A stretch of DNA of 64,000 nucleotides from Polyangiaceae bacterium (lineage in GTDB: Bacteria; Myxococcota_A; Polyangia; Polyangiales; Polyangiaceae): positions 310,001 through 374,000 of the forward strand of contig JAHBVY010000001.1 of the NCBI GenBank assembly GCA_019637265.1. Direction: 5' to 3'. Positions 1 to 64,000 of the stretch are shown piece by piece. The notes beneath the pieces were generated by a model. It had not been told where the DNA came from and did no database searches. It worked only from the letters and a program-made list of their open reading frames with translations. The position numbers and the translations under genes were made by a program. The number at the start of each line of letters is the position of its first letter. Within the stretch, counting starts at the first letter, position 1.

Positions 1-539
1 GCTCGGGTGGCGTGGGGAGCGTCGCGATCCAGTTGGCGCGGCACCTCGGCGCGAGCGAGGTCATCACCACCACCAGCACCCGCAACGTCGCGCTCTGCGA
101 GTCGCTCGGCGCCACGCGCGTCATCGACTACACCCAGGAAGACTACCGGGAGCTGTCGGGGCTCGACTTGGTGCTCGACGCGCTCGGTGGGGAGCACCAG
201 CGCGCGGCGCTGAGCATCCTGAGGCGCGGCGGCGCCGTGGCGTCCATCGTGGCGGGGATCCCGGAGGCGACCCAGGCGTATGGCCCGAACCTCGGCGTTC
301 TGGTGGCTGGCCTGAAGCTGCTGGCGTTCTCCCTGGGCGCGCGCCTGCGCGGCCGCCGCAGCGCCAACGTGATGCGGCGGAGCGATGGGGAGACGCTCTC
401 GCGGCTGTGTCAGCTGGCGGAGGAGGGCGTCCTCCGCCCGGTGATCGACCGCGAGTTCGCGCTCGCCGACATCGCCGCGGCGCACCGCTACGCCGAGACG
501 GGGCGCGCGCGCGGTAAAGTGGTCATCGCCGTGCGCTGA
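1..539 (+). CDS. Zinc-type alcohol dehydrogenase/quinone oxidoreductase (MDR family), 3' part
   Basis: The 5' end lies outside the window; the reading frame is open from base 3. The visible part opens with S-G-G-V-G-S-V-A-I-Q-L-A, the nucleotide-binding GGVG loop of the medium-chain dehydrogenase/reductase superfamily, followed by the beta-alpha-beta of the NAD(P)H-binding fold (GASEVITTTSTRN, then LVLDALGGEHQ) and the C-terminal catalytic-fold tail (PVIDREFALADIAAAHRYAETGRARGKVVIAVR). The ending 'AHRYAETGRARGKVVI' is typical of quinone-oxidoreductase-like (QOR, zinc-free) members that reduce quinones or enones with NADPH. The substrate cannot be told from this part. It converges on the ABC permease gene across a 175-base spacer. 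Confidence 0.85.
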   Translation, partial: SGGVGSVAIQLARHLGASEVITTTSTRNVALCESLGATRVIDYTQEDYRELSGLDLVLDALGGEHQRAALSILRRGGAVASIVAGIPEATQAYGPNLGVLVAGLKLLAFSLGARLRGRRSANVMRRSDGETLSRLCQLAEEGVLRPVIDREFALADIAAAHRYAETGRARGKVVIAVR

Positions 540-714
540 CAGCTCAGCTGACGAGCGCCTCGCAGCGCTCCCGCACGCCGACATCCCGGCGCCACGCAGC
601 GCACTGCCAAACCCCCAAAAAAACCAGGTCACTCCGACCGTCCACCGAGGTGCAGCGACAGACAGCTCGGCTGACGAACGCCCTCGCGAGTTGCGTTTGG
701 GATGACTGAGCGCT
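540..714. repeat. Convergent spacer with T/G-run repeat and two GCTGACGARCG motifs
   Basis: This spacer lies between converging genes. It holds a degenerate copy of the window's T-run/G-run spacer repeat at 593-623, read on the minus strand as seven T, five G, TTTGGCAGTGCGCTGCGTG. Copies of the motif GCTGACGARCG are at 547-557 and 670-680. No gene or convincing terminator hairpin was found. Confidence 0.5.
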
Positions 715-1824
715 CTAGAAGTCCAGCTTCTGGAAGCGCCAGTACGCGGTGCCGAGGCACGCCGCCATCCACAGGGTGGCGACCAGGAAGGGCTGAAACT
801 CCAAAATAGGCACGTTGAGCACCGCCGCTGACGCGGCGTCCTCCAGGCGGCCGAAGCCGGGGAAGGCGATCTTCGCGAAGTCACTCACCGCCTTCACGGT
901 GCTGAAGCTCTCCGCCAGCTCCCCGATCTCCCCGATGCGCTGCGTCCAGCCGACGAAGGTGTCGATGATGAAGTAGAACAGGTAGCCGATGATGATGGCG
1001 AAGGCGGTGCTGCGGGTGAACACGCCGATCCACGCGACCATCGAGTAGAGCAGCGCCGCCGAGAAGATGGTGAGCGGGATGCCGGCGAACAGCCGCCCGT
1101 GCCACACCCCCGTGCGGATCCCGACCCCCACGAAGACCAGCAAATACACCGCGAGCAAGAGCGCGCTGTAGAGCACCATCCCGCCCAAGAACTTCCCGAA
1201 GAACAGCTGCGCGCGGGAGATGGGCTTGCTCACCAAGACGTCCACCGCGCCCGCCGCGAGCATCCCAGGGAAGTACCCGGCGCAGCCCGCGATGAACAGC
1301 CACATGGAGAACTTGAAGAGCAGCCACACGGTCCAGTGCAGCCAAATCTCCACGCCCTTGTCCATCTCGCTGAGGCCCTTGGTGCGCTGGTCCACCACCT
1401 CTTGAGCGGCCTCGAGCTGGCTCGTCTGCAGGTCCTTCAGCTCGCGGCGCTTGTCGTCGATGGCGTTGTTCGCGGCGGTGAGCGCTTCGTCCCCCGGCGT
1501 CCCTGAACGAGCCAGCTCGGCGAAGCGCGCCTGCGCTGCTTCGTACTCCTCGCGCTTCCGGCGCAGGGCCTCGTCGTGCTTGAGCTCCTGGTGGACCAGC
1601 TCGCGGTACTTGGCGTCCCACAGGAAATCGAGGCCGAGGCCCGCCTCTTCGTCGCTGCCGAACGGCAGCGACATCACCTGCTTGCCCTCCGCGTTGTTCT
1701 TCACCTTGAAGCCGGCGAGGAAGCCGATGGCGGTGAGCACCAACACCCCCGCCAGGATGAAGAACACCACCTGCTGCTTGCTCTGGCGCCAGGTGTCTTC
1801 GACGATGGCCAAGAACGCGGTCAT
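715..1824 (-). CDS. ABC-2 type transporter permease with large coiled-coil extracytoplasmic domain
   Basis: This 369-residue membrane subunit of an exporter is encoded directly after its ATPase; the ATPase stop and this ATG share one base. A first membrane helix (about 19-39) is followed by a long charged alpha-helical segment (about 70-155, rich in E, K, R and A, likely coiled coil). At least five further hydrophobic helices come after about residue 163. The stretch VLVSKPISRAQLFFGKFLGG (about 197-215) is characteristic of ABC-2 permeases related to NatB/YhaP and gliding-associated exporters. The helical insert between the first two membrane segments should lie outside the cytoplasm. Substrate is unknown; lipid, ion or protein export are all possible. 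Confidence 0.85.
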   Translation of the reverse strand: MTAFLAIVEDTWRQSKQQVVFFILAGVLVLTAIGFLAGFKVKNNAEGKQVMSLPFGSDEEAGLGLDFLWDAKYRELVHQELKHDEALRRKREEYEAAQARFAELARSGTPGDEALTAANNAIDDKRRELKDLQTSQLEAAQEVVDQRTKGLSEMDKGVEIWLHWTVWLLFKFSMWLFIAGCAGYFPGMLAAGAVDVLVSKPISRAQLFFGKFLGGMVLYSALLLAVYLLVFVGVGIRTGVWHGRLFAGIPLTIFSAALLYSMVAWIGVFTRSTAFAIIIGYLFYFIIDTFVGWTQRIGEIGELAESFSTVKAVSDFAKIAFPGFGRLEDAASAAVLNVPILEFQPFLVATLWMAACLGTAYWRFQKLDF

Positions 1825-2774
1825 TAGCGGGTCCCTCCCACGCCCTGATCTTCCTGGGCGCTGATGACGTCGATGAACGCCTGCTCCAGGTTCGCGGTGC
1901 GCGGGCGAATCGCGAAGATGCTCACGCCGCCGCCGCGCAGGAGGTCGACCACCCGATCGACGTGGCTCGAGTCGGGCAGGGTGATCTCGAATCCGTTGGC
2001 GCCGCGCTCGATGTCACCGAGCTCCTCGAGCGGCGCGTTCACCGCGTCGACGAGCGGCCCCGTCTCGAATGCGACCACCAAGCTCCCTCGATCGACGCTC
2101 ACGGCGTTGCGGATCTCGTCCACGCTGCCCTGCTGCAGCACCTTGCCGTGGTGCATGATCGCGATTTGATCGCAGATCTGCTCGACCTCGAGCAAGAGGT
2201 GCGAGTTCATCAGCACCGTGGTGCCGTTCGCGCACAGCCCCTTGATGACCTCGCGGATCTGGTGGCGACCCACCGGATCCACGCCGTCCGTCGGCTCGTC
2301 CAAGATCACCAGCTCGGGCTTGCCCAGCATGGCCTGGGCGAGGCCCACGCGCTGGTTCATGCCCTTCGAGTAGCGGGAGATCTTGGTGTCCCCCCACTCC
2401 TTCATCCCCACCAGCTCGAGCTTCTCGTCCACCTCGCGCTCGAGCTCGGCGCCCTCCAGGCCCGACAGCTTGCCGAAGTAGCGGCACACGCCGCGCCCCG
2501 TGAGGTAAGCCGGGAAGCGGTGGCCCTCAGGTAGGTAGCCTACCTTACGACGTGCGTCCTTGGTGCCGATGTCGCGCCCCAGCAGCCAGGCGTGGCCGCT
2601 GGTGGGGGAGACGATGGAGAGCAGCGTCTTCACCAGGGTGCTCTTGCCCGCGCCGTTGGGCCCGAGCAGGCCGAAGGCGCAGCCTTGGGGCACCTTGAGA
2701 TCCAGCGCCTTCAGCGCTTGGACTTTCCCACGGTAAATCTTGGTGAGGGCCTTGGTCTCGACGGCGAGCGTCAT
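1824..2774 (-). CDS. ABC transporter ATP-binding protein
   Basis: This 316-residue ATPase partners the permease encoded immediately downstream. Walker A is GPNGAGKST (38-46), the signature is YSKGMNQRVG (about 135-144), Walker B is LVILDEPTDGVDP (155-167) and the switch His is in MNSHLL (His192). The 'YSKGMNQR' signature and the C-terminal extension of about 90 residues after the ATPase core are typical of ABC-2 exporter ATPases (CcmA/DrrA/NatA group). It is the first gene of a two-gene operon, with an 80-base gap to the iminopeptidase gene upstream. The nucleotide-binding assignment is certain; the cargo is not known. Confidence 0.93.
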   Translation of the reverse strand: MTLAVETKALTKIYRGKVQALKALDLKVPQGCAFGLLGPNGAGKSTLVKTLLSIVSPTSGHAWLLGRDIGTKDARRKVGYLPEGHRFPAYLTGRGVCRYFGKLSGLEGAELEREVDEKLELVGMKEWGDTKISRYSKGMNQRVGLAQAMLGKPELVILDEPTDGVDPVGRHQIREVIKGLCANGTTVLMNSHLLLEVEQICDQIAIMHHGKVLQQGSVDEIRNAVSVDRGSLVVAFETGPLVDAVNAPLEELGDIERGANGFEITLPDSSHVDRVVDLLRGGGVSIFAIRPRTANLEQAFIDVISAQEDQGVGGTR

Positions 2775-2853
2775 AAGCGTGCCGGTGCTACCAGATTATC
2801 GGCCGCCGCGCTGGCCAAAGTGCGGCGGCGCCTCGGCTGGCCACATTGCCGCT

Positions 2854-3813
2854 CTAGGGCCCGGCCGCGAAGCGATCGGTCGCGCGGACGAGGCGATCCG
2901 TGATGCCCGGCTCGAAGGCGGAGTGCCCGGCGTCCGGCACGATGTGCAGCGCCGCCTCCGGCCAGGCGCGGTGCAGCTCCCAGGCGGTTTCCGCTGGGCA
3001 AACCACGTCGTAGCGCCCCTGGACGATGACCGCCGGGATCCCCCGGAGCGCCGGCGTCCCCGCGATCAGCTGATTCGGGTGCTCGAAGAAGCCCCCGTTC
3101 ACGAAGTAGTGGCACTCGATGCGGGCGAAGGCGAGGCTGAACTCGTCCTCCGCCGAGTGCTCCACGTGCTCGGCGTCCACCAAGAGGAAGCTGGTGGAGC
3201 TCTCCCACACGCTCCAAGCGCGGGCCGCGCGCTGGCGCACGGCGTGATCCTCGCTGGTCAGGCGCCGGTAGTAGGCCTGCATCAGGTCGCCTCGCTCGGC
3301 CTCGGGGATCGGCGCGAGGAAGTGCTCGAACGCCTCCGGGAACAGGCGGCTGGCGCCCTCTTGATAGAACCAGGTGAGCTCCTTGGGGCGCAGCAGGAAG
3401 ATGCCGCGCAGCACCAGCTCGGTCACCACCTCGGGGTGCTGCTCGGCGTAGGCGAGGGCGAGGGTGCTGCCCCAGGAGCCGCCGAACACCTGCCAGCGCT
3501 CGATCCCGAGGTGCTGGCGGAGCCGCTCGATGTCCGCCACCAGCGCCCAGGTGGTGTTGTCCTCCAGGCAGGCGTGGGGGGTGCTCTTCCCGCAGCCCCG
3601 CTGATCGAACAGGACGATGCGGTAGCGCTCCGGGTCGAAGAAGCGGCGCTGACGCGGGTCGCTGGCGCCGCCTGGCCCACCGTGGAGGAACACCACCGGC
3701 TTACCCGCTGGGTTGCCTGACTGTTCGTAGTACAGGGTGTGCCGATCGCTCACGGGGAGCATCCCGTGGTCGTACGGTTCGATGGCGGGGTACAGGGGAC
3801 GGAGCTCGGACAC
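2854..3813 (-). CDS. pip: Proline iminopeptidase (S33 alpha/beta hydrolase)
   Basis: This cytoplasmic exopeptidase releases N-terminal proline from peptides. The protein of 319 residues has the oxyanion motif HGGPGG (about 44-49), DQRGCGKS, the nucleophile elbow GGSWGS (Ser about 113), the acid in GRYDVVCP and the catalytic His in DAGHSAFEPG near the C terminus. All are diagnostic for the proline iminopeptidase subfamily. A longer frame exists upstream, but the GTG at 3813 gives the usual N terminus (SELRPLYPAIEPYDHGML) and has a G-rich ribosome site a few bases before it. It is transcribed divergently from the lipoprotein gene at 4019. Confidence 0.92.
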   Translation of the reverse strand: MSELRPLYPAIEPYDHGMLPVSDRHTLYYEQSGNPAGKPVVFLHGGPGGASDPRQRRFFDPERYRIVLFDQRGCGKSTPHACLEDNTTWALVADIERLRQHLGIERWQVFGGSWGSTLALAYAEQHPEVVTELVLRGIFLLRPKELTWFYQEGASRLFPEAFEHFLAPIPEAERGDLMQAYYRRLTSEDHAVRQRAARAWSVWESSTSFLLVDAEHVEHSAEDEFSLAFARIECHYFVNGGFFEHPNQLIAGTPALRGIPAVIVQGRYDVVCPAETAWELHRAWPEAALHIVPDAGHSAFEPGITDRLVRATDRFAAGP

Positions 3814-4018
3814 GGTCCCCCGTATACCCGAAGTGCGCGAGCCGAGCACGCCCGCAGGATCTCATCAAGTGACGGGCATTTCGCTGAGCCGCGCGTGCTA
3901 TGAGCAGCGCGTGCTCCACCTCAGGCGAACGCGATCGCTCCCGGGAGACGGCCTCGCGCGTGGGGATCACCCGGTGACGCGTGGCTGCTCGAGGGGCCGA
4001 GCGGAGCCCGCGGCGGGG

Positions 4019-4798
4019 GTGAGCGTCCGCTCGAGTTGGGCCAGGCGGGGCTTGATTGGGCCCAGCTCGATCAGGCCCGGCTCGATCGGGCTCGGCTCGA
4101 TCGGGCTCGGCTTGGTGATGCTGGCGAGCGCCTGCAGCAAGGAGACACCGGATCCGACCTGCGACACGGAGCGTGAGCAGGCGCGAGCCGCGGCGCTGCG
4201 TGGGGAGGCCGAGCCCGCGCGGCGCTCCCTCGAGGCGGCGCGGGCCGCGTGTCCGGAGAAGCTCGCGTTCGATCTCGATCGCATCGAGGCGCAGATCGTT
4301 CGCCACGAACGGCGCGCGGAGGAGCTCGCCGCTCGTGAGAAATCGCGGGAGGTGGCGCGCGCGCCGCTCAGCGCCTTCGTTTCGTGGGTGGGGCGATCAC
4401 GAGCGAGTGACAAGCGCCTGCCGGGCGCGGAGTGCGCGGCGCGCGGAGAGCCAGGCTTCGGTTATTGCCGTGCGGAAATGGAGCTCAGCGGCGGGCTGAC
4501 GGCGACGGTGCACTACCTGAGCCGCGACGCCGCGGAGGTGTTCGGCTACCAGGCCCAGGTGGCGCTGCCGGTGACGTGCGCTGACTTGGGACCGAACCGC
4601 GTGGTGCGGCGCTGGTCTCAGGGCGGGGACGAGCTCAGCCACTGCGAGCTCACGGGGCCCGCGCTCAAAGGGCTCACCGCGCTGCTCCGGGTGACCCAGA
4701 CGGACGCGGGTGAGGCGACGAGCGTGGTGCGCGTCTTCTCGCGCGCCTACGCCGATCGCGATCCAGAGCTCACGGCGGCGCTCGGCGCCCGGCCCTGA
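4019..4798 (+). CDS. Predicted lipoprotein of unknown function
   Basis: The 259-residue product has a lipoprotein signal peptide ending in LVMLASAC, so it should be a lipid-anchored envelope protein. The mature N-terminal part is an Ala/Glu/Arg-rich helix (EREQARAAALRGEAEPARRSLEAARAACPEKLAFDLDRIEAQIVRHERRAEELAAREKS), probably coiled coil. A compact C-terminal domain contains three conserved-looking Cys (AECAARGEPGFGYC, VTCADL). I chose GTG 4019 because it gives the lipoprotein signal; the open frame runs further upstream but reads as non-coding. The hydrophobic core of the signal is built from tandem five-residue repeats (see repeat at 4051-4110). No family recognised. Confidence 0.6.
   Translation: MSVRSSWARRGLIGPSSIRPGSIGLGSIGLGLVMLASACSKETPDPTCDTEREQARAAALRGEAEPARRSLEAARAACPEKLAFDLDRIEAQIVRHERRAEELAAREKSREVARAPLSAFVSWVGRSRASDKRLPGAECAARGEPGFGYCRAEMELSGGLTATVHYLSRDAAEVFGYQAQVALPVTCADLGPNRVVRRWSQGGDELSHCELTGPALKGLTALLRVTQTDAGEATSVVRVFSRAYADRDPELTAALGARP
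4051..4110 (+). repeat. Four tandem 15-bp repeats encoding the signal-peptide core
   Basis: Four units of 15 bp are present. The last two are identical (CTCGATCGGGCTCGG) and the first two are diverged. The unit length is a multiple of three, so in frame they encode LIGPS-SIRPG-SIGLG-SIGLG, the hydrophobic core of the lipoprotein signal peptide. Slippage would change signal length without a frameshift. Confidence 0.85.
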
Positions 4799-4845
4799 GG
4801 TAGCGTGCGCTTGACCGCGCCGTGAGGCGCCACTACGCGGCCGCT

Positions 4846-5499
4846 GTGGGAGCACTGAGAGGCGCGCTGAGCTTCACCCGATTCTTCGTCCGCGGGGAGC
4901 TGCCGGACGACTTCCGCGAGCGAACCTTGCGCGCGATCAAGCTGCGCCGCTTCGAGCCCTTGACCCCGGAGGACGAGGAGAGCGAGCGCTCCGGGTGGTG
5001 CGTGATCGACCGCCTGTTCGACCTCGACTTCGACCACGAGAAGGTCTTCTACAACTCCTACTTGAACCTGGGTTTCCGTGTGGATAGCTGGCGCGTCCCC
5101 GCGGCGCTCCTGAAGGCGCAGCTCGCCGAGGCGGAGGAGGAGCTGCGGGTGAAGAAGGGGCTGAACCGCTTGGGGCGCGCGCAGAAGGCGGACCTCAAGC
5201 AGCGCATCACGGTGCGGCTCCGTCGCCGCACGCTGCCGAGCAGCCGGAGCTACGACGTGAGCTGGAACCTCGAGACCGGCGTGCTGCTGTTCTGGAGCCA
5301 CTCGAAGCGCCTGATCGAGGAGCTGACCGTCCAGTTCGAGAAGACCTTCTCGCTTCAGCTGGTCCCCGAGAGCCCGTTCATGGCGGCCGTCGAGTGCGGC
5401 CTCACCGACGAGCAGCTCTCGCGCTTGCGCGGGGTCGAGGAGACGGCGTTCTTCGCGCGGAGCGCTGGCTCGTCAGAGCTCCTGACGGAGCGCGGCTGA
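4846..5499 (+). CDS. RdgC-like recombination-associated protein (N-terminal/main part)
   Basis: The 217-residue protein resembles the RdgC family, a DNA-binding ring that restrains RecA-dependent recombination in E. coli. The clearest similarity is in the middle: a Lys/Leu-rich helix (KKGLNRLGRAQKADLKQRITVRLRRRTLP) followed by SYDVSWNLETGVLLFWSHSKRLIEELTVQFEKTFSLQLVPESP, matching the order in E. coli RdgC ([21 protein letters not shown], then WIDTVNGLI, then LPVVPL). It is shorter than E. coli RdgC (303 residues). The next gene starts inside its stop codon (TGATG). The start is uncertain: GTG 4846 is used here, but GTG 4822 or an unusual CTG at 4867 giving SFTRFFVRGELP are possible. Confidence 0.65.
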   Translation: MGALRGALSFTRFFVRGELPDDFRERTLRAIKLRRFEPLTPEDEESERSGWCVIDRLFDLDFDHEKVFYNSYLNLGFRVDSWRVPAALLKAQLAEAEEELRVKKGLNRLGRAQKADLKQRITVRLRRRTLPSSRSYDVSWNLETGVLLFWSHSKRLIEELTVQFEKTFSLQLVPESPFMAAVECGLTDEQLSRLRGVEETAFFARSAGSSELLTERG

Positions 5500-6080
5500 T
5501 GGAAGAGGTGATGCTCGACGTGGTCGAGGGGACGCGGTTCCTCGGCCCGGAGTTCTTGGTGTGGCTGTGGTTCCGCGGGGAAATGTATGGCACCGAGATC
5601 GAGGTGGAGGGCCACGGCGCGGTGGAGGTGTGGCTCGACGCGCAGCTGGTGTTCGAGTCTCAGCTGGACTCCACGGAGCGCATGACGCTGCGGGGCGCGA
5701 GCCCGAGCGGCTCGCCGGAGTCGCTCACGGCGATGCGTCAGGGCAAGCTGCCGGTGCGCGCGCGGGTGGCGCTGAATCACGGCAAGCTGAGCTACACCTT
5801 CGGCTTCGACGCCCAGCGCTTCGCCATCTCGAACTTGAAGATCCCGGCGGTGGTCGAGGAGGGGGAGGAGGTGTTCTACGAGCGGATGATGCTGGTGGAG
5901 CAGCTCGATCAGCTGCTCGGCGCGCTCTACGTGGAGTTCTTGATGCTGCGGATCAGCCCGGAGTGGGACGCGACCTTGGTCCCCGCGATCCAGCGCTGGG
6001 TCTCCGGCGAAGAAGCGCTCAGTGAAGCTGACTACAAGCGCGCCACCCGCCGCGCTCGCCAGGCAGCCACCAAAGCCTAG
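5499..6080 (+). CDS. Conserved protein translationally coupled to RdgC-like gene
   Basis: This 193-residue cytoplasmic protein starts at ATG 5499, which overlaps the stop of the RdgC-like gene by one base; the two are very likely made together. Features are GTRFLGPEFLVWLWFRGE near the N terminus, a beta-rich middle (GHGAVEVWLDAQLVFES, GKLSYTFGFDAQRFAISNLKIP) and a helical C-terminal half (EGEEVFYERMMLVEQLDQLLGALYVEFL). The 'EFLxWLWFR' stretch recalls a segment in some longer RdgC-related or phage exonuclease-associated proteins, so this may be the detached C-terminal half of a larger ancestral protein. That is inference; no catalytic motif is visible. Confidence 0.6.
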   Translation: MEEVMLDVVEGTRFLGPEFLVWLWFRGEMYGTEIEVEGHGAVEVWLDAQLVFESQLDSTERMTLRGASPSGSPESLTAMRQGKLPVRARVALNHGKLSYTFGFDAQRFAISNLKIPAVVEEGEEVFYERMMLVEQLDQLLGALYVEFLMLRISPEWDATLVPAIQRWVSGEEALSEADYKRATRRARQAATKA

Positions 6081-6161
6081 AGCTGTCGGATTCGTGGCGC
6101 CTCGGGCGCTACGGGGTGTCTCCCTCCCGAGCGGCCGCGGACCGGTGGACGAGGCCGCGCC

Positions 6162-6196
6162 ACGCACGGCCACGCCAAACCCAAAAAAAAGAGGCG
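6162..6196 (-). repeat. Degenerate T-run/G-run spacer repeat
   Basis: On the minus strand this reads eight T, GGG, TTTGGCGTGGCCGTGCGTG. It is a degenerate relative of the dispersed spacer repeat found throughout this window. It lies in the 236-base spacer before the phosphatase gene. Confidence 0.5.
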
Positions 6197-6316
6197 AGGA
6201 CGGCGCCAGGCAGTGAACGCCCTCTCGTCCAACCCCGCGCGTACGGATCAGCGGGCGCATACGAGCGACGCGCGTCGCCGCTTCCCTTGGGCTGGCGCGA
6301 CTGCCAAGATAGCCCG

Positions 6317-7069
6317 ATGGCCGGGCGTACCTTCGTCATCGGGGACATCCACGGCGACCTGCGGGCGCTGTTCAAGCTGCTCTCGTGCTTCCCCACCCTC
6401 GACCCGGGCGACACCTTGGTCTTCCTGGGCGACTACCTCGATCGCGGGCCCAGCTCGGCGCAGGTGGTGGACTACCTCCGGCGACTCCCGACCACGACGC
6501 CCGCCCGCGTCGTCACCCTGCGCGGCAACCACGAGGACGCGTGGCTCCGGGTGATCGACCGCGGCTGGGATGAGTTCGTGTTGCCACCTGGCAACGGGTG
6601 CTTCGCGGCGTATCGCTCGTTCGTGGGGGGACCGCCGCCGGTGGAGGGTGAGCTCCCGACGCCCGAGGAGCGCGCGTCGATGCTCACCGGCTCCTTCTTC
6701 CCGACGGACGTGGTGACCTGGCTGCGCTCGCTGCCGTATTGGTACGAAGACGAGCACGCCATCTACGTCCACGCCGGGCTGCCGCACGGGCCGAACGGCT
6801 TCATGCACCCGAGCGAGGTGCCCGCGCCCATCGCCCTGCTCTGGTGTCGCGACGAGGCGTTCTTCCGCGGCTACCGCGGCAAGCGCGTCGTCTTCGGGCA
6901 CACGCGCACGGAGTACCTGCCCCCGGAGCTGAGCGGCTACACCCCGGAGGATCCGACCGACCTGTGGGCGGGGCCCGCGGTGGTGGGCATCGACACCGGC
7001 TGCGGCAACGGCGGCTTCTTGACGGGCTTCGAGCTACCGGGGCAGCACGTCTACGAGTCGCGCGACTGA
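6317..7069 (+). CDS. PPP-family metallophosphatase (serine/threonine phosphatase type)
   Basis: The 250-residue protein has the full metal-binding signature of the PPP phosphoesterase superfamily: GDIHGDL (about 8-14), GDYLDRGP (about 35-42) and RGNHED (about 67-72), with later metal ligands in HAGLPHG and VVFGHTRTE. It should be a cytoplasmic, di-metal (Mn or Fe/Zn) phosphatase, acting on phosphoserine/threonine proteins or on diadenosine polyphosphates. Bacterial PrpA/PrpB-like and ApaH-like enzymes share this core and cannot be separated here. Start ATG 6317 gives MAGRTFVIGDIHGD, the expected N terminus; the open frame upstream is not coding-like. Confidence 0.9.
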   Translation: MAGRTFVIGDIHGDLRALFKLLSCFPTLDPGDTLVFLGDYLDRGPSSAQVVDYLRRLPTTTPARVVTLRGNHEDAWLRVIDRGWDEFVLPPGNGCFAAYRSFVGGPPPVEGELPTPEERASMLTGSFFPTDVVTWLRSLPYWYEDEHAIYVHAGLPHGPNGFMHPSEVPAPIALLWCRDEAFFRGYRGKRVVFGHTRTEYLPPELSGYTPEDPTDLWAGPAVVGIDTGCGNGGFLTGFELPGQHVYESRD

Positions 7070-7220
7070 GCGGGTGCGCGCCGCCTCACGCTGAGTTAGC
7101 TTCCGCGGCGCCAGCGCGGCGTCGTGCGGGCCTGGTGAGGCCCCCAGTCTACTGCGCGGGTCTCGGTCGGCGGCGCGCGGGCGCGCCGAAGTGAGGCAGC
7201 ACCGACGGCGCGGAGAGCCC

Positions 7221-7595
7221 ATGTACGACATCACCGACATCATCGCGCTCCTGTTCTTGATCTGGAACACGGTGCGCAAGCTCGACATCAGCAAGCAGAA
7301 GGCGGAAGATTTCCCGCAGGTGCCGGCGGCTGACTTCCAGCGCTGGCAGCGGATGGAGCTGTTCGCCTACAGCCTGGGCGCCTACGCGAGCTTCGCGAAG
7401 ATCGCGCTGAACCTCGGGTGGTTCTACGTGGCGGGGCGCTACCAGCTGGCGCCGCTGGTGGTGCAGGGGGTGGGGGCCGCGCTGTTCGTCGCTTGGGGCG
7501 TGGCCCTCATCGTCTCGTCGCTCCAGGGCACGCGCGGGCGTGCGTTGCGAGGCGACCTCGGGATCGTGCTCAAGTCGCGCCGCGAGCAGACGTAG
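7221..7595 (+). CDS. Small membrane protein of unknown function
   Basis: The 124-residue protein starts at ATG 7221 behind a good ribosome site (CGGAGAG, seven bases away). Hydrophobic segments are at about 4-20 (ITDIIALLFLIWNTV), 50-70 (YASFAKIALNLGWFYVAG) and 76-96 (APLVVQGVGAALFVAWGVALIVSSL), with an Arg/Lys-rich C-terminal tail. I do not recognise a family. It stands alone between the phosphatase gene and a 512-base spacer. Confidence 0.6.
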   Translation: MYDITDIIALLFLIWNTVRKLDISKQKAEDFPQVPAADFQRWQRMELFAYSLGAYASFAKIALNLGWFYVAGRYQLAPLVVQGVGAALFVAWGVALIVSSLQGTRGRALRGDLGIVLKSRREQT

Positions 7596-7626
7596 ATCGT
7601 CTCCAGGCCGTTCGAGGCCTCGCGGC

Positions 7627-7644
7627 TCGGTGCCGTCCAACCCC
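7627..7644 (-). repeat. Dispersed spacer 18-mer, 17/18 match
   Basis: On the plus strand this is TCGGTGCCGTCCAACCCC, one base different from the reverse complement of GGGGTTGGACGGCACCGC. Confidence 0.8.
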
Positions 7645-8037
7645 CGAAAGCGCCCGCTGCCGTTGGCCTCCCCCGGGATGGCGATTGCTGCACGAGGGGG
7701 TCTGGGTTTGCCACCGCGCATGTCGAGGCTCGGCGCGCTCGTAGACGGAGTGGTGCGCCCCGTATTCAACGCCGGGTGCTTCGTGAGGAAGAATGCCGGG
7801 ACGAGGGCGTAAGCACGAGCTACGGAGCAACCGATGCGCGGCGACCCCACCACCACCTTGGGTATCCTCGTGGCCGGCTTGATCGGCGTGGAGGCGGAGC
7901 ACCGGGTTCCCGGGGCTGCAGCGGAGCCGCTCGGGTGGCCGCTCGGCTCCGTCAGGATCGGCGGGGCCTCGAGCGCTCTGAACGACGACTCGTCAGGTGA
8001 GCTGTACGCGCCCTTCGCGCTGGAGCTGGGCTGACGT

Positions 8038-8106
8038 GATGGTTCGTCAGGCTGCCTGTGACTGACTGCTCCTGCCGGATGGTTCGTCAGGCTGCCTGTG
8101 ACTGAC
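8038..8106. repeat. Two exact 29-bp direct repeats, 40-bp period
   Basis: Copies are at 8038-8066 and 8078-8106, separated by 11 bases. Each contains TCGTCAGG, CTGCCTG and TGACTGAC. They end one base before the stop codon of the TetR gene, on its 3' side. Confidence 0.9.
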
Positions 8107-8107
8107 C

Positions 8108-8842
8108 CTAGCCGGTTTGGGCTCGGAGCTCTTGGCTGGCGCCGGCGGCGCGCAGCCCCGCCCACAGGATCTGGAGCTGGGCGCGGTAGACCTCGCGCAG
8201 CTGCTCCGGGGTGTCCTTGAACACCAGCGGGAGCCCAAAGAAGAGCCCCAAGAGGCCCGTCACGGCGGCGCTCACCGGGGTGCCCTGGGGGAGCTCCCCA
8301 TGCTCGATGGCGGCGACGAGCGGCTGCTCCAACACCACGTCGAGCTTGCGACACGGGATCCCCAAGGCGCCGCCCATCTCGGGGAACGCCTGCACCCGCT
8401 CCGCGAGCGACAGATCGGCGCTGAACGGGCACTCGCCGCTGCTGCGCTCGACCGTCATGAAACCGATGATCTCCATGGTGATGCGCGGGCACCCCGCGAA
8501 CTGGACCGCCATCACGTCGAACAGCTCCTCGATGAAGCGCAGGCCCAGCGCGCCCCCGGTGGCGTTCAGCGCGCGCCAGGTCACCTCCACTCCCCAAATC
8601 CGAATGAAGTAGCGGAGCACGTCCTCCTTCTTCGGGAAGTAGTTGAAGAACGTGGCCTCGGACACCTGCGCCGCTTCGCACAGGTCCTTCACCGTCACCT
8701 CACAGAAGGAGCGGCTCTGGAGCCGCTCCATCGCCTCTCGCATCAGCGCCAGCTTGGTCCGCGCGAACTTGCGCTCCCGGAGCGGGATCTGTTGGATCAG
8801 CGCGGCGGCTGCGGCGGGATCCAGAGGAGGGGAGGCGGTCAT
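8108..8842 (-). CDS. TetR/AcrR family transcriptional regulator
   Basis: The 244-residue protein has an N-terminal TetR helix-turn-helix: FARTKLALMREAMERLQSRSFCEVTVKDLCEAAQVSEATFFNYFPKKEDVLRYFI (about 26-80), where VSEATFFNYFPKKEDVL is the recognition helix region. The C-terminal ligand-binding part is helical and not family-diagnostic. ATG 8842 is the natural start; the longer open frame upstream overlaps the kbl gene end. It lies 64 bases downstream of kbl on the same strand, so it may be co-transcribed with tdh-kbl and regulate them, but no operator was identified. Confidence 0.9.
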   Translation of the reverse strand: MTASPPLDPAAAAALIQQIPLRERKFARTKLALMREAMERLQSRSFCEVTVKDLCEAAQVSEATFFNYFPKKEDVLRYFIRIWGVEVTWRALNATGGALGLRFIEELFDVMAVQFAGCPRITMEIIGFMTVERSSGECPFSADLSLAERVQAFPEMGGALGIPCRKLDVVLEQPLVAAIEHGELPQGTPVSAAVTGLLGLFFGLPLVFKDTPEQLREVYRAQLQILWAGLRAAGASQELRAQTG

Positions 8843-8906
8843 GGGTGGCCCAGCAAACCTGTAGAACCCGAGGGGCAGTGTCAACAGATCGGCGCAGGAT
8901 AGCGGC

Positions 8907-10118
8907 TCAGCCGATGAGCCCGAGCTGACGCCCGGCGTCAGCGAAGGCCGCCACGGCGGCGTCGATCTGCTCGGGCGTGTGCACCGCCGAGAGCTGCACC
9001 CGGATCCGCGCTGCGCCGCGCGGCACCACTGGGTATGAGAAGCCGACCACGTAGATCCCCCGCTCGAGCAAGAGCTCGGACAGCCGCGTGGCGAGCCGCG
9101 CGTCCTCTCCATCGTCCGTTGGGGTGGCCTGCATCATCACCGGCACGATGGCGTGCGAGCCGGGCTTCAGGGTGAAGCCCAGGGCGCTCATCTGACTGCG
9201 GAACGAGGCGGCGTTCCGCACCAAGGCCTCACGCAGCTCCCCGCTTTGCTCGAGCAGCGTGAGCACGGCGAGGCTCGCGCCGCAGATCGCCGGGGCCAGG
9301 GTGTTGGAGAACAGGTAGGGGCGCGAGCGCTGACGCAGGAGCGCGATCAGCTCGCGGCGCCCGGTGGTGAAGCCGCCGCTGGCGCCGCCCAGCGCCTTGC
9401 CCAAGGTGCTGGTCATGATGTCGACGCGGCGCTGCACCCCGAAGTGCTCCGGCGTGCCGCGCCCCGTCGGGCCGACGAAGCCCGTGGCGTGGGAGTCATC
9501 CACCATGACCATCGCGCCGTAGCGCTCCGCCAGGTCGCAGATCCTGTCGAGCTGCGCCAGGTAGCCGTCCATGCTGAACACGCCGTCGGTCGCGATCAGG
9601 CGCAGGCGCTTGTCTTGGCTCGCCTGGAGGTGCGCCTCCAGCGCGCCGAGATCGCCGTTCGGGTAGCGCAGCCGCGCGGCCTTGGAGAGGCGGATGCCGT
9701 CGATGATGGAGGCGTGGTTCAGCGCGTCGCTGATGATGACGTCGCCCTCACCGAGCAGGGTCTCGAACAGGCCCCCGTTGGCGTCGAAGCACGACGAGTA
9801 GAGGATGGTGTCCTCGGTCCCGAAGAAGGTGGACAGCGCCTGCTCCAGCTCGCGATGCAGATCTTGAGTGCCGCAGATGAAGCGGACGCTGGAGAGGCCG
9901 AAGCCGTGGCTGTCGAGCGCCGCCTTGGCGGCGGCGATCACCTGCGGGTGGGAGGCGAGGCCGAGGTAGTTGTTGGCGCAGAGGTTGATGACCTCTTTGC
10001 CACCCGAGGTGACGAGGGCGCCTTGCGGCGTCGTGATGATGCGCTCGGACTTGAGCAGCCCGGCGCTCTGGATGGCGTCGAGCTCTGCCTGAAAAATGCT
10101 GCGCGCTTGATCGAACAC
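8907..10118 (-). CDS. kbl: 2-amino-3-ketobutyrate CoA ligase (glycine C-acetyltransferase)
   Basis: This PLP enzyme of the alpha-oxoamine synthase family cleaves 2-amino-3-ketobutyrate with CoA to glycine and acetyl-CoA, the second step of threonine breakdown. It has 403 residues, matching the family (E. coli 398). The PLP lysine is Lys241 in [22 protein letters not shown] (about 207-215) holds the PLP-contacting Asp and His, and [12 protein letters not shown] is near the N terminus. The GTG start at 10118 has a strong site (GGAGG, seven bases upstream). The tdh gene lies 147 bases upstream on the same strand, which fixes the pathway and favours Kbl over the closely similar BioF. Confidence 0.92.
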
Positions 10119-10265
10119 GGGGTACCTCCGGCTCAGCGGTTGGGGTGATGGGCGATTGGCTCTTCGGTGGAGACGAGGGGCGGACAGCGTGCTCTGCGCG
10201 GCGTGCTCTGGGCTTTAATGGTCAGGTAGTCGCCCTGGATCTGCGCGCTGAGCGCTCGGCGATGA

Positions 10266-11447
10266 CTACAGCTCGATCACCACCTTCGGGTGGGCGTTGA
10301 TCGCCGCTTCGAAGCGATCGAAGGAGAAGTCAGCGAGCCGGACGATGGTGCCGTCGCCGCCGTTCATGATCACCTCCCACACCAGGTCGTGGATGTTTGG
10401 ATCACGCGACTCGAGCAGGCGCCGGGTGATGTGCCAGGTCTCCCACAGCCGCCGCCCGACCACGCTGTGCAGGTTGATGCCGTTGACGATGACGCGATCG
10501 AAGCTCTCGATGATGGCGTTGCCGCTCTTCAGCCCGAACAGGATCACGTCGCCGCCGCGGCGCACCAGGTGGATGGCGTTGTTCACCGAGGCGTTGACGC
10601 CGCTCATCTCGAGCACCACGTCCACGCCCACGCCGTGGGTCAGGCGCCGCACCTCCGCCGCCAGGTTCGGGTCGTGGGCGTAGTCTTCGGCGCCGGCGCC
10701 AGGCGCCAGCACCACGTCGGCCCCGAGGCGCCGCGCCATCTCCGCGTTGCGCGCCACCGGCTCCACGCCGATGACGAAGCTGGCGCCCAGCGCGCGGGCG
10801 ATGGCGACCGCGAACAGCCCGATGGTGCCGCAGCCGACGATGGCGACACGCTTGCCGCGCAGGTTCACCTTGGTGCAGGCGTGCACCGCGTTGCCGAAGG
10901 GCTCCTGGATGGCGGCGACCTCCGGGCGGATGCGGCTCATGTCATTTTGCCAGACCACCTTGGCAGGCAACTTGACGTAATCCGCGAACACCCCCTCCGC
11001 GCTGATCCCGATGATGAGGTCGTCAGCGCACACGTAGTGATCGCCCACCTGGCACTGGTGGCATTCGCCGCAGAAAATATGGCTCTCGGCGCTCACCCAG
11101 TCGCCCACCGCGAGCCCGGAGCTGCGCGCGGCCTCGCTCCCCAGCGCGATCACCTCACCGAACAGCTCGTGGCCGATCACGCGCTGGTCGCGCGGAGCGC
11201 CGAGGCGCTCGGCCTCGGCGTCCAGTGAGCCCAAGATCATGTCCTTGAACGCGCGGCGGAACCAGATCCCCCGATCGGAGCCGCAGAAGCCGGCGAAGCG
11301 CGGCTTGATCAACACGCGCTCGCGGTCGCTCGGATCGGCGCGCTCGTCGAGCACCACGCGGGGCACCTCGGCGAGGCGCAGCCCGCGGCTCTCGTCCCAA
11401 GGATCCTTCGCCCGATCGTACACCAGCGCGCGCATGGTCTCCGCCAT
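10266..11447 (-). CDS. tdh: L-threonine 3-dehydrogenase-like zinc alcohol dehydrogenase
   Basis: This cytoplasmic, zinc-dependent NAD dehydrogenase would oxidise threonine to 2-amino-3-ketobutyrate, the substrate of Kbl encoded just downstream. It has 393 residues, longer than E. coli Tdh (341), mainly through an insert at FKDMILGSLDAEAERLGAPRDQ. Catalytic zinc ligands are in FCGSD and GHELFGEV. The structural zinc loop is CGECHQCQVGDHYVC (four Cys). EPFGNAVHAC and the Rossmann motif VGCGTIG are also present. ATG 11447 has AAGG upstream. Sequence alone would also fit other polyol dehydrogenases; the neighbouring kbl makes threonine dehydrogenase the best call. Confidence 0.85.
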   Translation of the reverse strand: MAETMRALVYDRAKDPWDESRGLRLAEVPRVVLDERADPSDRERVLIKPRFAGFCGSDRGIWFRRAFKDMILGSLDAEAERLGAPRDQRVIGHELFGEVIALGSEAARSSGLAVGDWVSAESHIFCGECHQCQVGDHYVCADDLIIGISAEGVFADYVKLPAKVVWQNDMSRIRPEVAAIQEPFGNAVHACTKVNLRGKRVAIVGCGTIGLFAVAIARALGASFVIGVEPVARNAEMARRLGADVVLAPGAGAEDYAHDPNLAAEVRRLTHGVGVDVVLEMSGVNASVNNAIHLVRRGGDVILFGLKSGNAIIESFDRVIVNGINLHSVVGRRLWETWHITRRLLESRDPNIHDLVWEVIMNGGDGTIVRLADFSFDRFEAAINAHPKVVIEL

Positions 11448-11520
11448 GAGCGCCTTCTACCGCTCCTGAATCCACCAGCGCGAGGGAGATATGGCGCGAG
11501 CCTGATGTCAGCGACGCTTA

Positions 11521-11564
11521 CGCGCTGCGTCGTACGGCGCTGCCCAACCCCCTCCGCCGGGTTG
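11521..11564 (-). repeat. Degenerate spacer repeat with perfect 8-bp inverted repeat
   Basis: This is a relative of the dispersed G-run repeat (minus strand GGGGGTTGGGCAGCGCCG). CCCAACCC at 11541-11548 pairs with GGGTTGGG at 11557-11564. Confidence 0.5.
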
Positions 11565-11626
11565 GGTGCGAGCCCAGCGTCCGGCCGTGCGGCACGGGCG
11601 ACGACGCGAGGGGCGTCGCTCACCGC

Positions 11627-11674
11627 AAAAACACCGAGCGACGCGAGGGCCGGAGCACCTGCGCGTCGCTCGGT
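11627..11674 (-). terminator. Rho-independent-type terminator for the SH3-like lipoprotein gene
   Basis: Arms ACCGAGCGACGCG (11633-11645) and CGCGTCGCTCGGT (11662-11674) are perfectly complementary over 13 bp. On the minus strand the stem is followed at once by five T (plus-strand A at 11627-11631). It lies 20 bases past the stop of the gene at 11694. Confidence 0.8.
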
Positions 11675-11693
11675 CTCGTGAGCTAGCGGTCGC

Positions 11694-12299
11694 TCACTCG
11701 GTCTTGGTCGGCAGCTTCAGGCCGGGGAGGCGCCGGAGCGGACGCCCGGCGTCACCGGTCGCGGTCGGCGCCGCGGAGGGCTCGGCCGTCGCGGTGGCGG
11801 TGGGCTCGGCCGACGCGGTCGCCGTGGGCGTGGGGGTGACGCCCGCGTCCTGCTCGGTGACCTCCTCGGGCTTGACGTCCTCCTTCTTCAGCTGCGGGCT
11901 GTTGATGGTGGCCTGGATCCAGCCGGGGCTCAGCTGCTTCACGCCCGAGGGGTACTCGATGAGCAGGAAGTTACCGTAGCGCGCCTTGAGGTTCACCAGG
12001 GTGCCGCGGTTGAGCGTTGCGATGGAGGTGCCGCTGGTGTCGGCCTCGGTGTAGACGCGCAGGTTGTGCGCCAGCACGCGGACGGTGCCGCTCTCGGGGC
12101 TCTCCTTGTCCCCGTAGCGCGTGACCTCGTCGTCCTTCTTCGCTGGGGCTGCTGCGTCTACCTCCGGCTCGGGCTCGGGGGTGGCGACGGGAGCGGGCTC
12201 GGGCGGCGGCGCCTCCTCATCCTTCTTGCAGGCGAGTAGAGCCACCAAGAGCCCGGCGGCGGCGATAGCGGTTGAAGCACGTGCGGAGCTGATACGCAT
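11694..12299 (-). CDS. Lipoprotein with SH3-like domain and Pro/Ala/Thr-rich tails
   Basis: The 201-residue product has a lipoprotein signal (AAAGLLVALLAC, lipid Cys about 24) followed by KKDEE and a Pro/Glu-rich linker. The middle (about 72-135: GTVRVLAHNLRVYTEADTSGTSIATLNRGTLVNLKARYGNFLLIEYPSGVKQLSPGWIQ) looks like a bacterial SH3 domain, which in the envelope often binds peptidoglycan peptides. The C-terminal third is low-complexity (repeated TPTATA/AEPTA). A terminator follows directly, so it is probably a single-gene unit. Role beyond envelope location is unknown. Confidence 0.75.
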   Translation of the reverse strand: MRISSARASTAIAAAGLLVALLACKKDEEAPPPEPAPVATPEPEPEVDAAAPAKKDDEVTRYGDKESPESGTVRVLAHNLRVYTEADTSGTSIATLNRGTLVNLKARYGNFLLIEYPSGVKQLSPGWIQATINSPQLKKEDVKPEEVTEQDAGVTPTPTATASAEPTATATAEPSAAPTATGDAGRPLRRLPGLKLPTKTE

Positions 12300-12467
12300 G
12301 GGAAGGTTCCTCCTCGGGGCGCGACCCTACACGAAAATCGCCGCCTCGCCACGTCGGCGCGCAGCGGGCGCGTGCGATCGGGGGCCAGGCGGCGCGCCTC
12401 GACGGGCCGCGGGGCCGGGCCCAGCGCTGCCCCGCTGCGGCCCCGACGCCGCCTCGAGGTTGAAATT

Positions 12468-13805
12468 TCAGCGCTTTGGCGGGGGCGGCGTGGTCTCGGA
12501 GACGGGGGGCCGGTTCGCCAGGCAGCGCTCCACCGCCTGGTGGAGCTCCGGCGGGTCGTGGCTGGGCAAGGTGGGCTTGCCCATCACCCCGAGCCCCATG
12601 CGGTCGAGCCGCTGCCCGCCGCTGCTGAGCCAGACGAACATGGCCCGGCCCCGGATGTTGTCGAACGGCACGCCCCCGCCGCGGTGACCGTTCCAGGCGC
12701 GGGAGTCCTGGGAGTTGTTGCGGTTGTCGCCGAGCACCCACACCTCACCCTCGGCCACCGTGTAAGGGCCCTGCTCGTAGCCGGCGTCATCCCCGTCCTG
12801 GAACAGCGTGAGGTAGCTCATGTCGCGCAGGTACTCGACGTACAGGACACCTGACTTGAGCGCGTCGCCCTCGTGGTACTGGTAGGCGCCGACCTTACAA
12901 TTCGGGATCTTCCAGCCGTTGATCTCCGGGTGCCCGTCGTAGACCATCAGGGTGTCGCCGGGCAGCGCGATCACGCGCTTGATGTAGTCCTGCTTCGGCG
13001 CGCTCGGGTTCGGGTCGGGGAAGACGAACACCATCACGTCGCCGTACTTGGGCGGCATGCTGGCGAAGAGCCGCGTGTTCGTGAAGCGCAGCTTGGGGCC
13101 GTAGGCGAACTTGTTGACGAAGATGTGATCTTGCAGCTGTAGCGTGGGCAGCATCGAGCCGCTCGGGATCTTGAAGGCCTCCACCACGAACTCGCGCAGC
13201 AAGAGCGCCACCAGGATGGCGACGCCGATCGACTCGAGGTACTCGCGGCCCTCGCTCTTGCGCCAGGGTGAGAGGTGGCGCTCGACGAGGACGCCCGCGC
13301 GCTCGTGCGCCTTGTGGAAGATCTCCACGTCGAACGGGGTGCGCTCGAGCGCCTCGCGGAGCGCCAGGGTGGCGGCCTCGAGCTCCTCCCGGGCGCTCGC
13401 CTTGAGGCTGCGCTGGATCGCCTCCGCGCGGCGCTCGAGGATCCGCGTGGTCTCGTCCACCAGCCGCGCGGCTTGCTCGCACTCACGCCGGAGCTCCTTC
13501 GGGATGTCACTGCGCCCCCCGAGGTGCTCGGCCAGCGGCAGCTGGTAGCGGTACCGGTAGAGCAGCATCTCCGCCAAGGTGAAGAAGGCGATCCCCGCCG
13601 GGACCGGCTGCTCGCGGATGAGCCAGGCGATGTTGCCCCACAGGCTCAGGGTGTCGGTGTCGTTCGAGGCGGACAGCAGCTTGACCAGCAGCCAGGCGAC
13701 GCCGAACGGCACCAGGAAGAACCACACCAGCAGGAACACGTACCGTAAGGTCGCGCTGGTGCCCTGGGGGGGCTCCTTCGAGGACTCAGACAAAGCGCCC
13801 GGCAT
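12468..13805 (-). CDS. lepB: Signal peptidase I with long N-terminal extension
   Basis: This membrane serine protease removes signal peptides from exported proteins. The catalytic Ser is Ser217 in PSGSMLPTL and the general-base Lys is Lys276 in DYIKRVIALPGDTL; the C-terminal box LGDNRNNSQDSRAW is intact. At 445 residues it is longer than E. coli LepB (324). The first 190 residues hold two hydrophobic stretches (about 22-44 and 70-83) and a long charged helical segment (about 100-180) before the usual anchor helix (about 192-206) ahead of the catalytic Ser. ATG 13805 is the first start in a clean frame. It is probably monocistronic. Confidence 0.92.
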   Translation of the reverse strand: MPGALSESSKEPPQGTSATLRYVFLLVWFFLVPFGVAWLLVKLLSASNDTDTLSLWGNIAWLIREQPVPAGIAFFTLAEMLLYRYRYQLPLAEHLGGRSDIPKELRRECEQAARLVDETTRILERRAEAIQRSLKASAREELEAATLALREALERTPFDVEIFHKAHERAGVLVERHLSPWRKSEGREYLESIGVAILVALLLREFVVEAFKIPSGSMLPTLQLQDHIFVNKFAYGPKLRFTNTRLFASMPPKYGDVMVFVFPDPNPSAPKQDYIKRVIALPGDTLMVYDGHPEINGWKIPNCKVGAYQYHEGDALKSGVLYVEYLRDMSYLTLFQDGDDAGYEQGPYTVAEGEVWVLGDNRNNSQDSRAWNGHRGGGVPFDNIRGRAMFVWLSSGGQRLDRMGLGVMGKPTLPSHDPPELHQAVERCLANRPPVSETTPPPPKR

Positions 13806-13859
13806 TTACTCGGGGTGGGCAGCCAGGGCAACCAGGCGCACGGCCGCGCATCGGGAGAT

Positions 13860-13880
13860 CGTCCAACCCCCCCTCCCTCG
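13860..13880 (-). repeat. Degenerate G-run spacer repeat
   Basis: Plus strand CGTCCAACCCCCCCTCCCTC; it matches the GGGGTTGGACG half of the dispersed 18-mer and lies between two minus-strand genes. Confidence 0.45.
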
Positions 13881-13982
13881 TCAGCCACGCTCAGCGTCGT
13901 CCCCGAACCTCGACGCCGCTTCGAGGGTCGCCACGAGCCCGCTCACGCGGCAGCCCCAAGCCGAGCTAGCTCGACCTGCGGC

Positions 13983-15086
13983 TCAGCGCTTGTCGCCGAG
14001 CTGGACCAAGTAGTCCACCTTGGCCGCTCGATCGTCCCCCGCGTGGCCGGGCGGCTGCGCGCGCCCGAAGCTGGAGTTGTCCACCAGCAGGTAGTAGGTG
14101 CCCTTCGGGAGCGGCAGGTAGAACGAGTGCGTCTTGCCCTGCGTCAGCACCTCGTCCAAGAGCGGGTTCTGGGTGAGCGCGGCGGGCCCCGGGGCGCTCA
14201 CGTACTGGCGCACCAGCTCGGCGCCAGGGCCCTTCGGGATCACGAACAGATCGGCCTCCGGTGTCCCATCCAGGGTGACGGTCAGGTAGAGTGCCTGACC
14301 TTTCTCCGTCACCTCGAAGCCGCCGATGTAGTCCTGCTGGTTCTGGTGCACCTCGGTGCGGCTGTTCTCCAGCGTGACCTTGTCGCTCTTGCCGATTTGG
14401 AACGGCTTGAAGGGCTTACTGCCGAGGGCGATGATGCCCATGCCGAGCTCGGTCTCCCCCTTCTTGCTGTGGCGGATCACGGTGAAGCCGCGCTTCAGCT
14501 GTGAGTCCACCAGCTTCTGCCCGATCGCGTTGGGGTCCACCCCGATCACCCCCATCCCCGCGCGCGCGAGGCTCGACTCCACCAGCGTCACCTCGAAGCT
14601 CGACGCCTGCACGCTGCGCGGACGGAAGAAGATGTACATCGCGTCGTCCTTCACGCGGAAGTCTGGCGCGTACTCGGCGATGCCCGCGCTGGTGAAGCCG
14701 ACGCGCCCCGTCGCCGCGGTGAAGCCGTAGCCGCGGCCGGTGTACTGCACGATGAGGCTCTTGCGGTGCTCCTCGTCTATTAGCTGGGAGGTGCAGCTGT
14801 CCGCGAAGAAGCGCCCCGCCACTGGCTGGTCGTCCGCCAGCTTCAGCGGCACGCCGCGGGTCATCATCTCGAAGCAGAAGCGCTCGAGGCCGAACTTCAG
14901 CACGTCGAAGCGCAAGGAGCGGTTCGCGGGGTCGTTGATCACCCCTGGGCCGAGCACCGTCACGGCGTCGTAGCCGAGCGCCTCCCGGTTGGGGCAGCCG
15001 GTGAGCCCAGCGCAGGCGAGGGCGAGCACCGCGCCGCCGAGGAGGCGTGAGAGGGTGGGGAAGGGGGGCCGCATCGCCGCCAGCAT
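13983..15086 (-). CDS. Predicted lipoprotein, beta-rich, unknown family
   Basis: The 367-residue product (ATG 15086; ATG 15074 or TTG 15092 also possible) has a signal peptide ending LACAGLTGC, so it should be an envelope lipoprotein. The mature part is rich in beta-prone segments (GRGYGFTAATGRVGF, FEVTLVESSLA, GFEVTEKGQALYLTVTLDG, THSFYLPLPKGTYYLLVDNSSFG). The last stretch looks like a secreted beta-sandwich domain that ends proteins binding envelope components. It contains only four Cys. No family was recognised and no operon partner is close. It is divergent from gpsA. Confidence 0.65.
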   Translation of the reverse strand: MLAAMRPPFPTLSRLLGGAVLALACAGLTGCPNREALGYDAVTVLGPGVINDPANRSLRFDVLKFGLERFCFEMMTRGVPLKLADDQPVAGRFFADSCTSQLIDEEHRKSLIVQYTGRGYGFTAATGRVGFTSAGIAEYAPDFRVKDDAMYIFFRPRSVQASSFEVTLVESSLARAGMGVIGVDPNAIGQKLVDSQLKRGFTVIRHSKKGETELGMGIIALGSKPFKPFQIGKSDKVTLENSRTEVHQNQQDYIGGFEVTEKGQALYLTVTLDGTPEADLFVIPKGPGAELVRQYVSAPGPAALTQNPLLDEVLTQGKTHSFYLPLPKGTYYLLVDNSSFGRAQPPGHAGDDRAAKVDYLVQLGDKR

Positions 15087-15282
15087 AGGCAAAGCGCCAG
15101 CGGACGCCAGCGGCCTCGTGGGGGCTTGGTTCAGGGCCCGATCCGGTCAGCCAGGATGGGTCGGCTCGAGCGGGCGGCCCGGGTCATGGTGGATCGGTTT
15201 TTGGGGGTTGGGAGCGTTGCGATGCCCTGCGCGCCCCGCACGCCGATTGACAGCCGTGCCCTGGGCGCCGGAGATTGGAGCC

Positions 15283-16323
15283 ATGCGAGAGCCGATTCAG
15301 GGCGACCTGATCGTCCATGGCGGGCAGGGCGGGACGCGCGTGGCGGTGCTGGGCGCAGGCGCTTGGGGCACGGCGCTCTCCCTCGTGTTGGCGCGTGGTG
15401 GCGCGGAGGTGCGCTTGTGGACCTGGCAGTCGGAGCACGCCGAGGAGCTGGCGCGGCAGCGCGAGAGCTCGTTCTTACCTGGGTTCACGCTGCCGAGCGC
15501 GGTGTCACCCACGAGCGATTTGGAGGGCGCCGTGGAGGCTTCGGACGTGGTGCTGGTGGTGGTGCCGTCGGACGCCGTCCGGCAGACCCTCGCCCCGTTG
15601 GCGGGGCGGATCGGCGAGCGCCCGGTGGTGGTGGCGTCGAAGGGGATCGAGCAAGGCAGCTTGATGTTGATGGACGAGGTGGTGGCCGACGTGCTCGGCG
15701 CCGGCTCACGGCGCGCGACACTGAGCGGGCCGAGCTTCGCCGCGGAGGTGGCGCGCGAGGCGCCGACCAACATCGTGATCGCGGCGCAGGACGAGGCGCT
15801 CGCCCGCGAGCTCCAGCAGCTGTTCGCCGGGCCGCGCTTCCGCGTCTACACCAGCGACGACCCGGTGGGGGTCGAGGTGGGCGGGGCGCTGAAGAACGTG
15901 GTGGCGATCGCCGCCGGCGCCTGCGATGGCCTCGGCTTCGGATACAACACCCGCGCCGCGCTCATCACCCGTGGCCTGGCGGAGCTCAGTCGCCTGGCGC
16001 AGGCCAAAGGGGGTGATCCACGCACCCTGGCGGGCCTCGCCGGCATGGGTGATCTGGTGCTGACCTGCACCGGTGAGCTGAGCCGCAACCGCACCGTGGG
16101 GCTGGAGCTCGGCCGCGGGCGGTCGCTCCCGGAGGTGCTCTCGAGCCTGGGTCACGTGGCGGAGGGGGTGAAGACCGCGCAGAGCACCTACGACTTGGCG
16201 CGGAGCCTCGGCGTGGAGCTGCCGATCTGCTTCGAGGTGTACCGGGTGCTGTACGAGGGGAAGTCGCCGGAGCAGGCGGTGGAGGACGTGCTCACGCGGC
16301 CATTGAAGCGCGAGCTCGACTAG
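15283..16323 (+). CDS. gpsA: Glycerol-3-phosphate dehydrogenase [NAD(P)+]
   Basis: This cytoplasmic enzyme reduces dihydroxyacetone phosphate to sn-glycerol 3-phosphate, the backbone for phospholipids. The 346-residue chain has the NAD-binding loop GAGAWGTA (24-31) and the family motifs VVVPSDAVRQ and SGPSFAAEVA. The catalytic region is VGGALKNVVAIAAGACDGLGFGYNTRAALITRGLAE, with the conserved Lys in ALKNV, followed by GLAGMGDLVLTCTGELSRNRTVG and the C-terminal VAEGVKTAQSTYDLA. ATG 15283 starts 19 residues before the Rossmann strand. The upstream spacer has a weak copy of the T/G-run repeat at about 15197-15212. Confidence 0.96.
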   Translation: MREPIQGDLIVHGGQGGTRVAVLGAGAWGTALSLVLARGGAEVRLWTWQSEHAEELARQRESSFLPGFTLPSAVSPTSDLEGAVEASDVVLVVVPSDAVRQTLAPLAGRIGERPVVVASKGIEQGSLMLMDEVVADVLGAGSRRATLSGPSFAAEVAREAPTNIVIAAQDEALARELQQLFAGPRFRVYTSDDPVGVEVGGALKNVVAIAAGACDGLGFGYNTRAALITRGLAELSRLAQAKGGDPRTLAGLAGMGDLVLTCTGELSRNRTVGLELGRGRSLPEVLSSLGHVAEGVKTAQSTYDLARSLGVELPICFEVYRVLYEGKSPEQAVEDVLTRPLKRELD

Positions 16324-16400
16324 CGCGCCGAACGGGTCGTCCAGGCTGCGCGAGGCTCAGGAACTGGCCTCGCGCGAGCGCTCGGGCTAAGCGTCGAGCG

Positions 16401-17567
16401 ATGCGGTCTTGGTCCTGGCTGGGCTCCTCTCGGCGTGCGCTCGGCGTGCGCCTGGCCTCCTGTGGGCTGCTCCTCGCGTCGCTCTCAGGGACGAGCCAGG
16501 CAAGCGCTCAGCAGCCGTACCCCCAGCAGCCACCGCCATACGGCCAGCAGCCGTACCCTCAGCAGCCGCCGTACGGCCAGCAGCCGTATCCTCAGCAGCC
16601 GCCGTACGGTCAGCAGCCCTACCCAGGTCAACCCTACCCGGGTCAGCAGCCCTACCCAGGCCAGCAGCCACCGTACGGCCAGCGACCTGCGAAGAAGGTG
16701 TCCTCCGATTTAGAGCTCGGCGTCTTGTACGGCACCAGCATCGCCTATGGGGTGGGGCTCGGGGTGTGGTTCGACGCGGAGGTTGGCGTGGAGGACGCCG
16801 GGGTCGCGATGATCGCCCCGATCTTGCTCGGTGTCGCCGCGCCGGTCGGCGTGTACTTCCTGGATGATCCGGAGATGCCCCCAGGCATGCCCGCGACCAT
16901 CGCCGCTGGGATGGCGATCGGCGCCGGTGAGGGCCTTGGGATCGCGAGCTATCAGTTCGTCACGGCGGACGAAGAGGACGCCTGGGGCTTCCGGGGCCTC
17001 GCGCGCTCGGTGTCGCTCGGCTCCACCCTGGGCGCGGTGGGTGGCTACCTGCTCGCTTACTATGAGGAGCCGTCGCCCAACGCCGCTGCCTTCGTGTCGA
17101 GCGGCGTCGTGTGGGGCAGCGCGATCGGGTCGCTGATCGGCTACGGCGCGAGCTCGGGGGACCACGAGTATGGCACCGCCAATGACCAGGCGTCGCTCGG
17201 TGGGCTGATCGGCTTCAACGTGGGGCTCGCCGCCACCGCGGCGCTGTCCACGGTGTACGAGCCGAGCTGGGACACGATGGCCTGGATGTGGGCTGGCGCT
17301 GGGATCGGCGCGGCGGCGGGGCTGCCGATGTTCCTCTTCTACCTCGGGGACAGCACGCCGCCGACGCGCCGCGGCTTCGCCTACATGGGCGGCGGCGCGA
17401 CCATCGGGCTCGCGCTGGCGGCGGTGCTCACGAGTGACGCGTCGGACTTTGGTGAGGCGCCTCACAAGCCGCACTACGCGCAGAACGAGCGGCTCGAGGT
17501 GGACTACATCGGACCGATGGTGGTGCCGGGGGGCGGCGGCGTGGAGCTGATGGGCCGGCTGTTCTAG
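16401..17567 (+). CDS. Exported glycine-rich membrane protein with PYGQQ repeats
   Basis: The 388-residue product has a Sec signal peptide (LASCGLLLASLSGTSQASAQ, cleavage about residue 37). About 58 residues of repeats (PYPQQPPYGQQ and PYPGQQ units) follow, then a membrane-associated region of roughly seven hydrophobic Gly/Ala-rich segments, several with paired small residues (GVGLGVWF, AAGMAIGAGEGLGIAS, GGLIGFNVGLAATAAL, GAGIGAAAGLPMFLF, GGGATIGLALAAVL). This recalls the glycine-zipper style of outer-membrane or envelope proteins in myxobacteria. ATG 16401 is preceded by GAGCG. Repeat number may vary between strains. Function unknown. Confidence 0.7.
   Translation: MRSWSWLGSSRRALGVRLASCGLLLASLSGTSQASAQQPYPQQPPPYGQQPYPQQPPYGQQPYPQQPPYGQQPYPGQPYPGQQPYPGQQPPYGQRPAKKVSSDLELGVLYGTSIAYGVGLGVWFDAEVGVEDAGVAMIAPILLGVAAPVGVYFLDDPEMPPGMPATIAAGMAIGAGEGLGIASYQFVTADEEDAWGFRGLARSVSLGSTLGAVGGYLLAYYEEPSPNAAAFVSSGVVWGSAIGSLIGYGASSGDHEYGTANDQASLGGLIGFNVGLAATAALSTVYEPSWDTMAWMWAGAGIGAAAGLPMFLFYLGDSTPPTRRGFAYMGGGATIGLALAAVLTSDASDFGEAPHKPHYAQNERLEVDYIGPMVVPGGGGVELMGRLF
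16508..16680 (+). repeat. In-frame tandem repeats encoding PYGQQPYPQQP units
   Basis: Imperfect units of about 30 bp, built on CAGCAGCCGTAC and CAGCAGCCGCCGTACGG, are tandemly arranged inside the gene for the glycine-rich membrane protein. All spacings keep the frame. Confidence 0.85.
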
Positions 17568-17602
17568 AGCACCGCGTCGACTTGGTTTCGACGCCGAGCG
17601 TC

Positions 17603-17630
17603 AGCCAGCGCTCCCCAACCCAAAAAAACT
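17603..17630 (-). repeat. Degenerate T-run/G-run spacer repeat
   Basis: On the minus strand this reads seven T, GGG, TTGGGGAGCGCTGGCTGA. It sits in the 148-base spacer before the FHA/sigma54 activator gene. Confidence 0.45.
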
Positions 17631-17715
17631 AAGCGGGATCCGCCATCAGCCCCGCGTGAGTGACCGAGTCCGCTCGCCGATCGGCGTGGTTCCGGGCTAA
17701 GGTCACCGGCGACTC

Positions 17716-19569
17716 ATGGCATCGATCCGCTACTTCCCGCCTGAGGGCCAGCCCACTCAGGTGGCGATCGCCAAGCCGATCGTCACCATCGGGCGCGCGC
17801 TCGGCAACGACATCCACGTCCCCGATCGGAGCGTCGCCGAGCACCACGTCCAGATCGTGTTCAACGGTCGAGATTTCCAGCTGGAAGAGCTGGATCGCCA
17901 CGCGGAAATCCTCATCAACGGCAAGAAGAAGCGCCGCGCGCGGCTGGTGGACGGCGATCGGCTCACCCTGGGCGTCGCGCAGCTGGCGTTCTCGATGTTC
18001 AGCGTGGAGGGGCAGAGCGCCGCGCCAGCGCCCCGGGCCGGTCGGCCCGAGGAGGGTCAGGCGAGCCAGGAGATGGACGGGCTGCGTAAGCTGCACGCCT
18101 TCAGCGAGCGGCTGATGACGACGGCGTCCGTCGACGAGCTGCTGGAGACGCTGCTCGGCTCCGTGATCGAGTTCACGTCCGCCAAGCGCGGGGTGGTGCT
18201 CTTGGTGGATCCAGAGCAGCCGGGGGAGGTCTTCACGGTGCGGGCGTCGCGCAACGTGGAGCGCGGGGCGATTCAAGATCCGAGCGGCCAAATCAGCGAC
18301 AGCATCGTCAGGCGCGTGATCGAGTCGCGGCGCCCGGTGATCGTCAGCGACGCGCTGAGCGACACCACCTTCGGCCAGAGCGAGAGCGTGATGGCGCTCA
18401 AGCTCTCCAGCGTGATGTGCGCCCCGCTGCTCAGCCAGGGCAACGTGATCGGCGCGCTTTACGTGGCGAACGACGAGGTGAAGCACCTGTTCGACCGTCG
18501 TCAGCTCGACGTACTGACGGTGTTCGCGGGGCAGGCCTCGCTCATCCTCCAGAACGCGATGCTGCTGGTCGCGCTGCGCGCCGACAAACAGAAGCTCGAG
18601 GCGGAGCTCAGCGACAAGCGCTTCGGGCAGATCATCGGCGCCTGTCCGTCGATGATGGAGGTGTTCCGCAAGCTGCAGAAGGTGGCGGCGACCGACATCG
18701 GCGTCTTGATCACCGGCGAGACGGGCACCGGTAAGGAGCTGATCGCGCGCGAGGTGCACCGCCGCAGCACCCGCGTGAACGGGCCGTTCGTCACCGTGAA
18801 CTGCGGCGCGATCCCGGAGAACCTGATCGAGACCGAGATGTTCGGTCACGTGCGCGGCGCCTTCACCGGCGCGGTGGCGAGCCGCCCCGGGCGCTTTCAG
18901 CAGGCGGACGGCGGCACCCTGTTCCTGGACGAGGTGGGGGAGCTGACGCCCGCCTTGCAGGTGAAGCTCCTGCGCGCGATCCAAGAGCGCGTGGTGTTCC
19001 GCGTCGGCGACAGCCGCCCCGAGAAGTGCGACATCCGCATCGTGGCGGCCACCAACCGGAACCTCGACGAGATGATCAAGACGGGGGAATTCCGCGAGGA
19101 TTTGTACTACCGCCTGAACGTGGTGAACCTTTGGCTCCCGCCGCTCCGCGAGCGGGGTGATGACCTCTTCATCATCGCCAAGGCGCTGCTCAGCAAGTAC
19201 GCCGACGAGATGAACAGCCCGGTGCGCGGCTTCTCACCTCAGGCGCTCGCCGCGATCAAGAAGCACCACTGGCCTGGCAACATCCGTCAGCTGGAGAACC
19301 GCATCAAGAAGGCGCTGGTGCTCTGCGAGCAGAGCCTCTTGAGCCCGGAAGATTTGGACCTGGGCCCTGAGGCGCAGGCGCCCATCGTGCCCCTGGAGAA
19401 GGCGAAGGAGGACTTCCAGCGCCGCTACGTGCTGGAGGTGCTGGAGCGCAACAACGGCAACCGCACGCAGACGGCGCGCGACCTCGGCGTGGATCCGCGC
19501 ACCATCTTCCGCTACCTGGAGAAGGAGAATAACCCCATCCCCAGCGGCGCCAGCGGGGACCGCGACTAG
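17716..19569 (+). CDS. Sigma-54-dependent transcriptional activator, FHA-GAF-AAA+-Fis
   Basis: This 617-residue activator of sigma-54 promoters is sensed through phosphothreonine binding. Domains in order are: FHA (about 1-95; IGRALGNDIHVPDRSVAEHHVQI carries the phospho-binding Arg, Ser and His), GAF (about 125-290; LLGSVIEFTSAKRGVVLLV, RPVIVSDAL), the AAA+ core (about 310-545) and a Fis-type helix-turn-helix (NNGNRTQTARDLGVDPRTIFRYLEKE, about 578-605). In the core, Walker A is GETGTGKE (334-341), the sigma-54 contact loop GAFTGA is intact (381-386) and Walker B is GGTLFLDEVGEL. FHA-type activators are typical of myxobacteria, where Ser/Thr kinases feed into them. No cognate kinase gene is nearby. 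Confidence 0.95.
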   Translation: MASIRYFPPEGQPTQVAIAKPIVTIGRALGNDIHVPDRSVAEHHVQIVFNGRDFQLEELDRHAEILINGKKKRRARLVDGDRLTLGVAQLAFSMFSVEGQSAAPAPRAGRPEEGQASQEMDGLRKLHAFSERLMTTASVDELLETLLGSVIEFTSAKRGVVLLVDPEQPGEVFTVRASRNVERGAIQDPSGQISDSIVRRVIESRRPVIVSDALSDTTFGQSESVMALKLSSVMCAPLLSQGNVIGALYVANDEVKHLFDRRQLDVLTVFAGQASLILQNAMLLVALRADKQKLEAELSDKRFGQIIGACPSMMEVFRKLQKVAATDIGVLITGETGTGKELIAREVHRRSTRVNGPFVTVNCGAIPENLIETEMFGHVRGAFTGAVASRPGRFQQADGGTLFLDEVGELTPALQVKLLRAIQERVVFRVGDSRPEKCDIRIVAATNRNLDEMIKTGEFREDLYYRLNVVNLWLPPLRERGDDLFIIAKALLSKYADEMNSPVRGFSPQALAAIKKHHWPGNIRQLENRIKKALVLCEQSLLSPEDLDLGPEAQAPIVPLEKAKEDFQRRYVLEVLERNNGNRTQTARDLGVDPRTIFRYLEKENNPIPSGASGDRD

Positions 19570-19595
19570 AGCGGCGATCAGTTCGCCGCCAGACG

Positions 19596-19644
19596 GACCA
19601 GGGAAACCGCCCCCATGCGGGGCGAGGGCACGGTTTCCCTGGTC
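19596..19644. terminator. Long hairpin after the sigma-54 activator gene
   Basis: Arms GACCAGGGAAACCG (19596-19609) and CGGTTTCCCTGGTC (19631-19644) are perfect 14-mers around a 21-base loop that can itself fold (CCCC/GGGG). It lies 27 bases past the activator stop. There is no T-run on either side, so it may act as a transcript-end stabiliser or a bidirectional terminator of another type. Confidence 0.6.
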
Positions 19645-19691
19645 CTCTGCTCGGCGCTGCTTCCCTTCACGCCGCTCTAGTTGTTCATTTG

Positions 19692-19723
19692 AGGACGACA
19701 AACGGTAAACCGTTTGTCGTCCT
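19692..19723. repeat. Near-perfect 32-bp palindrome (15-bp arms, 2-bp centre)
   Basis: AGGACGACAAACGGT (19692-19706), AA, then ACCGTTTGTCGTCCT (19709-19723). The arms are perfectly complementary. It is in the convergent spacer between the sigma-54 activator gene and the PglZ-like gene. With a two-base centre it could be a dimeric protein-binding site, a cruciform or a terminator stem without a T-run. Confidence 0.9.
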
Positions 19724-19785
19724 AGCGCGTCGCTGGGAGCCCAGCGAGCGGGTGGGCTCGTGGTCTCACCTCCGCCAGGAGGATC

Positions 19786-19808
19786 GGGGTTTGGGGTTTG
19801 GGGTTTGG
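19786..19808 (+). repeat. Telomere-like G-run tract, possible G-quadruplex
   Basis: Three runs of GGGG separated by TTT, then a final TTTGG. It sits in the same convergent spacer as the palindrome at 19692 and belongs to the G-run/TTTGG spacer repeat family (continuing CAGATCGCTGCGTG). Confidence 0.8.
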
Positions 19809-19851
19809 CAGATCGCTGCGTGCATTAGGCAGGGCTGCGAATCATACGGCG

Positions 19852-22410
19852 TCAGTGCACGCTGCCGGTCAGCCAGATGTAGGCGGGCACCAAGATCTCC
19901 TCGGGGGTGGCTTCGTGGCGCCCCGGCGCCGGGCAGCTGGCGCTCAGCGTCTCACGGTCGACGTGGAAGCCGTGGTCTCCGAAGATCATCACCAGGGTGC
20001 GCGGTGGGAGGCTCGCGAGGTGATCCCAGAGCACCTCCGCCACCTCGCGGCTCAGGCTCGAGAGCGCCTGGGGCGTCGCCCCGCCGGGCTCGGTGACGCG
20101 CGACTCGACAAGGTCGAGCTTCATCAGGTCGCGGTAGCCCGCCTTCACGCGGCGCAGGGTGGAGGCCGCGCGGCCCCGCGCGACGGGCATCGGCGCCTCG
20201 CTCGAGGGCGGCTCACGGAGCCCCTGGGGGCCGCGGCCGATCAGCTCGATCTGAGCGGTGGTCGTCGCGGGGAGCGCCGACCAGAGCAGCAGGCGCTCGA
20301 CGCAAGCGGCGTCGCGCCCCGCGAGCTCCCGCAGGTGCTCGTGCACCTCCGTGCCGAGGTCGAAGCGGAGGCCGTCCACCAAGATCAGCTGCACCTGCCG
20401 CGCGCCGTGCAGGCGGTGGTGCCGCAGCGCGACCTCGGGCACGTCGAGCACCATCGTCGGCCGCTTGCCGCGGAGCCTGAGCGCGTCGAACGCCTCCAAG
20501 TAGCTCTTGGAGAAGGCAGTGGACCAGCTATTCAGCGCCTCGTCGGCGCTCGCGTCGAGCGGCTGACGGAGCCGCGCTTGCTGGAGCGGCGCGTAGGCGC
20601 TGGCGAACAGCCGCTCCACCACCGCGAGCGGCTTCGGGCCCCGCGCGGCGACCAGCTCGCGCACCCAGCCGCGCCAGGTGCTCTCGGGGACCAGCGCATG
20701 CTCCGACTCGGACGGCGCCGCCTGCTGTGTTTCAATCTCGGAATCGTCTCCGCATGGGGCCTCGCTGACTGCACCTCGAGCCGCGGTGTCCTCGCTGGCT
20801 CCAATGCTCTCGCCGGCTACGCTTCGAGGCGCTGCGCCTTCGCTGGTTGCGCCTTCGTCGAGCGCGCCAGCGCGGCCGCTGGGTACCGCGCCCGGCTCGT
20901 CATCGGGGATGGCTGACTCCGGCGCGGCGGCCACGGGGGGATCCTCGAACAGGGAGAGTCGCGCGATGGGCCGCACGGGCAGCGGGGTGCCGTCGTCGTT
21001 CGTGAGCAGCGCGGTGAAGCCATCGCCGTCGGGGGACGGCTCCACGTCGAGCGCCTCCAGCAGATCGGTGGCCCCCGTGTCGCCCAGGTCCATCGGGGCG
21101 AGCGCTGGGGCGGCGACGACGCTCAGGTCCTCGTCGTCCTCTTCGTCGCCGCTCGGGGCGTCGTAGCCCGCGGCGCTCACGGGGGTGAGCTCATCGGCGT
21201 CGTGATCGAAGGCGCTCGGGGCGAGCGGTGACTCGTCGACGTCCTCTTGCTCCATCGCCTCGAGGGCCGCCAGCACCGAGCGGAACGCCAGCTGGCGCGC
21301 CTCGCCGTGAGCCTCGCTGGGGGGTGAGGCTTGCGTCGCCGCCTGAGCTTCGGGGGGCTGTCGAGCGTCTTCGAGCGCCTCGTGAGGGCCTTCGGGTGCT
21401 TCGCTCGGTGTCGTCGGCGGCGACGCGTGCGCCTCGAGCGAGTGGCTCGAGGCGACTTGAACGTCGTCAGCCTCGTGAGCGTTTTCGAGAGTCGCTTGAA
21501 CGTCTCTCGTGGCCTCGTGAGCGGGCTCGAGTGCCACTTGAGTGGCTTCGAGTGATTCTTGAACGTCTTCGGAAGCCACTTGAGCGGCTTCGAGTGATCC
21601 TTGAACGTCCCCGGTGGCCTCGTGGGAGCCTTCGAGCGCTGCTCGAGCGTCTCTCGCGGCCTCGTGAGCGTCTTCGTCAGCTAGATTGCCTAGCGCCTGG
21701 GCCACGGCTTCTGGCAGCGTGGGCACGCTCAGGGCCGCCTCCAGCTCGACGACCGAGTCATGGGTCGTGCTCGAGTCCGCGGCGAGCGCGGGCAGGCTGG
21801 GCGTCCAGGGCTCCAGCGTCAGGAGGCCGAGCGGCTCATCCACGCTTGGGGCGGGAGCCTTACCGTTCGCCCCACTGAGCAAGGTCTCGAGGGCGACGGG
21901 GCGCGTGTACACGCCGAGGTAGCGGTCGCGCGCGTCGAAGATCAGGTGGACCGGGCGCTCGCGGGTGGCGGTCATCCACCAGCGCAGCAGCGAGCTGTCG
22001 TCGGCGTCGAGGGCGCCCGCGAGGTTCGTGAGGCCTGCCAGGGTCCGGAGGCGGATCGCGATGCCGCGCGCGCCGATCGTCCGCGCCCGATAGAGCTGGT
22101 CGCTCAAGGTGGCGTCGAGGTGGGTGGCGGAGCTGAAGCCCGGCGCCCCAGCGCCGCGTTGTTGCAGCGTCGCCTCGATGGCGGTCTCGATCACCAGGGC
22201 CAGCCCGCCTCGTTGCTCCGGCCCGAGGTCACGCACCTCGATCCAGATGAGCCCCGCTGCCTCCGCCTCCCGCCGCCACCCGTCGCGCTCATCGGCGGCG
22301 ATGGTGCTGAGGGCAGGGAAGTCGCGGGAGGGGAGCGCGGCCGCGCCGAGCAGCTGCGGAGGGAGGGCCGTGAGGTCCTGGCTCACGCGAGGTTCGCTAT
22401 GCATCGACAT
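19852..22410 (-). CDS. Large PglZ-like protein (alkaline phosphatase superfamily C-terminal domain)
   Basis: The 852-residue protein has three parts. An N-terminal part of about 210 residues contains LIWIEVRDLGPEQRGGLALVIETAIEATLQQRG and HLIFDARDRYLGVYTRPV. A long acidic, Ala/Glu-rich middle has imperfect 11-residue repeats (about 243-325; units like EATRDVQATLE and EASEDVQESLE). The C-terminal domain (about 600-852) carries metal-site motifs of the alkaline phosphatase superfamily in the PglZ style: LILVDGLRFDLG (about 669-680), PATTTAQ (candidate Thr nucleophile), MIFGDHGFHVD and HEATPEEILVPAYIW. PglZ proteins belong to BREX phage defence or two-component signalling, but no BREX gene is adjacent. 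ATG 22410 begins MSMHSEPRVSQDL; a frame upstream is not coding-like. Confidence 0.7.
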   Translation of the reverse strand: MSMHSEPRVSQDLTALPPQLLGAAALPSRDFPALSTIAADERDGWRREAEAAGLIWIEVRDLGPEQRGGLALVIETAIEATLQQRGAGAPGFSSATHLDATLSDQLYRARTIGARGIAIRLRTLAGLTNLAGALDADDSSLLRWWMTATRERPVHLIFDARDRYLGVYTRPVALETLLSGANGKAPAPSVDEPLGLLTLEPWTPSLPALAADSSTTHDSVVELEAALSVPTLPEAVAQALGNLADEDAHEAARDARAALEGSHEATGDVQGSLEAAQVASEDVQESLEATQVALEPAHEATRDVQATLENAHEADDVQVASSHSLEAHASPPTTPSEAPEGPHEALEDARQPPEAQAATQASPPSEAHGEARQLAFRSVLAALEAMEQEDVDESPLAPSAFDHDADELTPVSAAGYDAPSGDEEDDEDLSVVAAPALAPMDLGDTGATDLLEALDVEPSPDGDGFTALLTNDDGTPLPVRPIARLSLFEDPPVAAAPESAIPDDEPGAVPSGRAGALDEGATSEGAAPRSVAGESIGASEDTAARGAVSEAPCGDDSEIETQQAAPSESEHALVPESTWRGWVRELVAARGPKPLAVVERLFASAYAPLQQARLRQPLDASADEALNSWSTAFSKSYLEAFDALRLRGKRPTMVLDVPEVALRHHRLHGARQVQLILVDGLRFDLGTEVHEHLRELAGRDAACVERLLLWSALPATTTAQIELIGRGPQGLREPPSSEAPMPVARGRAASTLRRVKAGYRDLMKLDLVESRVTEPGGATPQALSSLSREVAEVLWDHLASLPPRTLVMIFGDHGFHVDRETLSASCPAPGRHEATPEEILVPAYIWLTGSVH

Positions 22411-23082
22411 ACATAACCCGGGGTGCCAGAGCAGGCGTCGGTGGGGAAAGTTTTCGGCGAGTCCTTGGCCGCAGGTGCCCTGACGGCCACCCAGTGACTG
22501 CGGCGCCGCGCGCGGGCTCGAGGCGCTACCAACCCCCCCCAAAAAAAAGCCTGGAGAATTTGATGGGGTGATTCGAGGCGGCGCGCCTGCGTTCGAGGCG
22601 GCACGGTCGCCTCACCACTCGAATGGTCTGGCTCCTCGTGGTGTCGCGGCCCGCGGTATCGCGAGCGGCTCGTCGACGGACCTCCACGTGGGAGGCCCGC
22701 TCGATGGGCGTTTGACGGCGCTCTCGAGGCTGCTTAGAGTGGCAGGGTCCTGAAGCCCTGCTCACGGTGATCCAAGGCAATTGAATCCCTGCAATGCGTT
22801 GAACCCGGGAGGCCGATCCACGCCAGGAGCGCTAGGCCCAGACCCACTCACTGGGAAGCCAGATCGGTGTGAGGCGTCACCCACCTAGCTGATGCTAGGG
22901 GTTCATTGGTCCGAGGGTCCGTGGGCGGGTTTCAGGGCGCTATGGGCGGCCGTCCTCGGCGCTCCTCGTCCGCTGCCACCACCAGAAGCCGCTCACGCTG
23001 CTCGGTGGCGAGCACGCCGGACATCGGGGCGCGCGGGCGGGCTTCCATCAGGGCCGCCGGTTGACTACGGTGGGGGGCCAAG
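22411..23082. other. Gene-free divergent spacer (672 bp)
   Basis: No gene is supported here. It separates the PglZ-like gene (minus) from the cupredoxin-like gene (plus) and so must hold both promoters, though none stands out. A degenerate spacer repeat (minus strand eight T, eight G, TTGGTAGCGCC) is at 22528-22550. The rest is somewhat less GC-biased than coding sequence and has no repeats I could see. Confidence 0.5.
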
Positions 23083-23859
23083 ATGATGGACGGGATGATG
23101 GGTGTGGCGCTCGGGCGCTGGGGTCGACGGCTCAGCGTGCCGCTGCTGCTGGGCGTCGGGTTGTGGTTCTTCGCTCCGGACGTGGGGGCCGCGAAGGTGA
23201 AGGGTCAGCTCGCCAACTTCATGGAGCTGGAAAATCCAGTCTGGGCGGAGGCGACCCAGGTGAAGAACCGCGGCTACTCCTTCCGCGAGCCGGTGGCGAC
23301 GGTGCCCGCCAAGTACCGCAAGCTGTTCCCGCACATCCCGAAGGAGCTGTGCGTCGCGCTGCTCGCCAAGTCGGCTCAGAAGCCGCCCAAGCCCATCCTG
23401 ATCCGCGTCGGCGGCGGTCGCACCACCCCGGTGAGCATCGTGGTCCCGCCGGGCACTCAGTTCACCTTCCAGAACACCGACCCCTTCGTCCACGAGCTGT
23501 ACGGCGTCGGCATCAACACCTTCAACCCCGCCGCCACCGTCCGCGGCGGGACCCGCGACTGGACGGTGCCGAGCGCGGGCAGCTACGAGGTGCGCGATCG
23601 CCGCGCGCCGTCGCTCCGCATGTGGATCGTCGCGGAGCCGAACGTCGCCGCCATCGCCTACCCGAACATGAAGGGCGAGTTCCTGCTCGATGCCAAGGAG
23701 CCGGGTGAGTACGAGATCCAGGCGTTCTTCGCGGGGAAGAAGCTCGGCCCGGCCACCCCGGTGAGCGTCGGCCCGCGGGACCTGACGATCAAGGACGTCA
23801 TCAAGGTCGCGCCGGATCCGAAGAAGGAGAAGGCAGCTGACGACAAGGACAAGAAGTAG
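23083..23859 (+). CDS. Secreted cupredoxin-like protein
   Basis: The 258-residue product has a signal peptide (RLSVPLLLGVGLWFFAPDVGAAK, cleavage about residue 37). A beta-rich domain resembles a cupredoxin fold: VSIVVPPGTQFTFQNTDPFVHELYG, where the His is at the usual copper position, then DWTVPSAGSYEVRDRRAPSLRMWIV. The expected Cys and second His of a type-1 copper site are absent (APSLRMW), so copper binding is doubtful. A further beta segment (PGEYEIQAFFAGKKLGP) and a Lys/Asp-rich tail follow. It is the first gene of a tight three-gene unit; the next ATG follows its stop without a gap. ATG 23083 is used, with 23095 or 23098 as alternatives. Confidence 0.7.
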   Translation: MMDGMMGVALGRWGRRLSVPLLLGVGLWFFAPDVGAAKVKGQLANFMELENPVWAEATQVKNRGYSFREPVATVPAKYRKLFPHIPKELCVALLAKSAQKPPKPILIRVGGGRTTPVSIVVPPGTQFTFQNTDPFVHELYGVGINTFNPAATVRGGTRDWTVPSAGSYEVRDRRAPSLRMWIVAEPNVAAIAYPNMKGEFLLDAKEPGEYEIQAFFAGKKLGPATPVSVGPRDLTIKDVIKVAPDPKKEKAADDKDKK

Positions 23860-25548
23860 ATGCTGGCCTCGCGATTTTGGTACGTCGTCCTGGCGTTGGT
23901 CCTGGGCGCCAGCCTGTTCGTCTTGCAGCTCGCCACCAGCATGTACAACCGCGCGGGCCTGCGCGCGATGGACGAGGGCTTGAGCTCGGACTCCCAGGTC
24001 GTCAGCTGGTACCTGCGGAACGACGCGCGCGAGCGGTCAGCGCAGCTGATCAAGTTCGCGCTGAATCAGGACATCGCCAAGGACCTCCAGAAGGCGAGCG
24101 GCTCCGAAGACAAGGTGCCTGACGATGTGCGCGCGCGGGTGCTCGCGGCGCTGAAGAAGGTCAACCAGGAGATCCCGGAGGAGGACGCCTTCGACGCGGT
24201 GTTCGCGGTGGACCAGCACGGGCGCGTGGTGGCGCACCTCGGCTACGACCAGGCCAGCGGGATGTCGGATTTCGAGCTCGGCGGCTACCCGGTGGTGGCG
24301 GACGCGCTGCACGGCTACGTGCGTGACGACACGCTCCAGCTCGATCGCTTGTATCGCGTGGTGGCGCGCCCGGTGGAGTTCGACTTGGGCTCGCTGCCGG
24401 CGGGCGCGGTGGTGGGCGCGCGGGTGGTGGATCAGCGCTTCGCGCGGGTGCTCTCGCAGCGCACCGGCGCCGCCGTGGCCTTCTACATGGATGGCGCGAG
24501 CACGGTGTCCGCGGCGCCCGAGGGCTTCGACCGCACCCAGCTCGATCAGATCAACAGCGACCTCTCGGCGCTCGCGGAGGACGAGAGCTACCAGAAGCTG
24601 GGGCGCAGCTCGGCGCGGATGATCGGCGGCAACGTGCGCGTGGTGTACTCGCTCTTGCCGGGTGAGGCGGGGCAGCTCGGGGCCGGCTACGTGGTGGGGC
24701 GGCTCCCGGCGCACGTCAGCTCGCCGTTCGATTTCTTCCGTCAGGCTGACGATAAGGACAAGGCGCAGGTGAACCTGGTGCTGGTGGTGGGGGTCGCGCT
24801 GGGCGCGGCGCTGCTCGGGCTGCTGTTCTCGTTCTTCGAGCACACCCAGCCGATCAATAGTTTCCGTGCGGAGAGCGTGCGCCTCGCCAAGGGCGAGGTC
24901 GATCAGCTCACGCCGTCCAAGTTCCGCGGTGTGTTCCGCAAGATCGCGTCGGACATCAATGACGGCGTCGACGCGCTGGTGGCGAAGGGGGGCGGCTCAC
25001 CGCGGCGCGCCGCGGACTTGGGGAAGGTGCTGGGCGACATCCCGGATCAGCCCGTGATGAGCGCCTTCAGTTTCCCTGGGGATACGTCCGCCGCAGCGCC
25101 CGCCTCGGTGCCTGCGTCGGAGGTCTCACCCGAGCCCGCGCGAGCGCTGCCGAGCCCGCCTGGGGCGCGCTCGCTGCCGAAGCCGAAGCCAGCCGCCGGC
25201 GCTGCCGAGCCGGCGCCCGCGGCCACAGCACCCGCGGGGCCCGCGGGAGGGCCACCTGCGCCACCACGGCGCGAGCCCCCGAAGCCGCCCGGCCCGCCTG
25301 AGCGCGCGTCAGGCAACGGCGAGGTCGGGGACGAGCAGGCGGAGTGGCAGAAGGTGTACCAGGACTTCGTCGCCACCAAGCAGCAGTGCGGCGAGAAGAC
25401 CGAGGGCTTCACCTACGAGAAGTTCGAGCAAACCTTGAAGAAGAACCGCGAGGCGCTGATGGCGCGCCACCAGTGCTCGCGGGTGAAGTTCAGCGTGTAC
25501 GTGAAGGACGGCAAGGCAGCGCTCAAGGCGAGCCCCATCAAGGACTGA
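23860..25548 (+). CDS. Membrane sensor-like protein with MXAN_5187-type C-terminal domain
   Basis: The 562-residue protein has an N-terminal membrane helix (about 6-27) and a large extracytoplasmic domain (about 30-300; EEDAFDAVFAVDQHGRVVAHLGYD and GAVVGARVVDQRFARVLSQRTGAAVAFYMDG look like a double-Cache/CHASE4 sensor). A second helix (about 305-325, VNLVLVVGVALGAALLGLLFSFF) is followed by a short HAMP-like segment, a Pro/Ala-rich linker (about 405-485) and a C-terminal domain of about 70 residues (EWQKVYQDFVATKQQCGEKTEGFTYEKFEQTLKKNREALMARHQCSRVKFSVYVKDGKAALKASPIK). I recognise this last domain, from memory, as the MXAN_5187 type seen in myxobacteria. There is no kinase, cyclase or methyl-accepting domain. 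Confidence 0.75.
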   Translation: MLASRFWYVVLALVLGASLFVLQLATSMYNRAGLRAMDEGLSSDSQVVSWYLRNDARERSAQLIKFALNQDIAKDLQKASGSEDKVPDDVRARVLAALKKVNQEIPEEDAFDAVFAVDQHGRVVAHLGYDQASGMSDFELGGYPVVADALHGYVRDDTLQLDRLYRVVARPVEFDLGSLPAGAVVGARVVDQRFARVLSQRTGAAVAFYMDGASTVSAAPEGFDRTQLDQINSDLSALAEDESYQKLGRSSARMIGGNVRVVYSLLPGEAGQLGAGYVVGRLPAHVSSPFDFFRQADDKDKAQVNLVLVVGVALGAALLGLLFSFFEHTQPINSFRAESVRLAKGEVDQLTPSKFRGVFRKIASDINDGVDALVAKGGGSPRRAADLGKVLGDIPDQPVMSAFSFPGDTSAAAPASVPASEVSPEPARALPSPPGARSLPKPKPAAGAAEPAPAATAPAGPAGGPPAPPRREPPKPPGPPERASGNGEVGDEQAEWQKVYQDFVATKQQCGEKTEGFTYEKFEQTLKKNREALMARHQCSRVKFSVYVKDGKAALKASPIKD

Positions 25549-25550
25549 GG

Positions 25551-27134
25551 ATGATGGAGTCGATCAGCGGACGTGGGCGGCGTGGTGTGCTGAGGCGCGC
25601 GAGGCTTGGGACCCTGGCCTGTGGGGCTGCGCTGGCGTCAGCGAGCCTCACGACGGAGGCCCAGGCGACCAGCGCGCTCGAGGTGCCTGAGCAAGGCGCG
25701 CAGCAGATGGCGCGGGGCGGCGCCTGGGTGGCGCGCGCCAGCAGCCCCTTGGCCGCGGCCTACAACCCGGCGGCGCTGGCCGGTATCCGGAGCGGCGTCA
25801 CCCTGGGCACCAACCTGGTGTTCAACCGGCTCTGCTTCAGTCGCAAGAACGCCGCGGGTGAGCCGGAGCAGACCCGCGACGGGGTGGAGTATCAGGAGAG
25901 CTGCAACGAGAACTCCGGCACCCCCAACTTCATCCCGCACCTCGCGGGCAACCTCCGCATCACGGACGACTTGGGGATCGGGCTCGCGGTGCTGCCGCCA
26001 TCCATGCTCGGGAAGATCGAGTTCGCGGAGACCGAGAAGGGGATCTTCCGCGGTCGTGAGGTGGATGTGGCGAGCCCCGGGCGCTACGTCCTCTTGAAGG
26101 CGGACGGCCTGCTCCTGAACCCGGTGCTGAGCGTCGGCTACGCGCTGTCCGATCGGCTGCGGCTCGGGGCAGGCTTCATCTTCGGCTTCGGCTCACTGAA
26201 GCTCGCCAACACCGCGATGGCGCAGCCAACGGCGAACGATGAGCTGGACGCCGTGGCGGGGGACGTGAAGGCGGAGGTCGAGGTGTTCGACGCCTTCGTG
26301 CCGGGGGTCATCATCGGCGGGCTGTTCTCGGTGAACGAGAACCTGGATCTCGGGCTCTCCGTGCGGATTCAAGACGCGTTCCGCGGCAAGGGGGACTTGG
26401 TGGCGCGCTCGGGCTACTGGAACGCGAACGGGCGGGTCGCGCCGGACGGCGGCACCGCCTCGAGCAGCGCCGATCGCGGGGAGGACCTGGTGTCTTTGAC
26501 CATCCCCAACCCGATCACGGTGCGCGCGGGCGCTGCGTTTCGCGTGCCGCGCGACGGGAGCCCAGGTTACCTGACGGCGGGCGCGATGCGCGACCCGATC
26601 AGCCAGGACATTTTCGACGTGGAAATCGATCTCGAGTACACGCGCAACAGCGCCATCGACGCGATCCAGGTGCGGATCCCTCGGGAGACGGTCTACATCT
26701 ACAGTCGGGGTCTCGACGGCTCGGCGAACGAGGTCGGCCCGGTGCCGGAGAACGCCGACGTGGAGCTGCACTTCAAGGACACCTTCGGGGTGCGCCTCGG
26801 GGGTGACTACGTGGCGCTGCCGGACTTGCTCGCGGTGCGCGCGGGCGCCTGGTACCAGAGCGCGGCGGCGACCGATGAGTACCTCCACTTCTCGCCGATG
26901 GCGAGCGCGCGGCTCGGCCTCAGCGCGGGCGCGCAGCTGCGCGCGCCGTTCGTCGACGTGGAGGTCGGCTACATGTGGGTCCACATGCAGACGATGGACA
27001 ACGGCGGCAAGGGCGCGATCAAGACCATCAGCGGCAACCAGAGCCTCGGCAGCCGCAGCCCGTACGCCGTGAATGGCGGCTCCCTGACGGGTAACGCCCA
27101 CGTGGTGTCGGTGGCGGTGACGTCCAACTTCTGA
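25551..27134 (+). CDS. FadL-like outer-membrane transport protein
   Basis: The 527-residue product has a signal peptide (cleavage about TEAQA-TSA, residue 40). The N terminus ALEVPEQGAQQMARGGAWVARASSPLAAAYNPAALAG is the hallmark of the OMPP1/FadL/TodX family, whose members are 14-strand outer-membrane barrels passing hydrophobic compounds such as fatty acids. Alternating-hydrophobic strands continue to the end, which closes with Phe (VVSVAVTSNF), the outer-membrane insertion signal. It starts two bases after the preceding stop, so it is co-expressed with the cupredoxin-like and sensor-like proteins. It is longer than E. coli FadL (446). Confidence 0.85.
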   Translation: MMESISGRGRRGVLRRARLGTLACGAALASASLTTEAQATSALEVPEQGAQQMARGGAWVARASSPLAAAYNPAALAGIRSGVTLGTNLVFNRLCFSRKNAAGEPEQTRDGVEYQESCNENSGTPNFIPHLAGNLRITDDLGIGLAVLPPSMLGKIEFAETEKGIFRGREVDVASPGRYVLLKADGLLLNPVLSVGYALSDRLRLGAGFIFGFGSLKLANTAMAQPTANDELDAVAGDVKAEVEVFDAFVPGVIIGGLFSVNENLDLGLSVRIQDAFRGKGDLVARSGYWNANGRVAPDGGTASSSADRGEDLVSLTIPNPITVRAGAAFRVPRDGSPGYLTAGAMRDPISQDIFDVEIDLEYTRNSAIDAIQVRIPRETVYIYSRGLDGSANEVGPVPENADVELHFKDTFGVRLGGDYVALPDLLAVRAGAWYQSAAATDEYLHFSPMASARLGLSAGAQLRAPFVDVEVGYMWVHMQTMDNGGKGAIKTISGNQSLGSRSPYAVNGGSLTGNAHVVSVAVTSNF

Positions 27135-27181
27135 GGGCTGCTGAAGGCGCCGCGTGGTGCTCCATGGATCATCAGGGATCG

Positions 27182-27199
27182 GGGGTTGGACGGCACCGC
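27182..27199 (+). repeat. Dispersed spacer 18-mer, perfect copy
   Basis: GGGGTTGGACGGCACCGC, preceded by a fifth G and followed by AGCGTGA. It lies 47 bases after the FadL-like gene. Confidence 0.95.
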
Positions 27200-27217
27200 A
27201 GCGTGACCTCCGTGAGC

Positions 27218-27242
27218 GGGCGGGTTTGAAACCCGCCCCTAC
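27218..27242 (+). repeat. Hairpin spacer repeat (arms GGGCGGGTTT/AAACCCGCCC)
   Basis: Perfect 10-bp arms at 27218-27227 and 27229-27238 flank a single G and are followed by CTAC. Identical or nearly identical elements are at 41134 and 41191. Confidence 0.95.
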
Positions 27243-27557
27243 CAGCGTCGTAGCGCTGCGTGAGGCGCGGCCCTAGCGGCCGTATGGCATTGGGCGTAGC
27301 GCCGTGTAGCGAAACGAGGGCGCGGTCCCAGTGGCGCCGCGTAGCGGGACGAGGGGCGCAGCTGCGCGGCCCTGTGGCGGGGACGCGCAGGCTTGCGGCG
27401 GGTCTTGGGTCGCTCTAAGCAGGGCTGACTTCCCAGCGCCTCCTGTGCCCTGCGCGCTTCGAGACGGCGCCTCGCGGTGGCTGCGCCCGATGAGCGGACC
27501 TCAGGCGTCACTAGACCTCAGGGAGCGCCGCTCGACGATTTGCTACAAGGAAAAACT
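27243..27557. other. Gene-free spacer before trxB
   Basis: No gene is supported. It contains imperfect repeats built on GCGCGGTCCCAGTGGCGCCG and GTAGCGRRACGAGG (about 27300-27350). The trxB ribosome site (CAAGGAAAA) is at about 27546-27554. Confidence 0.45.
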
Positions 27558-28517
27558 ATGACCACGAAAGTCCACTCGGTGCTCATCATCGGCTCTGGCC
27601 CCGCGGGGCTCACCGCGGCCATCTACGCCGCGCGCGCCAACTTGCGGCCGCTCGTCGTCGAGGGCTTCAGCGCGGGCGGGCTGATCCCCGGTGGGCAGCT
27701 GATGTTCACCACGGAGGTGGAGAACTACCCGGGGTACCCCAAGGGCATCACGGGTCAGCAGATGATGGCCGACTTCCGTGAGCAGGCGGAGCGCCAGGGC
27801 GCGGAGTTCATCACCGACGATGTGTGGGGTGTGGAGCTCGGGGAGCGGCCGTTCAAGGTGTACGTGGGGGAGCAGCGCGAGCTCCACCTCGCCAAGGCCG
27901 TGATCATCGCGACGGGCGCGCGCGCCAACTACTTGGGCCTCCCCAGCGAGGAGGCGCTCAAGAACAAGGGGGTCAGCGCCTGCGCGGTGTGCGACGGCGC
28001 GCTCTTCCGTGGGAAAGACGTGGCGGTGGTGGGCGGCGGCGACACCGCGATGGAAGAGGCGCACTACCTCGCGGGGCTGTGTGAGAGCGTGACCTTGATC
28101 CATCGCCGCGACGAGTTCCGCGCCTCGCAGACGATGCAGCGCCGCGTGCTCGCGCACCCGAAGATCCGCGTGCTGTACAGCCACGTGGTGGAGGAGGTGC
28201 TCGGGGTGGAGGAGAACACCGTGCGTGGCCTACGGGTGCGCGACCTCAAGACCGACACCACGAAGGACCTCACCCTGGGCGCGATGTTCGTCGCGATCGG
28301 GCACACGCCGCTGACCGACTTGTTCAAGGGGCAGCTCGAGGTGCACGACAACGGCTACCTCAAGGTGGAGCCTGGCACCACGCGCACGAGCGTCCCCGGG
28401 GTGTTCGCGGCGGGCGACGTCGCCGACCACGTCTACCGCCAGGCGGTCACCGCCGCGGGCACCGGCTGCATGGCGGCGCTCGACGCCGAGCGTTGGCTGG
28501 GTGCCCAGGACGACTGA
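27558..28517 (+). CDS. trxB: Thioredoxin reductase
   Basis: This cytoplasmic flavoenzyme transfers electrons from NADPH to thioredoxin. The 319-residue protein matches the family length. FAD site GSGPAGLTAAIYAAR (about 12-26), GGQLMFTTEVENYPGYP, redox pair Cys142-Cys145 in SACAVCDGALF, NADPH-binding GGGDTAMEEA, HRRDEFRAS for the 2'-phosphate, and the C-terminal FAD motif GVFAAGDVADHVYRQAVTAAGTGCMAA are all present. ATG 27558 has a good AAGGA site upstream. It appears to be a single-gene unit. No anomaly seen. Confidence 0.97.
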   Translation: MTTKVHSVLIIGSGPAGLTAAIYAARANLRPLVVEGFSAGGLIPGGQLMFTTEVENYPGYPKGITGQQMMADFREQAERQGAEFITDDVWGVELGERPFKVYVGEQRELHLAKAVIIATGARANYLGLPSEEALKNKGVSACAVCDGALFRGKDVAVVGGGDTAMEEAHYLAGLCESVTLIHRRDEFRASQTMQRRVLAHPKIRVLYSHVVEEVLGVEENTVRGLRVRDLKTDTTKDLTLGAMFVAIGHTPLTDLFKGQLEVHDNGYLKVEPGTTRTSVPGVFAAGDVADHVYRQAVTAAGTGCMAALDAERWLGAQDD

Positions 28518-28556
28518 CCATCAGGGATACTGCTGTTCGCTGGCAGTGCGCTCCGA

Positions 28557-28600
28557 TGGGCTCGCAGGAGGGACTCGAACCCCCCCCGGCCATCGTTCGA
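28557..28600 (-). other. tRNA 3'-end relic (T-arm, acceptor 3' strand and CCA)
   Basis: On the minus strand the sequence reads as the 3' end of a tRNA: T-stem GGGGG, loop TTCGAGT, T-stem CCCTC, acceptor 3' strand CTGCGAG, discriminator C, then CCA (28559-28557). A matching 5' acceptor strand (CTCGCAG) and the D and anticodon arms are not found within 90 bases upstream, so no full tRNA is present. It lies in the 106-base spacer between trxB and the DUF2085 gene. Confidence 0.55.
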
Positions 28601-28623
28601 GTCAGGGCGACTGACTGTCAGGC

Positions 28624-29205
28624 TCAGTCGGCGTCTGGGCTGCCCTCGCGCAGCGTCCACACCACCGCCACGCTCACGGGGTAGGCGAGCAAGAGGCCCG
28701 TCACCACGCGTAGCCAGGCGGACTCGGGGCGCATGCCGAGCGCCTCCGTCCACACGTCGAGGATCATGGCGGCGGCGGCGAAGCCGACCCACAGGCGGAG
28801 CGGCCACACGCCGAGCCGCGGCCTCAGGAAGAGGGCCCCCAGGCCGAGCCCCAGGTAGATGCCGAGGCAGCGATTGCATACGGGGAGCAGGTGCCCGAAC
28901 AGCTCGAGGGAGCGCCCTGGCTCACGGTGGCACTGAGCGCCGAACCAGAGCTCCATCGGCGCCGCGAGCCAGGCCAAGCTGGGTAGCGGTTGGAGCGCCC
29001 ACACCCACAGCGGGCTCAGGCCAACGGCGACCAACGCCACGCGGCTGCCCGTCGCGAGCCGCCGTTGCCACACCCCGACCGCGGGCGCCTCGGCTGGTGG
29101 TGGGGCGCTGGGGGGGAGCGTCGTGGTGGGTGGCTCGCTGGGTGCTTGGTTGGGCGCTGACCCCAAGCCGCGTGCCTCGTCCGGCTGCTCGCTCGGCGTG
29201 GTCAT
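28624..29205 (-). CDS. DUF2085 family membrane protein
   Basis: The 193-residue protein has a Pro/Ala-rich N-terminal tail of about 45 residues, then four to five hydrophobic helices. It carries the family signature CHREPGRSLELFGHLLPVCNRCLGIYLG (about 92-119), with the Cys/His pattern C-H-x(n)-C-x-x-C conserved in DUF2085 proteins. The role is unknown; the Cys cluster suggests metal or heme-type chemistry in the membrane, but that is inference. Its ATG overlaps the TGA of the uracil-DNA glycosylase gene (ATGA), so the two are translationally coupled, which is surprising for such different products. Confidence 0.85.
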   Translation of the reverse strand: MTTPSEQPDEARGLGSAPNQAPSEPPTTTLPPSAPPPAEAPAVGVWQRRLATGSRVALVAVGLSPLWVWALQPLPSLAWLAAPMELWFGAQCHREPGRSLELFGHLLPVCNRCLGIYLGLGLGALFLRPRLGVWPLRLWVGFAAAAMILDVWTEALGMRPESAWLRVVTGLLLAYPVSVAVVWTLREGSPDAD

Positions 29206-30299
29206 GGGGCGCCGGCGTCAGCGGGAGGAGCGATCAGCTTCATCACCATCTTCAAGTCCTCCCACACGTCGCGCTTGGCGCGCGGGTTGCGCAGCAAGTA
29301 CGCGGGGTGGAAGGTGGGCATCACGTGGATGCGCTCCTTGTAGACGCGCCAGCGCCCGCGGATGCGGGTGATCCCCAGGCTGTGACCGAACAAGCCTTCC
29401 ATCGCGGTGGCGCCGAGCGCCACGATCACGCGCGGGGCGATCAGGTCGAGCTGCTCCGTGAGGTAGGGTGTGCAGGCGCGCATCTCCTCGGGGGTGGGCT
29501 TGCGATTACGGGGCGGGCGGCACTTGACGATGTTGCAGACGTAGACCTCGTCACGCATCAGGCCCATGCTCGCGATCATCCGGTCGAGCAGCTGCCCAGC
29601 TGGCCCCACGAAGGGCGCGCCCAGGCGATCTTCCTCGGCTCCTGGGCCCTCCCCCACGAAGCAGATCCCCGAGCTGCCCGTGCCGCGCGCGAACACGGTC
29701 TGCTTCCGCTGTTCGTGGAGCGGGCAGCGAGCGCAGTCCCGGATCGAGGCCTCCAGCACCTCGAGCTTCGCGCGGCGCTCGAGCAGCTGCTCCTCGGTGA
29801 GCGGCGCGCTGAGCGGCGCCACCGCCGCGAGCGGCGCGCTCTGGCCACGATCGCGCTCCCAGGTCGCGCTCGGGCCAGGGGGGCTGCCGTGCGTGGGCGG
29901 GGCGGGCAGCGGGGGAGCGGAGGACGTCAGGGACGCTGCCCGCGCGGCGGGCGCCAGCGCCGAGCGATCGTCGCCCGCCGCGCGCGCAGCGACAGGTGAG
30001 CCAGCCAGACCAACTCCTGGATCTCGAGCGAGCGCTCGAGCGCCGCGCGGATCCTGCGCGCCCGCTTCGAGGATGGCTGAGCCCTGCGGGGCCCGGGTGT
30101 ATGACGCGACGCTGCTCGGGAGCGCGAGGGCCTCGAGCGGGGTGGGGAAGCGGCTTGAGGCGAGCTCCTGCGACGCGGGGGGCAGCCCCGTCACGCCCCC
30201 TTCTTCGAGCCACTGGAGCTGCGCTCCGAGCGCCCGCACGATCGCCGCGAGCTCACCGCGCGCCGTTTGCAGGTCGATGGGAGGCTCGTCTTCGGCCAC
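29202..30299 (-). CDS. Uracil-DNA glycosylase, family 4 (Fe-S type)
   Basis: This base-excision repair enzyme removes uracil from DNA. The catalytic core (about 175-360) has GICFVGEGPGAEEDRLGAPFVGPAGQLLDRM (motif 1), HPAYLLRNP (motif 3) and the four 4Fe-4S Cys of family 4: CARCPL (two), CNIVKCRPP and CTPYLTEQL. The Cys in ICFVGEG is not a cluster ligand. The protein is 365 residues, much longer than usual (about 200), because of an N-terminal Ala/Pro-rich, probably disordered region of about 170 residues. ATG 30299 (MAEDEPPIDLQTARGELAAIV) opens a plausible helical segment. It is the first gene of a coupled pair with the DUF2085 gene. Confidence 0.93.
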   Translation of the reverse strand: MAEDEPPIDLQTARGELAAIVRALGAQLQWLEEGGVTGLPPASQELASSRFPTPLEALALPSSVASYTRAPQGSAILEAGAQDPRGARALARDPGVGLAGSPVAARAAGDDRSALAPAARAASLTSSAPPLPAPPTHGSPPGPSATWERDRGQSAPLAAVAPLSAPLTEEQLLERRAKLEVLEASIRDCARCPLHEQRKQTVFARGTGSSGICFVGEGPGAEEDRLGAPFVGPAGQLLDRMIASMGLMRDEVYVCNIVKCRPPRNRKPTPEEMRACTPYLTEQLDLIAPRVIVALGATAMEGLFGHSLGITRIRGRWRVYKERIHVMPTFHPAYLLRNPRAKRDVWEDLKMVMKLIAPPADAGAP

Positions 30300-30313
30300 G
30301 CGCCGAGACTAGC

Positions 30314-30356
30314 AAAAAGCACCGCGCGCCGTCGCTGGTTCGAGCGACGGCGCGCG
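30314..30356 (-). terminator. Rho-independent-type terminator for the Cys-rich exported protein gene
   Basis: Perfect 14-bp arms CGCGCGCCGTCGCT (30323-30336) and AGCGACGGCGCGCG (30343-30356) flank a 6-base loop. On the minus strand GTGC then five T follow (plus-strand A at 30314-30318). It is 25 bases past the stop of the gene at 30382. Confidence 0.85.
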
Positions 30357-30381
30357 TCATGTGCCCACCTAGTCCTCGAGC

Positions 30382-32112
30382 TCAGAAGCCCTTCATGATG
30401 CCGAGGCTCGGCTCGATCACCTGACCCGAGGAGGGCAGCATGAACATCACGTTCACGTCGAGCACCACCCCCATGTCCTCCGCCCACGCGTACATCACGC
30501 CGCCACCCAAGCCCACGAAGGCCTGCCCGAGCTTCTTGTAAGCGTCGAGCTGAGCGGCGGTGGGCTGCGCGGTGGGCGTGCCCCTCGCGCAGCTCTCGTA
30601 GTGGGCGTTCGACGGATCGATGGGCTGCACGTTGCCGTTGATGCTCTGACGACTGCAGTCGAGGATCGTCACCCGCAGGCTCGCGTCCACCTGCGCCATG
30701 CCGCCGCCCAAGTGGACGAACGGACGGAAGCCCACCGCGCTGGTGTCCCCCAGCCAGTAGCTGCCGCGCACCTCCGCGTGGAGCGGGAGGAAGGCCTTGT
30801 CCCCCGCCTTGGGGCCGCCGTTGAAGGCGTAGCCCAGGCGCCCGCCGAGGGAGATGCTCGGGGTGAGGAAATACTGCCCCTCCGCCATCACGCGGATGGT
30901 CCCGGGGGCGATGCCGCCGCTGATCTTGTTGGCTTTATTGGGCTGCGGATCGAAGGCGTATTGTTCCTCCGAGCCCGAGGTGCGGAAGCAAGCGAAGCCC
31001 TCGTTCGCTTGGCTGTCCTGAGAGCACACCTCGTCCCCGCTCAAGAAGGCGAGGTCGAAGCCGACGGCGAGGCCGAGCCACAGCTTGCGCGGGGCGCCGC
31101 TCTTGCCCTTGCTGGTGCACTCGCCGTCGACGCAGGAGCCGTCGGCGCCGCAGTCCGAGTCCGCGCTGCACGAGCCGCCCGTCTCACAGGTGCCGTTGGC
31201 GCACACGAGCCCCGCCGAGCACTCACGGGTCTCCTCGCAGGAGGCGCCCCAGCCTTTGTCGCCGCGCGCGCCGGCGCCGCAGCCAGGCAGCCCCGGGGGG
31301 CACACCTCTTGTTCGGCGCAGCGATCGGGCGCGTCTTGATCGGGGAGGGAGGGTGGCTCCTCGCTCGTCTCATTGACGATCGCGATCTCGATCGGCGCGC
31401 GCTTGGTGCCGTAGTTGTCGAGGGTGTCACCGCTCGAGTCCTTGGCGCGCGCGTAGAAGCGCAGCGTGCCGATGGTCTGGGTGGCTGAGCAAGGGATCTC
31501 GCCGACGAACAGATCGCCGCGCTGGCGCATCTTCACCGTGATCCACTTGTCCGAGCCGTACTCCTTGTACTGGAGCTCGGCGCTCGCGGCCTCTTCATCC
31601 GTGGTGCAGCTGACCGGGATGGCGCGCCGCGACTGGACCTCAGCGACTCGCGGTTGGCAGTCCATCCCGCCCACGGCCGAGGTGGGGGGCCTGGGCGGCG
31701 TCTCGGAACCACCCCCGCCGCTGCCGCCCGCCGCCGCCGAGCTCTTCGCGTCGGCGAAGGCCTGCCGCGTCTCGTCGGTGGCGAGCGCCATGTCCAGCGC
31801 GACGGCGGCGTCGAGGCTCAGCGCCTGACGGAACGCCTCGGTCGCGCCCGCGGTGTCGGCCTTGCCGCTGCCGCGCACGATGCCGATGTACATCCAGGCC
31901 TTGGCGAGCACCGGGCCGCTGCACTTGTCCTCACAGGCCTTGATGGTGCCCGCGAGGATCGCCTCGGCCTTGTCGAAGTCAGTCGCCAGGTAGTGCTGGT
32001 TGATCGCTTCGTCGATCTTCTTGGTGGCGGCGTTGTCGCGCGGGGCAGCGAAGGCGGTGGCAGCGAACAACGCAGCCGCGAGAGCTGGGAGCCAAAAGGA
32101 ACGGCGGTACAC
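30382..32112 (-). CDS. Exported Cys-rich protein with TPR-like N terminus and barrel-like C terminus
   Basis: The 576-residue product has a signal peptide (ALAAALFAATAFA-APR, cleavage about 23). A helical TPR-like segment (about 26-122; two repeats of the LxxAxxxDxAxAxL type) is followed by a Gly/Pro linker and a beta domain (about 150-250). A Cys-rich stretch comes next (about 262-340; CPPGLPGCGAGARGDKGWGASCEETRECSAGLVCANGTCETGGSCSADSDCGADGSCVDGEC). The C-terminal portion of about 230 residues has alternating strands and ends in Phe (IMKGF), like an outer-membrane barrel. GTG 32112 has a strong site (GGGAGGAAG). A terminator follows. No named family; layouts like this are common in myxobacteria. 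Confidence 0.7.
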   Translation of the reverse strand: MYRRSFWLPALAAALFAATAFAAPRDNAATKKIDEAINQHYLATDFDKAEAILAGTIKACEDKCSGPVLAKAWMYIGIVRGSGKADTAGATEAFRQALSLDAAVALDMALATDETRQAFADAKSSAAAGGSGGGGSETPPRPPTSAVGGMDCQPRVAEVQSRRAIPVSCTTDEEAASAELQYKEYGSDKWITVKMRQRGDLFVGEIPCSATQTIGTLRFYARAKDSSGDTLDNYGTKRAPIEIAIVNETSEEPPSLPDQDAPDRCAEQEVCPPGLPGCGAGARGDKGWGASCEETRECSAGLVCANGTCETGGSCSADSDCGADGSCVDGECTSKGKSGAPRKLWLGLAVGFDLAFLSGDEVCSQDSQANEGFACFRTSGSEEQYAFDPQPNKANKISGGIAPGTIRVMAEGQYFLTPSISLGGRLGYAFNGGPKAGDKAFLPLHAEVRGSYWLGDTSAVGFRPFVHLGGGMAQVDASLRVTILDCSRQSINGNVQPIDPSNAHYESCARGTPTAQPTAAQLDAYKKLGQAFVGLGGGVMYAWAEDMGVVLDVNVMFMLPSSGQVIEPSLGIMKGF

Positions 32113-32288
32113 GGTCTTCCTCCCGCTGGGGTGAGCGGTCGTTCAAGTGGGGTTGGGGAGCGGAGAGCCCCCGAAGGGGCTCTCAAGAGGTGAGGTGGTC
32201 TCAGCGCCGGGCTGTTCAGGCTGTGACTCAGGTTTGGACTACCAGGCTGCGACTTGGGCAGACTGCGACTCTGGGCTTGGACTGGTCT

Positions 32289-32404
32289 GGGACTGCGGCT
32301 CAGAGGGGACTGCGGTTCAGAGGGGACTGCGGCTCAGAGGGGACTGCGGCTCAGAGGGGACTGCGGTTCAGTGGGACTGCGGCTCAGAGGGGACTGCGGC
32401 TCAG
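32289..32404 (+). repeat. Seven-unit 17-bp minisatellite between two minus-strand genes
   Basis: Tandem units of GGGACTGCGGCTCAGAG (some with CGGTTCAG; one is 16 bp; the last is cut) span 116 bases. Decayed copies continue upstream to about 32220. The array begins 32 bases after the OmpA-family gene stop and is about 180 bases from the start of the Cys-rich protein gene, i.e. in that gene's 5' region. Confidence 0.95.
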
Positions 32405-32435
32405 CCCCAGGACGCCCGATCCGAGCTTTGGTGGC

Positions 32436-33596
32436 TCACTTGGGGCAACCCTCCTTGGCGCCTTCCGTCCGCACGAACTGCACGCGGCGGTTCAGGGCGC
32501 GGTTGCGCTCCGAGGTGTTGGGCACCAGCGGTCGGTCGAAGCCGTAACCGTTGCTGGTGAGCCGGTTGGGGTCGATGCCGCGAGACACCAGGTACTTGAG
32601 CACGGACTCGGCGCGCTGACCGCTCAGCTTCTGGTTGTAGGCCTTGGACCCTTGGTTGTCCGTGTGGCCCTGGATCTCGAGCTTGATGGCGGAGTTCTTC
32701 TGGAGGACGTCCACCACCGCGTCGAGCACCGGGTGGCTCTCCTTGCGGATCGTGGCCTTGTTGTACTCGAAGTGGATCTGCTGGGTGATCTTCACCTCGC
32801 AGTCCGTCACCACCACCAGCGCCGGCTTGCTCGGGCAGCCGAGCGGCTCCTCCGTCGTGGAGCCGATGGTGTTCGGGCACTGATCCTTTAGGTCGGGGAC
32901 GCCGTCACCGTCGTTGTCGAGGTCAGGGCAGCCGTCTTGATCCTCGTAGCCATCCGGATCCTCCGGGTCGTTCGGGCACTTGTCTTCCGAGTCCGGGATC
33001 CCGTCGAGGTCGTTGTCGAGGTCGGGGCAGCCGTCCTCATCCAGGTAGCCGTCCTTGTCCTCCGGCTGCAGCACGCACTGGTCGCGCGAGTCCGGGATGC
33101 CGTCGCCGTCCGTATCCGGATCGTCAGGGCAGCCGTCCGTATCCTGGTAGCCGTTGAAGTTCTCCGGCTCGTCGGGGCAAGCGTCCTCGGTGTCGAGGTA
33201 CCCATCCCCATCGCGATCGCCAGGCTTGGGCTGCGGCTTGGGCACCGCCACCTCCACCATGCCGCGATCCGTGCAGTACTCTGGGGGGGAGAGGAAGTTG
33301 GCGGCGTGGGCGTTCGGCTCCGCCAACCACAGGTGGCGCTGCGCCTTGGAGAGGTAGCCCTGCTCCAGCTCGATCTGCGCGAACTTGAGGTGGCTCTGCG
33401 CCATCGCCAGCTCACGCGGCGCGCAGCGCACCGCGCCGTTACGCTCGGCCTGCTTCGCGATCTCCTCCAGCCCCGCGATTTGTCCCTTGAGCCGAGGCCC
33501 CTGGCTGCACCCGAGCGGGAGCGCCAGGAGACACAGCCACCAGGCCCCACGCGATAGACCCCGACGCTTCACGCGCGACTCACGCCTCGACCTCAT
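32436..33596 (-). CDS. OmpA-family lipoprotein with DUF4398-like helix and thrombospondin type-3 repeats
   Basis: The 386-residue product has a lipoprotein signal ending LLALPLGC (Cys30). Next is a helical DUF4398-like region (about 55-100; CAPRELAMAQSHLKFAQIELEQGYLSKAQRHLWLAE). Calcium-binding thrombospondin type-3 repeats (about 125-255; D-x-D-G-D-G units such as DRDGDGYLDTEDACPDEPEN) follow, then a C-terminal OmpA peptidoglycan-binding domain (about 275-375; IHFEYNKATIRKESHPVLDAV, IQGHTDNQGS, NQKLSGQRAESVLKYLVSRGID, NRALNRRVQF). It should link the outer membrane to the cell wall. Its ATG overlaps the stop of the small lipoprotein gene upstream (ATGA), so the two are made together. Confidence 0.93.
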   Translation of the reverse strand: MRSRRESRVKRRGLSRGAWWLCLLALPLGCSQGPRLKGQIAGLEEIAKQAERNGAVRCAPRELAMAQSHLKFAQIELEQGYLSKAQRHLWLAEPNAHAANFLSPPEYCTDRGMVEVAVPKPQPKPGDRDGDGYLDTEDACPDEPENFNGYQDTDGCPDDPDTDGDGIPDSRDQCVLQPEDKDGYLDEDGCPDLDNDLDGIPDSEDKCPNDPEDPDGYEDQDGCPDLDNDGDGVPDLKDQCPNTIGSTTEEPLGCPSKPALVVVTDCEVKITQQIHFEYNKATIRKESHPVLDAVVDVLQKNSAIKLEIQGHTDNQGSKAYNQKLSGQRAESVLKYLVSRGIDPNRLTSNGYGFDRPLVPNTSERNRALNRRVQFVRTEGAKEGCPK

Positions 33597-33895
33597 CGGC
33601 CAGCTCCTCGCCGCGCCTCGCGGGAGAGCCGAATCGCCTTGTCGGCGTAACCCTCCGCGGCCTCAGCCAGGTTCGAGGCGTCGCTGTAGTCCGCCTCGGC
33701 GGCCTCGCTCTGCGCCTTCTCCAAGTGCTCCTTCGCGAGGTAATACTCGTAGGGCGCGTACTGCTCTGCGTTCAGCTCCCGCGCCTCTTCGAGCTTGGAG
33801 GAGGCGGCGTTCGCCGAGATGGCGTACAGCGTGTTGCCGCAGCCCACGCTGGGCGCCACCGCGGCGACCAGCGTGAGGCTCACCGCGAGCTTCAT
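33593..33895 (-). CDS. Small DUF4398-type lipoprotein
   Basis: The 100-residue product begins at ATG 33895 with a lipoprotein signal (MKLAVSLTLVAAVAPSVGC). A helical DUF4398-like domain follows (SSKLEEARELNAEQYAPYEYYLAKEHLEKAQSEAAEADYSDASNLAEAAEGYADKAIRLSREARRG), the same type as in the N-terminal half of the coupled OmpA-family protein. An upstream ATG at 34027 is in frame with a spaced AAGG, but would place the signal 60 residues in, so 33895 is preferred. It likely partners the OmpA protein at the outer membrane. Function unproven. Confidence 0.75.
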   Translation of the reverse strand: MKLAVSLTLVAAVAPSVGCGNTLYAISANAASSKLEEARELNAEQYAPYEYYLAKEHLEKAQSEAAEADYSDASNLAEAAEGYADKAIRLSREARRGAGR

Positions 33896-34242
33896 GGCGA
33901 AGGGACCGGCGGCGAGGGCTCGGCGGCAGGAGAGCAGGGCGGTGCTGCTCACCGCGAGGAAACGACGGTTCCCCGTCGGCGAGCTCGACGCGCCGCTCGA
34001 AGAGTCACGACTGAAGCGCTTGAACATGGCCTTGCTGTTCACGAGGAGCGGAAGTGGACCGGTCGGAGGGGGGCGCGGCTCTCGGCGGCACTGCGCGGCC
34101 GGGGCCGTGGGCCGAACCCAGTCGGACGCTAGCAACCGCGAGAGTCAGGCGTCAACCACCCACCGCTGGTGACCTGATGGTGTCATTGCCGGGTGGAAGT
34201 TTGCGGCTCAGCTGTCGAGCCCCGCCCGTCGCCGGGCATCGC

Positions 34243-34291
34243 CGCTTGGCCTCGCCTGCCGCTTGGCCTCGCCTGCCGCTTGGCATTGCCC
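34243..34291 (+). repeat. 17-bp tandem repeat (2 plus a partial unit)
   Basis: CGCTTGGCCTCGCCTGC occurs twice in tandem (34243-34259, 34260-34276) and is followed by a diverged third unit. It lies in the spacer just past the lexA stop. Confidence 0.85.
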
Positions 34292-34317
34292 CCGCTGGTC
34301 GCCGGCGACGAGCCAGC

Positions 34318-34992
34318 TCACATATCGCGGTACAACCCGACCACCACGCCGAGCAGCATGGTGTCGCGGAAGTCACTCGCGCGCACCAGGATCGGCGCCA
34401 TCCCGCTGTTCGCTGGCTGGAACCGGACGTAGTCGTTCTCGGGGTAGTAGTACTTCACCGTGGCTTCGTCGCCGATGAGCGCGACCACGATGTCGCCACG
34501 CGTGGCGTTGCTCTGCTGCCGCACGAACAGCAGATCCCCATTCAAGATCCCCGCCTCGATCATCGAGTCCCCGTGCACCCGGAGGCCGAACACGGAGCGC
34601 CCGTTGCTGCGCACCCGCGCGCGATCGATGCGCACGGTGTCCACCACGTTCTCCTCCGCGAGCAGCGGCAGGCCCGCTGCCACGCGCCCGAGCACCTGGA
34701 TCTCGAGGGTGTCTTCGGATGAGGCGCTGGGCGCGGGGTCATTCGCCGGTGCGCTCGCGCCGGGCCCCATTCCGTCAGTCGGGTCCACCACGCGCAGCGC
34801 GCGGCTCTTCATGTCCTCCCGCCGGAGGTAACCCTTGCGTTCCAAGGCGCGCAGGTGATCATTCACTCCGTTGGTGGAGCGGATCCCCATGAACTCCCCG
34901 ATCTCACGGAGCGTGGGTGGGTAGCCGTGCTCCTCGATGCACTTGCGGATGAAGTCGAGGGTCTGCTCCTGACGCTTCGTGAGGCCTTGCAT
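34318..34992 (-). CDS. lexA: LexA repressor
   Basis: This is the SOS-response repressor, which self-cleaves when stimulated by RecA. An N-terminal winged helix (about 1-65; MQGLTKRQEQTLDFIRKCIEEHGYPPTLREIGEFMGIRSTNGVNDHLRALERKGYLRRE) and a linker are followed by the cleavage site Ala106-Gly107 (GRVAAGLP). The catalytic Ser143 (HGDSMIEAGI) and Lys180 (EATVKYYY) are spaced as in E. coli LexA. At 224 residues it is slightly longer than E. coli LexA (202) owing to a Pro/Ala/Ser linker (about 75-92). A candidate operator overlaps its leader. Confidence 0.97.
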   Translation of the reverse strand: MQGLTKRQEQTLDFIRKCIEEHGYPPTLREIGEFMGIRSTNGVNDHLRALERKGYLRREDMKSRALRVVDPTDGMGPGASAPANDPAPSASSEDTLEIQVLGRVAAGLPLLAEENVVDTVRIDRARVRSNGRSVFGLRVHGDSMIEAGILNGDLLFVRQQSNATRGDIVVALIGDEATVKYYYPENDYVRFQPANSGMAPILVRASDFRDTMLLGVVVGLYRDM

Positions 34993-35005
34993 GGTGCGGA
35001 ACGCT

Positions 35006-35022
35006 ACTGAACGGGTGTAGGG
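35006..35022 (-). promoter_or_regulatory. Candidate LexA operator upstream of lexA
   Basis: On the minus strand this is CCCTACACCCGTTCAGT, 14 bases before the lexA ATG. From memory, the reported Myxococcus LexA box is CTRHAMRYBYGTTCAGS; 14 of 17 positions fit, including the whole GTTCAG end. A second CAGTAGGTTACGAAG segment lies about 30 bases further upstream. Autoregulation of lexA would be expected. Confidence 0.45.
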
Positions 35023-35030
35023 GAGTCAAA

Positions 35031-35326
35031 TTTTTCGCGATCTAACTTCGTAACCTACTGAAATCACTTGCATTTTTGAGGTGCGGATCGAGCGCGGCAG
35101 CTGCGTCCATGATCGCGCTCTCCACGTTTTTTCTGAGGGGGGGGTTGGACGGCACCGCGCCGTGAGTGCGCCTTGGTCCCAGCCCCGTCCACCGGCGCGG
35201 CCAGCCGTCCGTACACCTGACGGATCACCCAATCAGCACCCCTGACGGGCTGCGAGCGTCAGTGAACCTGACGGGCTGCCCGCACCAACGCCACGACGAT
35301 GGAACGTCCGTACACCTGACAGCGCC
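35031..35326. other. lexA promoter region and repeat-bearing spacer
   Basis: No gene is supported. The AT-richer part (35025-35080) should hold the lexA promoter. A perfect dispersed 18-mer is at 35141-35158. Two copies of CGTCCGTACACCTGAC (35206-35221 and about 35304-35319) and two of CCTGACGGGCTGC (about 35250 and 35268) lie just past the stop of the cyclic-nucleotide-binding gene. Confidence 0.6.
35141..35158 (+). repeat. Dispersed spacer 18-mer, perfect copy
   Basis: GGGGTTGGACGGCACCGC within a run of eight G, followed by GCCGTGAG. Confidence 0.95.
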
Positions 35327-35794
35327 TCAGAACTTGCCGCTGATGGACAGGAACGTGAGCTTGTTGGTCGTCTCCCGCAGGCGGCTCACCAGCATGCGCA
35401 CGATGGACCACAGCACCTCGTAGGCGAGGTCCTTGTGGAGGAACAGCAGGTCGTCGAACGCGTCCTTGGAGATCGCGAGCACCCGGCAGGTGTTGTGCAC
35501 TCGGGCGTCCGCGGAGCGCGGCGACTCGTCGAGCAGCGCCATCTCCCCGAACATCTGCCCCGGCCCCAGGATGGCGAGGGCTTCTTCCCCCATGCCCGGC
35601 ACCTCGCGGCTGATGCGCACGCGCCCTTCGAGGATGACGTAGAGCTTGTCGCCGGGGGCGCCGTGCTCGAAGATCTTGGTGCCCAGCTGGTGGGTCTCTT
35701 CGCTCGCCACCTTCGCGACGAGCTCGAGCGCTTCGTCCTTGAGGCCAGCGAAGAGCTCGACCTGCCGCAGCTGCTGCACCCGTTCCGAAGGCAT
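35327..35794 (-). CDS. Cyclic nucleotide-binding domain protein (Crp-type, no DNA-binding domain)
   Basis: The 155-residue protein is essentially one cNMP-binding beta-barrel: LRQVELFAGLKDEALELVAKVA at the start, the glycine turns in FEHGAPGDKLYVILEGRVRIS, and the phosphate-binding cassette FGEMALLDESPRSADARV (about 83-100), whose Glu and Arg contact cyclic AMP or GMP. A C-terminal helix follows, but there is no helix-turn-helix, so it is not a Crp/Fnr transcription factor by itself. Stand-alone modules of this kind act through protein partners. ATG 35794 is a natural start. It has no close operon partner. Confidence 0.88.
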   Translation of the reverse strand: MPSERVQQLRQVELFAGLKDEALELVAKVASEETHQLGTKIFEHGAPGDKLYVILEGRVRISREVPGMGEEALAILGPGQMFGEMALLDESPRSADARVHNTCRVLAISKDAFDDLLFLHKDLAYEVLWSIVRMLVSRLRETTNKLTFLSISGKF

Positions 35795-35887
35795 GCTCCG
35801 CCGACTCTACACGACCTCTCACCAATTGTTGCGTTTACGGCGCCCCGCGGCCGCACCAAGCTGGTTCGGCAGGCTGGTAGGCCATTC

Positions 35888-35905
35888 GCGGTGCCGTCCA
35901 ACCCC
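35888..35905 (-). repeat. Dispersed spacer 18-mer, perfect copy
   Basis: Plus strand GCGGTGCCGTCCAACCCC, the exact reverse complement of GGGGTTGGACGGCACCGC, in the spacer between the cyclic-nucleotide-binding gene and the tonB-like gene. Confidence 0.95.
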
Positions 35906-36019
35906 CAACCCCCGAGCCCCCAACCGAGTCGAAGCGCGGGCCCAGGGTGGATCGCGGCACTACCCACGCACCCGACACCAGCGCGCCCTGCTGCGCCGTG
36001 ATCCGGTGCAGCGCTCGTC

Positions 36020-36898
36020 TCAGCGGGTGAAGGTGACGGTGAACGGCGGGGTGCTGGCGGTGATGGGCTGACCATCCGGGCCCAGCGCCGTGCGGTAGGT
36101 CATGCGGAACGCGCACTGGCGGGCGAGGGAGCCGAAGCCGTTGCCGGGGTCGCTCAGCACCTGGACACTGGTGGCCTTGCCGCGTGGGTCCACCGTGACC
36201 GACAGGCGCACGCGAGCGAAGTCGATTTGCTCCATGTCCGCCTGGGCGGGGAAGCCGCAGCTCGACCAGTTGGTGCCCTTGGCCGCCGCGGCGCGCGCCT
36301 TGTTCTCTTTCGGGGGCGGGGGGGGCAGCGGCTTGGCGTCGGGCTGTTTGCCCTTGCCGTCCTTCACGCCGTCCTTGCCCACCACGGGGTTTCGTACCGC
36401 CTCCTTCGAGGTGCCGTGGGCGGCCGTGGTGCCGCCAGCGAAGCGATCGCCGTCGCCCTGCACCATGGTGAAGTCGGTCATGTCCTCCACGGCGTCCCCT
36501 GCCGCGGGCGCCGCCTCGAGCACCCGGCCCGCTTGGGCAGCCGCGGCGGGCGCGGCCTGAGCGGGGGGCGGCGGGGTGTCTGGCGGTGGCGCCTCGGGCT
36601 CCGCTTCGGGCTCGGGCTCCGGCTCGGGCGCGGGCTCCGGCTTCGCCTCATCCATCACGATGTCGATCTCTTCGACCGCCGCGCCGTCGACGGCGCGCGC
36701 CACGCTGGTCGCGAAGTCATCCACCCAGAACGGCGTGCGGAGCCCCTTGGCGGCCGCGCCGGCGTGCAGCGCGACCCCACCCACCAAGCCGAGCACGATC
36801 CCGATGGTCGAGATGTGGCGATCGAGGCCGAGCACCGCGCTGAGCGGCTCGGTCACGACGCCATCGAGCTCCCGGCGATCGAGCTCGGGGCTGCTCAT
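36020..36898 (-). CDS. TonB-like energy transducer (AgmX/PglI-like C-terminal domain)
   Basis: The 292-residue protein has one N-terminal membrane helix (about 28-50). A long Pro/Glu/Ala periplasmic spacer (EPAPEPEPEPEAEPEAPPPDTPPPP) follows, then a Lys/Pro-rich stretch and a C-terminal globular domain (about 222-292; FARVRLSVTVDPRGKATSVQVLSDPGNGFGSLARQCAFRMTYRTALGPDGQPI). That last domain is TonB-like, with the typical VTVDxxGxVxxVxVLxSPGxGFGxxA pattern. It would carry proton-motive energy from the ExbB/ExbD-like pair to outer-membrane receptors. It is last in the exbB-exbD-tonB operon, with two bases after the exbD stop. Confidence 0.88.
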   Translation of the reverse strand: MSSPELDRRELDGVVTEPLSAVLGLDRHISTIGIVLGLVGGVALHAGAAAKGLRTPFWVDDFATSVARAVDGAAVEEIDIVMDEAKPEPAPEPEPEPEAEPEAPPPDTPPPPAQAAPAAAAQAGRVLEAAPAAGDAVEDMTDFTMVQGDGDRFAGGTTAAHGTSKEAVRNPVVGKDGVKDGKGKQPDAKPLPPPPPKENKARAAAAKGTNWSSCGFPAQADMEQIDFARVRLSVTVDPRGKATSVQVLSDPGNGFGSLARQCAFRMTYRTALGPDGQPITASTPPFTVTFTR

Positions 36899-36900
36899 GG

Positions 36901-37344
36901 TCAGCCGCCCTCACTGGGTGGCTTGGTCTCCTCGGCGGCGGCCGCTTGCACCCCGAAGGCCACCTTGCTGATGCCCGCGCGGTTCAGCAGATCGAGCACG
37001 TGGATCACGCGGCCGTGCTCCACCTTGCGGTCCGCCCGGATCACCGCGCGGATGTCCTGGTTCTTCGCCTTCGCGCTCTTCGCCAGCGCGCTCACCGCCT
37101 CATCATTCGCCACGGGGTTCGAGTCCACGTGGGTCTTGCCATCGGCCGACAGCTCCACGCTGAACACCGTCTGGATCTCCTGGCCGGTGGCGGCCTTGGG
37201 GAGATCCATCGGCATCCCTTGGTTCACGATCATCTTCGCCGTGACCATGAAGATGATGAGGAGCACCAGCGTGACGTCGACGAGCGGCGTCACGTTGATG
37301 CCCGAGATCATCCCGTCGTCATCGCTCTGGGCTCCACCCGCCAC
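36901..37344 (-). CDS. exbD: ExbD/TolR family biopolymer transport protein
   Basis: The 147-residue protein has a short cytoplasmic N terminus, one membrane helix (ISGINVTPLVDVTLVLLIIFMVTAKMI, about 14-40) with the essential Asp in PLVDVTLVLL, and a periplasmic domain containing DLPKAATG and a C-terminal VIRADRKVEHGRVIHVLDLLNRAGISKVAFGV, all diagnostic of ExbD/TolR. It forms the proton-driven motor with the ExbB-like protein encoded just upstream (three-base gap). Tol and Ton systems share this family; the adjacent TonB-like gene supports ExbD. Confidence 0.93.
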   Translation of the reverse strand: MAGGAQSDDDGMISGINVTPLVDVTLVLLIIFMVTAKMIVNQGMPMDLPKAATGQEIQTVFSVELSADGKTHVDSNPVANDEAVSALAKSAKAKNQDIRAVIRADRKVEHGRVIHVLDLLNRAGISKVAFGVQAAAAEETKPPSEGG

Positions 37345-37347
37345 GGC

Positions 37348-38037
37348 TCAGTCCTCGCTCGCGTCGCTGGAGTCGTTCGAGCCACTGTCCACCGCGACCA
37401 GGTGGCTCAGCAGCACGCGGCTCAGCGCCTCGGTGTTGGCGAGGATCGCCTTGCTCATGCGCATGAACAGGTTGAACATCGCGACCGCGGGGATGGCGAC
37501 GAGCAGACCGATCGCGGTGGCGACCAGCGCCTCCGCGATGGCGGCCATCACCTCTTGCGGGGCGCCGGCCGCCGCCGCGGCGCCACCCTCCGACATCCCC
37601 AGCGCCTTGAACGCCTGGACGATGCCGATGACGGTGCCGAACAGCCCGATGAACGGCGCGTTGTTGCCCAGCGTGCCGAGGTAGGCGAGCCACTTCTCCA
37701 GCTTCATCCGCTGCAGCGCCGCCGCGCCGTTCATCGCCTCCTCCGCCGACTTCGCGCCCCGGTCGACCTCCATCAGCCCGGCGACCACCACCGCCGCCTC
37801 CGCGCTGGGCGACGCCTGCATGCGCTTGATGGCGCCCTCGATGTCGTTCTTGCGCAGCAGGGCGCGCAGCTCCTGAGCCAGCCCGCCGATGTCGTCGCGC
37901 AGCCGCCAGTAGAAGTAGCCGCGCTCCAGCATGATCGCCACGGAGACGACGCTGAGGAAGATGAGGAGCCACATCACCCAGCCGGCTCCGAAGTTGGTCA
38001 TCAGGCGTTCGAGCCAGTGGACCAGGTTGGTTGTCAT
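37348..38037 (-). CDS. exbB: ExbB/TolQ family proton channel protein
   Basis: The 229-residue membrane protein has three helices: N-terminal (about 18-36), and a long pair (about 105-130 and 160-195; LGTLGNNAPFIGLFGTVIGIVQAFKAL and EALVATAIGLLVAIPAVAMFNLFM). These two carry the GLxGTVxGI and ATAxGLxVAIPAV motifs of the MotA/TolQ/ExbB family. It forms the proton channel with ExbD. It is the first gene of the exbB-exbD-tonB operon. The spacer of 268 bases upstream shows no clear regulatory site. Confidence 0.93.
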   Translation of the reverse strand: MTTNLVHWLERLMTNFGAGWVMWLLIFLSVVSVAIMLERGYFYWRLRDDIGGLAQELRALLRKNDIEGAIKRMQASPSAEAAVVVAGLMEVDRGAKSAEEAMNGAAALQRMKLEKWLAYLGTLGNNAPFIGLFGTVIGIVQAFKALGMSEGGAAAAAGAPQEVMAAIAEALVATAIGLLVAIPAVAMFNLFMRMSKAILANTEALSRVLLSHLVAVDSGSNDSSDASED

Positions 38038-38304
38038 GTGTGTGCCTCGTGAGTCGAGCGATTGAGTCTCAGTTTTTCGGCGTGGCCCGGGCTCATGGGG
38101 CCCAGCGCGTGCCTCGTCTAGTGGGCGGAGCAGGTGGTGCAGCGAGGAAGGGACCTACGGCATCGTCTGCGTGGCGCGCCCGTCGCGTGCTGGTTTTGAC
38201 TGGGGCCGGCCAAGGGCGCAAGGGCTCCCGGTGCTTCATGAAGCCCTTGGCTCTCCACCGGGGACGGGTGCCCGCAGGCGCGAAGATCGTTCGACCGGCC
38301 GACG

Positions 38305-39246
38305 TCAGCGCTTCTTGGGCGCGTCGACGTCCTTGCCCGCGGCCCGGGCGCGAGCGCGCGCTCGCTTCTTGCGCTCGAAGTCGAGGGCGCGGGGTGAGCC
38401 CTCCGGGACGGGGCTCTTGAGCGTCTTCGGTGGCTTGAGGGCGCCCGGGGCGCTGCAGCAGCGGAAGCCGATGGAGTAGTCCGAGTAGCGCGGGTTGTGG
38501 GCGGTGGTCTGGTAGCTGCAGCCCTCGCCGTTGATGCGGGTGTCCAGGTAGTAGCCGCCGCGGAAGGTGCCGCCCTTGTTGGCCGTCCACTCGTGGAGGT
38601 TGCCCACCATGTCATGGACACCGAACGAGTTCCGACAGCGGCTGTTCGCGCCGCACTTCATCACCGTTTTGCTGAGCTGGTTGAGGCGCGGGTCGTTCAT
38701 CTTGTCCAGCGTGTAGAGTTCGTCCGGCGGCAGCACGCCGAACACGCGAAGGAGCGATGACTCCCCGCTGTCGTTGCAGCGCCCCTTGATGTGCTCGTCG
38801 CCGTAGGGGTAGCGAGTGGGCTGCTTGCCGCGGCAGGCGGTGACCCACTCCTCGTCGCTGCACAGGCGTTTCCCCGCGGATTCACAGGCGATGGTGGCCT
38901 CCTCCTGGCTCAGGTAGGCCTGTGGTACGACGTTCTGACGACTGCGCGCCACCACCAGCTGCCCCGGGCTCACGCTGTGGTACGGCGAGTGATTGCGCAG
39001 GCGCTTGCCCTTGCTGTTCACCACGTCCAGGCTCGCCTCGAAGCGGTCGATGCAGTAGCGCCCCAGCACGTTCGCCATCCCGGGTGGGCAGCCCTTGGGC
39101 GCGCCCTCGAGCGCCGGGGAGAAGAGCAGCGTGAGCGCGGCCGCGGCGCCGGTGACCGCCGTGATCGCGAGCCACTCGAGCTTCTGCGGTGGGCGCCGTG
39201 AAGGATTCGTCCGCTTCGTCGACGTTTCGAACCGATCCGTCAGCAC
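38305..39246 (-). CDS. Membrane-anchored SUMF1/formylglycine-generating-enzyme-like protein
   Basis: The 313-residue protein has an N-terminal membrane segment (WLAITAVTGAAAALTLLFSPAL, about 24-45). A sulfatase-modifying-factor (SUMF1) fold follows: MANVLGRYCIDRFEASL, YLSQEEATIACESAGKRLCSDEEWVTACRG (the AxxACxxxGxRLxTExEWExAxRG motif), FGVHDMVGNLHEWTANKGGTFRGGYYL and the final YSIGFRCC. The domain is shared by true formylglycine-generating enzymes and by non-catalytic iron or ergothioneine relatives; catalytic status cannot be settled here. GTG 39246 is chosen because AAAGG is seven bases upstream; earlier codons look non-coding. The tail is Arg/Lys-rich. Confidence 0.82.
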   Translation of the reverse strand: MLTDRFETSTKRTNPSRRPPQKLEWLAITAVTGAAAALTLLFSPALEGAPKGCPPGMANVLGRYCIDRFEASLDVVNSKGKRLRNHSPYHSVSPGQLVVARSRQNVVPQAYLSQEEATIACESAGKRLCSDEEWVTACRGKQPTRYPYGDEHIKGRCNDSGESSLLRVFGVLPPDELYTLDKMNDPRLNQLSKTVMKCGANSRCRNSFGVHDMVGNLHEWTANKGGTFRGGYYLDTRINGEGCSYQTTAHNPRYSDYSIGFRCCSAPGALKPPKTLKSPVPEGSPRALDFERKKRARARARAAGKDVDAPKKR

Positions 39247-39531
39247 CTCAGACCTTTCAGCCTGGGCGCTGACGAGGGACGGTGCGCTGACGAGGAACGG
39301 GGCGCGCCGGGAGTGATGTCGGTCCCGCGGTGGGCGACGCCGGTCGCCTGCGGCGGACAGCGTTCGAGGCGCCATGGGGCCTCAGCAAGACAGAGGGCAG
39401 GGGGTTGGTCAAGTTTTCGGTCAGCCGGGCGGCGCTGCTGTCTCTTCACGAGCCGCGCGGCTCAGCCGCGAGGCACCGGGCCGCGGCTCGTCCGCCGTGA
39501 GGCGCTGGCCGCGCCCTACAGGGGGGGCGGC

Positions 39532-41001
39532 TCACAGCTCGTGCGGCATCAGGTCGTGTGGTGAGCGGAAGTGCTGGTGCGCCGAGTAGGCGCCGAAGGA
39601 GCTCACGCGGCGCGCGTACAAGTCAGCATAAGTGTCTACTTGGAGGCCGAAGCTGCTCATCTCGTGGTGCTCCTTGAGCAGGGAGCCCCAGTAGGGGTGG
39701 AAGCTGACGTCGATGATCTGGCTGAGGCGGGTGTGCTCTTGGTCCAGGGCGCGCAGCTCCGAGCGCACGCGCTCGAGCGCCCGCTTCACCCGCCTGACAT
39801 CGTCATCCGGCGCGCGCTCCTTGCTGAGCTCCTTGAAGCGCGCCTGGTAGAAGCGGAGCTCGTCCTCCAGCTGGTCGCGGGTGACGGCGAGATCGCGTTG
39901 GCGCGCCATTTCCCCGAGGCAAGACTCCAGCGCCGCGACCTCTTGGTCGAGCTCCTGGATGATCATCGCCGTGCGCCAGGAGCTCTCCTTCTTGCTGCGC
40001 AGGATGTCACCGTAGATGTGATCCCCCACGTAGAGCACGCGCGGGCCGATGGCGCGCACCAGGCGCTCGAACTGATGCAGGCTGCCGCCCTCGTAGATTT
40101 GGCAGCGCTCGGCCTGGCCATTGCGCGCCTCCTTGGCGGCGGACAGCCGCTTCAGCGGGCGACCCTCACGGAACCACCTCGGCTTCTCCGCGCTCACCAC
40201 CACCACGTCGAAGAAATGGCGCCAGCTCGGGTACTCGGCGCTGGCGCCGTCGAGCAGGTAGCTCATCACCGCCTGGGTGTAGCTGAGCGGTGAGTTGGTG
40301 AGGACGAACAGCTTCTTGCCGGCGGACCGCAGTTTGTGGAGCGTTTTTGCGAGGCCCGGGTCGCGGTCGAGGTACTTCGGCAGGTCTCGAGTGATCGCGG
40401 TGTACACGGAGCCGTCGCGGTGCGCCTCGTCGATGGACTCGCGGATGTCCTCGAACAGCTTGCCGTAGTCGACCGAGTCGCCGCTCCGCTCCAGCGCGTC
40501 GACCGCCACGGAGTAGAGCGTCACCTCACACATCGCGAACAGCGTGTCGATGAAGTGGTAGCGCGGCGTGGTCGGGCGGATTTTACGGTCGTGGTAGAGG
40601 CGCTCGAGCAGCTCGGGGGGCAGGCTCTTCAGGCCGTGGTAACCTCGGAAGACCGACTTGTAGCGGTCCATCTTCAGCACGTGGCCGAAGCGCTTGTCGA
40701 TGAGCAGGCCGCGGATGGGGAAGCGGGTGTCGTAGTGGACCTGGCGGAGGTACTCCGGGTAGCCCTTGGCGAGCAGCCGCGTGAGGCTGAGCTCGATGCT
40801 CAGCATGTCCATCGCGCGCTGGTGGTAGATGGCGAGCGTGTAGTCCATGTCGAACCCCACCCACTCGATGCCCGCCATCGCGAGGTTCCGGTTGACGAAC
40901 ACACGGTCGGCGCGCGGGATGCGCACGTCGCGCGTCGGCTCGGCGAGCCCAGGCAGCGGCAAGAGCAGCTGGGTGGGCTCGACGTGGGGGTCGGATCTCA
41001 C
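39532..41001 (-). CDS. HAD-IG family 5'-nucleotidase
   Basis: The 489-residue cytoplasmic hydrolase belongs to the HAD superfamily. The nucleophile motif is WVGFDMDYTLAIY (Asp51 and Asp53), motif II is in VLTNSPLSYTQAVM, and motif III/IV is VLYVGDHIYGDILRSKK. It matches the HAD-IG (cytosolic 5'-nucleotidase II-like) subfamily of about 450-500 residues found in myxobacteria and eukaryotes, which hydrolyse IMP/GMP-type nucleotides. The large helical C-terminal segment (about 370-470) is typical. The start is GTG 41001. It is preceded by a repeat-rich spacer. Confidence 0.9.
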   Translation of the reverse strand: MRSDPHVEPTQLLLPLPGLAEPTRDVRIPRADRVFVNRNLAMAGIEWVGFDMDYTLAIYHQRAMDMLSIELSLTRLLAKGYPEYLRQVHYDTRFPIRGLLIDKRFGHVLKMDRYKSVFRGYHGLKSLPPELLERLYHDRKIRPTTPRYHFIDTLFAMCEVTLYSVAVDALERSGDSVDYGKLFEDIRESIDEAHRDGSVYTAITRDLPKYLDRDPGLAKTLHKLRSAGKKLFVLTNSPLSYTQAVMSYLLDGASAEYPSWRHFFDVVVVSAEKPRWFREGRPLKRLSAAKEARNGQAERCQIYEGGSLHQFERLVRAIGPRVLYVGDHIYGDILRSKKESSWRTAMIIQELDQEVAALESCLGEMARQRDLAVTRDQLEDELRFYQARFKELSKERAPDDDVRRVKRALERVRSELRALDQEHTRLSQIIDVSFHPYWGSLLKEHHEMSSFGLQVDTYADLYARRVSSFGAYSAHQHFRSPHDLMPHEL

Positions 41002-41133
41002 CGCACCGTTTTAGTGGCCTCGCTCGGGAACTGCCAAATAGGTTTTGCGGTGGCCATGCGTCGGGCGTGCCGTGTCGCGCCCCCGGTTCAGCGCTGTGCC
41101 AAGCCCCAACCTGCTCGCCCAACGTGATCGAGA

Positions 41134-41158
41134 GGGCGGGTTTGAAACCCGCCCCTAC
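41134..41158 (+). repeat. Hairpin spacer repeat, copy 2 (tandem with copy 3)
   Basis: Arms GGGCGGGTTT/AAACCCGCCC around G, followed by CTACAG, and preceded by AACGTGATCGAGA. It has the same sequence as the element at 27218. Confidence 0.95.
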
Positions 41159-41190
41159 AGCGATCTGCCAAGCCCCTAACGTGATCGAGA

Positions 41191-41214
41191 GGGCGGGTTG
41201 AAACCCGCCCCTAC
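41191..41214 (+). repeat. Hairpin spacer repeat, copy 3 (one T shorter)
   Basis: Same arms as copy 2 minus one T, in an imperfect tandem of about 57 bp that also repeats AACGTGATCGAGA and CTACAGCG. It is located between the HAD nucleotidase and the VWA lipoprotein genes. Confidence 0.95.
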
Positions 41215-41390
41215 AGCGCGATCGAAACGGGGAGGAGGCGAGGCGGCCCACAGTCCGCAACCTCCAAGGATGACGCGCGAATGCGCAGTGAGACGCCTTC
41301 GTCGAGGAGCGGCCCACGGTCCGTATTTCCCGCGTGAGGACGCGAGCTTTGGGGACGTGCGCCGGTTGCAGGTTGTGGTTTAATGGGGGC

Positions 41391-42839
41391 ATGGGATGGA
41401 CTCATGGGGGCTTGGCGCTTGCTTGTGTGGTGGCTCTCGGCGTGGCGTGCAGCGCCTCACCGGATTCGGGTGGCAAGGTCAGCGGTGGTAACGGCGGCAC
41501 CGCCGGGGTGGGGAACAACGGGGGCACGGCGGGCCAAGGTGGCACCGGCGGGTTTGGCGGCAGCGGCGCCTTCGGTGGCACCGGCGGCACCTTCGTGGAC
41601 GCGGGGGGCGGCAGCGGTGGCTTCGATCCGGACGCTGACTCCTGCGCCGGCGAGCTCACTCAGGGTGAGCGGCGGCCGCTCGACATGTACGTGATGCTCG
41701 ACGTGTCGGGCTCCATGTTGGCGGACGCGGCGCCGGGCGTGAGCAAGTGGAGCGCGGTGCGCTCGGCGCTGCAGGGCTTCGTGAACAGCCCTGAGAGCGC
41801 GGGCTTGGGGGTGGGGATCCAATACTTCCCGTTGCTCGCGGCGGGCTCGTCCTGGAACTGCACCAGCCCCTCACAGTGCGCGGGCGGCACCTGCCTGCTG
41901 CGCGCGTGCACGGACGGCTTCCCCAACATCGTCCCCTGCAACACGAGCTTCGACTGCTTCCTCGGGAGCTGCATCGATCTGGGGCAGTGCCAAGGTGTTC
42001 CTGACAGCGTCTGCGCTCCGATCGGGAGCACCGCTTGCGGCGCGGGCGTCGCCTGCGTCCCGCTCACCAGCAGCTTCTGCACCAACTCGGACTCCTGCCT
42101 GGTCGGCGACTACCAGACGCCCGCGGTGCCGATCGCCGCGCTGCCCGGCAACGCCGCGGCGCTGGTGAGCTCGCTCAACGCGCAGACGCCGCGCGGCGCG
42201 ACGCCCACGGGGCCGGCGCTGCAGGGCGCCATCCAGCAAGCGCGGAGCTGGGCCAGCTCGAACCCGGGGCACCAGGTGGTGACGGTCCTAGTGACTGACG
42301 GTAGCCCCACCAGCTGCAACCCCACCGCGATCGGCCCCATCGCGCAGCTGGCCGGGGTGGCGCTGGCGGGCACCCCCTCGGTGCAAACCTTCGTGATCGG
42401 CGTGTTCGAGACGGGGGACGCGACGGGGCGCAGCAACGCCAACGCCATCGCCAACGCGGGTGGCACGGGCGCCGCCTTCGTGGTGGACGCGGCTTCGAGC
42501 ACGCTGGGTCAGCAGTTCGCTCAGGCGCTGGAGGACATCCGTGGTCAGGCCCTGAGCTGCAGCTACAGCATCCCGGAGCCCACGGAGGGCACCCTGGATT
42601 ACGGCCGGGTGAACGTGGAGTTCCGCGACGGGGGCAACACCACCACCGTGCCTTACGTGGGGGACGCGGCGAGCTGCGACGCCACCCTCGGCGGCTGGTA
42701 CTACGACGTGGACCCGAGCCAGGGCACCCCGACGGACATCATCATGTGCCCCACCACCTGCGAGGCGTTCCAGGCGGCGGAGGGCGGCGCCACGGTGGAT
42801 GTGCGCCTCGGGTGCAAGCGCGAGGACATCCCGAAGTAG
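41391..42839 (+). CDS. VWA-domain lipoprotein with Gly-rich leader and Cys-rich insert
   Basis: The 482-residue product has a lipoprotein signal (LACVVALGVAC, Cys20). A Gly/Thr-rich spacer (about 27-78; GGNGGTAGVGNNGGTAGQGGTGG style) typical of Polyangia surface proteins follows, then a von Willebrand factor A domain with an intact metal site (Asp104, Ser106, Ser108 in MLDVSGSM) and a later VTVLVTDGSPTSC. A Cys-rich insert (about 163-250) splits the early part of the fold. It should be an outer-surface adhesin or binding protein. ATG 41391 is the start. No operon partner is near. Confidence 0.85.
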   Translation: MGWTHGGLALACVVALGVACSASPDSGGKVSGGNGGTAGVGNNGGTAGQGGTGGFGGSGAFGGTGGTFVDAGGGSGGFDPDADSCAGELTQGERRPLDMYVMLDVSGSMLADAAPGVSKWSAVRSALQGFVNSPESAGLGVGIQYFPLLAAGSSWNCTSPSQCAGGTCLLRACTDGFPNIVPCNTSFDCFLGSCIDLGQCQGVPDSVCAPIGSTACGAGVACVPLTSSFCTNSDSCLVGDYQTPAVPIAALPGNAAALVSSLNAQTPRGATPTGPALQGAIQQARSWASSNPGHQVVTVLVTDGSPTSCNPTAIGPIAQLAGVALAGTPSVQTFVIGVFETGDATGRSNANAIANAGGTGAAFVVDAASSTLGQQFAQALEDIRGQALSCSYSIPEPTEGTLDYGRVNVEFRDGGNTTTVPYVGDAASCDATLGGWYYDVDPSQGTPTDIIMCPTTCEAFQAAEGGATVDVRLGCKREDIPK

Positions 42840-42964
42840 CGCACCGCGCTTCAGCTATCAGGCCGAGCCCTGCGTAGGGCTGACGGAGACATCAGCTCCC
42901 TTGATGGGTGATGGTCAGCCCCCCGGACGGGAACGTCAGGTCTTTGGACGGCGACGTGGGCCGC
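42840..42964. other. Spacer with clustered TCAG/CTGA motifs
   Basis: The short convergent spacer contains at least six TCAG or CTGA/CTGACGG words within 100 bases (for example ATCAGG, GCTGACGG, ACATCAGC, GGTCAGCC, CGTCAGG). No gene is present. Confidence 0.4.
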
Positions 42965-43363
42965 TCAGCGGATCAGGCGCTCGAGCTCGTCAGGCGCGAT
43001 GCCTAGAGCGACGGCGGTGGTGGTGAGCTGTTGCAGCTCGGCGGGCTCCAGCCCGTCCGCCCGCGCGACGTCCACGGCCAGCGCCAGCGCGATGCGCCGC
43101 GCGTCGATGTCCGGCAGCTCGTCGCAGGCGGCGGCCAGGCGCTTGGCGCGGCCCTGAGCCTCGAGCTGCATCGCGGCTCGCAGCATGTGCCCGCTCAGCG
43201 CCTCCCCGCTCAGCCGCTGATCGCTCAAGCTCTCGATCACGTCACGGAAGTTCGCCTGCTCTTGTTCGCTGAACTCACCATCGGCGAAGGCCGCCAGGAA
43301 CATGATCTCGATCAAGGCGCCGAGCTGAGAGTCCGTGAGGTGATCGGTGCTGTAGAGCGACAT
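42965..43363 (-). CDS. TerB-like tellurite-resistance-family protein
   Basis: The 132-residue all-helical protein resembles TerB/DUF533-type domains: LIEIMFLAAFADGEFSEQEQANFRDVIESL near the N terminus and IALALAVDVARADGLEPAELQQLTTTAVALGIAPDELERLI near the C terminus. Both halves share the acidic-Gly 'ADGxxxxxE' motif, which is thought to bind calcium or another metal. Such proteins occur in stress and membrane-associated complexes; no other ter genes are nearby, so tellurite resistance should not be assumed. ATG 43363 starts MSLYSTDHLTD. Confidence 0.82.
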   Translation of the reverse strand: MSLYSTDHLTDSQLGALIEIMFLAAFADGEFSEQEQANFRDVIESLSDQRLSGEALSGHMLRAAMQLEAQGRAKRLAAACDELPDIDARRIALALAVDVARADGLEPAELQQLTTTAVALGIAPDELERLIR

Positions 43364-43471
43364 GGCGCGCGGAGTCTAGACCTTCGCACCGAAGCGCGCC
43401 GCCTCGAAGTGTCTGACGCGGTCACGGGAGCCGGGTCCGAGGTGCAGGACCAGGGCGATCTCGTAGGATTG

Positions 43472-43489
43472 GGGTTAGACGGCACCGCG
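43472..43489 (+). repeat. Dispersed spacer 18-mer, 17/18 match
   Basis: GGGGTTAGACGGCACCGC, one base off the consensus (A for G at position 7), in the spacer between the TerB-like and acyl-CoA dehydrogenase genes. Confidence 0.85.
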
Positions 43490-43571
43490 ATCGAGCGCGC
43501 CGAAGCACTCTGGCGCGCTGAGCGCACTGAAGTGCCTCGAGCGCGGGGTAGCCGAGCGGCGCCCCACGGTG

Positions 43572-44714
43572 TCACAGGTGCGCGGTGAAGCTCGGGAGCG
43601 ACGCGAAGCGCTGGGTGTGGAACGTCTCGTCGCCGAACAGCGTCACCAGGCTGTGCATCCGCTTGAAGTAGAGCCCGATGTCGTGCTCGTCCGTCACCCC
43701 GATGCCGCCGTGGAGCTGGGTGCCCTGGCGCACCACGAAGCCGCCGCTCAGCGTGAGCTGGCACTTGGCGGCGCTCACCGCGCGCATGCGCTCCTCCGGG
43801 CGCTCGTCATCGGCGGCGATCATCGCGGCGATGGCGCTGCTCTTGGCGAGCTCCGTCTCCACGAACAAATCCACCGCGCGGTGCTGGAGCGCCTGGAAGG
43901 TGCCGATCTTCACGCCGAACTGGGCGCGATCGCACAGGTAGTCGCGCGTCATCGCGAGCACCGCCTGCATGATGCCGGAGCCCTCGGCGCAGGCCGCGGC
44001 CGCGCCGTAGTCGAGCACCCGCGTGAGGATCGGCGCGGCGGCGCCGGCCTCACCCAAGAGCTCCCCCGGCGCGTCAGCCAAGCTCACCATCGCGGCCTTG
44101 TGGCCATCCATGCAGTCGACGCGCGTCACCGTGACGCCCGGCGCCTTGGGATCCACCAAGAACAGCGAGACGCCGCTCGCGTCGCGCGGATCGCCTGCGG
44201 TGCGCGCGCTCACGATCAAGCGGCTCGCGCCGTGGCCTGCCAGCACCCAGCGCTTCTCCCCCGTGAGGCGGTAGCCGTCGCCTCGCTGGGTGGCTCGCGT
44301 CTCGATGTCGCTCGGCGCGCCGCGACCTTGCGCCTCCGCGTAGGCGAGCGCCCACACCTCCTCGCCCGCGAGCAGCGGCGGGAGGAGCTCGGCGGCGCGC
44401 TCCGGCGCTGCCGCGAAGCGCACAGCCAAACCCCCGAGCACGATCGAAGCAAGGTAAGGCTCCGGTACCAGGGTCATGCCGAGCTGCTCCAAGATCAGCG
44501 CAGTGTCCGTGAAGCTGCCGCCCAGGCCGCCGTACTCCTCCGGGAACATCACCCCGAGCCACCCGAGCTCGCCCATCTGTGCCAGCGTCCGAGGCTCCCA
44601 CCCGAGCTCGGTCTCCCGCAGCTGACGCAGGCGAGTGACGGGCGACTCCTTCTTGCAGAAGTCCGCTACGGTGCGCACCAAGAGCCGCTGATCGTCGCTT
44701 AGTTCAAAGTCCAT
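43572..44714 (-). CDS. Acyl-CoA dehydrogenase, second subunit of a pair
   Basis: The 380-residue flavoprotein has the FAD-dependent acyl-CoA dehydrogenase fold: GWLGVMFPEEYGGLGGSFTDTALILEQLG near the N terminus, a flavin/substrate middle domain (GYRLTGEKRWVLAGHGASRLIVSARTA) and a C-terminal helical domain (FGVKIGTFQALQHRAVDLFVETE). It lies 12 bases after its larger neighbour and differs in the C-terminal part (HDIGLYFKRMHSLVTLFGDETFHTQRF), where the typical IYxGTxEIQ motif is missing. This is the pattern of alpha2beta2 heteromeric enzymes in which one subunit supplies the catalytic Glu. Substrate unknown. Confidence 0.88.
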   Translation of the reverse strand: MDFELSDDQRLLVRTVADFCKKESPVTRLRQLRETELGWEPRTLAQMGELGWLGVMFPEEYGGLGGSFTDTALILEQLGMTLVPEPYLASIVLGGLAVRFAAAPERAAELLPPLLAGEEVWALAYAEAQGRGAPSDIETRATQRGDGYRLTGEKRWVLAGHGASRLIVSARTAGDPRDASGVSLFLVDPKAPGVTVTRVDCMDGHKAAMVSLADAPGELLGEAGAAAPILTRVLDYGAAAACAEGSGIMQAVLAMTRDYLCDRAQFGVKIGTFQALQHRAVDLFVETELAKSSAIAAMIAADDERPEERMRAVSAAKCQLTLSGGFVVRQGTQLHGGIGVTDEHDIGLYFKRMHSLVTLFGDETFHTQRFASLPSFTAHL

Positions 44715-44726
44715 GGCCTTCTCCGA

Positions 44727-45911
44727 TCACGCGCTGGGGAGCCCCAAGATGAGTTTCGCGATGATGTTCTTTTGGATCTCGTTCGAGCCGGCGTAGATGG
44801 TCGCGGCGCGCACGTAGTTGAAGATGCTGGGCGCCGACTCGGCGCGCGGCGGCACCACGCCTTCGGCGTTGAACCAGCTGAGCCCATCGTGGCCTATCAC
44901 CTCCATCAGGAGGTCGATGCTCTCCTGCTGCAGCTCGGTGCCGCGCAGCTTCAAAATAGAGCTCTCCGCGCCTGGCGCGTGGCCGAGCTGGGCGCTGGCG
45001 AGCGCGCGCAGCACCGTGACGCGCAGCGCCTCGAGCTTGATCTCGGTCTTGGCGAGCTTGGCGCGGAAGGCGGGGTCCTCCAGCAGCGGCGCGCCATTCA
45101 CCTGGATCTCCGCCGCGAGGCGCTTGGCGCGGAGCAGGGTGCGCGCCGAGATGCCGACGCCCGCCACCAGCGTCCGCTCGTGCCCGAGCAGCGCCTTCGC
45201 GTACGTCCAGCCCATGTTCTCCTGGCCGATCAGGTTCTCCTTCGGCACCCGCACGGCGTCGAACCAGGTCTCACAGAACGCCGGGGTGCCGCCGGTGGTG
45301 AGGAAGGGCTTCACCGTGATCCCCGGCGTCTTCATATCCACCAGGAAAAAGCTGATGCCTGCCTGCTGCTTCACGTCCTGGTTGGTGCGCGCCAGCACGA
45401 AGATCCAGTCGGCGTACTGCGCGTAGGTGGTCCAGGTCTTCTGGCCCGTGAGCAGGTAGTCGCCGTCCGCTTGCTTGTCGGCGCGGGTGGTGAGCGAGGC
45501 CAGGTCGCTGCCGGCGCCGGGCTCCGAGTAGCCCTGACACCACACCTCCTCACCGCTCAAGATCTTGGGGAGGAAGCGCTGCTGCTGCTCGGCGCTCCCG
45601 AACTGCATGATCAGCGGCCCCACCATCGCGAGCCCGAACGGCGACAGCTGGGGCGTGCCCATCAGTTCGAGCTCCTGACTGAAGATGTAGCGCTGGGTCG
45701 CGTCCCAGCCCGGGCCGCCGTGCTCCTTCGGCCAGTGCGGCGCGACCCAGCCCTTGGCGGCCAAGATCTGGTGCCAGGTCATCACCTCCTCATGGGAGAA
45801 GGCGGCGTCGTGCTCCGCCTTGATGGCGAGCTCGGGCGGGAGCGCTTCGCGGAGCCAGCTTCGCACCTCGGCGCGGAACGCCTCCTGCTCGGGGCTGAAC
45901 GACATGTCCAT
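44727..45911 (-). CDS. Acyl-CoA dehydrogenase, first subunit of a pair
   Basis: The 394-residue flavoenzyme has WVAPHWPKEHGGPGWDATQRYIFSQEL, the flavin-region motif WCQGYSEPGAGSDLASLTTRA and the C-terminal FNYVRAATIYAGSNEIQKNIIAKLILGLPS. This last stretch is the usual RxxxIYxGSxEIxxN signature. It probably works as a heteromer with the product of the next gene. Long-chain, branched or steroid side-chain CoA esters are typical substrates of such pairs, but nothing here selects one. ATG 45911 has GGAG upstream (GAGGAGG before the start). A degenerate hairpin-repeat scrap lies upstream near 46014. Confidence 0.9.
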   Translation of the reverse strand: MDMSFSPEQEAFRAEVRSWLREALPPELAIKAEHDAAFSHEEVMTWHQILAAKGWVAPHWPKEHGGPGWDATQRYIFSQELELMGTPQLSPFGLAMVGPLIMQFGSAEQQQRFLPKILSGEEVWCQGYSEPGAGSDLASLTTRADKQADGDYLLTGQKTWTTYAQYADWIFVLARTNQDVKQQAGISFFLVDMKTPGITVKPFLTTGGTPAFCETWFDAVRVPKENLIGQENMGWTYAKALLGHERTLVAGVGISARTLLRAKRLAAEIQVNGAPLLEDPAFRAKLAKTEIKLEALRVTVLRALASAQLGHAPGAESSILKLRGTELQQESIDLLMEVIGHDGLSWFNAEGVVPPRAESAPSIFNYVRAATIYAGSNEIQKNIIAKLILGLPSA

Positions 45912-46097
45912 GGGAGTCCTCCTGGTGAGCGCCGTCAGGGCGCCCGAATCGTGGCGCGCACGCTATCACAGCTCATCCCGGCGGTGCCGGGCGATGGCGC
46001 TGCCTCAAGTGCGGGCGGGTTTGAAGCTTGTCCATGGCAGGTGATGCCGCATCGATGGCTCGACAGGGGCAAGGCCTGGGTGTAGAGCCCCCGCCCC

Positions 46098-47201
46098 ATG
46101 GGCTTCTCTTGCGGCATCGTCGGCCTCCCCAACGTGGGGAAGAGCACGCTGTTCAACTCGCTCTCATCCGCCAAGGCCGAGGCTGCAAACTACGCGTTTT
46201 GCACCATCGAGCCCAACGTCGGCGTGGTGAGCGTGCCGGACTCGCGGCTGGCCCAGCTGAGCCGCATCTACAAGACGCAGCGCGAGGTGCCCGCCACCAT
46301 CCAGTTCGTGGACATCGCGGGCCTGGTGCGCGGCGCCTCCAAGGGGGAGGGCCTCGGCAACCAGTTCCTCTCCCACATCCGCGAGGTGGACGCCGTGGCG
46401 CACGTCGTCCGCTGCTTCGAGGACGAGAACGTGCTCCACGTGGAGAACAAGATCGACCCGGTGAGTGACGTCATGACCATCCACACCGAGCTCGCGCTGA
46501 AAGATCTCGACACCGTGAACAAGCGCCTCGACCGCGCGCGGCGGCAGTCGAAGGGCGGGGACGCGGTGGAGCGGGCGGCTATTTCCGTGTGTGAAGGGCT
46601 GGCGGCGCACCTCGACGCGGGGCGCCCGGCGCGCACCTTCCAGGCGGAGGGCGACACGGAGCGGAAGATCGTGCGCGAGCTCCAGCTCTTGACGGACAAG
46701 CCCGTTTTCTACGTGGGAAATGTGGACGAGTCCTCGCTCGCCGATTTAGACAGCAACACGCACCTTCGCGCGCTGCGTGAGCACGCCGCGAGGGAGGGCG
46801 CCCAGGTGATCCCGATCTGCGCCGCGCTGGAGGAGCAAATCGCCGAGCTGGATCCCGCCGATCGCCCCGAGTTCCTCGCCAGCGTGGGGCTCAGCGAGCC
46901 GGGCCTGAACCAGGTGATCCGCACGGGCTACGAGCTGCTCGGCCTGCTCACCTACATCACCGCCGGCGAGAAGGAGTGCCGCGCCTGGACGGTGCAGAAG
47001 GGCGCCACCGCGCCCGAGGCCGCCGGCGTGATCCACTCGGATTTTCAGCGCGGCTTCATCAAGGCCGAGGTGATCTGGTGGGAGGACTTGGTCGCCCTCG
47101 GCTCGGAGGCCAAGTGCCGTGAGGCAGGCAAGCTGAGCATCGAGGGGAAGGAGTACGTCGTGCGTGACGGCGACGTGATCCACTTCCGCTTCAACGTGTG
47201 A
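46098..47201 (+). CDS. ychF: Redox-regulated ATPase YchF (OBG-family)
   Basis: This 367-residue cytoplasmic TRAFAC nucleotidase usually binds ATP rather than GTP. P-loop GLPNVGKST (8-16), switch regions FCTIEPNVGVV and FVDIAGLVRGASKGEGLGNQFLSHIREVDAVAHVVRCF, a helical insertion, the base-recognition motif NVDE (replacing NKxD, as in YchF), and a C-terminal TGS domain (AWTVQKGATAPEAAGVIHSDFQRGFIKAEVIWWEDLVALGSEAKCREAGKLSIEGKEYVVRDGDVIHFRFNV) are all intact. It associates with ribosomes and is redox-responsive in other bacteria. ATG 46098 is the expected start. Confidence 0.97.
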   Translation: MGFSCGIVGLPNVGKSTLFNSLSSAKAEAANYAFCTIEPNVGVVSVPDSRLAQLSRIYKTQREVPATIQFVDIAGLVRGASKGEGLGNQFLSHIREVDAVAHVVRCFEDENVLHVENKIDPVSDVMTIHTELALKDLDTVNKRLDRARRQSKGGDAVERAAISVCEGLAAHLDAGRPARTFQAEGDTERKIVRELQLLTDKPVFYVGNVDESSLADLDSNTHLRALREHAAREGAQVIPICAALEEQIAELDPADRPEFLASVGLSEPGLNQVIRTGYELLGLLTYITAGEKECRAWTVQKGATAPEAAGVIHSDFQRGFIKAEVIWWEDLVALGSEAKCREAGKLSIEGKEYVVRDGDVIHFRFNV

Positions 47202-47430
47202 AGCGCCGCGTCGGAGCATCAACTGAGCTGACTGTCAGGACTGAAGTCAGTTGAACTAACTTATATCGGCCAAGCTGCTAGTCAGCCGTGCTGTCATCGC
47301 GGCACCACCCCGGGGGAAGGGCAGGGGGTTCGGGTGCGCTCACCGGAGCCTGCGCTGCCACGAAGGCGGCTTCGTCCCATGGGCGCCCGCGCCTCACGGC
47401 GCCTTGGCCCTTGAATCCTTGGCCCTTGAA
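47202..47430. other. Spacer with imperfect inverted repeat
   Basis: Convergent spacer, no gene. CTGACT (about 47228) and AGTCAG (about 47245) with flanking AACT/AGTT give an imperfect hairpin. Further on is a duplicated CTTGGCCCTTGAATC (about 47404-47430). Confidence 0.4.
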
Positions 47431-47922
47431 TCAGCGCGCGGTGTTAACGATGGGGTGGTGGTGCCCCACGGCTTCGTCGCCCACCGGCACCGGGCCGCCG
47501 AACGCGCCGAAGAAGCGCGCCGCCCACACCCCGATCATCAAGAAGATGACCACCACGTAGGCGAGGCCCACGCGGGTGATCCAACGCTCACGGCGCGGGT
47601 CGCGCGTGCTCATGGCGCTGGGCCACAACAGGAGCCAGCTGCCGTACACCAGCGCGATGACGTAGAACGGCGTCACCAGCGGGAACAAAGGGTGCAGCGC
47701 GAAGGCGCCCACCCAGTCGCCCGATAGCGCGGCGTAGGTGGCCCGCGTGAGGCCGCAGCCGGGGCACGGCGTACCCAAGAAGCGCGCCGAGGGGCACACC
47801 ACGGCGTCCGTCATCAGGCTCACGCCGAGCGGGAGCACCACCAAGAGCCAGATGAGCACCCGCGTAGCCACCGTGCGCCAAGCGGGCGTCACCTGGGTCG
47901 CGAGCGGTGGGTTCGCCTGCAT
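47431..47922 (-). CDS. DUF2752 family membrane protein
   Basis: The 163-residue protein has a short N-terminal tail, a helix (LIWLLVVLPLGVSLMTDAVV, about 24-43), the family signature CPGCGLTRATYAALSGDW (about 53-70) and two further helices (about 85-103 and 118-138). The CPxCGLTRA motif defines DUF2752; its two Cys probably face the membrane interface. Function is unknown in all members I know of. The C-terminal tail is His-rich (VGHHHPIV). ATG 47922. Confidence 0.87.
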   Translation of the reverse strand: MQANPPLATQVTPAWRTVATRVLIWLLVVLPLGVSLMTDAVVCPSARFLGTPCPGCGLTRATYAALSGDWVGAFALHPLFPLVTPFYVIALVYGSWLLLWPSAMSTRDPRRERWITRVGLAYVVVIFLMIGVWAARFFGAFGGPVPVGDEAVGHHHPIVNTAR

Positions 47923-48003
47923 GCGAGGCTTGCTCTAGCGCCGAGGGGCGGCGCTGTCACGGGCGGCGCTCGGAGCGCCGCTGCGCATGTCAATCAGCAG
48001 ATA

Positions 48004-48022
48004 ACCTGACGATACGTCAGGT
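48004..48022. repeat. 19-bp inverted repeat ACCTGACG-ATA-CGTCAGGT
   Basis: Perfect 8-bp arms are centred on ATA. The short arms and central AT bases resemble an operator rather than a terminator. It lies in the spacer between the DUF2752 gene start and the zinc-ribbon gene terminator, so it could be an operator of the DUF2752 gene (minus strand, 82 bases upstream). Confidence 0.6.
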
Positions 48023-48060
48023 GCAGGCGGTGTTGTCACCGACGGTGCTCCGTACGGGGC

Positions 48061-48098
48061 AAAAACGCGCGCGGCGGGAGGTGAGGCCTCCCGCCGCG
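48061..48098 (-). terminator. Rho-independent-type terminator for the zinc-ribbon gene
   Basis: Twelve-base arms (48070-48081 and 48087-48098; core GCGGCGGGAGG/CCTCCCGCCGC) are followed on the minus strand by four bases and five T (plus-strand A at 48061-48065). It lies 33 bases beyond the gene at 48131. Confidence 0.8.
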
Positions 48099-48130
48099 GA
48101 ACGGCGCTGACGAACGGTCGTTCGCTGCCG

Positions 48131-49156
48131 CTAGGCCATGGCGGCGAGTATGAAGCTCACGAGCCAGCCGATGAAGCCGAGGGCTGACAGTGCGAAGCCG
48201 ACGATGACGCAGATCTTGGAGATCTTGATCTTGGATTCGAACTCCGCGACGTCGCCAGCCTCAGCGGCTTGCTTCGCCTTCCACGCGAAGAACGCGGGGA
48301 CCGCAGCCAGCAGACCACAACCACAAATGAAGGTGACGCACGACAGGATGAGCCAGGTCGTGGCCTGCTTCACCAAGTCCGGCTGAGCGCCGCCCATGGC
48401 CATCGGCGCGCCGGGCACCATGGGACCGCCCATCGGGCCGCCGGGCGGCGGGCCGCCCATGGGCCCACCAGGCGGCGGGCCACCCATCGGGCCGCCAGGT
48501 GGGGGACCCCCCATGGGACCGCCAGGCGGCGGACCGCCCATCGGGCCGCCGGGAGGTGGTCCGCCAGGCGGACCAAAATCAGCGGGGCCCGGCGGGGGAC
48601 CTCCCATGGGCCCGCCAGGCGGCGGACCTCCAAAGTCGGCCGGGGGGCCCGGCGGGGGACCGCCCATCGGGGCGCCGGGAGGTGGACCGAGATCCGGAGG
48701 GCCACCGAGAGGCGGGCCACCTGCCGCTGCCGGATCGGGCGCGGGGGGAGCGCCGAGGTTCGGCGGTAGCCCGAAGTCGCCGGGGCCCGCCACCATGGTG
48801 CCGCCCAGCGGGTTGACGGCTTGAGCAGGTGCGGGCGCCGGCGGTGCTGCGGCAGCTGCTGGCGGCGCTGCAGCTACTGGCGGCGCCGCGGCCGGTGGCG
48901 GTGGCACAGCCGGTGCTGGCGGCGCTGCTGCGGGCGCAGGCGCGGCGCCCGCGGCGGGCGGCGCGACGCCGAGCATCGTCCCCTTGAGCTTGGGCTTCGG
49001 CTCCGCCGCCTCACCCGGCTTCGGGATCTGAGGCGCGTTCATCATGAGCATGGTGCCCTTGAACTTCGGCGCCGCCGATCCTTTCAGGTTGAACCCGCAC
49101 TTGACGCAGGTGGTTGAACTATCCTCGTTCTGCGTCCCACAGTTCGGACAAAACAC
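48131..49156 (-). CDS. Zinc-ribbon membrane protein with Pro/Gly repeats and C-terminal hairpin
   Basis: The 341-residue protein starts at GTG 49156 (GGAGG eight bases upstream), giving MFCPNCGTQNEDSSTTCVKCG, a zinc-ribbon with two CxxC knuckles. A long low-complexity middle follows: Ala/Pro-rich (about 70-115), then tandem GGPPPGGPMGGPP units (about 150-255). It ends with two hydrophobic helices (TTWLILSCVTFICGCGLLAAVPAFFAW and ICVIVGFALSALGFIGWLVSFIL) separated by a charged loop (KAKQAAEAGDVAEFESKIKISK). The layout is like CD225/dispanin or DUF4190 proteins with a cytoplasmic zinc-ribbon. Function unknown. A terminator follows the stop. Confidence 0.78.
   Translation of the reverse strand: MFCPNCGTQNEDSSTTCVKCGFNLKGSAAPKFKGTMLMMNAPQIPKPGEAAEPKPKLKGTMLGVAPPAAGAAPAPAAAPPAPAVPPPPAAAPPVAAAPPAAAAAPPAPAPAQAVNPLGGTMVAGPGDFGLPPNLGAPPAPDPAAAGGPPLGGPPDLGPPPGAPMGGPPPGPPADFGGPPPGGPMGGPPPGPADFGPPGGPPPGGPMGGPPPGGPMGGPPPGGPMGGPPPGGPMGGPPPGGPMGGPMVPGAPMAMGGAQPDLVKQATTWLILSCVTFICGCGLLAAVPAFFAWKAKQAAEAGDVAEFESKIKISKICVIVGFALSALGFIGWLVSFILAAMA
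48400..48700 (-). repeat. In-frame tandem repeats encoding GGPPPGGPM units
   Basis: Imperfect units of 27 to 30 bp built on GGTGGGCCACCCATGGG-type words repeat about eight times inside the zinc-ribbon gene and keep the frame. The last units (about 48590-48690) are more diverged. Confidence 0.85.
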
Positions 49157-49789
49157 TCGGCCTACCTCCGTTATCGCCGCTTGACAGCGGGGGCAGCCTA
49201 CACGGGCAGGCGCCGGGGACTCAAGCCCGGAAGCCGCCTTCGCTTCGTTTCCGTCATCCTTTCTTTTTTCTCGCGGCGACGCGCGCTCGGTGACGGCGCC
49301 GCCCAGCTCGCGCCCGGTGCTTGTGTCCGGTGCTCGCGTCCAGCGCCTACGTCGAGCGCGCCCCGGGATGCCGGCGCTCGTCAGCGCCGTGCGGCGCGGT
49401 GCCGTCCAACCCCCTCCTGTCCCCCAACCGTAGAGGCCCTCACCGCCTTGGGTGGTGTCTCCGTGAGGCCCTCCGTGACCCCTTGACAAGGGTCCTCATC
49501 GCAGCCGATTTCCCCGGGTGTCGCCCGGCCGAGACCACACTTGACACCCTGGATAGCACCTCACTACGGTGCGCTCGCTCGGGCCAGAGGGACCCTGTTC
49601 CGGGCGGTTTCTTCCCCCCTCCATCCCGATCACCTCGAGCTGAAGCTCGCCTCGGCAGCGCCTGCTCCCCTCAGCGTGCGCCTGCCTCCCCAGCACCGCT
49701 CCTCCTCGCTGCAGGGCCCACCTTGGCCCGGCGCCCGGGCCGACCTGGCCAACCTGCGGAATCGCTGCTCCTCCCGGACTCGGACTGAC
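49157..49789. other. Divergent promoter region upstream of nuoE (633 bp)
   Basis: No gene is supported; the reading frame that continues upstream of nuoE looks non-coding and has no good start. This region must hold the promoter of the nuo operon and that of the zinc-ribbon gene. A perfect dispersed 18-mer is at 49396-49413 and a GCTGACGARCG motif (minus strand) at 49375-49385. Confidence 0.5.
49396..49413 (-). repeat. Dispersed spacer 18-mer, perfect copy
   Basis: Plus strand GCGGTGCCGTCCAACCCC, the exact reverse complement of GGGGTTGGACGGCACCGC. Confidence 0.95.
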
Positions 49790-50275
49790 ATGGCCTTCTC
49801 CCTGAATGAAGCGCAAGAGCGTGAGTTTGAGGACATCCTCGCCCGCTACCCGAACCAGATGGCGGCGTGCATCCCGGCGCTCCACTTCTGCCAGGACGCG
49901 AACGAGAACTGGGTGAGCCCGGAGGTGATCCAGTTCGTGGCGGAGCGGCTCTCGCTGCCCACGGCCCACGTGCTCGGCGTGGTCACGTTCTACACCCTGT
50001 TCAACCAGGAGAAGCCGGGGAAGCATCAGGTGTGGGTGTGTCGGACGCTCTCCTGCGCGCTGCGCGGCAGCGAGGAAATCCTGGCGCACTGCGAGAAGCG
50101 CCTCGGGGTTCACGCCGGCGGCACCACGCAGAACGGCCGCATCACCTTGCGCACGGCGGAGTGCCTGGCCTCCTGCGGCTCGGCGCCGATGATGCAGGTG
50201 GACAAGGACTATTACGAGAACCTCACCATCGAGCAGGTCGACCAAATCCTCGATCGCTTGATGCAGGAGGCCTGA
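49790..50275 (+). CDS. nuoE: NADH-quinone oxidoreductase subunit E (24 kDa)
   Basis: This peripheral-arm subunit of respiratory complex I carries a 2Fe-2S cluster bound by Cys84 and Cys89 (CRTLSC) and Cys125 and Cys129 (ECLASCG). The 161-residue protein has the family spacing, with RYPNQMAACIPALHFCQDANENWVSPE near the start and GVVTFYTLFN in the thioredoxin-like core. ATG 49790 is chosen; in-frame sequence before it is not coding-like. It is the first gene of the nuoEFJKLMN run, with seven bases to nuoF. Confidence 0.96.
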   Translation: MAFSLNEAQEREFEDILARYPNQMAACIPALHFCQDANENWVSPEVIQFVAERLSLPTAHVLGVVTFYTLFNQEKPGKHQVWVCRTLSCALRGSEEILAHCEKRLGVHAGGTTQNGRITLRTAECLASCGSAPMMQVDKDYYENLTIEQVDQILDRLMQEA

Positions 50276-50282
50276 GGCTCAC

Positions 50283-51674
50283 ATGCTGAAGCGCACGGAG
50301 TTCCTGTCTAAAAACTACGGCGTCGAGGGCGGCTGGCTCATCGAGCCGTACGTGAAGTCGGGCGGTTATCAGAGCGCGAAGCGGGCGCTCGGGATGACGC
50401 GCGAGCAGGTGGTCGCGGAGGCGAAGGCGGCCCACATCCGGGGGCGCGGCGGCGCTGGCTTCGACTGCGGCACGAAGTGGAGCTTCATGCCGCCGCCGGG
50501 GGACAAGCCCCACTACTTGGTCGTCAACGCTGACGAAGGGGAGCCCGGCACCTTCAAAGACCGGACGATCATGGAGATGAACCCCCACGCCTTGATCGAG
50601 GGGTGCATCATCGGCGCGTACGCCATCGGCGCGCACGCGGCTTATATCTACGTGCGGGACGAGCTGCACCTGTCGAAGGCGCGGCTCTGGGGCGCCATCC
50701 ACGAGGCGCGCGAGAAGGGCTACCTCGGGGAGCGCCCGTTCGGTCAGAGCTGGGCGATGCAGGTGTACGTCCACACCGGCGCTGGCGCCTACATCTGCGG
50801 TGAGGAGACGGCCCTCTTGAACTCGCTCGAGGGCCGCCGCGGCGAGCCGCGGATCAAGCCGCCGTTCCCGGCGCAGTACGGCGCCTTCGGCATGCCCACC
50901 ACGGTCAACAACGTGGAAACAATCGCCATCATGCCGACGGTGTTCAAGGTGGGGGGCGACGCCTTCTCACGGGAGAGCGCGCTGCATGACCTCGGTGATG
51001 GCGGCGCGCGGCTGTTCGGCGTGAGCGGCCACGTGAAGCGCCCCGGCGTGTACGAGGCGGCGGTGGGGCTCACCCTGCGGGAGCTCATCTACGACTTGGG
51101 CGGCGGCATCTTGGATGATCGCCCGCTGCTCGGCGTGATCCCGGGGGGCTCCTCTTGTCCCATCATGCTCGAGGAGGAGATCGTGAACGTGGAGGGGGAT
51201 GAGCGGTTCGCGCCTTACAACGGCAAGAGCGTGCTGGACCTCCCGATGGGCGTGGACACTTACCGCCGCACCGGCAACATGCTCGGCACCTGCTGCGCCA
51301 TCGTCTTGAACGACAGCGTGGATCCGGTGCGCGCCGCGCAGAACCTCGCGCGGTTCTACCGCCACGAGAGCTGCGGTCAGTGCACGCCGTGCCGCGAGGG
51401 TTGCGGTTGGATCGAGCGGCTGTTCGACAAGGTGGTGGCGGGGGAGGCCACGCTCGAGGAGCTGAACCAGGTGCACCAGGTGGCGTCGAACATCATGGGC
51501 AACACCATCTGCGCCTTCGGCGACGGCGCGGCGACGCCGATGCTCGCCTTCGTGCGCAAGTTCCGGCCCCAGTTCGAGGAGTACGTCCGCCGCGGCGAAG
51601 CAGAGCGCAACGCGCGGCGCGCGGCGCTCGGATCGGGGGACCACGGCCGCTCGCTCGCGAGCGAGGCACGGTGA
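50283..51674 (+). CDS. nuoF: NADH-quinone oxidoreductase subunit F (NADH/FMN site)
   Basis: This 463-residue flavoprotein oxidises NADH. GRGGAGFDCGTKWSFMPP (about 57-74) is the NADH-binding loop, NADEGEPGTFKDR (about 82-94) the FMN region, and AYICGEETALLNSLEGRRGEPR is also conserved. The 4Fe-4S cluster N3 is bound by Cys364, Cys367 and Cys370 (SCGQCTPCREGC) plus Cys410 (NTICAFGD). The GAGFDCG version of the usual GAGFPTG loop is a small oddity. Complex I needs NuoG and the membrane subunits that link to it; nuoG is not beside this gene. Confidence 0.97.
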   Translation: MLKRTEFLSKNYGVEGGWLIEPYVKSGGYQSAKRALGMTREQVVAEAKAAHIRGRGGAGFDCGTKWSFMPPPGDKPHYLVVNADEGEPGTFKDRTIMEMNPHALIEGCIIGAYAIGAHAAYIYVRDELHLSKARLWGAIHEAREKGYLGERPFGQSWAMQVYVHTGAGAYICGEETALLNSLEGRRGEPRIKPPFPAQYGAFGMPTTVNNVETIAIMPTVFKVGGDAFSRESALHDLGDGGARLFGVSGHVKRPGVYEAAVGLTLRELIYDLGGGILDDRPLLGVIPGGSSCPIMLEEEIVNVEGDERFAPYNGKSVLDLPMGVDTYRRTGNMLGTCCAIVLNDSVDPVRAAQNLARFYRHESCGQCTPCREGCGWIERLFDKVVAGEATLEELNQVHQVASNIMGNTICAFGDGAATPMLAFVRKFRPQFEEYVRRGEAERNARRAALGSGDHGRSLASEAR

Positions 51675-51677
51675 TTT

Positions 51678-52286
51678 ATGGTTGGTAACCTGTACTTTGC
51701 CTTGTGCGCGCTCGTGTGCCTGCTCGGCGCGCTCGGCTGCGTGACCTCGAAGAAGCCCATCCGCGGGGCGATCGGCCTGCTCGCGACGATCATCGGCATG
51801 GCTGGGCTGTTCCTCAAGCTGAACGCCCAGTTCCTCGCAGCCATCCAGCTCATCGTCTACGCGGGGGCGGTGGTGGTGCTGTTCGTCTTCGTGATCATGG
51901 TGCTCGGCCCAGACAGCCGCACTGACGTCGACGGCGGCCGGGCGCAGATCTCGCGGGCCTTCGCCGGCGGGCTGTTCGCGTTGATCGCCGGCGGCGCCCT
52001 GGTGCTCTTGGCCAAGGGTGGGCCAACGCCCACGCGGCTGCTCCCCGCGCCGCCGGGTCACGGCGACGTGGAGGCGGTGGGCGGTCAGCTGTTCACGCAG
52101 GCCATCGTGCCGTTCGAGATCACCACGGCGCTGCTCATCGCCGCGGCGATCGGCGCCATCGCGATCGCGCGGGGCCGCGCGGTGCGCGCCCCGAAGCCGC
52201 ACGGGCTACCCGCCGGCGAGTATTATCACGGCCCGGTGCGGCCCGAGGACGCCGCGCCAGCCAGCAAGAAGGGGACCCCCAAGTGA
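51678..52286 (+). CDS. nuoJ: NADH-quinone oxidoreductase subunit J
   Basis: This 202-residue membrane subunit has five predicted helices; LNAQFLAAIQLIVYAGAVVVLFVFVIMVLGP (about 55-85) is the diagnostic NuoJ segment, with the pi-bulge helix 3. The later segments are a Gly-rich helix (about 96-115) and TTALLIAAAIGAIAIARG (about 153-170). The C-terminal tail is hydrophilic (PEDAAPASKKGTPK). The ATG lies three bases after nuoF, and the stop overlaps the nuoK GTG by four bases. Confidence 0.95.
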   Translation: MVGNLYFALCALVCLLGALGCVTSKKPIRGAIGLLATIIGMAGLFLKLNAQFLAAIQLIVYAGAVVVLFVFVIMVLGPDSRTDVDGGRAQISRAFAGGLFALIAGGALVLLAKGGPTPTRLLPAPPGHGDVEAVGGQLFTQAIVPFEITTALLIAAAIGAIAIARGRAVRAPKPHGLPAGEYYHGPVRPEDAAPASKKGTPK

Positions 52287-52600
52287 GCTTGCTCGGTAAC
52301 GTGCTCGAGCACTACGTGATGCTCGCCGGGCTGATCTTCGCGATCGGCGCGGTCGGCTTCTTGATCCGACGCAACGTGCTCGTTCAGCTGATGTGCATCG
52401 AGCTGATGTTGAACGCGGTGAACCTCGCGCTGGTCGGCTACAACCGCGTCCACGTGGGGGACATGACAGGTCACCTGTTCGCGTTCTTCGTGATCGCCGT
52501 CGCCGCCGCCGAATTGGCGGTGGGCCTCGCGATCGTGATCGCCTTCTATCGCCTGAAGAGCTCGGTCCAGAGCGACGAGGCGGACGCCCTGCGGCACTGA
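52283..52600 (+). CDS. nuoK: NADH-quinone oxidoreductase subunit K
   Basis: This 105-residue membrane subunit has three helices and the conserved Glu of helix 2 in VLVQLMCIELMLNAVNLALVGYN (about 30-52), the MrpC/NuoK signature. Its size is typical. The GTG start overlaps the nuoJ stop (GTGA), so translation is coupled. nuoL follows after 15 bases. Confidence 0.96.
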   Translation: MSLLGNVLEHYVMLAGLIFAIGAVGFLIRRNVLVQLMCIELMLNAVNLALVGYNRVHVGDMTGHLFAFFVIAVAAAELAVGLAIVIAFYRLKSSVQSDEADALRH

Positions 52601-52615
52601 CGGGCACTCGAGATC

Positions 52616-55273
52616 ATGCAGACGCTCCAAGTCGTTTTCCCGCCGACGGACTTCACGCTGCTCGCGGTCATCCTGGGGCTGCCCCTGATCGGGGCGTTCA
52701 TCAACGGGGTGTTCGGCAAGCGCCTGGGCAATCAAGCGGTGACGCTGATGGCCTTGGGGGCGGTGGGGGCCTCCTTCGTGGCCTCGCTGCTCGCCTTCTT
52801 CATCCTGCGCGGCCAGCAGGCGGAGTCGCAGTCCGCCGTGCGGCTCACCTGGACGGCGTGGGAGTGGCTCACGCTGAACACCCCCAACGCGCGCGTCCCG
52901 CTGGAGATCAAGTTCAGCCTGGACGCGCTGAACGCCACCATGAGCCTGGTGGTGACCGGCGTCGGCTTCTTAATCCACCTGTACTCCTCGAAGTACATGC
53001 AGGAGGACCCCGGGTACTACCGCTTCTTCGCGTACCTGAACCTCTTCGTGTTCTCGATGCTGGTGCTGATCCTCGGAGACAACCTGCCGGTGCTCTTCAT
53101 CGGTTGGGAGGGGGTGGGCCTCTGCAGCTACCTGCTCATCGGGTTCTGGTTCCATGAGGACGCGAACGCCGCGGCGGGGAAGAAGGCGTTCATCGCCAAC
53201 CGCGTGGGTGACTTCGGCTTGCTCTGCGCGATGGGCCTCCTCGTCTACTACTCGGGCGCGCTCAACTGGAGCGGCATCGAGGCGGGCGCCGCCGGGCTCG
53301 CCACTCAGGTGCAGATCTGGCCGCTCGGTCGTGAGGTGCCGCTCGCGGCGCTGGTAGGCCAGTGGATCAACGCGCCGGTCTACGTGGACGCGTCCACCCT
53401 GGTGGCCATGTTCCTGTTCCTCGGCTGCGCCGGTAAGAGCGCGCAGCTGCCGCTCTACGTCTGGCTCCCGGACGCCATGGCGGGCCCCACGCCGGTCTCC
53501 GCGCTGATCCACGCGGCGACGATGGTCACGGCGGGTGTCTACCTGATGTGCCGCATGTCCGGCGTGTTCGTGATGGCGCCCAAGGCGATGCTGATCATCG
53601 CCTTCATCGGCGCGGCCACGGCGCTGCTCGCGGCCAGCATCGCCCTGGTGCAAAACGACATCAAGAAGGTGCTCGCGTACTCCACCGTGAGTCAGCTGGG
53701 GTACATGTTCGTGGGGGTGGGGGTAGGCGCCTTCACCGCCGGGTTCTTCCACGTGCTGACCCACGCCTTCTTCAAGGCCTGCTTGTTCCTCGGCGCCGGC
53801 TCGGTGATCCACGCGATGCACGCGCGCATCCACGACACCGAGGCCTCGCAGGACATGCGCAACATGGGCGGGATGAAGGCGTTCATGCCCATCACCCATG
53901 TCACCTTCCTGATCAGCTGCATCGCCATCGCGGGGATCCCGCCGCTGGCCGGCTTCTGGTCGAAGGACGAGATCCTCTACATGGCCTACACCCAGTCGGT
54001 GTCGGCGCCGGAGGCGGTGCGCGCGGTGTACCCAGGGCTCTACCAGTGGCCGGCGTGGGCGGGGAAGGCGCTCTACGTCATGGGGCTGCTCGGCGCCTTG
54101 ATGACCGCCTTCTACATGTTCCGGCTCTACATTCGGATTTTCCACGGGGAATTCAAGGGCTGGACCATCGTGAAGGGCTGGGTGGATCCTCACGCGCACG
54201 CCCATGGCGATGACGCGCACGCGGCGCACGATGGTCACGACGATCACGGGCATGGGGGCGATCACGATCACCACGCCTTCGACCCGGATGAGCCTCGGGA
54301 GGGGCCGCGGCCGCACGAGTCGCCCTGGCAGATGACGACGCCGCTCGTGGTGCTCGCGGCGCTGGCGGCGGTGGCGGGCTTCCTCAACGCGCCGCTGATC
54401 GGCCTCCACGTGCTGGATGACTGGCTCGCGCCGATCTTCACCCTGGCGAAGACCGGCGTCACGAGCGTGGATCCGGAGCACGCCATGATGCTCACCCTGG
54501 CCATCCCCAGCGTGCTCATCGCTGCGACGGGCGTCGGCGTGGCCGTCTACTTCTACTACCTGAAGGGTGGTGAGCCCGCCGCGGCCATCGCGGAGAAGGC
54601 GCCCGGCGTGCACCGCTTCCTGATGGGCAAGTGGTACGTGGACGAGCTGTACGAAGAGACGGTGATCGGCGCCATCGACTCGCTCGCTGAGTTCTTCAAC
54701 TGGGCTGACCGTTGGATCATCGACGGCATCGTGGCGCGGCTCACCGCGGGCATCGCGCGCCTGTTCGGCTCCGTGCTGCGCTTCACCCAGACGGGCCGCG
54801 TGCAGGCCTACGCGGCGGCGATGGTCGTCGGCACCGCCCTGGTCGGTTACTACCTGCTCACGCCGCGCGCGAGCGCCCAGCTGTTCGAGGACGACCGCGC
54901 CGGGAGCTACCGCGTGGAGGCGGCGCCCGGCCTTGGCTACAGCTATCGCTTCAGCAGCCAGCTGACGGAGGACGGCGAGTTCCAGCTCGAGGCGGGGGAC
55001 GCGTTCCACGATCGGCGCACCACCAGCTTCAACCTCGAGCGCGGGCAGAGCCGGACGGTGCGCGTGGAGGTGAAGGACGCCTTCGGCCACACCTCCAAGT
55101 GGGAGCGGCGGATCGAGCGGCCCAAGACGGACGGGCGCCCGCCTGGCTCCGTGGACTTCAACACCATGATCCAACAAGGCGCTGATGGGAGGCCCCGCCT
55201 GGTGCTGCCTCCAGGTCACCCTGAACCCACGCTGCCAGATCCAGGAGCCGATCCTCAAGGAGGCGCGCAATGA
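52616..55273 (+). CDS. nuoL: NADH-quinone oxidoreductase subunit L with His-rich loop and extra C-terminal domain
   Basis: This proton-pumping antiporter-like subunit of complex I has 885 residues, against about 610-680 in most bacteria. The core matches the family: GWEGVGLCSYLLIGFW, the Lys-bearing helix with GKSAQLPLYVWLPDAMAGPTPVSALIHAATMVTAGVYL, NDIKKVLAYSTVSQLGYM and GIPPLAGFWSKDEIL. Two parts are unusual. First, a His/Asp-rich loop (about 523-560; HAHAHGDDAHAAHDGHDDHGHGG). Second, about 135 residues after the last helix (about 751-885), with beta-prone segments (SYRVEAAPGLGYSYRFSSQL, TTSFNLERGQSRTVRVEVKDAFGHTSKWERRI) and a Pro-rich end. The stop overlaps the nuoM ATG (ATGA). Confidence 0.93.
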   Translation: MQTLQVVFPPTDFTLLAVILGLPLIGAFINGVFGKRLGNQAVTLMALGAVGASFVASLLAFFILRGQQAESQSAVRLTWTAWEWLTLNTPNARVPLEIKFSLDALNATMSLVVTGVGFLIHLYSSKYMQEDPGYYRFFAYLNLFVFSMLVLILGDNLPVLFIGWEGVGLCSYLLIGFWFHEDANAAAGKKAFIANRVGDFGLLCAMGLLVYYSGALNWSGIEAGAAGLATQVQIWPLGREVPLAALVGQWINAPVYVDASTLVAMFLFLGCAGKSAQLPLYVWLPDAMAGPTPVSALIHAATMVTAGVYLMCRMSGVFVMAPKAMLIIAFIGAATALLAASIALVQNDIKKVLAYSTVSQLGYMFVGVGVGAFTAGFFHVLTHAFFKACLFLGAGSVIHAMHARIHDTEASQDMRNMGGMKAFMPITHVTFLISCIAIAGIPPLAGFWSKDEILYMAYTQSVSAPEAVRAVYPGLYQWPAWAGKALYVMGLLGALMTAFYMFRLYIRIFHGEFKGWTIVKGWVDPHAHAHGDDAHAAHDGHDDHGHGGDHDHHAFDPDEPREGPRPHESPWQMTTPLVVLAALAAVAGFLNAPLIGLHVLDDWLAPIFTLAKTGVTSVDPEHAMMLTLAIPSVLIAATGVGVAVYFYYLKGGEPAAAIAEKAPGVHRFLMGKWYVDELYEETVIGAIDSLAEFFNWADRWIIDGIVARLTAGIARLFGSVLRFTQTGRVQAYAAAMVVGTALVGYYLLTPRASAQLFEDDRAGSYRVEAAPGLGYSYRFSSQLTEDGEFQLEAGDAFHDRRTTSFNLERGQSRTVRVEVKDAFGHTSKWERRIERPKTDGRPPGSVDFNTMIQQGADGRPRLVLPPGHPEPTLPDPGADPQGGAQ

Positions 55274-57096
55274 CCTCCCTGGTTCAGGCCTGGCCTTACG
55301 TGGCGGCGTTCCTCGTCGGGGCGCTGATCCCGCGCCGGCAGTCGCGGTTCGAGCGCTTCAGCTTGGGGCTGGTCGCGCTGCTCTCGGTGGCGTTCATCTC
55401 CAGCCTGTGGCCGGAGAAGGCGGTGGAGGCCGCGGCGGAGGCGCCCAGTGAGTGGCCGCACCTGCTCAACTTCATCGTGCTCCTGCCCATCGTCGGCGCG
55501 GTGGCGCTGCTCTTCATGCCACGTCAGTCGCCCAAGCTGCTGCGGGGCGTGACCCTGACTATCCTGGCGGTGGACTTCATCGCGTCGCTCCTGCTGCTCC
55601 GCACCCCCATGACGGACGGCTGGCACTTCCAGTACGTTCGCGAGTGGCTGCCCGCCTTCGGCATCCGCTATCACGTGGCGGTCGACGGCATCAGCATCTG
55701 GATGGTGGTGCTGTCCACCTTCATCACCCCCATCGCCGCCTACGCCAGCTTCGGCTCGATCAAGAAGCGGACGAAGGATCTCTGCTTCAGCCTGCTCTTG
55801 CTCCACGGCGCCATGCTCGGCGCCTTCGTCAGCCTGGATCTGTTCCTGTTCTACGTGTTCTGGGAGCTGATGCTGGTCCCCATGGTGATCCTCATCGGGA
55901 TCTGGGGTGGGGTGGAGAAGATCAAGGCCTCTTACAAGTTCTTCCTCTACACCATGGCGGGCAGCTTGCTGATGCTGGCGGCCATCCTCTACATGGTGTG
56001 GACCCATGACCAGCTGGAGGGCTACCCGAGCTTCGACTACCTGGCGCTCAGCCGCCTGGTGCTGCCGAAGACGGCCGCCTACCTGTGCTTCGGGGCGTTC
56101 GCCGTCGCCTTCCTGGTGAAGGTGCCGATGTTCCCGCTCCACACCTGGCTGCCGGACGCCCACGTGCAGGCGCCCACCGGCGGCTCGGTGATCCTGGCGG
56201 CGGTGCTGCTCAAGCTGGGCACCTACGCCTACATCCGTTTCTGCATGGGAATGTTCGCGGGGCCGGCCTACTGGGCGGCGGCGAACCTGGCGGGGCTCGC
56301 GGTGGGCGGCGGCATCCTGTACGCGGCGCTCGTCGCCTGGAAGCAGCCGGACATCAAGAAGCTCATCGCCTACTCCTCGGTGGCGCACCTCGGGTTCGTG
56401 ATGCTGGGGCTGTTCGCCGGCACGCAGGCGGGCATCGCCGGCGGCATCTTGCAGATGATCAACCACGGCATCTCCACCGCCGCGCTCTTCATCTTGGTCG
56501 GCGTGATCTACGACCGCCGCCACACGCGCCTGGTGAGCGAGTTTGGCGGCCTGGCCAAGGTGATGCCGATTTACACGGCGTGCTTCGTGCTGGTGACGAT
56601 GTCGAGCATCGGGGTGCCCGGGACGAACGGCTTCGTCGGCGAGTTCATGGTCATCATGGGCACCTTCACCTCACCGGTGCTCGGCAGTCACGCCAAGCTG
56701 CAAGGCGGCCTGGCCGCCTTCGGCGTGATCTTGGCCGCGGTGTACATGCTCAGCATGGTGCAGCGGACCTTCTTCGGGCCGCTCTCGAACCCCAAGAATC
56801 AGCACTTGCCCGATCTGAACGTGCGGGAGACGGTGGCGCTGGCCCCGCTCATCGCGATGATCTTCGTGCTCGGCCTGTTCCCGAACCTGTTCCTCGAGCG
56901 GATCAATCCCAGCGTCGCTGGGGTGCAGTCGCGCTTCATGAGCTCGATGGCTGCGTTCCGTAGCCAGCACGATCAGGACCCGACACGGGCGGTGATGCTC
57001 CCACGGCCGAGCGGCAAGCTGGGCGCGGGTTACCCGGAGGATCCAAAGAAGCCCGCCGAGTCTGCCGCGACCGCGAGCGCGGAGGAGATCCAATGA
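55270..57096 (+). CDS. nuoM: NADH-quinone oxidoreductase subunit M
   Basis: The 608-residue antiporter-like membrane subunit has the family motifs in order: FYVFWELMLVPMVILIG (with the conserved Glu), KVPMFPLHTWLPDAHVQAPTGGSVILAAVLLKLGTY, QPDIKKLIAYSSVAHLGFVMLGLFAGTQAGIAGGILQMINHGISTAALFILVG and PGTNGFVGEFMVIMG. It is longer than usual because of a hydrophilic C-terminal tail (about 565-608; RPSGKLGAGYPEDPKKPAESAATAS). Its ATG overlaps the nuoL stop and its stop overlaps the nuoN ATG (ATGA in both), so translation is tightly coupled. Confidence 0.96.
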   Translation: MTSLVQAWPYVAAFLVGALIPRRQSRFERFSLGLVALLSVAFISSLWPEKAVEAAAEAPSEWPHLLNFIVLLPIVGAVALLFMPRQSPKLLRGVTLTILAVDFIASLLLLRTPMTDGWHFQYVREWLPAFGIRYHVAVDGISIWMVVLSTFITPIAAYASFGSIKKRTKDLCFSLLLLHGAMLGAFVSLDLFLFYVFWELMLVPMVILIGIWGGVEKIKASYKFFLYTMAGSLLMLAAILYMVWTHDQLEGYPSFDYLALSRLVLPKTAAYLCFGAFAVAFLVKVPMFPLHTWLPDAHVQAPTGGSVILAAVLLKLGTYAYIRFCMGMFAGPAYWAAANLAGLAVGGGILYAALVAWKQPDIKKLIAYSSVAHLGFVMLGLFAGTQAGIAGGILQMINHGISTAALFILVGVIYDRRHTRLVSEFGGLAKVMPIYTACFVLVTMSSIGVPGTNGFVGEFMVIMGTFTSPVLGSHAKLQGGLAAFGVILAAVYMLSMVQRTFFGPLSNPKNQHLPDLNVRETVALAPLIAMIFVLGLFPNLFLERINPSVAGVQSRFMSSMAAFRSQHDQDPTRAVMLPRPSGKLGAGYPEDPKKPAESAATASAEEIQ

Positions 57097-58631
57097 ACCT
57101 CTTGTTCCCTCTGTCGCCGCTGCTCGTCACGGGCTTCGGCGCGCTGCTCTTGATGCTCACGGAGGCCTTCGGCACCCCGCGGGTGCGCGCGGCCGCGGGT
57201 GAAGAGGTCGTCGATGCGGGCGCGGGGCGCAGCGGCGAGCTCGCCTTGGGGGCGGCGGTGGTGCTGCTCGCCGGCGCGGTGCTCAGCGTGGCGGTGTGGC
57301 TGGCGGGGCCAGCGGCCTCACCGGAGCTGAAGCTGCTCGAGCCGTGGCTGGTGTTCGACGGCGTCGCGCTGTTCATGAGCTTCGTGCTCTGCCTGGGCGG
57401 CGCCTTCACGGCGTTGCTCGCCGGCGGTTACCTGCCGGAGCACCAGATCGATCGCGGGGAGTTCTTCCCGCTGCTCATCCTCGCCACCCTGGGCGCTCAG
57501 GTGCTGAGCGCCTCGGGCGACCTCCTGATGCTGTTCGTGGGCCTGGAGACGATGTCGCTCGCGGTGTACGCGATGATCGGGCTCCGCCGCGGCAGCGCGC
57601 GCGCCGTGGAGGCCGCGCTCAAATACTTCCTGCTAGGCAGCTTCGCCGCGGCGCTGATGCTGTTCGGTGGGGCGCTCTTGTACGGCGCCACTGGCCACAC
57701 GGACCTCCGGGGAATTGGTCAGGCGGTGGCCAGCATCGGGCAACCCGAGAGCACCGTGAACGCCGGCCTCGTCTTGCTCGGCCTCACGCTGAACCTGGTG
57801 GGGCTTGCCTTCAAGGTGAGCGCGGTGCCCTTCCACATGTGGACGCCGGACGCTTACGAGGGCGCGCCCACGCCCACCACCACCTTCATGGCGGTAGCGG
57901 TGAAGACGGCGGCCTTCGCCATCCTGATGCGGCTCTTGCTCACCAGCTTCGGTGACGAGCGCGCGATGAGCTGGGGCGCCGGCTGGCCCCCGGTGCTCGC
58001 GCTGCTCGCGATCGTGACGATGACGGTGGCCAACCTGATCGCGGGTCGCCAGGAGTCGGTGAAGCGCATGTTGGCGTACTCGTCCATCGCGCACGCCGGC
58101 TACGTGCTGATCGGCCTCGTCGCCACCATGCGCTCGCCCATCGAGGGGCAGGCCAGCGTGATGGTCTACCTGCTCACCTACACCGTCTCCACGGCGGGCG
58201 CGTTCGGCGCGCTCATCCTGTGCGGTAGCCGCGGGGCAGAGGCCGTCAGTTATGATGACTTGGCTGGCATCGGGCGGCGTCACCCCGCCGCGGCGCTGGT
58301 GTTCACGCTGTTCCTGCTGTCGCTCGCCGGCATGCCGCCCACGGCGGGCTTCTTCGGTAAGCTGTACATTTTCCGCGCGGCCATCGACAGTGAGCTGTAC
58401 TGGCTCACGGTGCTGGGCCTGCTGAACAGCCTGGTCGCCGCGTATTACTACCTGCGCGTCATCGTCTCCATGTACTTCCGGGAGCCGGCGCCCGGCGCGC
58501 CCGTCGCCACCCCGATGCGCTCCGGGCTCGTCACCGGCGCGCTGGTGCTGGCGGCCTTCCTGGTGCTGGCCATCGGGCTCGCCCCGGCGACACCCCTCGC
58601 GATGGCGCTGGGTTCCCTGACGGGCGGCTGA
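57093..58631 (+). CDS. nuoN: NADH-quinone oxidoreductase subunit N
   Basis: The 512-residue antiporter-like membrane subunit has LFVGLETMSLAVYAMIGLRRGSARAVEAALKYFLLGSFAAALMLFGGALLYGATG, FKVSAVPFHMWTPDAYEGAPTPTTTFMAVAVKTAAFAILMRLL, RQESVKRMLAYSSIAHAGYVLIGLV and LSLAGMPPTAGFFGKLYIFRAAI, all diagnostic of NuoN. It is the last gene of the run; a convergent DUF4352-type gene lies 188 bases further on. No terminator with a T-run was found in that spacer. Confidence 0.96.
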   Translation: MNLLFPLSPLLVTGFGALLLMLTEAFGTPRVRAAAGEEVVDAGAGRSGELALGAAVVLLAGAVLSVAVWLAGPAASPELKLLEPWLVFDGVALFMSFVLCLGGAFTALLAGGYLPEHQIDRGEFFPLLILATLGAQVLSASGDLLMLFVGLETMSLAVYAMIGLRRGSARAVEAALKYFLLGSFAAALMLFGGALLYGATGHTDLRGIGQAVASIGQPESTVNAGLVLLGLTLNLVGLAFKVSAVPFHMWTPDAYEGAPTPTTTFMAVAVKTAAFAILMRLLLTSFGDERAMSWGAGWPPVLALLAIVTMTVANLIAGRQESVKRMLAYSSIAHAGYVLIGLVATMRSPIEGQASVMVYLLTYTVSTAGAFGALILCGSRGAEAVSYDDLAGIGRRHPAAALVFTLFLLSLAGMPPTAGFFGKLYIFRAAIDSELYWLTVLGLLNSLVAAYYYLRVIVSMYFREPAPGAPVATPMRSGLVTGALVLAAFLVLAIGLAPATPLAMALGSLTGG

Positions 58632-58819
58632 CGCCAGCTGTCGTCAGGCGGACGAACGGCGCCGAGCGGTGAGGCGCGCCCGCCGTGGACGCTGCTCGCG
58701 GTGCCGGCGCATCAGTCAGGCTGTCGAACCATGGGGCGTTCGGACCCTTCGCGGCGGCGCAGGCCGCGTCGAGATCGAAGGCACGAAGCGCGGGTTCTTG
58801 GGGTTGGACGAGAGTCGCC
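58632..58819. other. Convergent spacer after the nuo genes
   Basis: No gene is present. It contains GTCAGGCGGACGAACGGCG near 58643 and a degenerate copy of the G-run repeat (GGGGTTGGACGAGAGTCG) at 58799-58816. Confidence 0.4.
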
Positions 58820-59467
58820 CTACGGCGCTTCGGGCTGCAACGGGGTGGCGCCGAGGTCCACCTCCAAGCGCTCACGCGCGCCGCTCGCCAGCTGCGGCTC
58901 GTAGCGCAGCGTGAGGCGCCCAGGGCTCTCGGGGACCTCGAAGGTGACGAAGCCGCGCGCCGACTCACCGGGCGCGAGCGGCTTGTGGCGCAAGTCCGGC
59001 TCACAGCCGCCAAACACAGCGCGGTAAGCCTTGCCCTCGGTGTTCACCAGCTGGGCGTAGAAGGCGTTCACCGGCACTTGGCCCGCGCCCTCTGACGCCG
59101 CCGCGACCTCCAGCTCCACCCCCAGGCGACTGTGCCCCGCCTTCACGTCGCGCCAGGCGGCGCTGGCGCAAGGCTGCACGCGGTGCGCCGTGAGGCGATA
59201 GCTCGGCGCCTGCGCCACCTCCCCCAAGCCGACGGGAGCGGTCGTCAGCTTCACTGACGGTGCCTCCGGCGCCTCCGAAGCGGGCGCCGCGGCGACCGCG
59301 CTGGAGGCGCTCGCGCCAGGTGCAGCCCGCCCAGCGCCCGCGAAGCGCTCGCAGCCGCCGAGCAGCAGCGCGAGCAGCGCCAGCGCGAGCGGAGCGAAGG
59401 GTGCCCGGGCGGATGAGGTGTCAGGGCTCCTTACGATGAGCCGATTCGCGTCAGGTGCAGCGAACAC
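58820..59467 (-). CDS. DUF4352-like lipoprotein
   Basis: The product of about 215 residues has a lipoprotein signal with LALALLALLLGGC. The mature part is a beta-sandwich of the DUF4352/telokin-like type: YRLTAHRVQPCASAAWRDVKAGHSRLGVELEVAAASEGAGQVPVNAFYAQLVNTEGKAYRAVFGGCEPDLRHKPLAPGESARGFVTFEVPESPGRLTLRYEP. It is paralogous to the neighbouring lipoprotein and to the gene fragment at the window end. The start is uncertain: GTG 59467 lies just past a terminator hairpin for the upstream gene, which argues against the longer ATG 59629 start, but it has no clear ribosome site. Confidence 0.7.
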   Translation of the reverse strand: MFAAPDANRLIVRSPDTSSARAPFAPLALALLALLLGGCERFAGAGRAAPGASASSAVAAAPASEAPEAPSVKLTTAPVGLGEVAQAPSYRLTAHRVQPCASAAWRDVKAGHSRLGVELEVAAASEGAGQVPVNAFYAQLVNTEGKAYRAVFGGCEPDLRHKPLAPGESARGFVTFEVPESPGRLTLRYEPQLASGARERLEVDLGATPLQPEAP

Positions 59468-59468
59468 G

Positions 59469-59504
59469 AAAAGGCGACGCACGACGGCAAAGCCGCCGTG
59501 CGTC
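59469..59504 (-). terminator. Rho-independent-type terminator for the upstream DUF4352 lipoprotein gene
   Basis: GACGCACGACGGC (59476-59488), AAA, GCCGCCGTGCGTC (59492-59504) form a 13-bp stem with one G-T pair in the minus-strand RNA. GCC and four T follow. It separates the two DUF4352-type genes and constrains the start of the downstream one. Confidence 0.7.
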
Positions 59505-59634
59505 CCAACTGAGCTCGCCGCCGCGCGCTCTCGGAACGCAGCGCCTCGTCGGAGCACGGCGCTGCGTTGGAGCATGGCGCCTCGTTGGGGCACGGCGCTT
59601 CCCCCAAGCGCCGCGCGGACCGGGCTCATGAGCT

Positions 59635-60204
59635 TCAGCGGCCGAGGTCGAACTTGGTGGTTTGCTTCGGGCCCATGAACGACGGGTGATCGTACACCAG
59701 GCTGAGGCCAGTGGCCTTGGCGCCGACCTCGAAGGTGACCCAACCCTTGGCCTTCTCGCCCTTGTTGAGGGTGGTGGAGTTCAGGCGAGGCTCGCAGGCG
59801 CCGCGGAAGCTGTACTTGTAGGTCAGCCCCTCCGAGTCGACGATCTTCATGTTGTAGGTGCCGGCCGCGAACTGCTTGTCCGTGATCGACTCCAGGCTCA
59901 CCTCGGTGGCGATCAAGATGTGCCCGGCCTTCTTCAGCGCCGCCGTCTCGTAGTACCGCGGCTTGCACTCCTTCACCTCGCTGACCTTCATCTTGAAGTC
60001 GAGCTGGGTGGCCTCTTCGCCCACCTTGTAGTCCTTCGGCGGGGGTGGTGGCTCTGGGGTGGGGGCCGCGGTGGCGACGGGCACGTCGGTCGCGATGGGC
60101 GCCGGGGCGTCGTCCGACTTCTTGCAAGCCAGCAGGGCCGAGATGGCGATGACAGCGCAGCCAGCAACAGTCAGGCGGCTTTGGCGGAGGTCAGAGCGAG
60201 TCAT
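59635..60204 (-). CDS. DUF4352-like lipoprotein
   Basis: The 189-residue product has a lipoprotein signal (VAGCAVIAISALLAC) followed by KKSDD and a Pro-rich linker (VATAAPTPEPPPPP). It ends in the same beta-sandwich as the downstream gene: LDFKMKVSEVKECKPRYYETAALKKAGHILIATEVSLESITDKQFAAGTYNMKIVDSEGLTYKYSFRGACEPRLNSTTLNKGEKAKGWVTFEVGAKATGLSLVYDHP. The pair Cys in KECKP and the Cys in GACEP recur in both paralogues and could form a disulfide. ATG 60204 has AAAGGA upstream; a GTG at 60225 is the alternative. Confidence 0.82.
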   Translation of the reverse strand: MTRSDLRQSRLTVAGCAVIAISALLACKKSDDAPAPIATDVPVATAAPTPEPPPPPKDYKVGEEATQLDFKMKVSEVKECKPRYYETAALKKAGHILIATEVSLESITDKQFAAGTYNMKIVDSEGLTYKYSFRGACEPRLNSTTLNKGEKAKGWVTFEVGAKATGLSLVYDHPSFMGPKQTTKFDLGR

Positions 60205-60482
60205 TGCGATGGAATCCTTTCTCACGGTGGGGCGACCTTACACGAGCTTTTCCAGTTGGGGAATCCGCATTCCGTCGCGCAGATTAGGGGGTAGGGGTGA
60301 ACGATCATTCGCCCCTCGGGAGGTACCCAGCGGCGGCGCACGCGACCGGCCGGTGGGCTCGCAGGGCCGCTCGAGCCGTGCAGCGGGGGCGAACCCCCAC
60401 ACCCACCTTGGTTGACCGAAGGCGGCGATGGAAGCTTCCTGGGCTTCCTGATACCGCGGGCACCTGTTACGACTCCGGAGCC

Positions 60483-61412
60483 GTGATCTCCCCTCAGCTT
60501 GGTCGGATGGGTCTCTTCGCGTCGCTCTTGGCAGCGCTGGGTTGCGACGACGCGAAGCCAGCGCCTGGCGCCGCTCCGAGCGCTGCCCCCCAGCCGTCCG
60601 CCTCGGTGACGGCCAAGGGCGGGCTCGACCCCGCCTTGGTGGCGAAGGCGGTGAATCCTAGCGGTACTCCGGCGTATGCTGGGCCGACGGGGACCGTGGT
60701 GGGGCGCGTGCGGCTCACGGGGGATCCGCCGCCGCCGCCCAGCGCGGGGAGCGACATCGAGGTCGACTGCGACGCGGCGCGGGCGGTGCACGGGGCGCCG
60801 TTCCGGGTGGCCGAAGGCGGCTGGCTGGTCGACGCGCTGGTGGCGGTGACGGAGTACGAGGGCTTCGTGCCGCCGGCGAGTGACACGGTAGAGCTCGTTG
60901 GCAAGGACTGCCACTGGGGTCGTCAGACGCTCTCGATGACTTACGGCCAGCGCCTGGAGGTCAAGAGCGGTGACCATCGCACCTACATCCCGGAGCTGAT
61001 CCCCTCGCGGCTGAAGGTGGTGTTCGTCGCCGCGCCGTCGCGTGACTCGGTGCGCCTCACCCCGGAGAAGCCGCAGAGCTACCTCCTCCGCGACGGCGCG
61101 CACCCCTACGCGGAGCTCGCGCTGTTCGTGCTGCCCTACTCCACGCACACCGTCACGGGGGCTGACGGTCGCTTCGAGATCGGGCGTTTACCGCCTGGAA
61201 AAGCGAAGGTCAGCGCGCTCTTGCCTCCCACGATGGAGGCGGTGAGCCAAGAGGTGACGGTGGTCGCCGGCGAGACGGTGACGGTGGAGCTCGTGATCGA
61301 GCATCGCGCAGCGAAGTTGCCGGGCGCCGCGAGCGCGGTGGATGGCGGTGCGCCAGCGGGGAGCGCGAAGCCAACAGCCACGCCGCCTGGGAGCTCGGCG
61401 CCGAGCCCGTAG
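60483..61412 (+). CDS. Lipoprotein with cupredoxin-like/carboxypeptidase-regulatory-like domains
   Basis: The 309-residue product has a lipoprotein signal (GRMGLFASLLAALGC). A beta-rich region (GRVRLTGDPPPPP, WLVDALVAVTEYEGFVPPASDTVELVGKDCHWGRQTLSMTYGQRLEVKSGDHRTYIPEL) has the look of plant-type 'methylamine utilisation/cupredoxin' lipoproteins, and a C-terminal regulatory-like beta domain follows (TGADGRFEIGRLPPGKAKVSALLPPTMEAVSQEVTVVAGETVTVELVI). The tail is Pro/Ala-rich. GTG 60483 is chosen for its signal and the CGGAG just upstream. Function unknown. It converges on the TPR lipoprotein gene. Confidence 0.65.
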   Translation: MISPQLGRMGLFASLLAALGCDDAKPAPGAAPSAAPQPSASVTAKGGLDPALVAKAVNPSGTPAYAGPTGTVVGRVRLTGDPPPPPSAGSDIEVDCDAARAVHGAPFRVAEGGWLVDALVAVTEYEGFVPPASDTVELVGKDCHWGRQTLSMTYGQRLEVKSGDHRTYIPELIPSRLKVVFVAAPSRDSVRLTPEKPQSYLLRDGAHPYAELALFVLPYSTHTVTGADGRFEIGRLPPGKAKVSALLPPTMEAVSQEVTVVAGETVTVELVIEHRAAKLPGAASAVDGGAPAGSAKPTATPPGSSAPSP

Positions 61413-61558
61413 CGGGTAGGCGAGGGGCGGGGCTTGTTTGGGGGTTGGCTCACGCTGAGCGTGGCCTCTGGCGCTCGCATGGCCGCGCGTGCGTTGGATG
61501 GTCAGCTCTGATGACTTCTGGCCTCGAGCGGTGTCAAAGAGTGGTGGCCGTGGGTGGC

Positions 61559-62575
61559 TCAGCGTGCGCGCTCTAGCGCAGCGTCGAGCAGCGCTTGGAA
61601 GGGGGGGGAGATGGGGTCCGGCTGGGCCCAGAGGTCTCGGCTCGCGTGGGGATCGCCGAGCAAGAGCAGGATGACGCGAGCGTCCGAGCAGCTGGGATCG
61701 GCGGCGAGCAGGAGCCGGCTCTGCTCACGCGCCAGCGCTGTTTGGCCGCGGAGGTAGGCGCGGCGGGCCACCTCTTGCGCGGGCAGCTGGAGCGCGCGGG
61801 CGGCCGCTTGGGCGCGCTGGAGATCGCCCTCCGCGAGGGCGCGCTCGAGGGCGTCCGGCGGTGGGGGCTCGGGAGCGAGGCCCGCTCGAGGATCTCGCGG
61901 CAGCGCGCGCAGGGCAGCGTCAGCGCGGCTGACGGACGCGGGATCGTTCAGCTCGAGGGCGACGCTCCTCAGCTCACGCCAGCCCAGGACCGACTCGGGG
62001 TGCCAGGTGACCCAGGCGCTGAGCCAGGCCAGCGCTTCACGAGGCTTTCTCTGGGCGCGGAACAGGGTGGCGAAGGCGGAGGCGAGCGCCTCCTGAGTGG
62101 GGTCCAGGCTCAGCGCGCGCTTCAGGGCGCGCTCGGCTTCTGTCAGCTCACCTGCTTTGATGTGGCACAGCGCCTTGGCGCGCCAGGCGGGCTCGTAGTC
62201 AGGCCCCAGTTGGATGGCGGCGCGCGCGCTCACCTGCCAGGGCCGCCCGGTTTGACAATCCAAGGTGGCGAGGCGGCGCCACAGCTCGGGGCTGTTGGGA
62301 TCTTCTCGGATGGCGCGGCGGTAGGCGGCGGTGGCGGCGGGTAAGTCGCCCTGCGCCTCGGCCTCGGCGCCGCGCAGGTAGTCGAAGTAAGCCGTGACGG
62401 AGATGTAGCGGCCTGGCTGGGTGCGCCCTCCCACCACGCGCGTCACGGCCTCATCCCGGGGGATGCAGGCGCTCCCGGTGAGGCTCACGAGGGTGAGCCC
62501 AACAAGTAAGAGTGACTGACGCTTCACGGATCTGCTCAGCGAGGTGAGCCCCAGCGCGAGCGCACCGCGCTTCAT
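61559..62575 (-). CDS. TPR-repeat lipoprotein
   Basis: The 338-residue product has a lipoprotein signal (LLLVGLTLVSLTGSAC, Cys37). A TPR array (about 62-190; YLRGAEAEAQGDLPAATAAYRRAIREDPNSPELWRRLATLDC, AWRAKALCHIKAGELTEAERALKRALSLDPTQEALASAFATLFRAQRKPREALAWLSAWVTWHP) and further helical repeats to about 320 follow. It should be an envelope protein-interaction scaffold. Its ATG overlaps the HMG-CoA reductase stop (ATGA), an unexpected coupling of an envelope lipoprotein with a mevalonate-pathway enzyme. Confidence 0.88.
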   Translation of the reverse strand: MKRGALALGLTSLSRSVKRQSLLLVGLTLVSLTGSACIPRDEAVTRVVGGRTQPGRYISVTAYFDYLRGAEAEAQGDLPAATAAYRRAIREDPNSPELWRRLATLDCQTGRPWQVSARAAIQLGPDYEPAWRAKALCHIKAGELTEAERALKRALSLDPTQEALASAFATLFRAQRKPREALAWLSAWVTWHPESVLGWRELRSVALELNDPASVSRADAALRALPRDPRAGLAPEPPPPDALERALAEGDLQRAQAAARALQLPAQEVARRAYLRGQTALAREQSRLLLAADPSCSDARVILLLLGDPHASRDLWAQPDPISPPFQALLDAALERAR

Positions 62576-63855
62576 GGTGCGCGCCGCAGCGCGGCGAGCG
62601 CGAGCTCCGCCTGCTCTAGGTTGATGTGCCCCGCCTCCGCGATGCGCTGCGCGACCAGCTCCACCTCGTTGCCCTCCGCGCCAGCCGCGGTCGCTACGCT
62701 GCGCGCGTGGAGTGACATGTGCCCGCGCTGGATCCCTTCCGTGGCCAGCGCGCGCAGCGCCGCCAGGTTGGAGGCGAGCCCGGCGCTGGCCGCGACGTGG
62801 GCCAGCTCCGCCGCCGAGGTGACGCGGGTGAGCTCCAACGCGAGCCGCGCCAAGGGGTGCACCCGCAAGGTGCCGCCCACGATCCCGAGCGCCAGCGGCA
62901 GCTCCAGCTCACCTAGGAGGCGCTCGCCCTCGCGCCGCCACACCGCGAGCGGCGCGTAGCGCCCGCTCCGCGCCGCGTAAGCGTGCGCGCCGGCTTCTAC
63001 CGCGCGGAAATCATTCCCGGTGGCCAGCACCACGGCGTCCACCCCGTTCATGATCCCCTTGTTGTGGGTGGCGGCGCGGTACGGATCACGCTCCGCGAAG
63101 CGCGACGCTTGCACGATGCCGTCCAGCACCTCATCCCCCGACACCACCTGATCGCCACGGCGGAGCTCGAGGTCGCGCGGGTGCACCTCGCAGCGCACCT
63201 TGACCCGCCGCTGATCACACAGGTTGCTCAAGATGCGGAGCCCCAGCTGACCTCCGGCGATGGCCTGAGCGCGGGGACCCACCGCCTCGGCCATGCCGTT
63301 CACCAGGTTGGCGCCCATCGCGTCCTGGCAGTCGACCAAGAGGTGCAGCACCAAGTAACCATCCCCCAGGTCACGCACCTCGAGGTCGCGCGGGCCACCG
63401 CCGCGGCTCCGGAGCCCGGGGGCGGCCGCGTCAGCCAGGCTGAGCAGCTCCGCCTGGTGCGCCAGGAGGCGCTCGCGCGCCGCCTCCGGATCGGGCACGT
63501 CGTAGAGCTGCACCTGGCTGATCATCAAGTCGGCCGTGGTGGTCGCGTGGAAGCCGCCGCTCGCCCGCACCATGCGCGCCGCGTTGGACGCCGCGGCCAC
63601 CACGCTGGGCTCCTCCACCACCATCGGCACCAGGCGGTCCACGCCGTTGACCTGGACGTTCAGCGCCACCCCGAACGGCAGCGCGTACACCCCGAGCACG
63701 TTCTCCACCACTTTGTCGGCGGCGCGTGGATCGAGGCCACCCGTGAGCGCCGCCGTGAGCGCCTCCACGTCGACGCCCGCCGCCTCCGAGACGCGGCGGC
63801 GCCGCTCCTCGATGGAGAGCTTGTAGAAACCGGGGATGCGTGAGCCGTCACTCAT
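62572..63855 (-). CDS. mvaA: Hydroxymethylglutaryl-CoA reductase, class II
   Basis: The 427-residue protein interconverts HMG-CoA and mevalonate. It matches class II enzymes: ENVLGVYALPFGVALNVQVNG, the catalytic Glu in VVEEPSVVAAASNAA, the catalytic Lys in THNKGIMNGVDAV, the Asp in LATGNDFRAVEAGAHAYAA and the His in GHMSLHARSVA. Class II enzymes may use NADH or NADPH and serve either mevalonate breakdown or isoprenoid synthesis; the latter fits a myxobacterium, but no other mevalonate gene is visible here. ATG 63855 overlaps the stop of the gene upstream, which continues beyond the window. Confidence 0.95.
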   Translation of the reverse strand: MSDGSRIPGFYKLSIEERRRRVSEAAGVDVEALTAALTGGLDPRAADKVVENVLGVYALPFGVALNVQVNGVDRLVPMVVEEPSVVAAASNAARMVRASGGFHATTTADLMISQVQLYDVPDPEAARERLLAHQAELLSLADAAAPGLRSRGGGPRDLEVRDLGDGYLVLHLLVDCQDAMGANLVNGMAEAVGPRAQAIAGGQLGLRILSNLCDQRRVKVRCEVHPRDLELRRGDQVVSGDEVLDGIVQASRFAERDPYRAATHNKGIMNGVDAVVLATGNDFRAVEAGAHAYAARSGRYAPLAVWRREGERLLGELELPLALGIVGGTLRVHPLARLALELTRVTSAAELAHVAASAGLASNLAALRALATEGIQRGHMSLHARSVATAAGAEGNEVELVAQRIAEAGHINLEQAELALAALRRAP

Positions 63856-64000
63856 GGCGTGGGGTCGAAGGCGTGGACACCGCGAGCGCCCAAGTCAAGC
63901 TCGAGCCGCTCACCGAGCGCCTCGATAGCAGATGGCGGCGGCGCGGCGTCAGTCGTGGGCGCGCGTGCAGGCGCCGGGTAGTAGCGCAAGGTGACGTCGC
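63852..64000 (-). CDS. DUF4352-like protein, C-terminal fragment (5' end outside window)
   Basis: Reading the minus strand in from base 63998 gives 48 residues: DVTLRYYPAPARAP, then a Pro/Ala stretch, then ERLELDLGARG-VHAFDPTP and TGA at 63854-63852. This closely resembles the C terminus of the DUF4352-like lipoprotein at 58820 (LTLRYEP ... ERLEVDLGATPLQPEAP). The stop overlaps the mvaA ATG (CATGA), so this gene is the upstream member of a coupled mvaA unit. The start and identity of the rest cannot be seen. Confidence 0.65.
   Translation of the reverse strand, partial: DVTLRYYPAPARAPTTDAAPPPSAIEALGERLELDLGARGVHAFDPTP

What the first reader, a model, noticed from the sequence alone, without database searches (positions are those of the whole stretch)
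27182..27199. Dispersed 18-mer (GGGGTTGGACGGCACCGC) marks gene boundaries across the window
The same 18-mer occurs perfectly at 27182-27199, 35141-35158, 35888-35905 (minus) and 49396-49413 (minus), and with one mismatch at 7627-7644 (minus) and 43472-43489. All copies are outside genes. More degenerate relatives (T-run or A-run next to GGGGGTTGG/GGGGGTTTGG) are in at least ten other spacers: near 593, 6162, 11521, 13860, 15197, 17603, 19786, 22528, 58799 and 61435. Four perfect 18-mers in 64 kb cannot be chance. The core is asymmetric, so it does not look like a simple palindromic REP element or a terminator, and its orientation relative to genes varies. It could be a binding site for a nucleoid or segregation protein, a remnant mobile repeat, or a processed small RNA.
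Basis: seen in the sequence. Interest (0 to 1): 0.7.

Follow-up and report, generated by a model that had tools for sequence, protein, structure and literature searches.

The report
Species-specific tiny mobile DNA repeats
The repeated 18-letter sequence is the conserved end of a family of very small DNA insertions (tens of bases) scattered about 330 times between genes of this one bacterium, while its nearest sequenced relative carries a differently spelled family of its own; how such tiny pieces copy themselves without a recognisable transposase is unknown.

Summary
The 18-mer occurs 332 times (up to 1 mismatch) in the window's 5.7-Mb genome, on both strands equally; the reversed control gives 0. 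In 1.6 Mb, 113 of 115 copies (up to 2 mismatches) lie outside predicted genes. It is not a palindrome and shows no conserved fold. One 165-bp form carries a 145-bp block placed, or deleted, exactly at GG^TT, sometimes in tandem. None of this is in 58 relatives, except that the only same-genus genome has its own family, GGGGTGAGRCGCG (191 copies, against 6 here). In the few aligned spacers the two species never share a site. Two rare in-gene copies (RecC-like, DnaE2-like) coincide with extra residues that relatives lack, so copies are insertions. I find no RAYT/Y1 transposase, reverse transcriptase or integron integrase. Best reading: non-autonomous miniature mobile repeats, REP- or SDR-like in behaviour but failing REP's defining features. 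Binding-site, terminator and uptake-signal readings are less likely. Copies avoid sharing a spacer with each other or with sister families, which is unexplained.

The parts
27182..27199 (+). 18-mer core of family A (exact)
   Evidence: upstream tract ...GGGATCG
35134..35160 (+). family A element: G tract plus core (core 35141-35158, exact)
   Evidence: spacer 294 bp here versus 60 bp in the sister species
35886..35913 (-). family A element: (GGGGGTT)2 tract plus core (core 35888-35905, exact)
   Evidence: spacer 201 bp versus 86 bp in the sister species
49394..49418 (-). family A element: tract plus core (core 49396-49413, exact)
7627..7644 (-). family A core, 1 mismatch
43471..43488 (+). family A core, GTTAGAC variant (1 mismatch)
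   Evidence: the A variant at this position occurs in 13% of copies
595..626 (-). family B element: T/G tract + GGGGGTTTGGCAGTGCGCTGCG
19786..19820 (+). family B element with reiterated GGGGTTT tract
22517..22548 (-). family C element: T8G8TTGGTAGCGC...
6163..6190 (-). related element: T8GGGTTTGGCGTGGC
11532..11555 (-). related element: GGGGGTTGGGCAGCGCC
13851..13879 (-). related element: GGGGGGGTTGGACGATC
15196..15223 (+). related element: T5GGGGGTTGGGAGCGTTGC
17604..17628 (-). related element: T7GGGTTGGGGAGCGC
58792..58815 (+). related element: GGGGTTGGACGAGAGTC
61434..61460 (+). related element: TTTGGGGGTTGGCTCACGC

Best explanation
The 18-mer is the constant part of a family of very short, non-autonomous mobile repeats: a C-poor, G/T-rich arm of about 10-20 nt, then GGGG TTRGACGGCACCGC, with little conserved beyond. 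Related families in the same genome share the arm and GGGGGTT but carry other heads. Copies arise by insertion of a few tens of bases, mostly into spacers away from promoters, in either orientation, and occasionally in frame inside genes. Spread is recent and lineage-specific, so the sister species has a different head. Shown: abundance, spacer restriction, shared arm, turnover, and extra residues at two genic copies. Inferred: that copying is an active process, and that some enzyme of the cell or of a lost or unseen element recognises the arm and core. The enzyme is not identified.
For: 332 copies and reversed control 0; core sharp, flanks random; 113/115 intergenic with random orientation and avoidance of gene starts; several families with the same arm; 0-1 copies in each of 58 relatives and arm pattern 170 against 0-2; sister species has its own GGGGTGAGRCGCG family, 191 against 6 here and 0-9 elsewhere; no shared sites in the few aligned spacers; longer 165-bp form with the same ends, with block arrays; RecC-like gene carries about 12 extra residues against the sister species, and about 27-33 against four other relatives, at the core; DnaE2-like gene carries about 16-18 extra residues against close homologues at a family B copy, and the sister species carries its own motif in that same loop.
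Against: No Y1/RAYT transposase, no reverse transcriptase, no integron integrase over cut-off; no multi-copy near-identical genes in 1.6 Mb and one IS110-type transposase fragment at a contig end. No target-site duplication or exact DNA-level empty site was seen; spacers do not align between the species. Self- and cross-exclusion within spacers is not a normal property of mobile repeats. Insert lengths are uncertain because the loops compared are variable.
Confidence: 0.72

Rival explanations
1. DNA-uptake-type signal: a species 'dialect' word enriched by competence plus recombination, as the DUS of Neisseriaceae or the USS of Pasteurellaceae.
For: Different word in the sister species, random orientation, spacing more even than random, core conserved while flanks are not, T/G tract beside the core. 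DUS dialects are described in PMC3630211.
Against: Copies are inserted sequence, not words spelled in place; about 1 per 17 kb, far sparser than the 943-4265 DUS per genome quoted in PMC3630211; several word families with one arm coexist; exclusion is limited to the same spacer, not to the kilobase scale. Competence was not tested.
Confidence: 0.1
2. Binding site of an abundant nucleoid, segregation or transcription-blocking protein, kept once per intergenic spacer.
For: At most one A or B element per spacer more often than chance allows (A with A 5 against 12.0; B with B 2 against 11.7; A with B 6 against 19.8 +/- 3.6), unlike a palindromic REP in the same genome (4 against 1.2).
Against: Sequence and sites not conserved in the sister species; multiple different heads; far more sequence constancy than 332 sites need for recognition (inference); copies occur in divergent spacers as well.
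Confidence: 0.1
3. Transcription terminator or 3'-UTR RNA element.
For: Tandem-spacer copies lie nearer the upstream gene's end (median 102 against 192 nt).
Against: Orientation to transcription is random (36 against 30 in tandem spacers) and copies occur in divergent spacers; no fold above shuffles; no Rfam match.
Confidence: 0.04
4. Integron-like cassette or attachment sites joined at G^TTRRRY.
For: GTTRGAC fits GTTRRRY; a 145-bp block sits exactly at GG^TT in front of different heads and in tandem.
Against: Best integrase_gron hits are far under cut-off, at the level Xer-type recombinases give in all 14 control genomes; other families (GTTTGGC) and the sister motif (GTGAGRC) do not fit; no matching RYYYAAC partner box seen; the same data fit deletion between GGTT repeats.
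Confidence: 0.04

Closest known systems
REP / REPIN elements (GTAG- and CGTC-tagged; PMC3116915, PMC3733652)
   Same: 20-60 bp, hundreds of copies, mostly extragenic, species-specific families, occasional in-gene copies (PMC3733652 notes many inside replication and repair genes, as here with RecC-like and DnaE2-like genes); CGTC-REPs also lack a known transposase.
   Different: No palindromic stem, no terminal GTAG tag, rarely in inverted pairs, no RAYT in the genome; a C-poor tract of variable length on one side.
Small dispersed repeats (SDRs) of cyanobacteria (Elhai et al. 2008, recalled from memory; not held in the library)
   Same: Very small (about 21-27 bp), intergenic, apparently mobile, no known enzyme.
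   Different: Different lineage; here several heads share one arm, and there is a 165-bp composite form.
DNA uptake sequence dialects (PMC3630211)
   Same: Species-specific spelling in close relatives, both strands, even spacing.
   Different: Longer, sparser, nearly all intergenic, arises by insertion, several families at once.
Rickettsia palindromic elements (mentioned in PMC3733652)
   Same: In-frame insertion of small repeats into genes.
   Different: RPEs are palindromic; these are not.

Membership tests
REP/REPIN (GTAG or CGTC) | Imperfect palindrome / stem-loop of 5-13 bp | tested here: not met
   folding no better than shuffles on either strand by a meaningful margin; core contains only a 3-bp CGG..CCG
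REP/REPIN (GTAG or CGTC) | Terminal GTAG or CGTC tag beside the stem | tested here: not met
   no GTAG; CGTC occurs inside the reverse complement but no 8-9 bp stem follows (definition from PMC3733652)
REP/REPIN (GTAG or CGTC) | Inverted doublets predominate | tested here: not met
   only 5 same-spacer A pairs among 119, fewer than expected
REP/REPIN (GTAG or CGTC) | Cognate RAYT (Y1_Tnp) gene for GTAG type | tested here: not met
   PF01797: 0 matches in a 98.5% complete genome
REP/REPIN (GTAG or CGTC) | Short, high-copy, extragenic | tested here: met
DNA uptake sequence | Genome-wide enriched word on both strands | tested here: met
DNA uptake sequence | Word enhances DNA uptake | not testable with these tools
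   needs a transformation assay
DNA uptake sequence | Word spelled in place, also frequent within genes | tested here: not met
   113/115 intergenic; genic copies coincide with extra residues
Integron attC/cassette | IntI integrase | tested here: not met
   TIGR02249 no match over cut-off
Integron attC/cassette | R'' RYYYAAC paired with R' GTTRRRY | tested here: inconclusive
   GTTRGAC present; no RYYYAAC partner seen by inspection of the long element
Retroposon (tail-bearing) | Reverse transcriptase source | tested here: not met
   PF00078: 0 matches
DDE-type MITE | Terminal inverted repeats and target-site duplication | tested here: inconclusive
   no inverted ends seen in alignments; TSD could not be read because no DNA-level empty site aligned

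The most novel reading that the evidence does not exclude
A modular class of ultra-short mobile elements: one C-poor GGGGGTT arm is joined, at GG^TT, to interchangeable heads and blocks by an unrecognised enzyme, with local exclusion that leaves about one element per intergenic spacer and with rapid change of head between sister species.
Probability: 0.15. Interest if true: 0.8.

Novelty: new variant of a known kind. Interest (0 to 1): 0.52.

Why it matters
Most very small bacterial repeats with a known or proposed mover are palindromic and tied to RAYT transposases. A large, young, non-palindromic population with no RAYT, no reverse transcriptase and no integron integrase, replaced by a different population in the next species, is a good test case for how such tiny pieces spread, why they keep to one per spacer, and whether they serve the host.

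Tried and rejected
RNA structure: shuffled-energy tests on core and flanks, arm-flank pairing, RNAalifold and half-swapping test on the long element, Rfam: nothing convincing. Inverted second end near the core: flanks show none. Orthologous spacers in the sister species: not alignable; one apparently shared spacer turned out to be a neighbouring one. Transposase partners: Y1_Tnp, RVT_1 and integrase_gron negative, one IS110-type fragment. An integron reading was considered seriously because of GTTRGAC and the GG^TT block junction. Several in-gene T/G matches (GspF-like, XerC/D-like, beta-lactamase-like, cysteine desulfurase-like) did not look longer than normal by eye and were not counted as insertions. 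One search was a wasted query.

Full report
Observation. The 18-mer GGGGTTGGACGGCACCGC is present as described, apart from a one-base shift at 43471. The window is C1:310001-374000 of a 5.71-Mb genome in 21 contigs, which holds 332 copies with up to one mismatch, 159 forward and 173 reverse, while the reversed pattern gives none. I read 1.6 Mb base by base and called genes with my own hexamer model. Of 115 copies with up to two mismatches, 113 lie in spacers, which make up 15.6% of that DNA.

Anatomy. The logo shows a constant core, G at -1, a stretch of roughly eight to ten positions before it nearly without C (C 10% over the last ten), a weak (G/A)C(C/T) after it, and random flanks. Position 7 of the core is G in 84% and A in 13%. 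Copies sit in convergent, tandem and divergent spacers in both orientations, away from gene starts. Neither strand folds better than shuffles by a useful margin.

Relatives in the same genome. K-mer and spacer-against-spacer comparisons show several families that share the arm and GGGGGTT(T)GG: family B (GGGGTTTGGCAG..., 51 copies, 45 intergenic), family C (GGGGGTTGGTAGCGC...), a family with GATCGGGGGGTTGGACGGGTAGTC and others. About twenty sites are the right end of a 165-bp form whose left end is arm-GGGGGTT. Its 145-bp interior is followed by different heads and occurs three times in tandem at C1:948170-948619, and with two core units at C1:929480-929780. Insertion of the block at GG^TT and deletion between GGTT repeats fit equally well.

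One per spacer. With spacer length and gene orientation controlled, A and B elements avoid themselves and each other within a spacer (A-A 5 against 12.0, B-B 2 against 11.7, A-B 6 against 19.8 with sd 3.6), whereas a palindromic REP in the same genome does not (4 against 1.2). Spacing is more even than random (cv 0.82 against 1.12). Elements in neighbouring spacers are not avoided. I cannot explain this; local target immunity, selection against pairs, or a per-spacer function are all open.

Species specificity. Among 58 relatives the 18-mer is absent apart from two single one-mismatch hits, and the arm pattern is absent apart from two hits in the same-genus genome G001 and one elsewhere. G001 has its own dispersed family, GGGGTGAGRCGCG, 191 copies against 6 here and 0-9 in the others, with a moderately C-poor lead-in. 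In the few alignable intervals the two species never carry elements in the same spacer (small numbers).

Insertions. One core copy lies in frame in a RecC-like gene. Against the G001 orthologue the protein has about 12 extra residues at the core, and against four other relatives about 27-33. One B copy lies in a DnaE2-like gene. Close homologues lack about 16-18 residues there, E. coli-type DnaE about 33, and G001 carries its own motif (GCGTCTCACCCC in the gene sense) in that same loop. These loops vary in length, so exact ends are not fixed, but the copies coincide with added sequence. This is the main reason for preferring mobile repeats over words selected in place.

Mover. The genome shows no Y1/RAYT transposase, no reverse transcriptase, and only Xer-level hits to the integron integrase model. 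There are no near-identical gene copies in 1.6 Mb and one IS110-type fragment at a contig end. The genome is 98.5% complete, so a missed gene cannot be excluded.

Comparison with the known. Behaviour matches REP/REPIN populations (PMC3116915, PMC3733652) and, from memory, the small dispersed repeats of cyanobacteria. REP membership fails on palindrome, tag, doublets and RAYT. DUS dialects (PMC3630211) resemble the species-specific spelling, but insertion, low density and near absence from genes argue against that reading.

Limits. Gene calls are home-made. The sister genome is fragmented (1080 contigs, 82% complete, 7% contamination). No strain-level comparison was possible.

Noticed in passing
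27222 and 41138 (window): Copies of a palindromic, GTAG-type repeat, GTAGGGGCGGGTTTSAAACCCGCCCCTAC; 38 in 1.6 Mb, yet no Y1/RAYT gene in the genome.
   Followed up: partly
about 19570-19730 (window): A copy of another roughly 160-bp repeat family (14 members in 1.6 Mb) that ends in ACGACAAACGGTAAACCGTTTGTCGT.
   Followed up: no
C1:948170-948619 of the genome (outside the window): Three tandem copies of the 145-bp block, head to tail, with different termini.
   Followed up: partly
C1:955038-958577 (DnaE2-like) and C1:1222160-1225813 (RecC-like), outside the window: The two best-supported in-gene insertions are both in DNA repair genes, and the sister species has its own element in the same DnaE2 loop.
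   Followed up: yes
C1:1559620 (beta-lactamase-like gene), outside the window: A 23-nt family B match in coding sequence without obvious lengthening; it may be the source of that sub-family or a replacement rather than an insertion.
   Followed up: no
C1:202379-206997, outside the window: A 1.56-kb duplication of glycine-rich coding-like sequence, each copy followed by a family B element.
   Followed up: no
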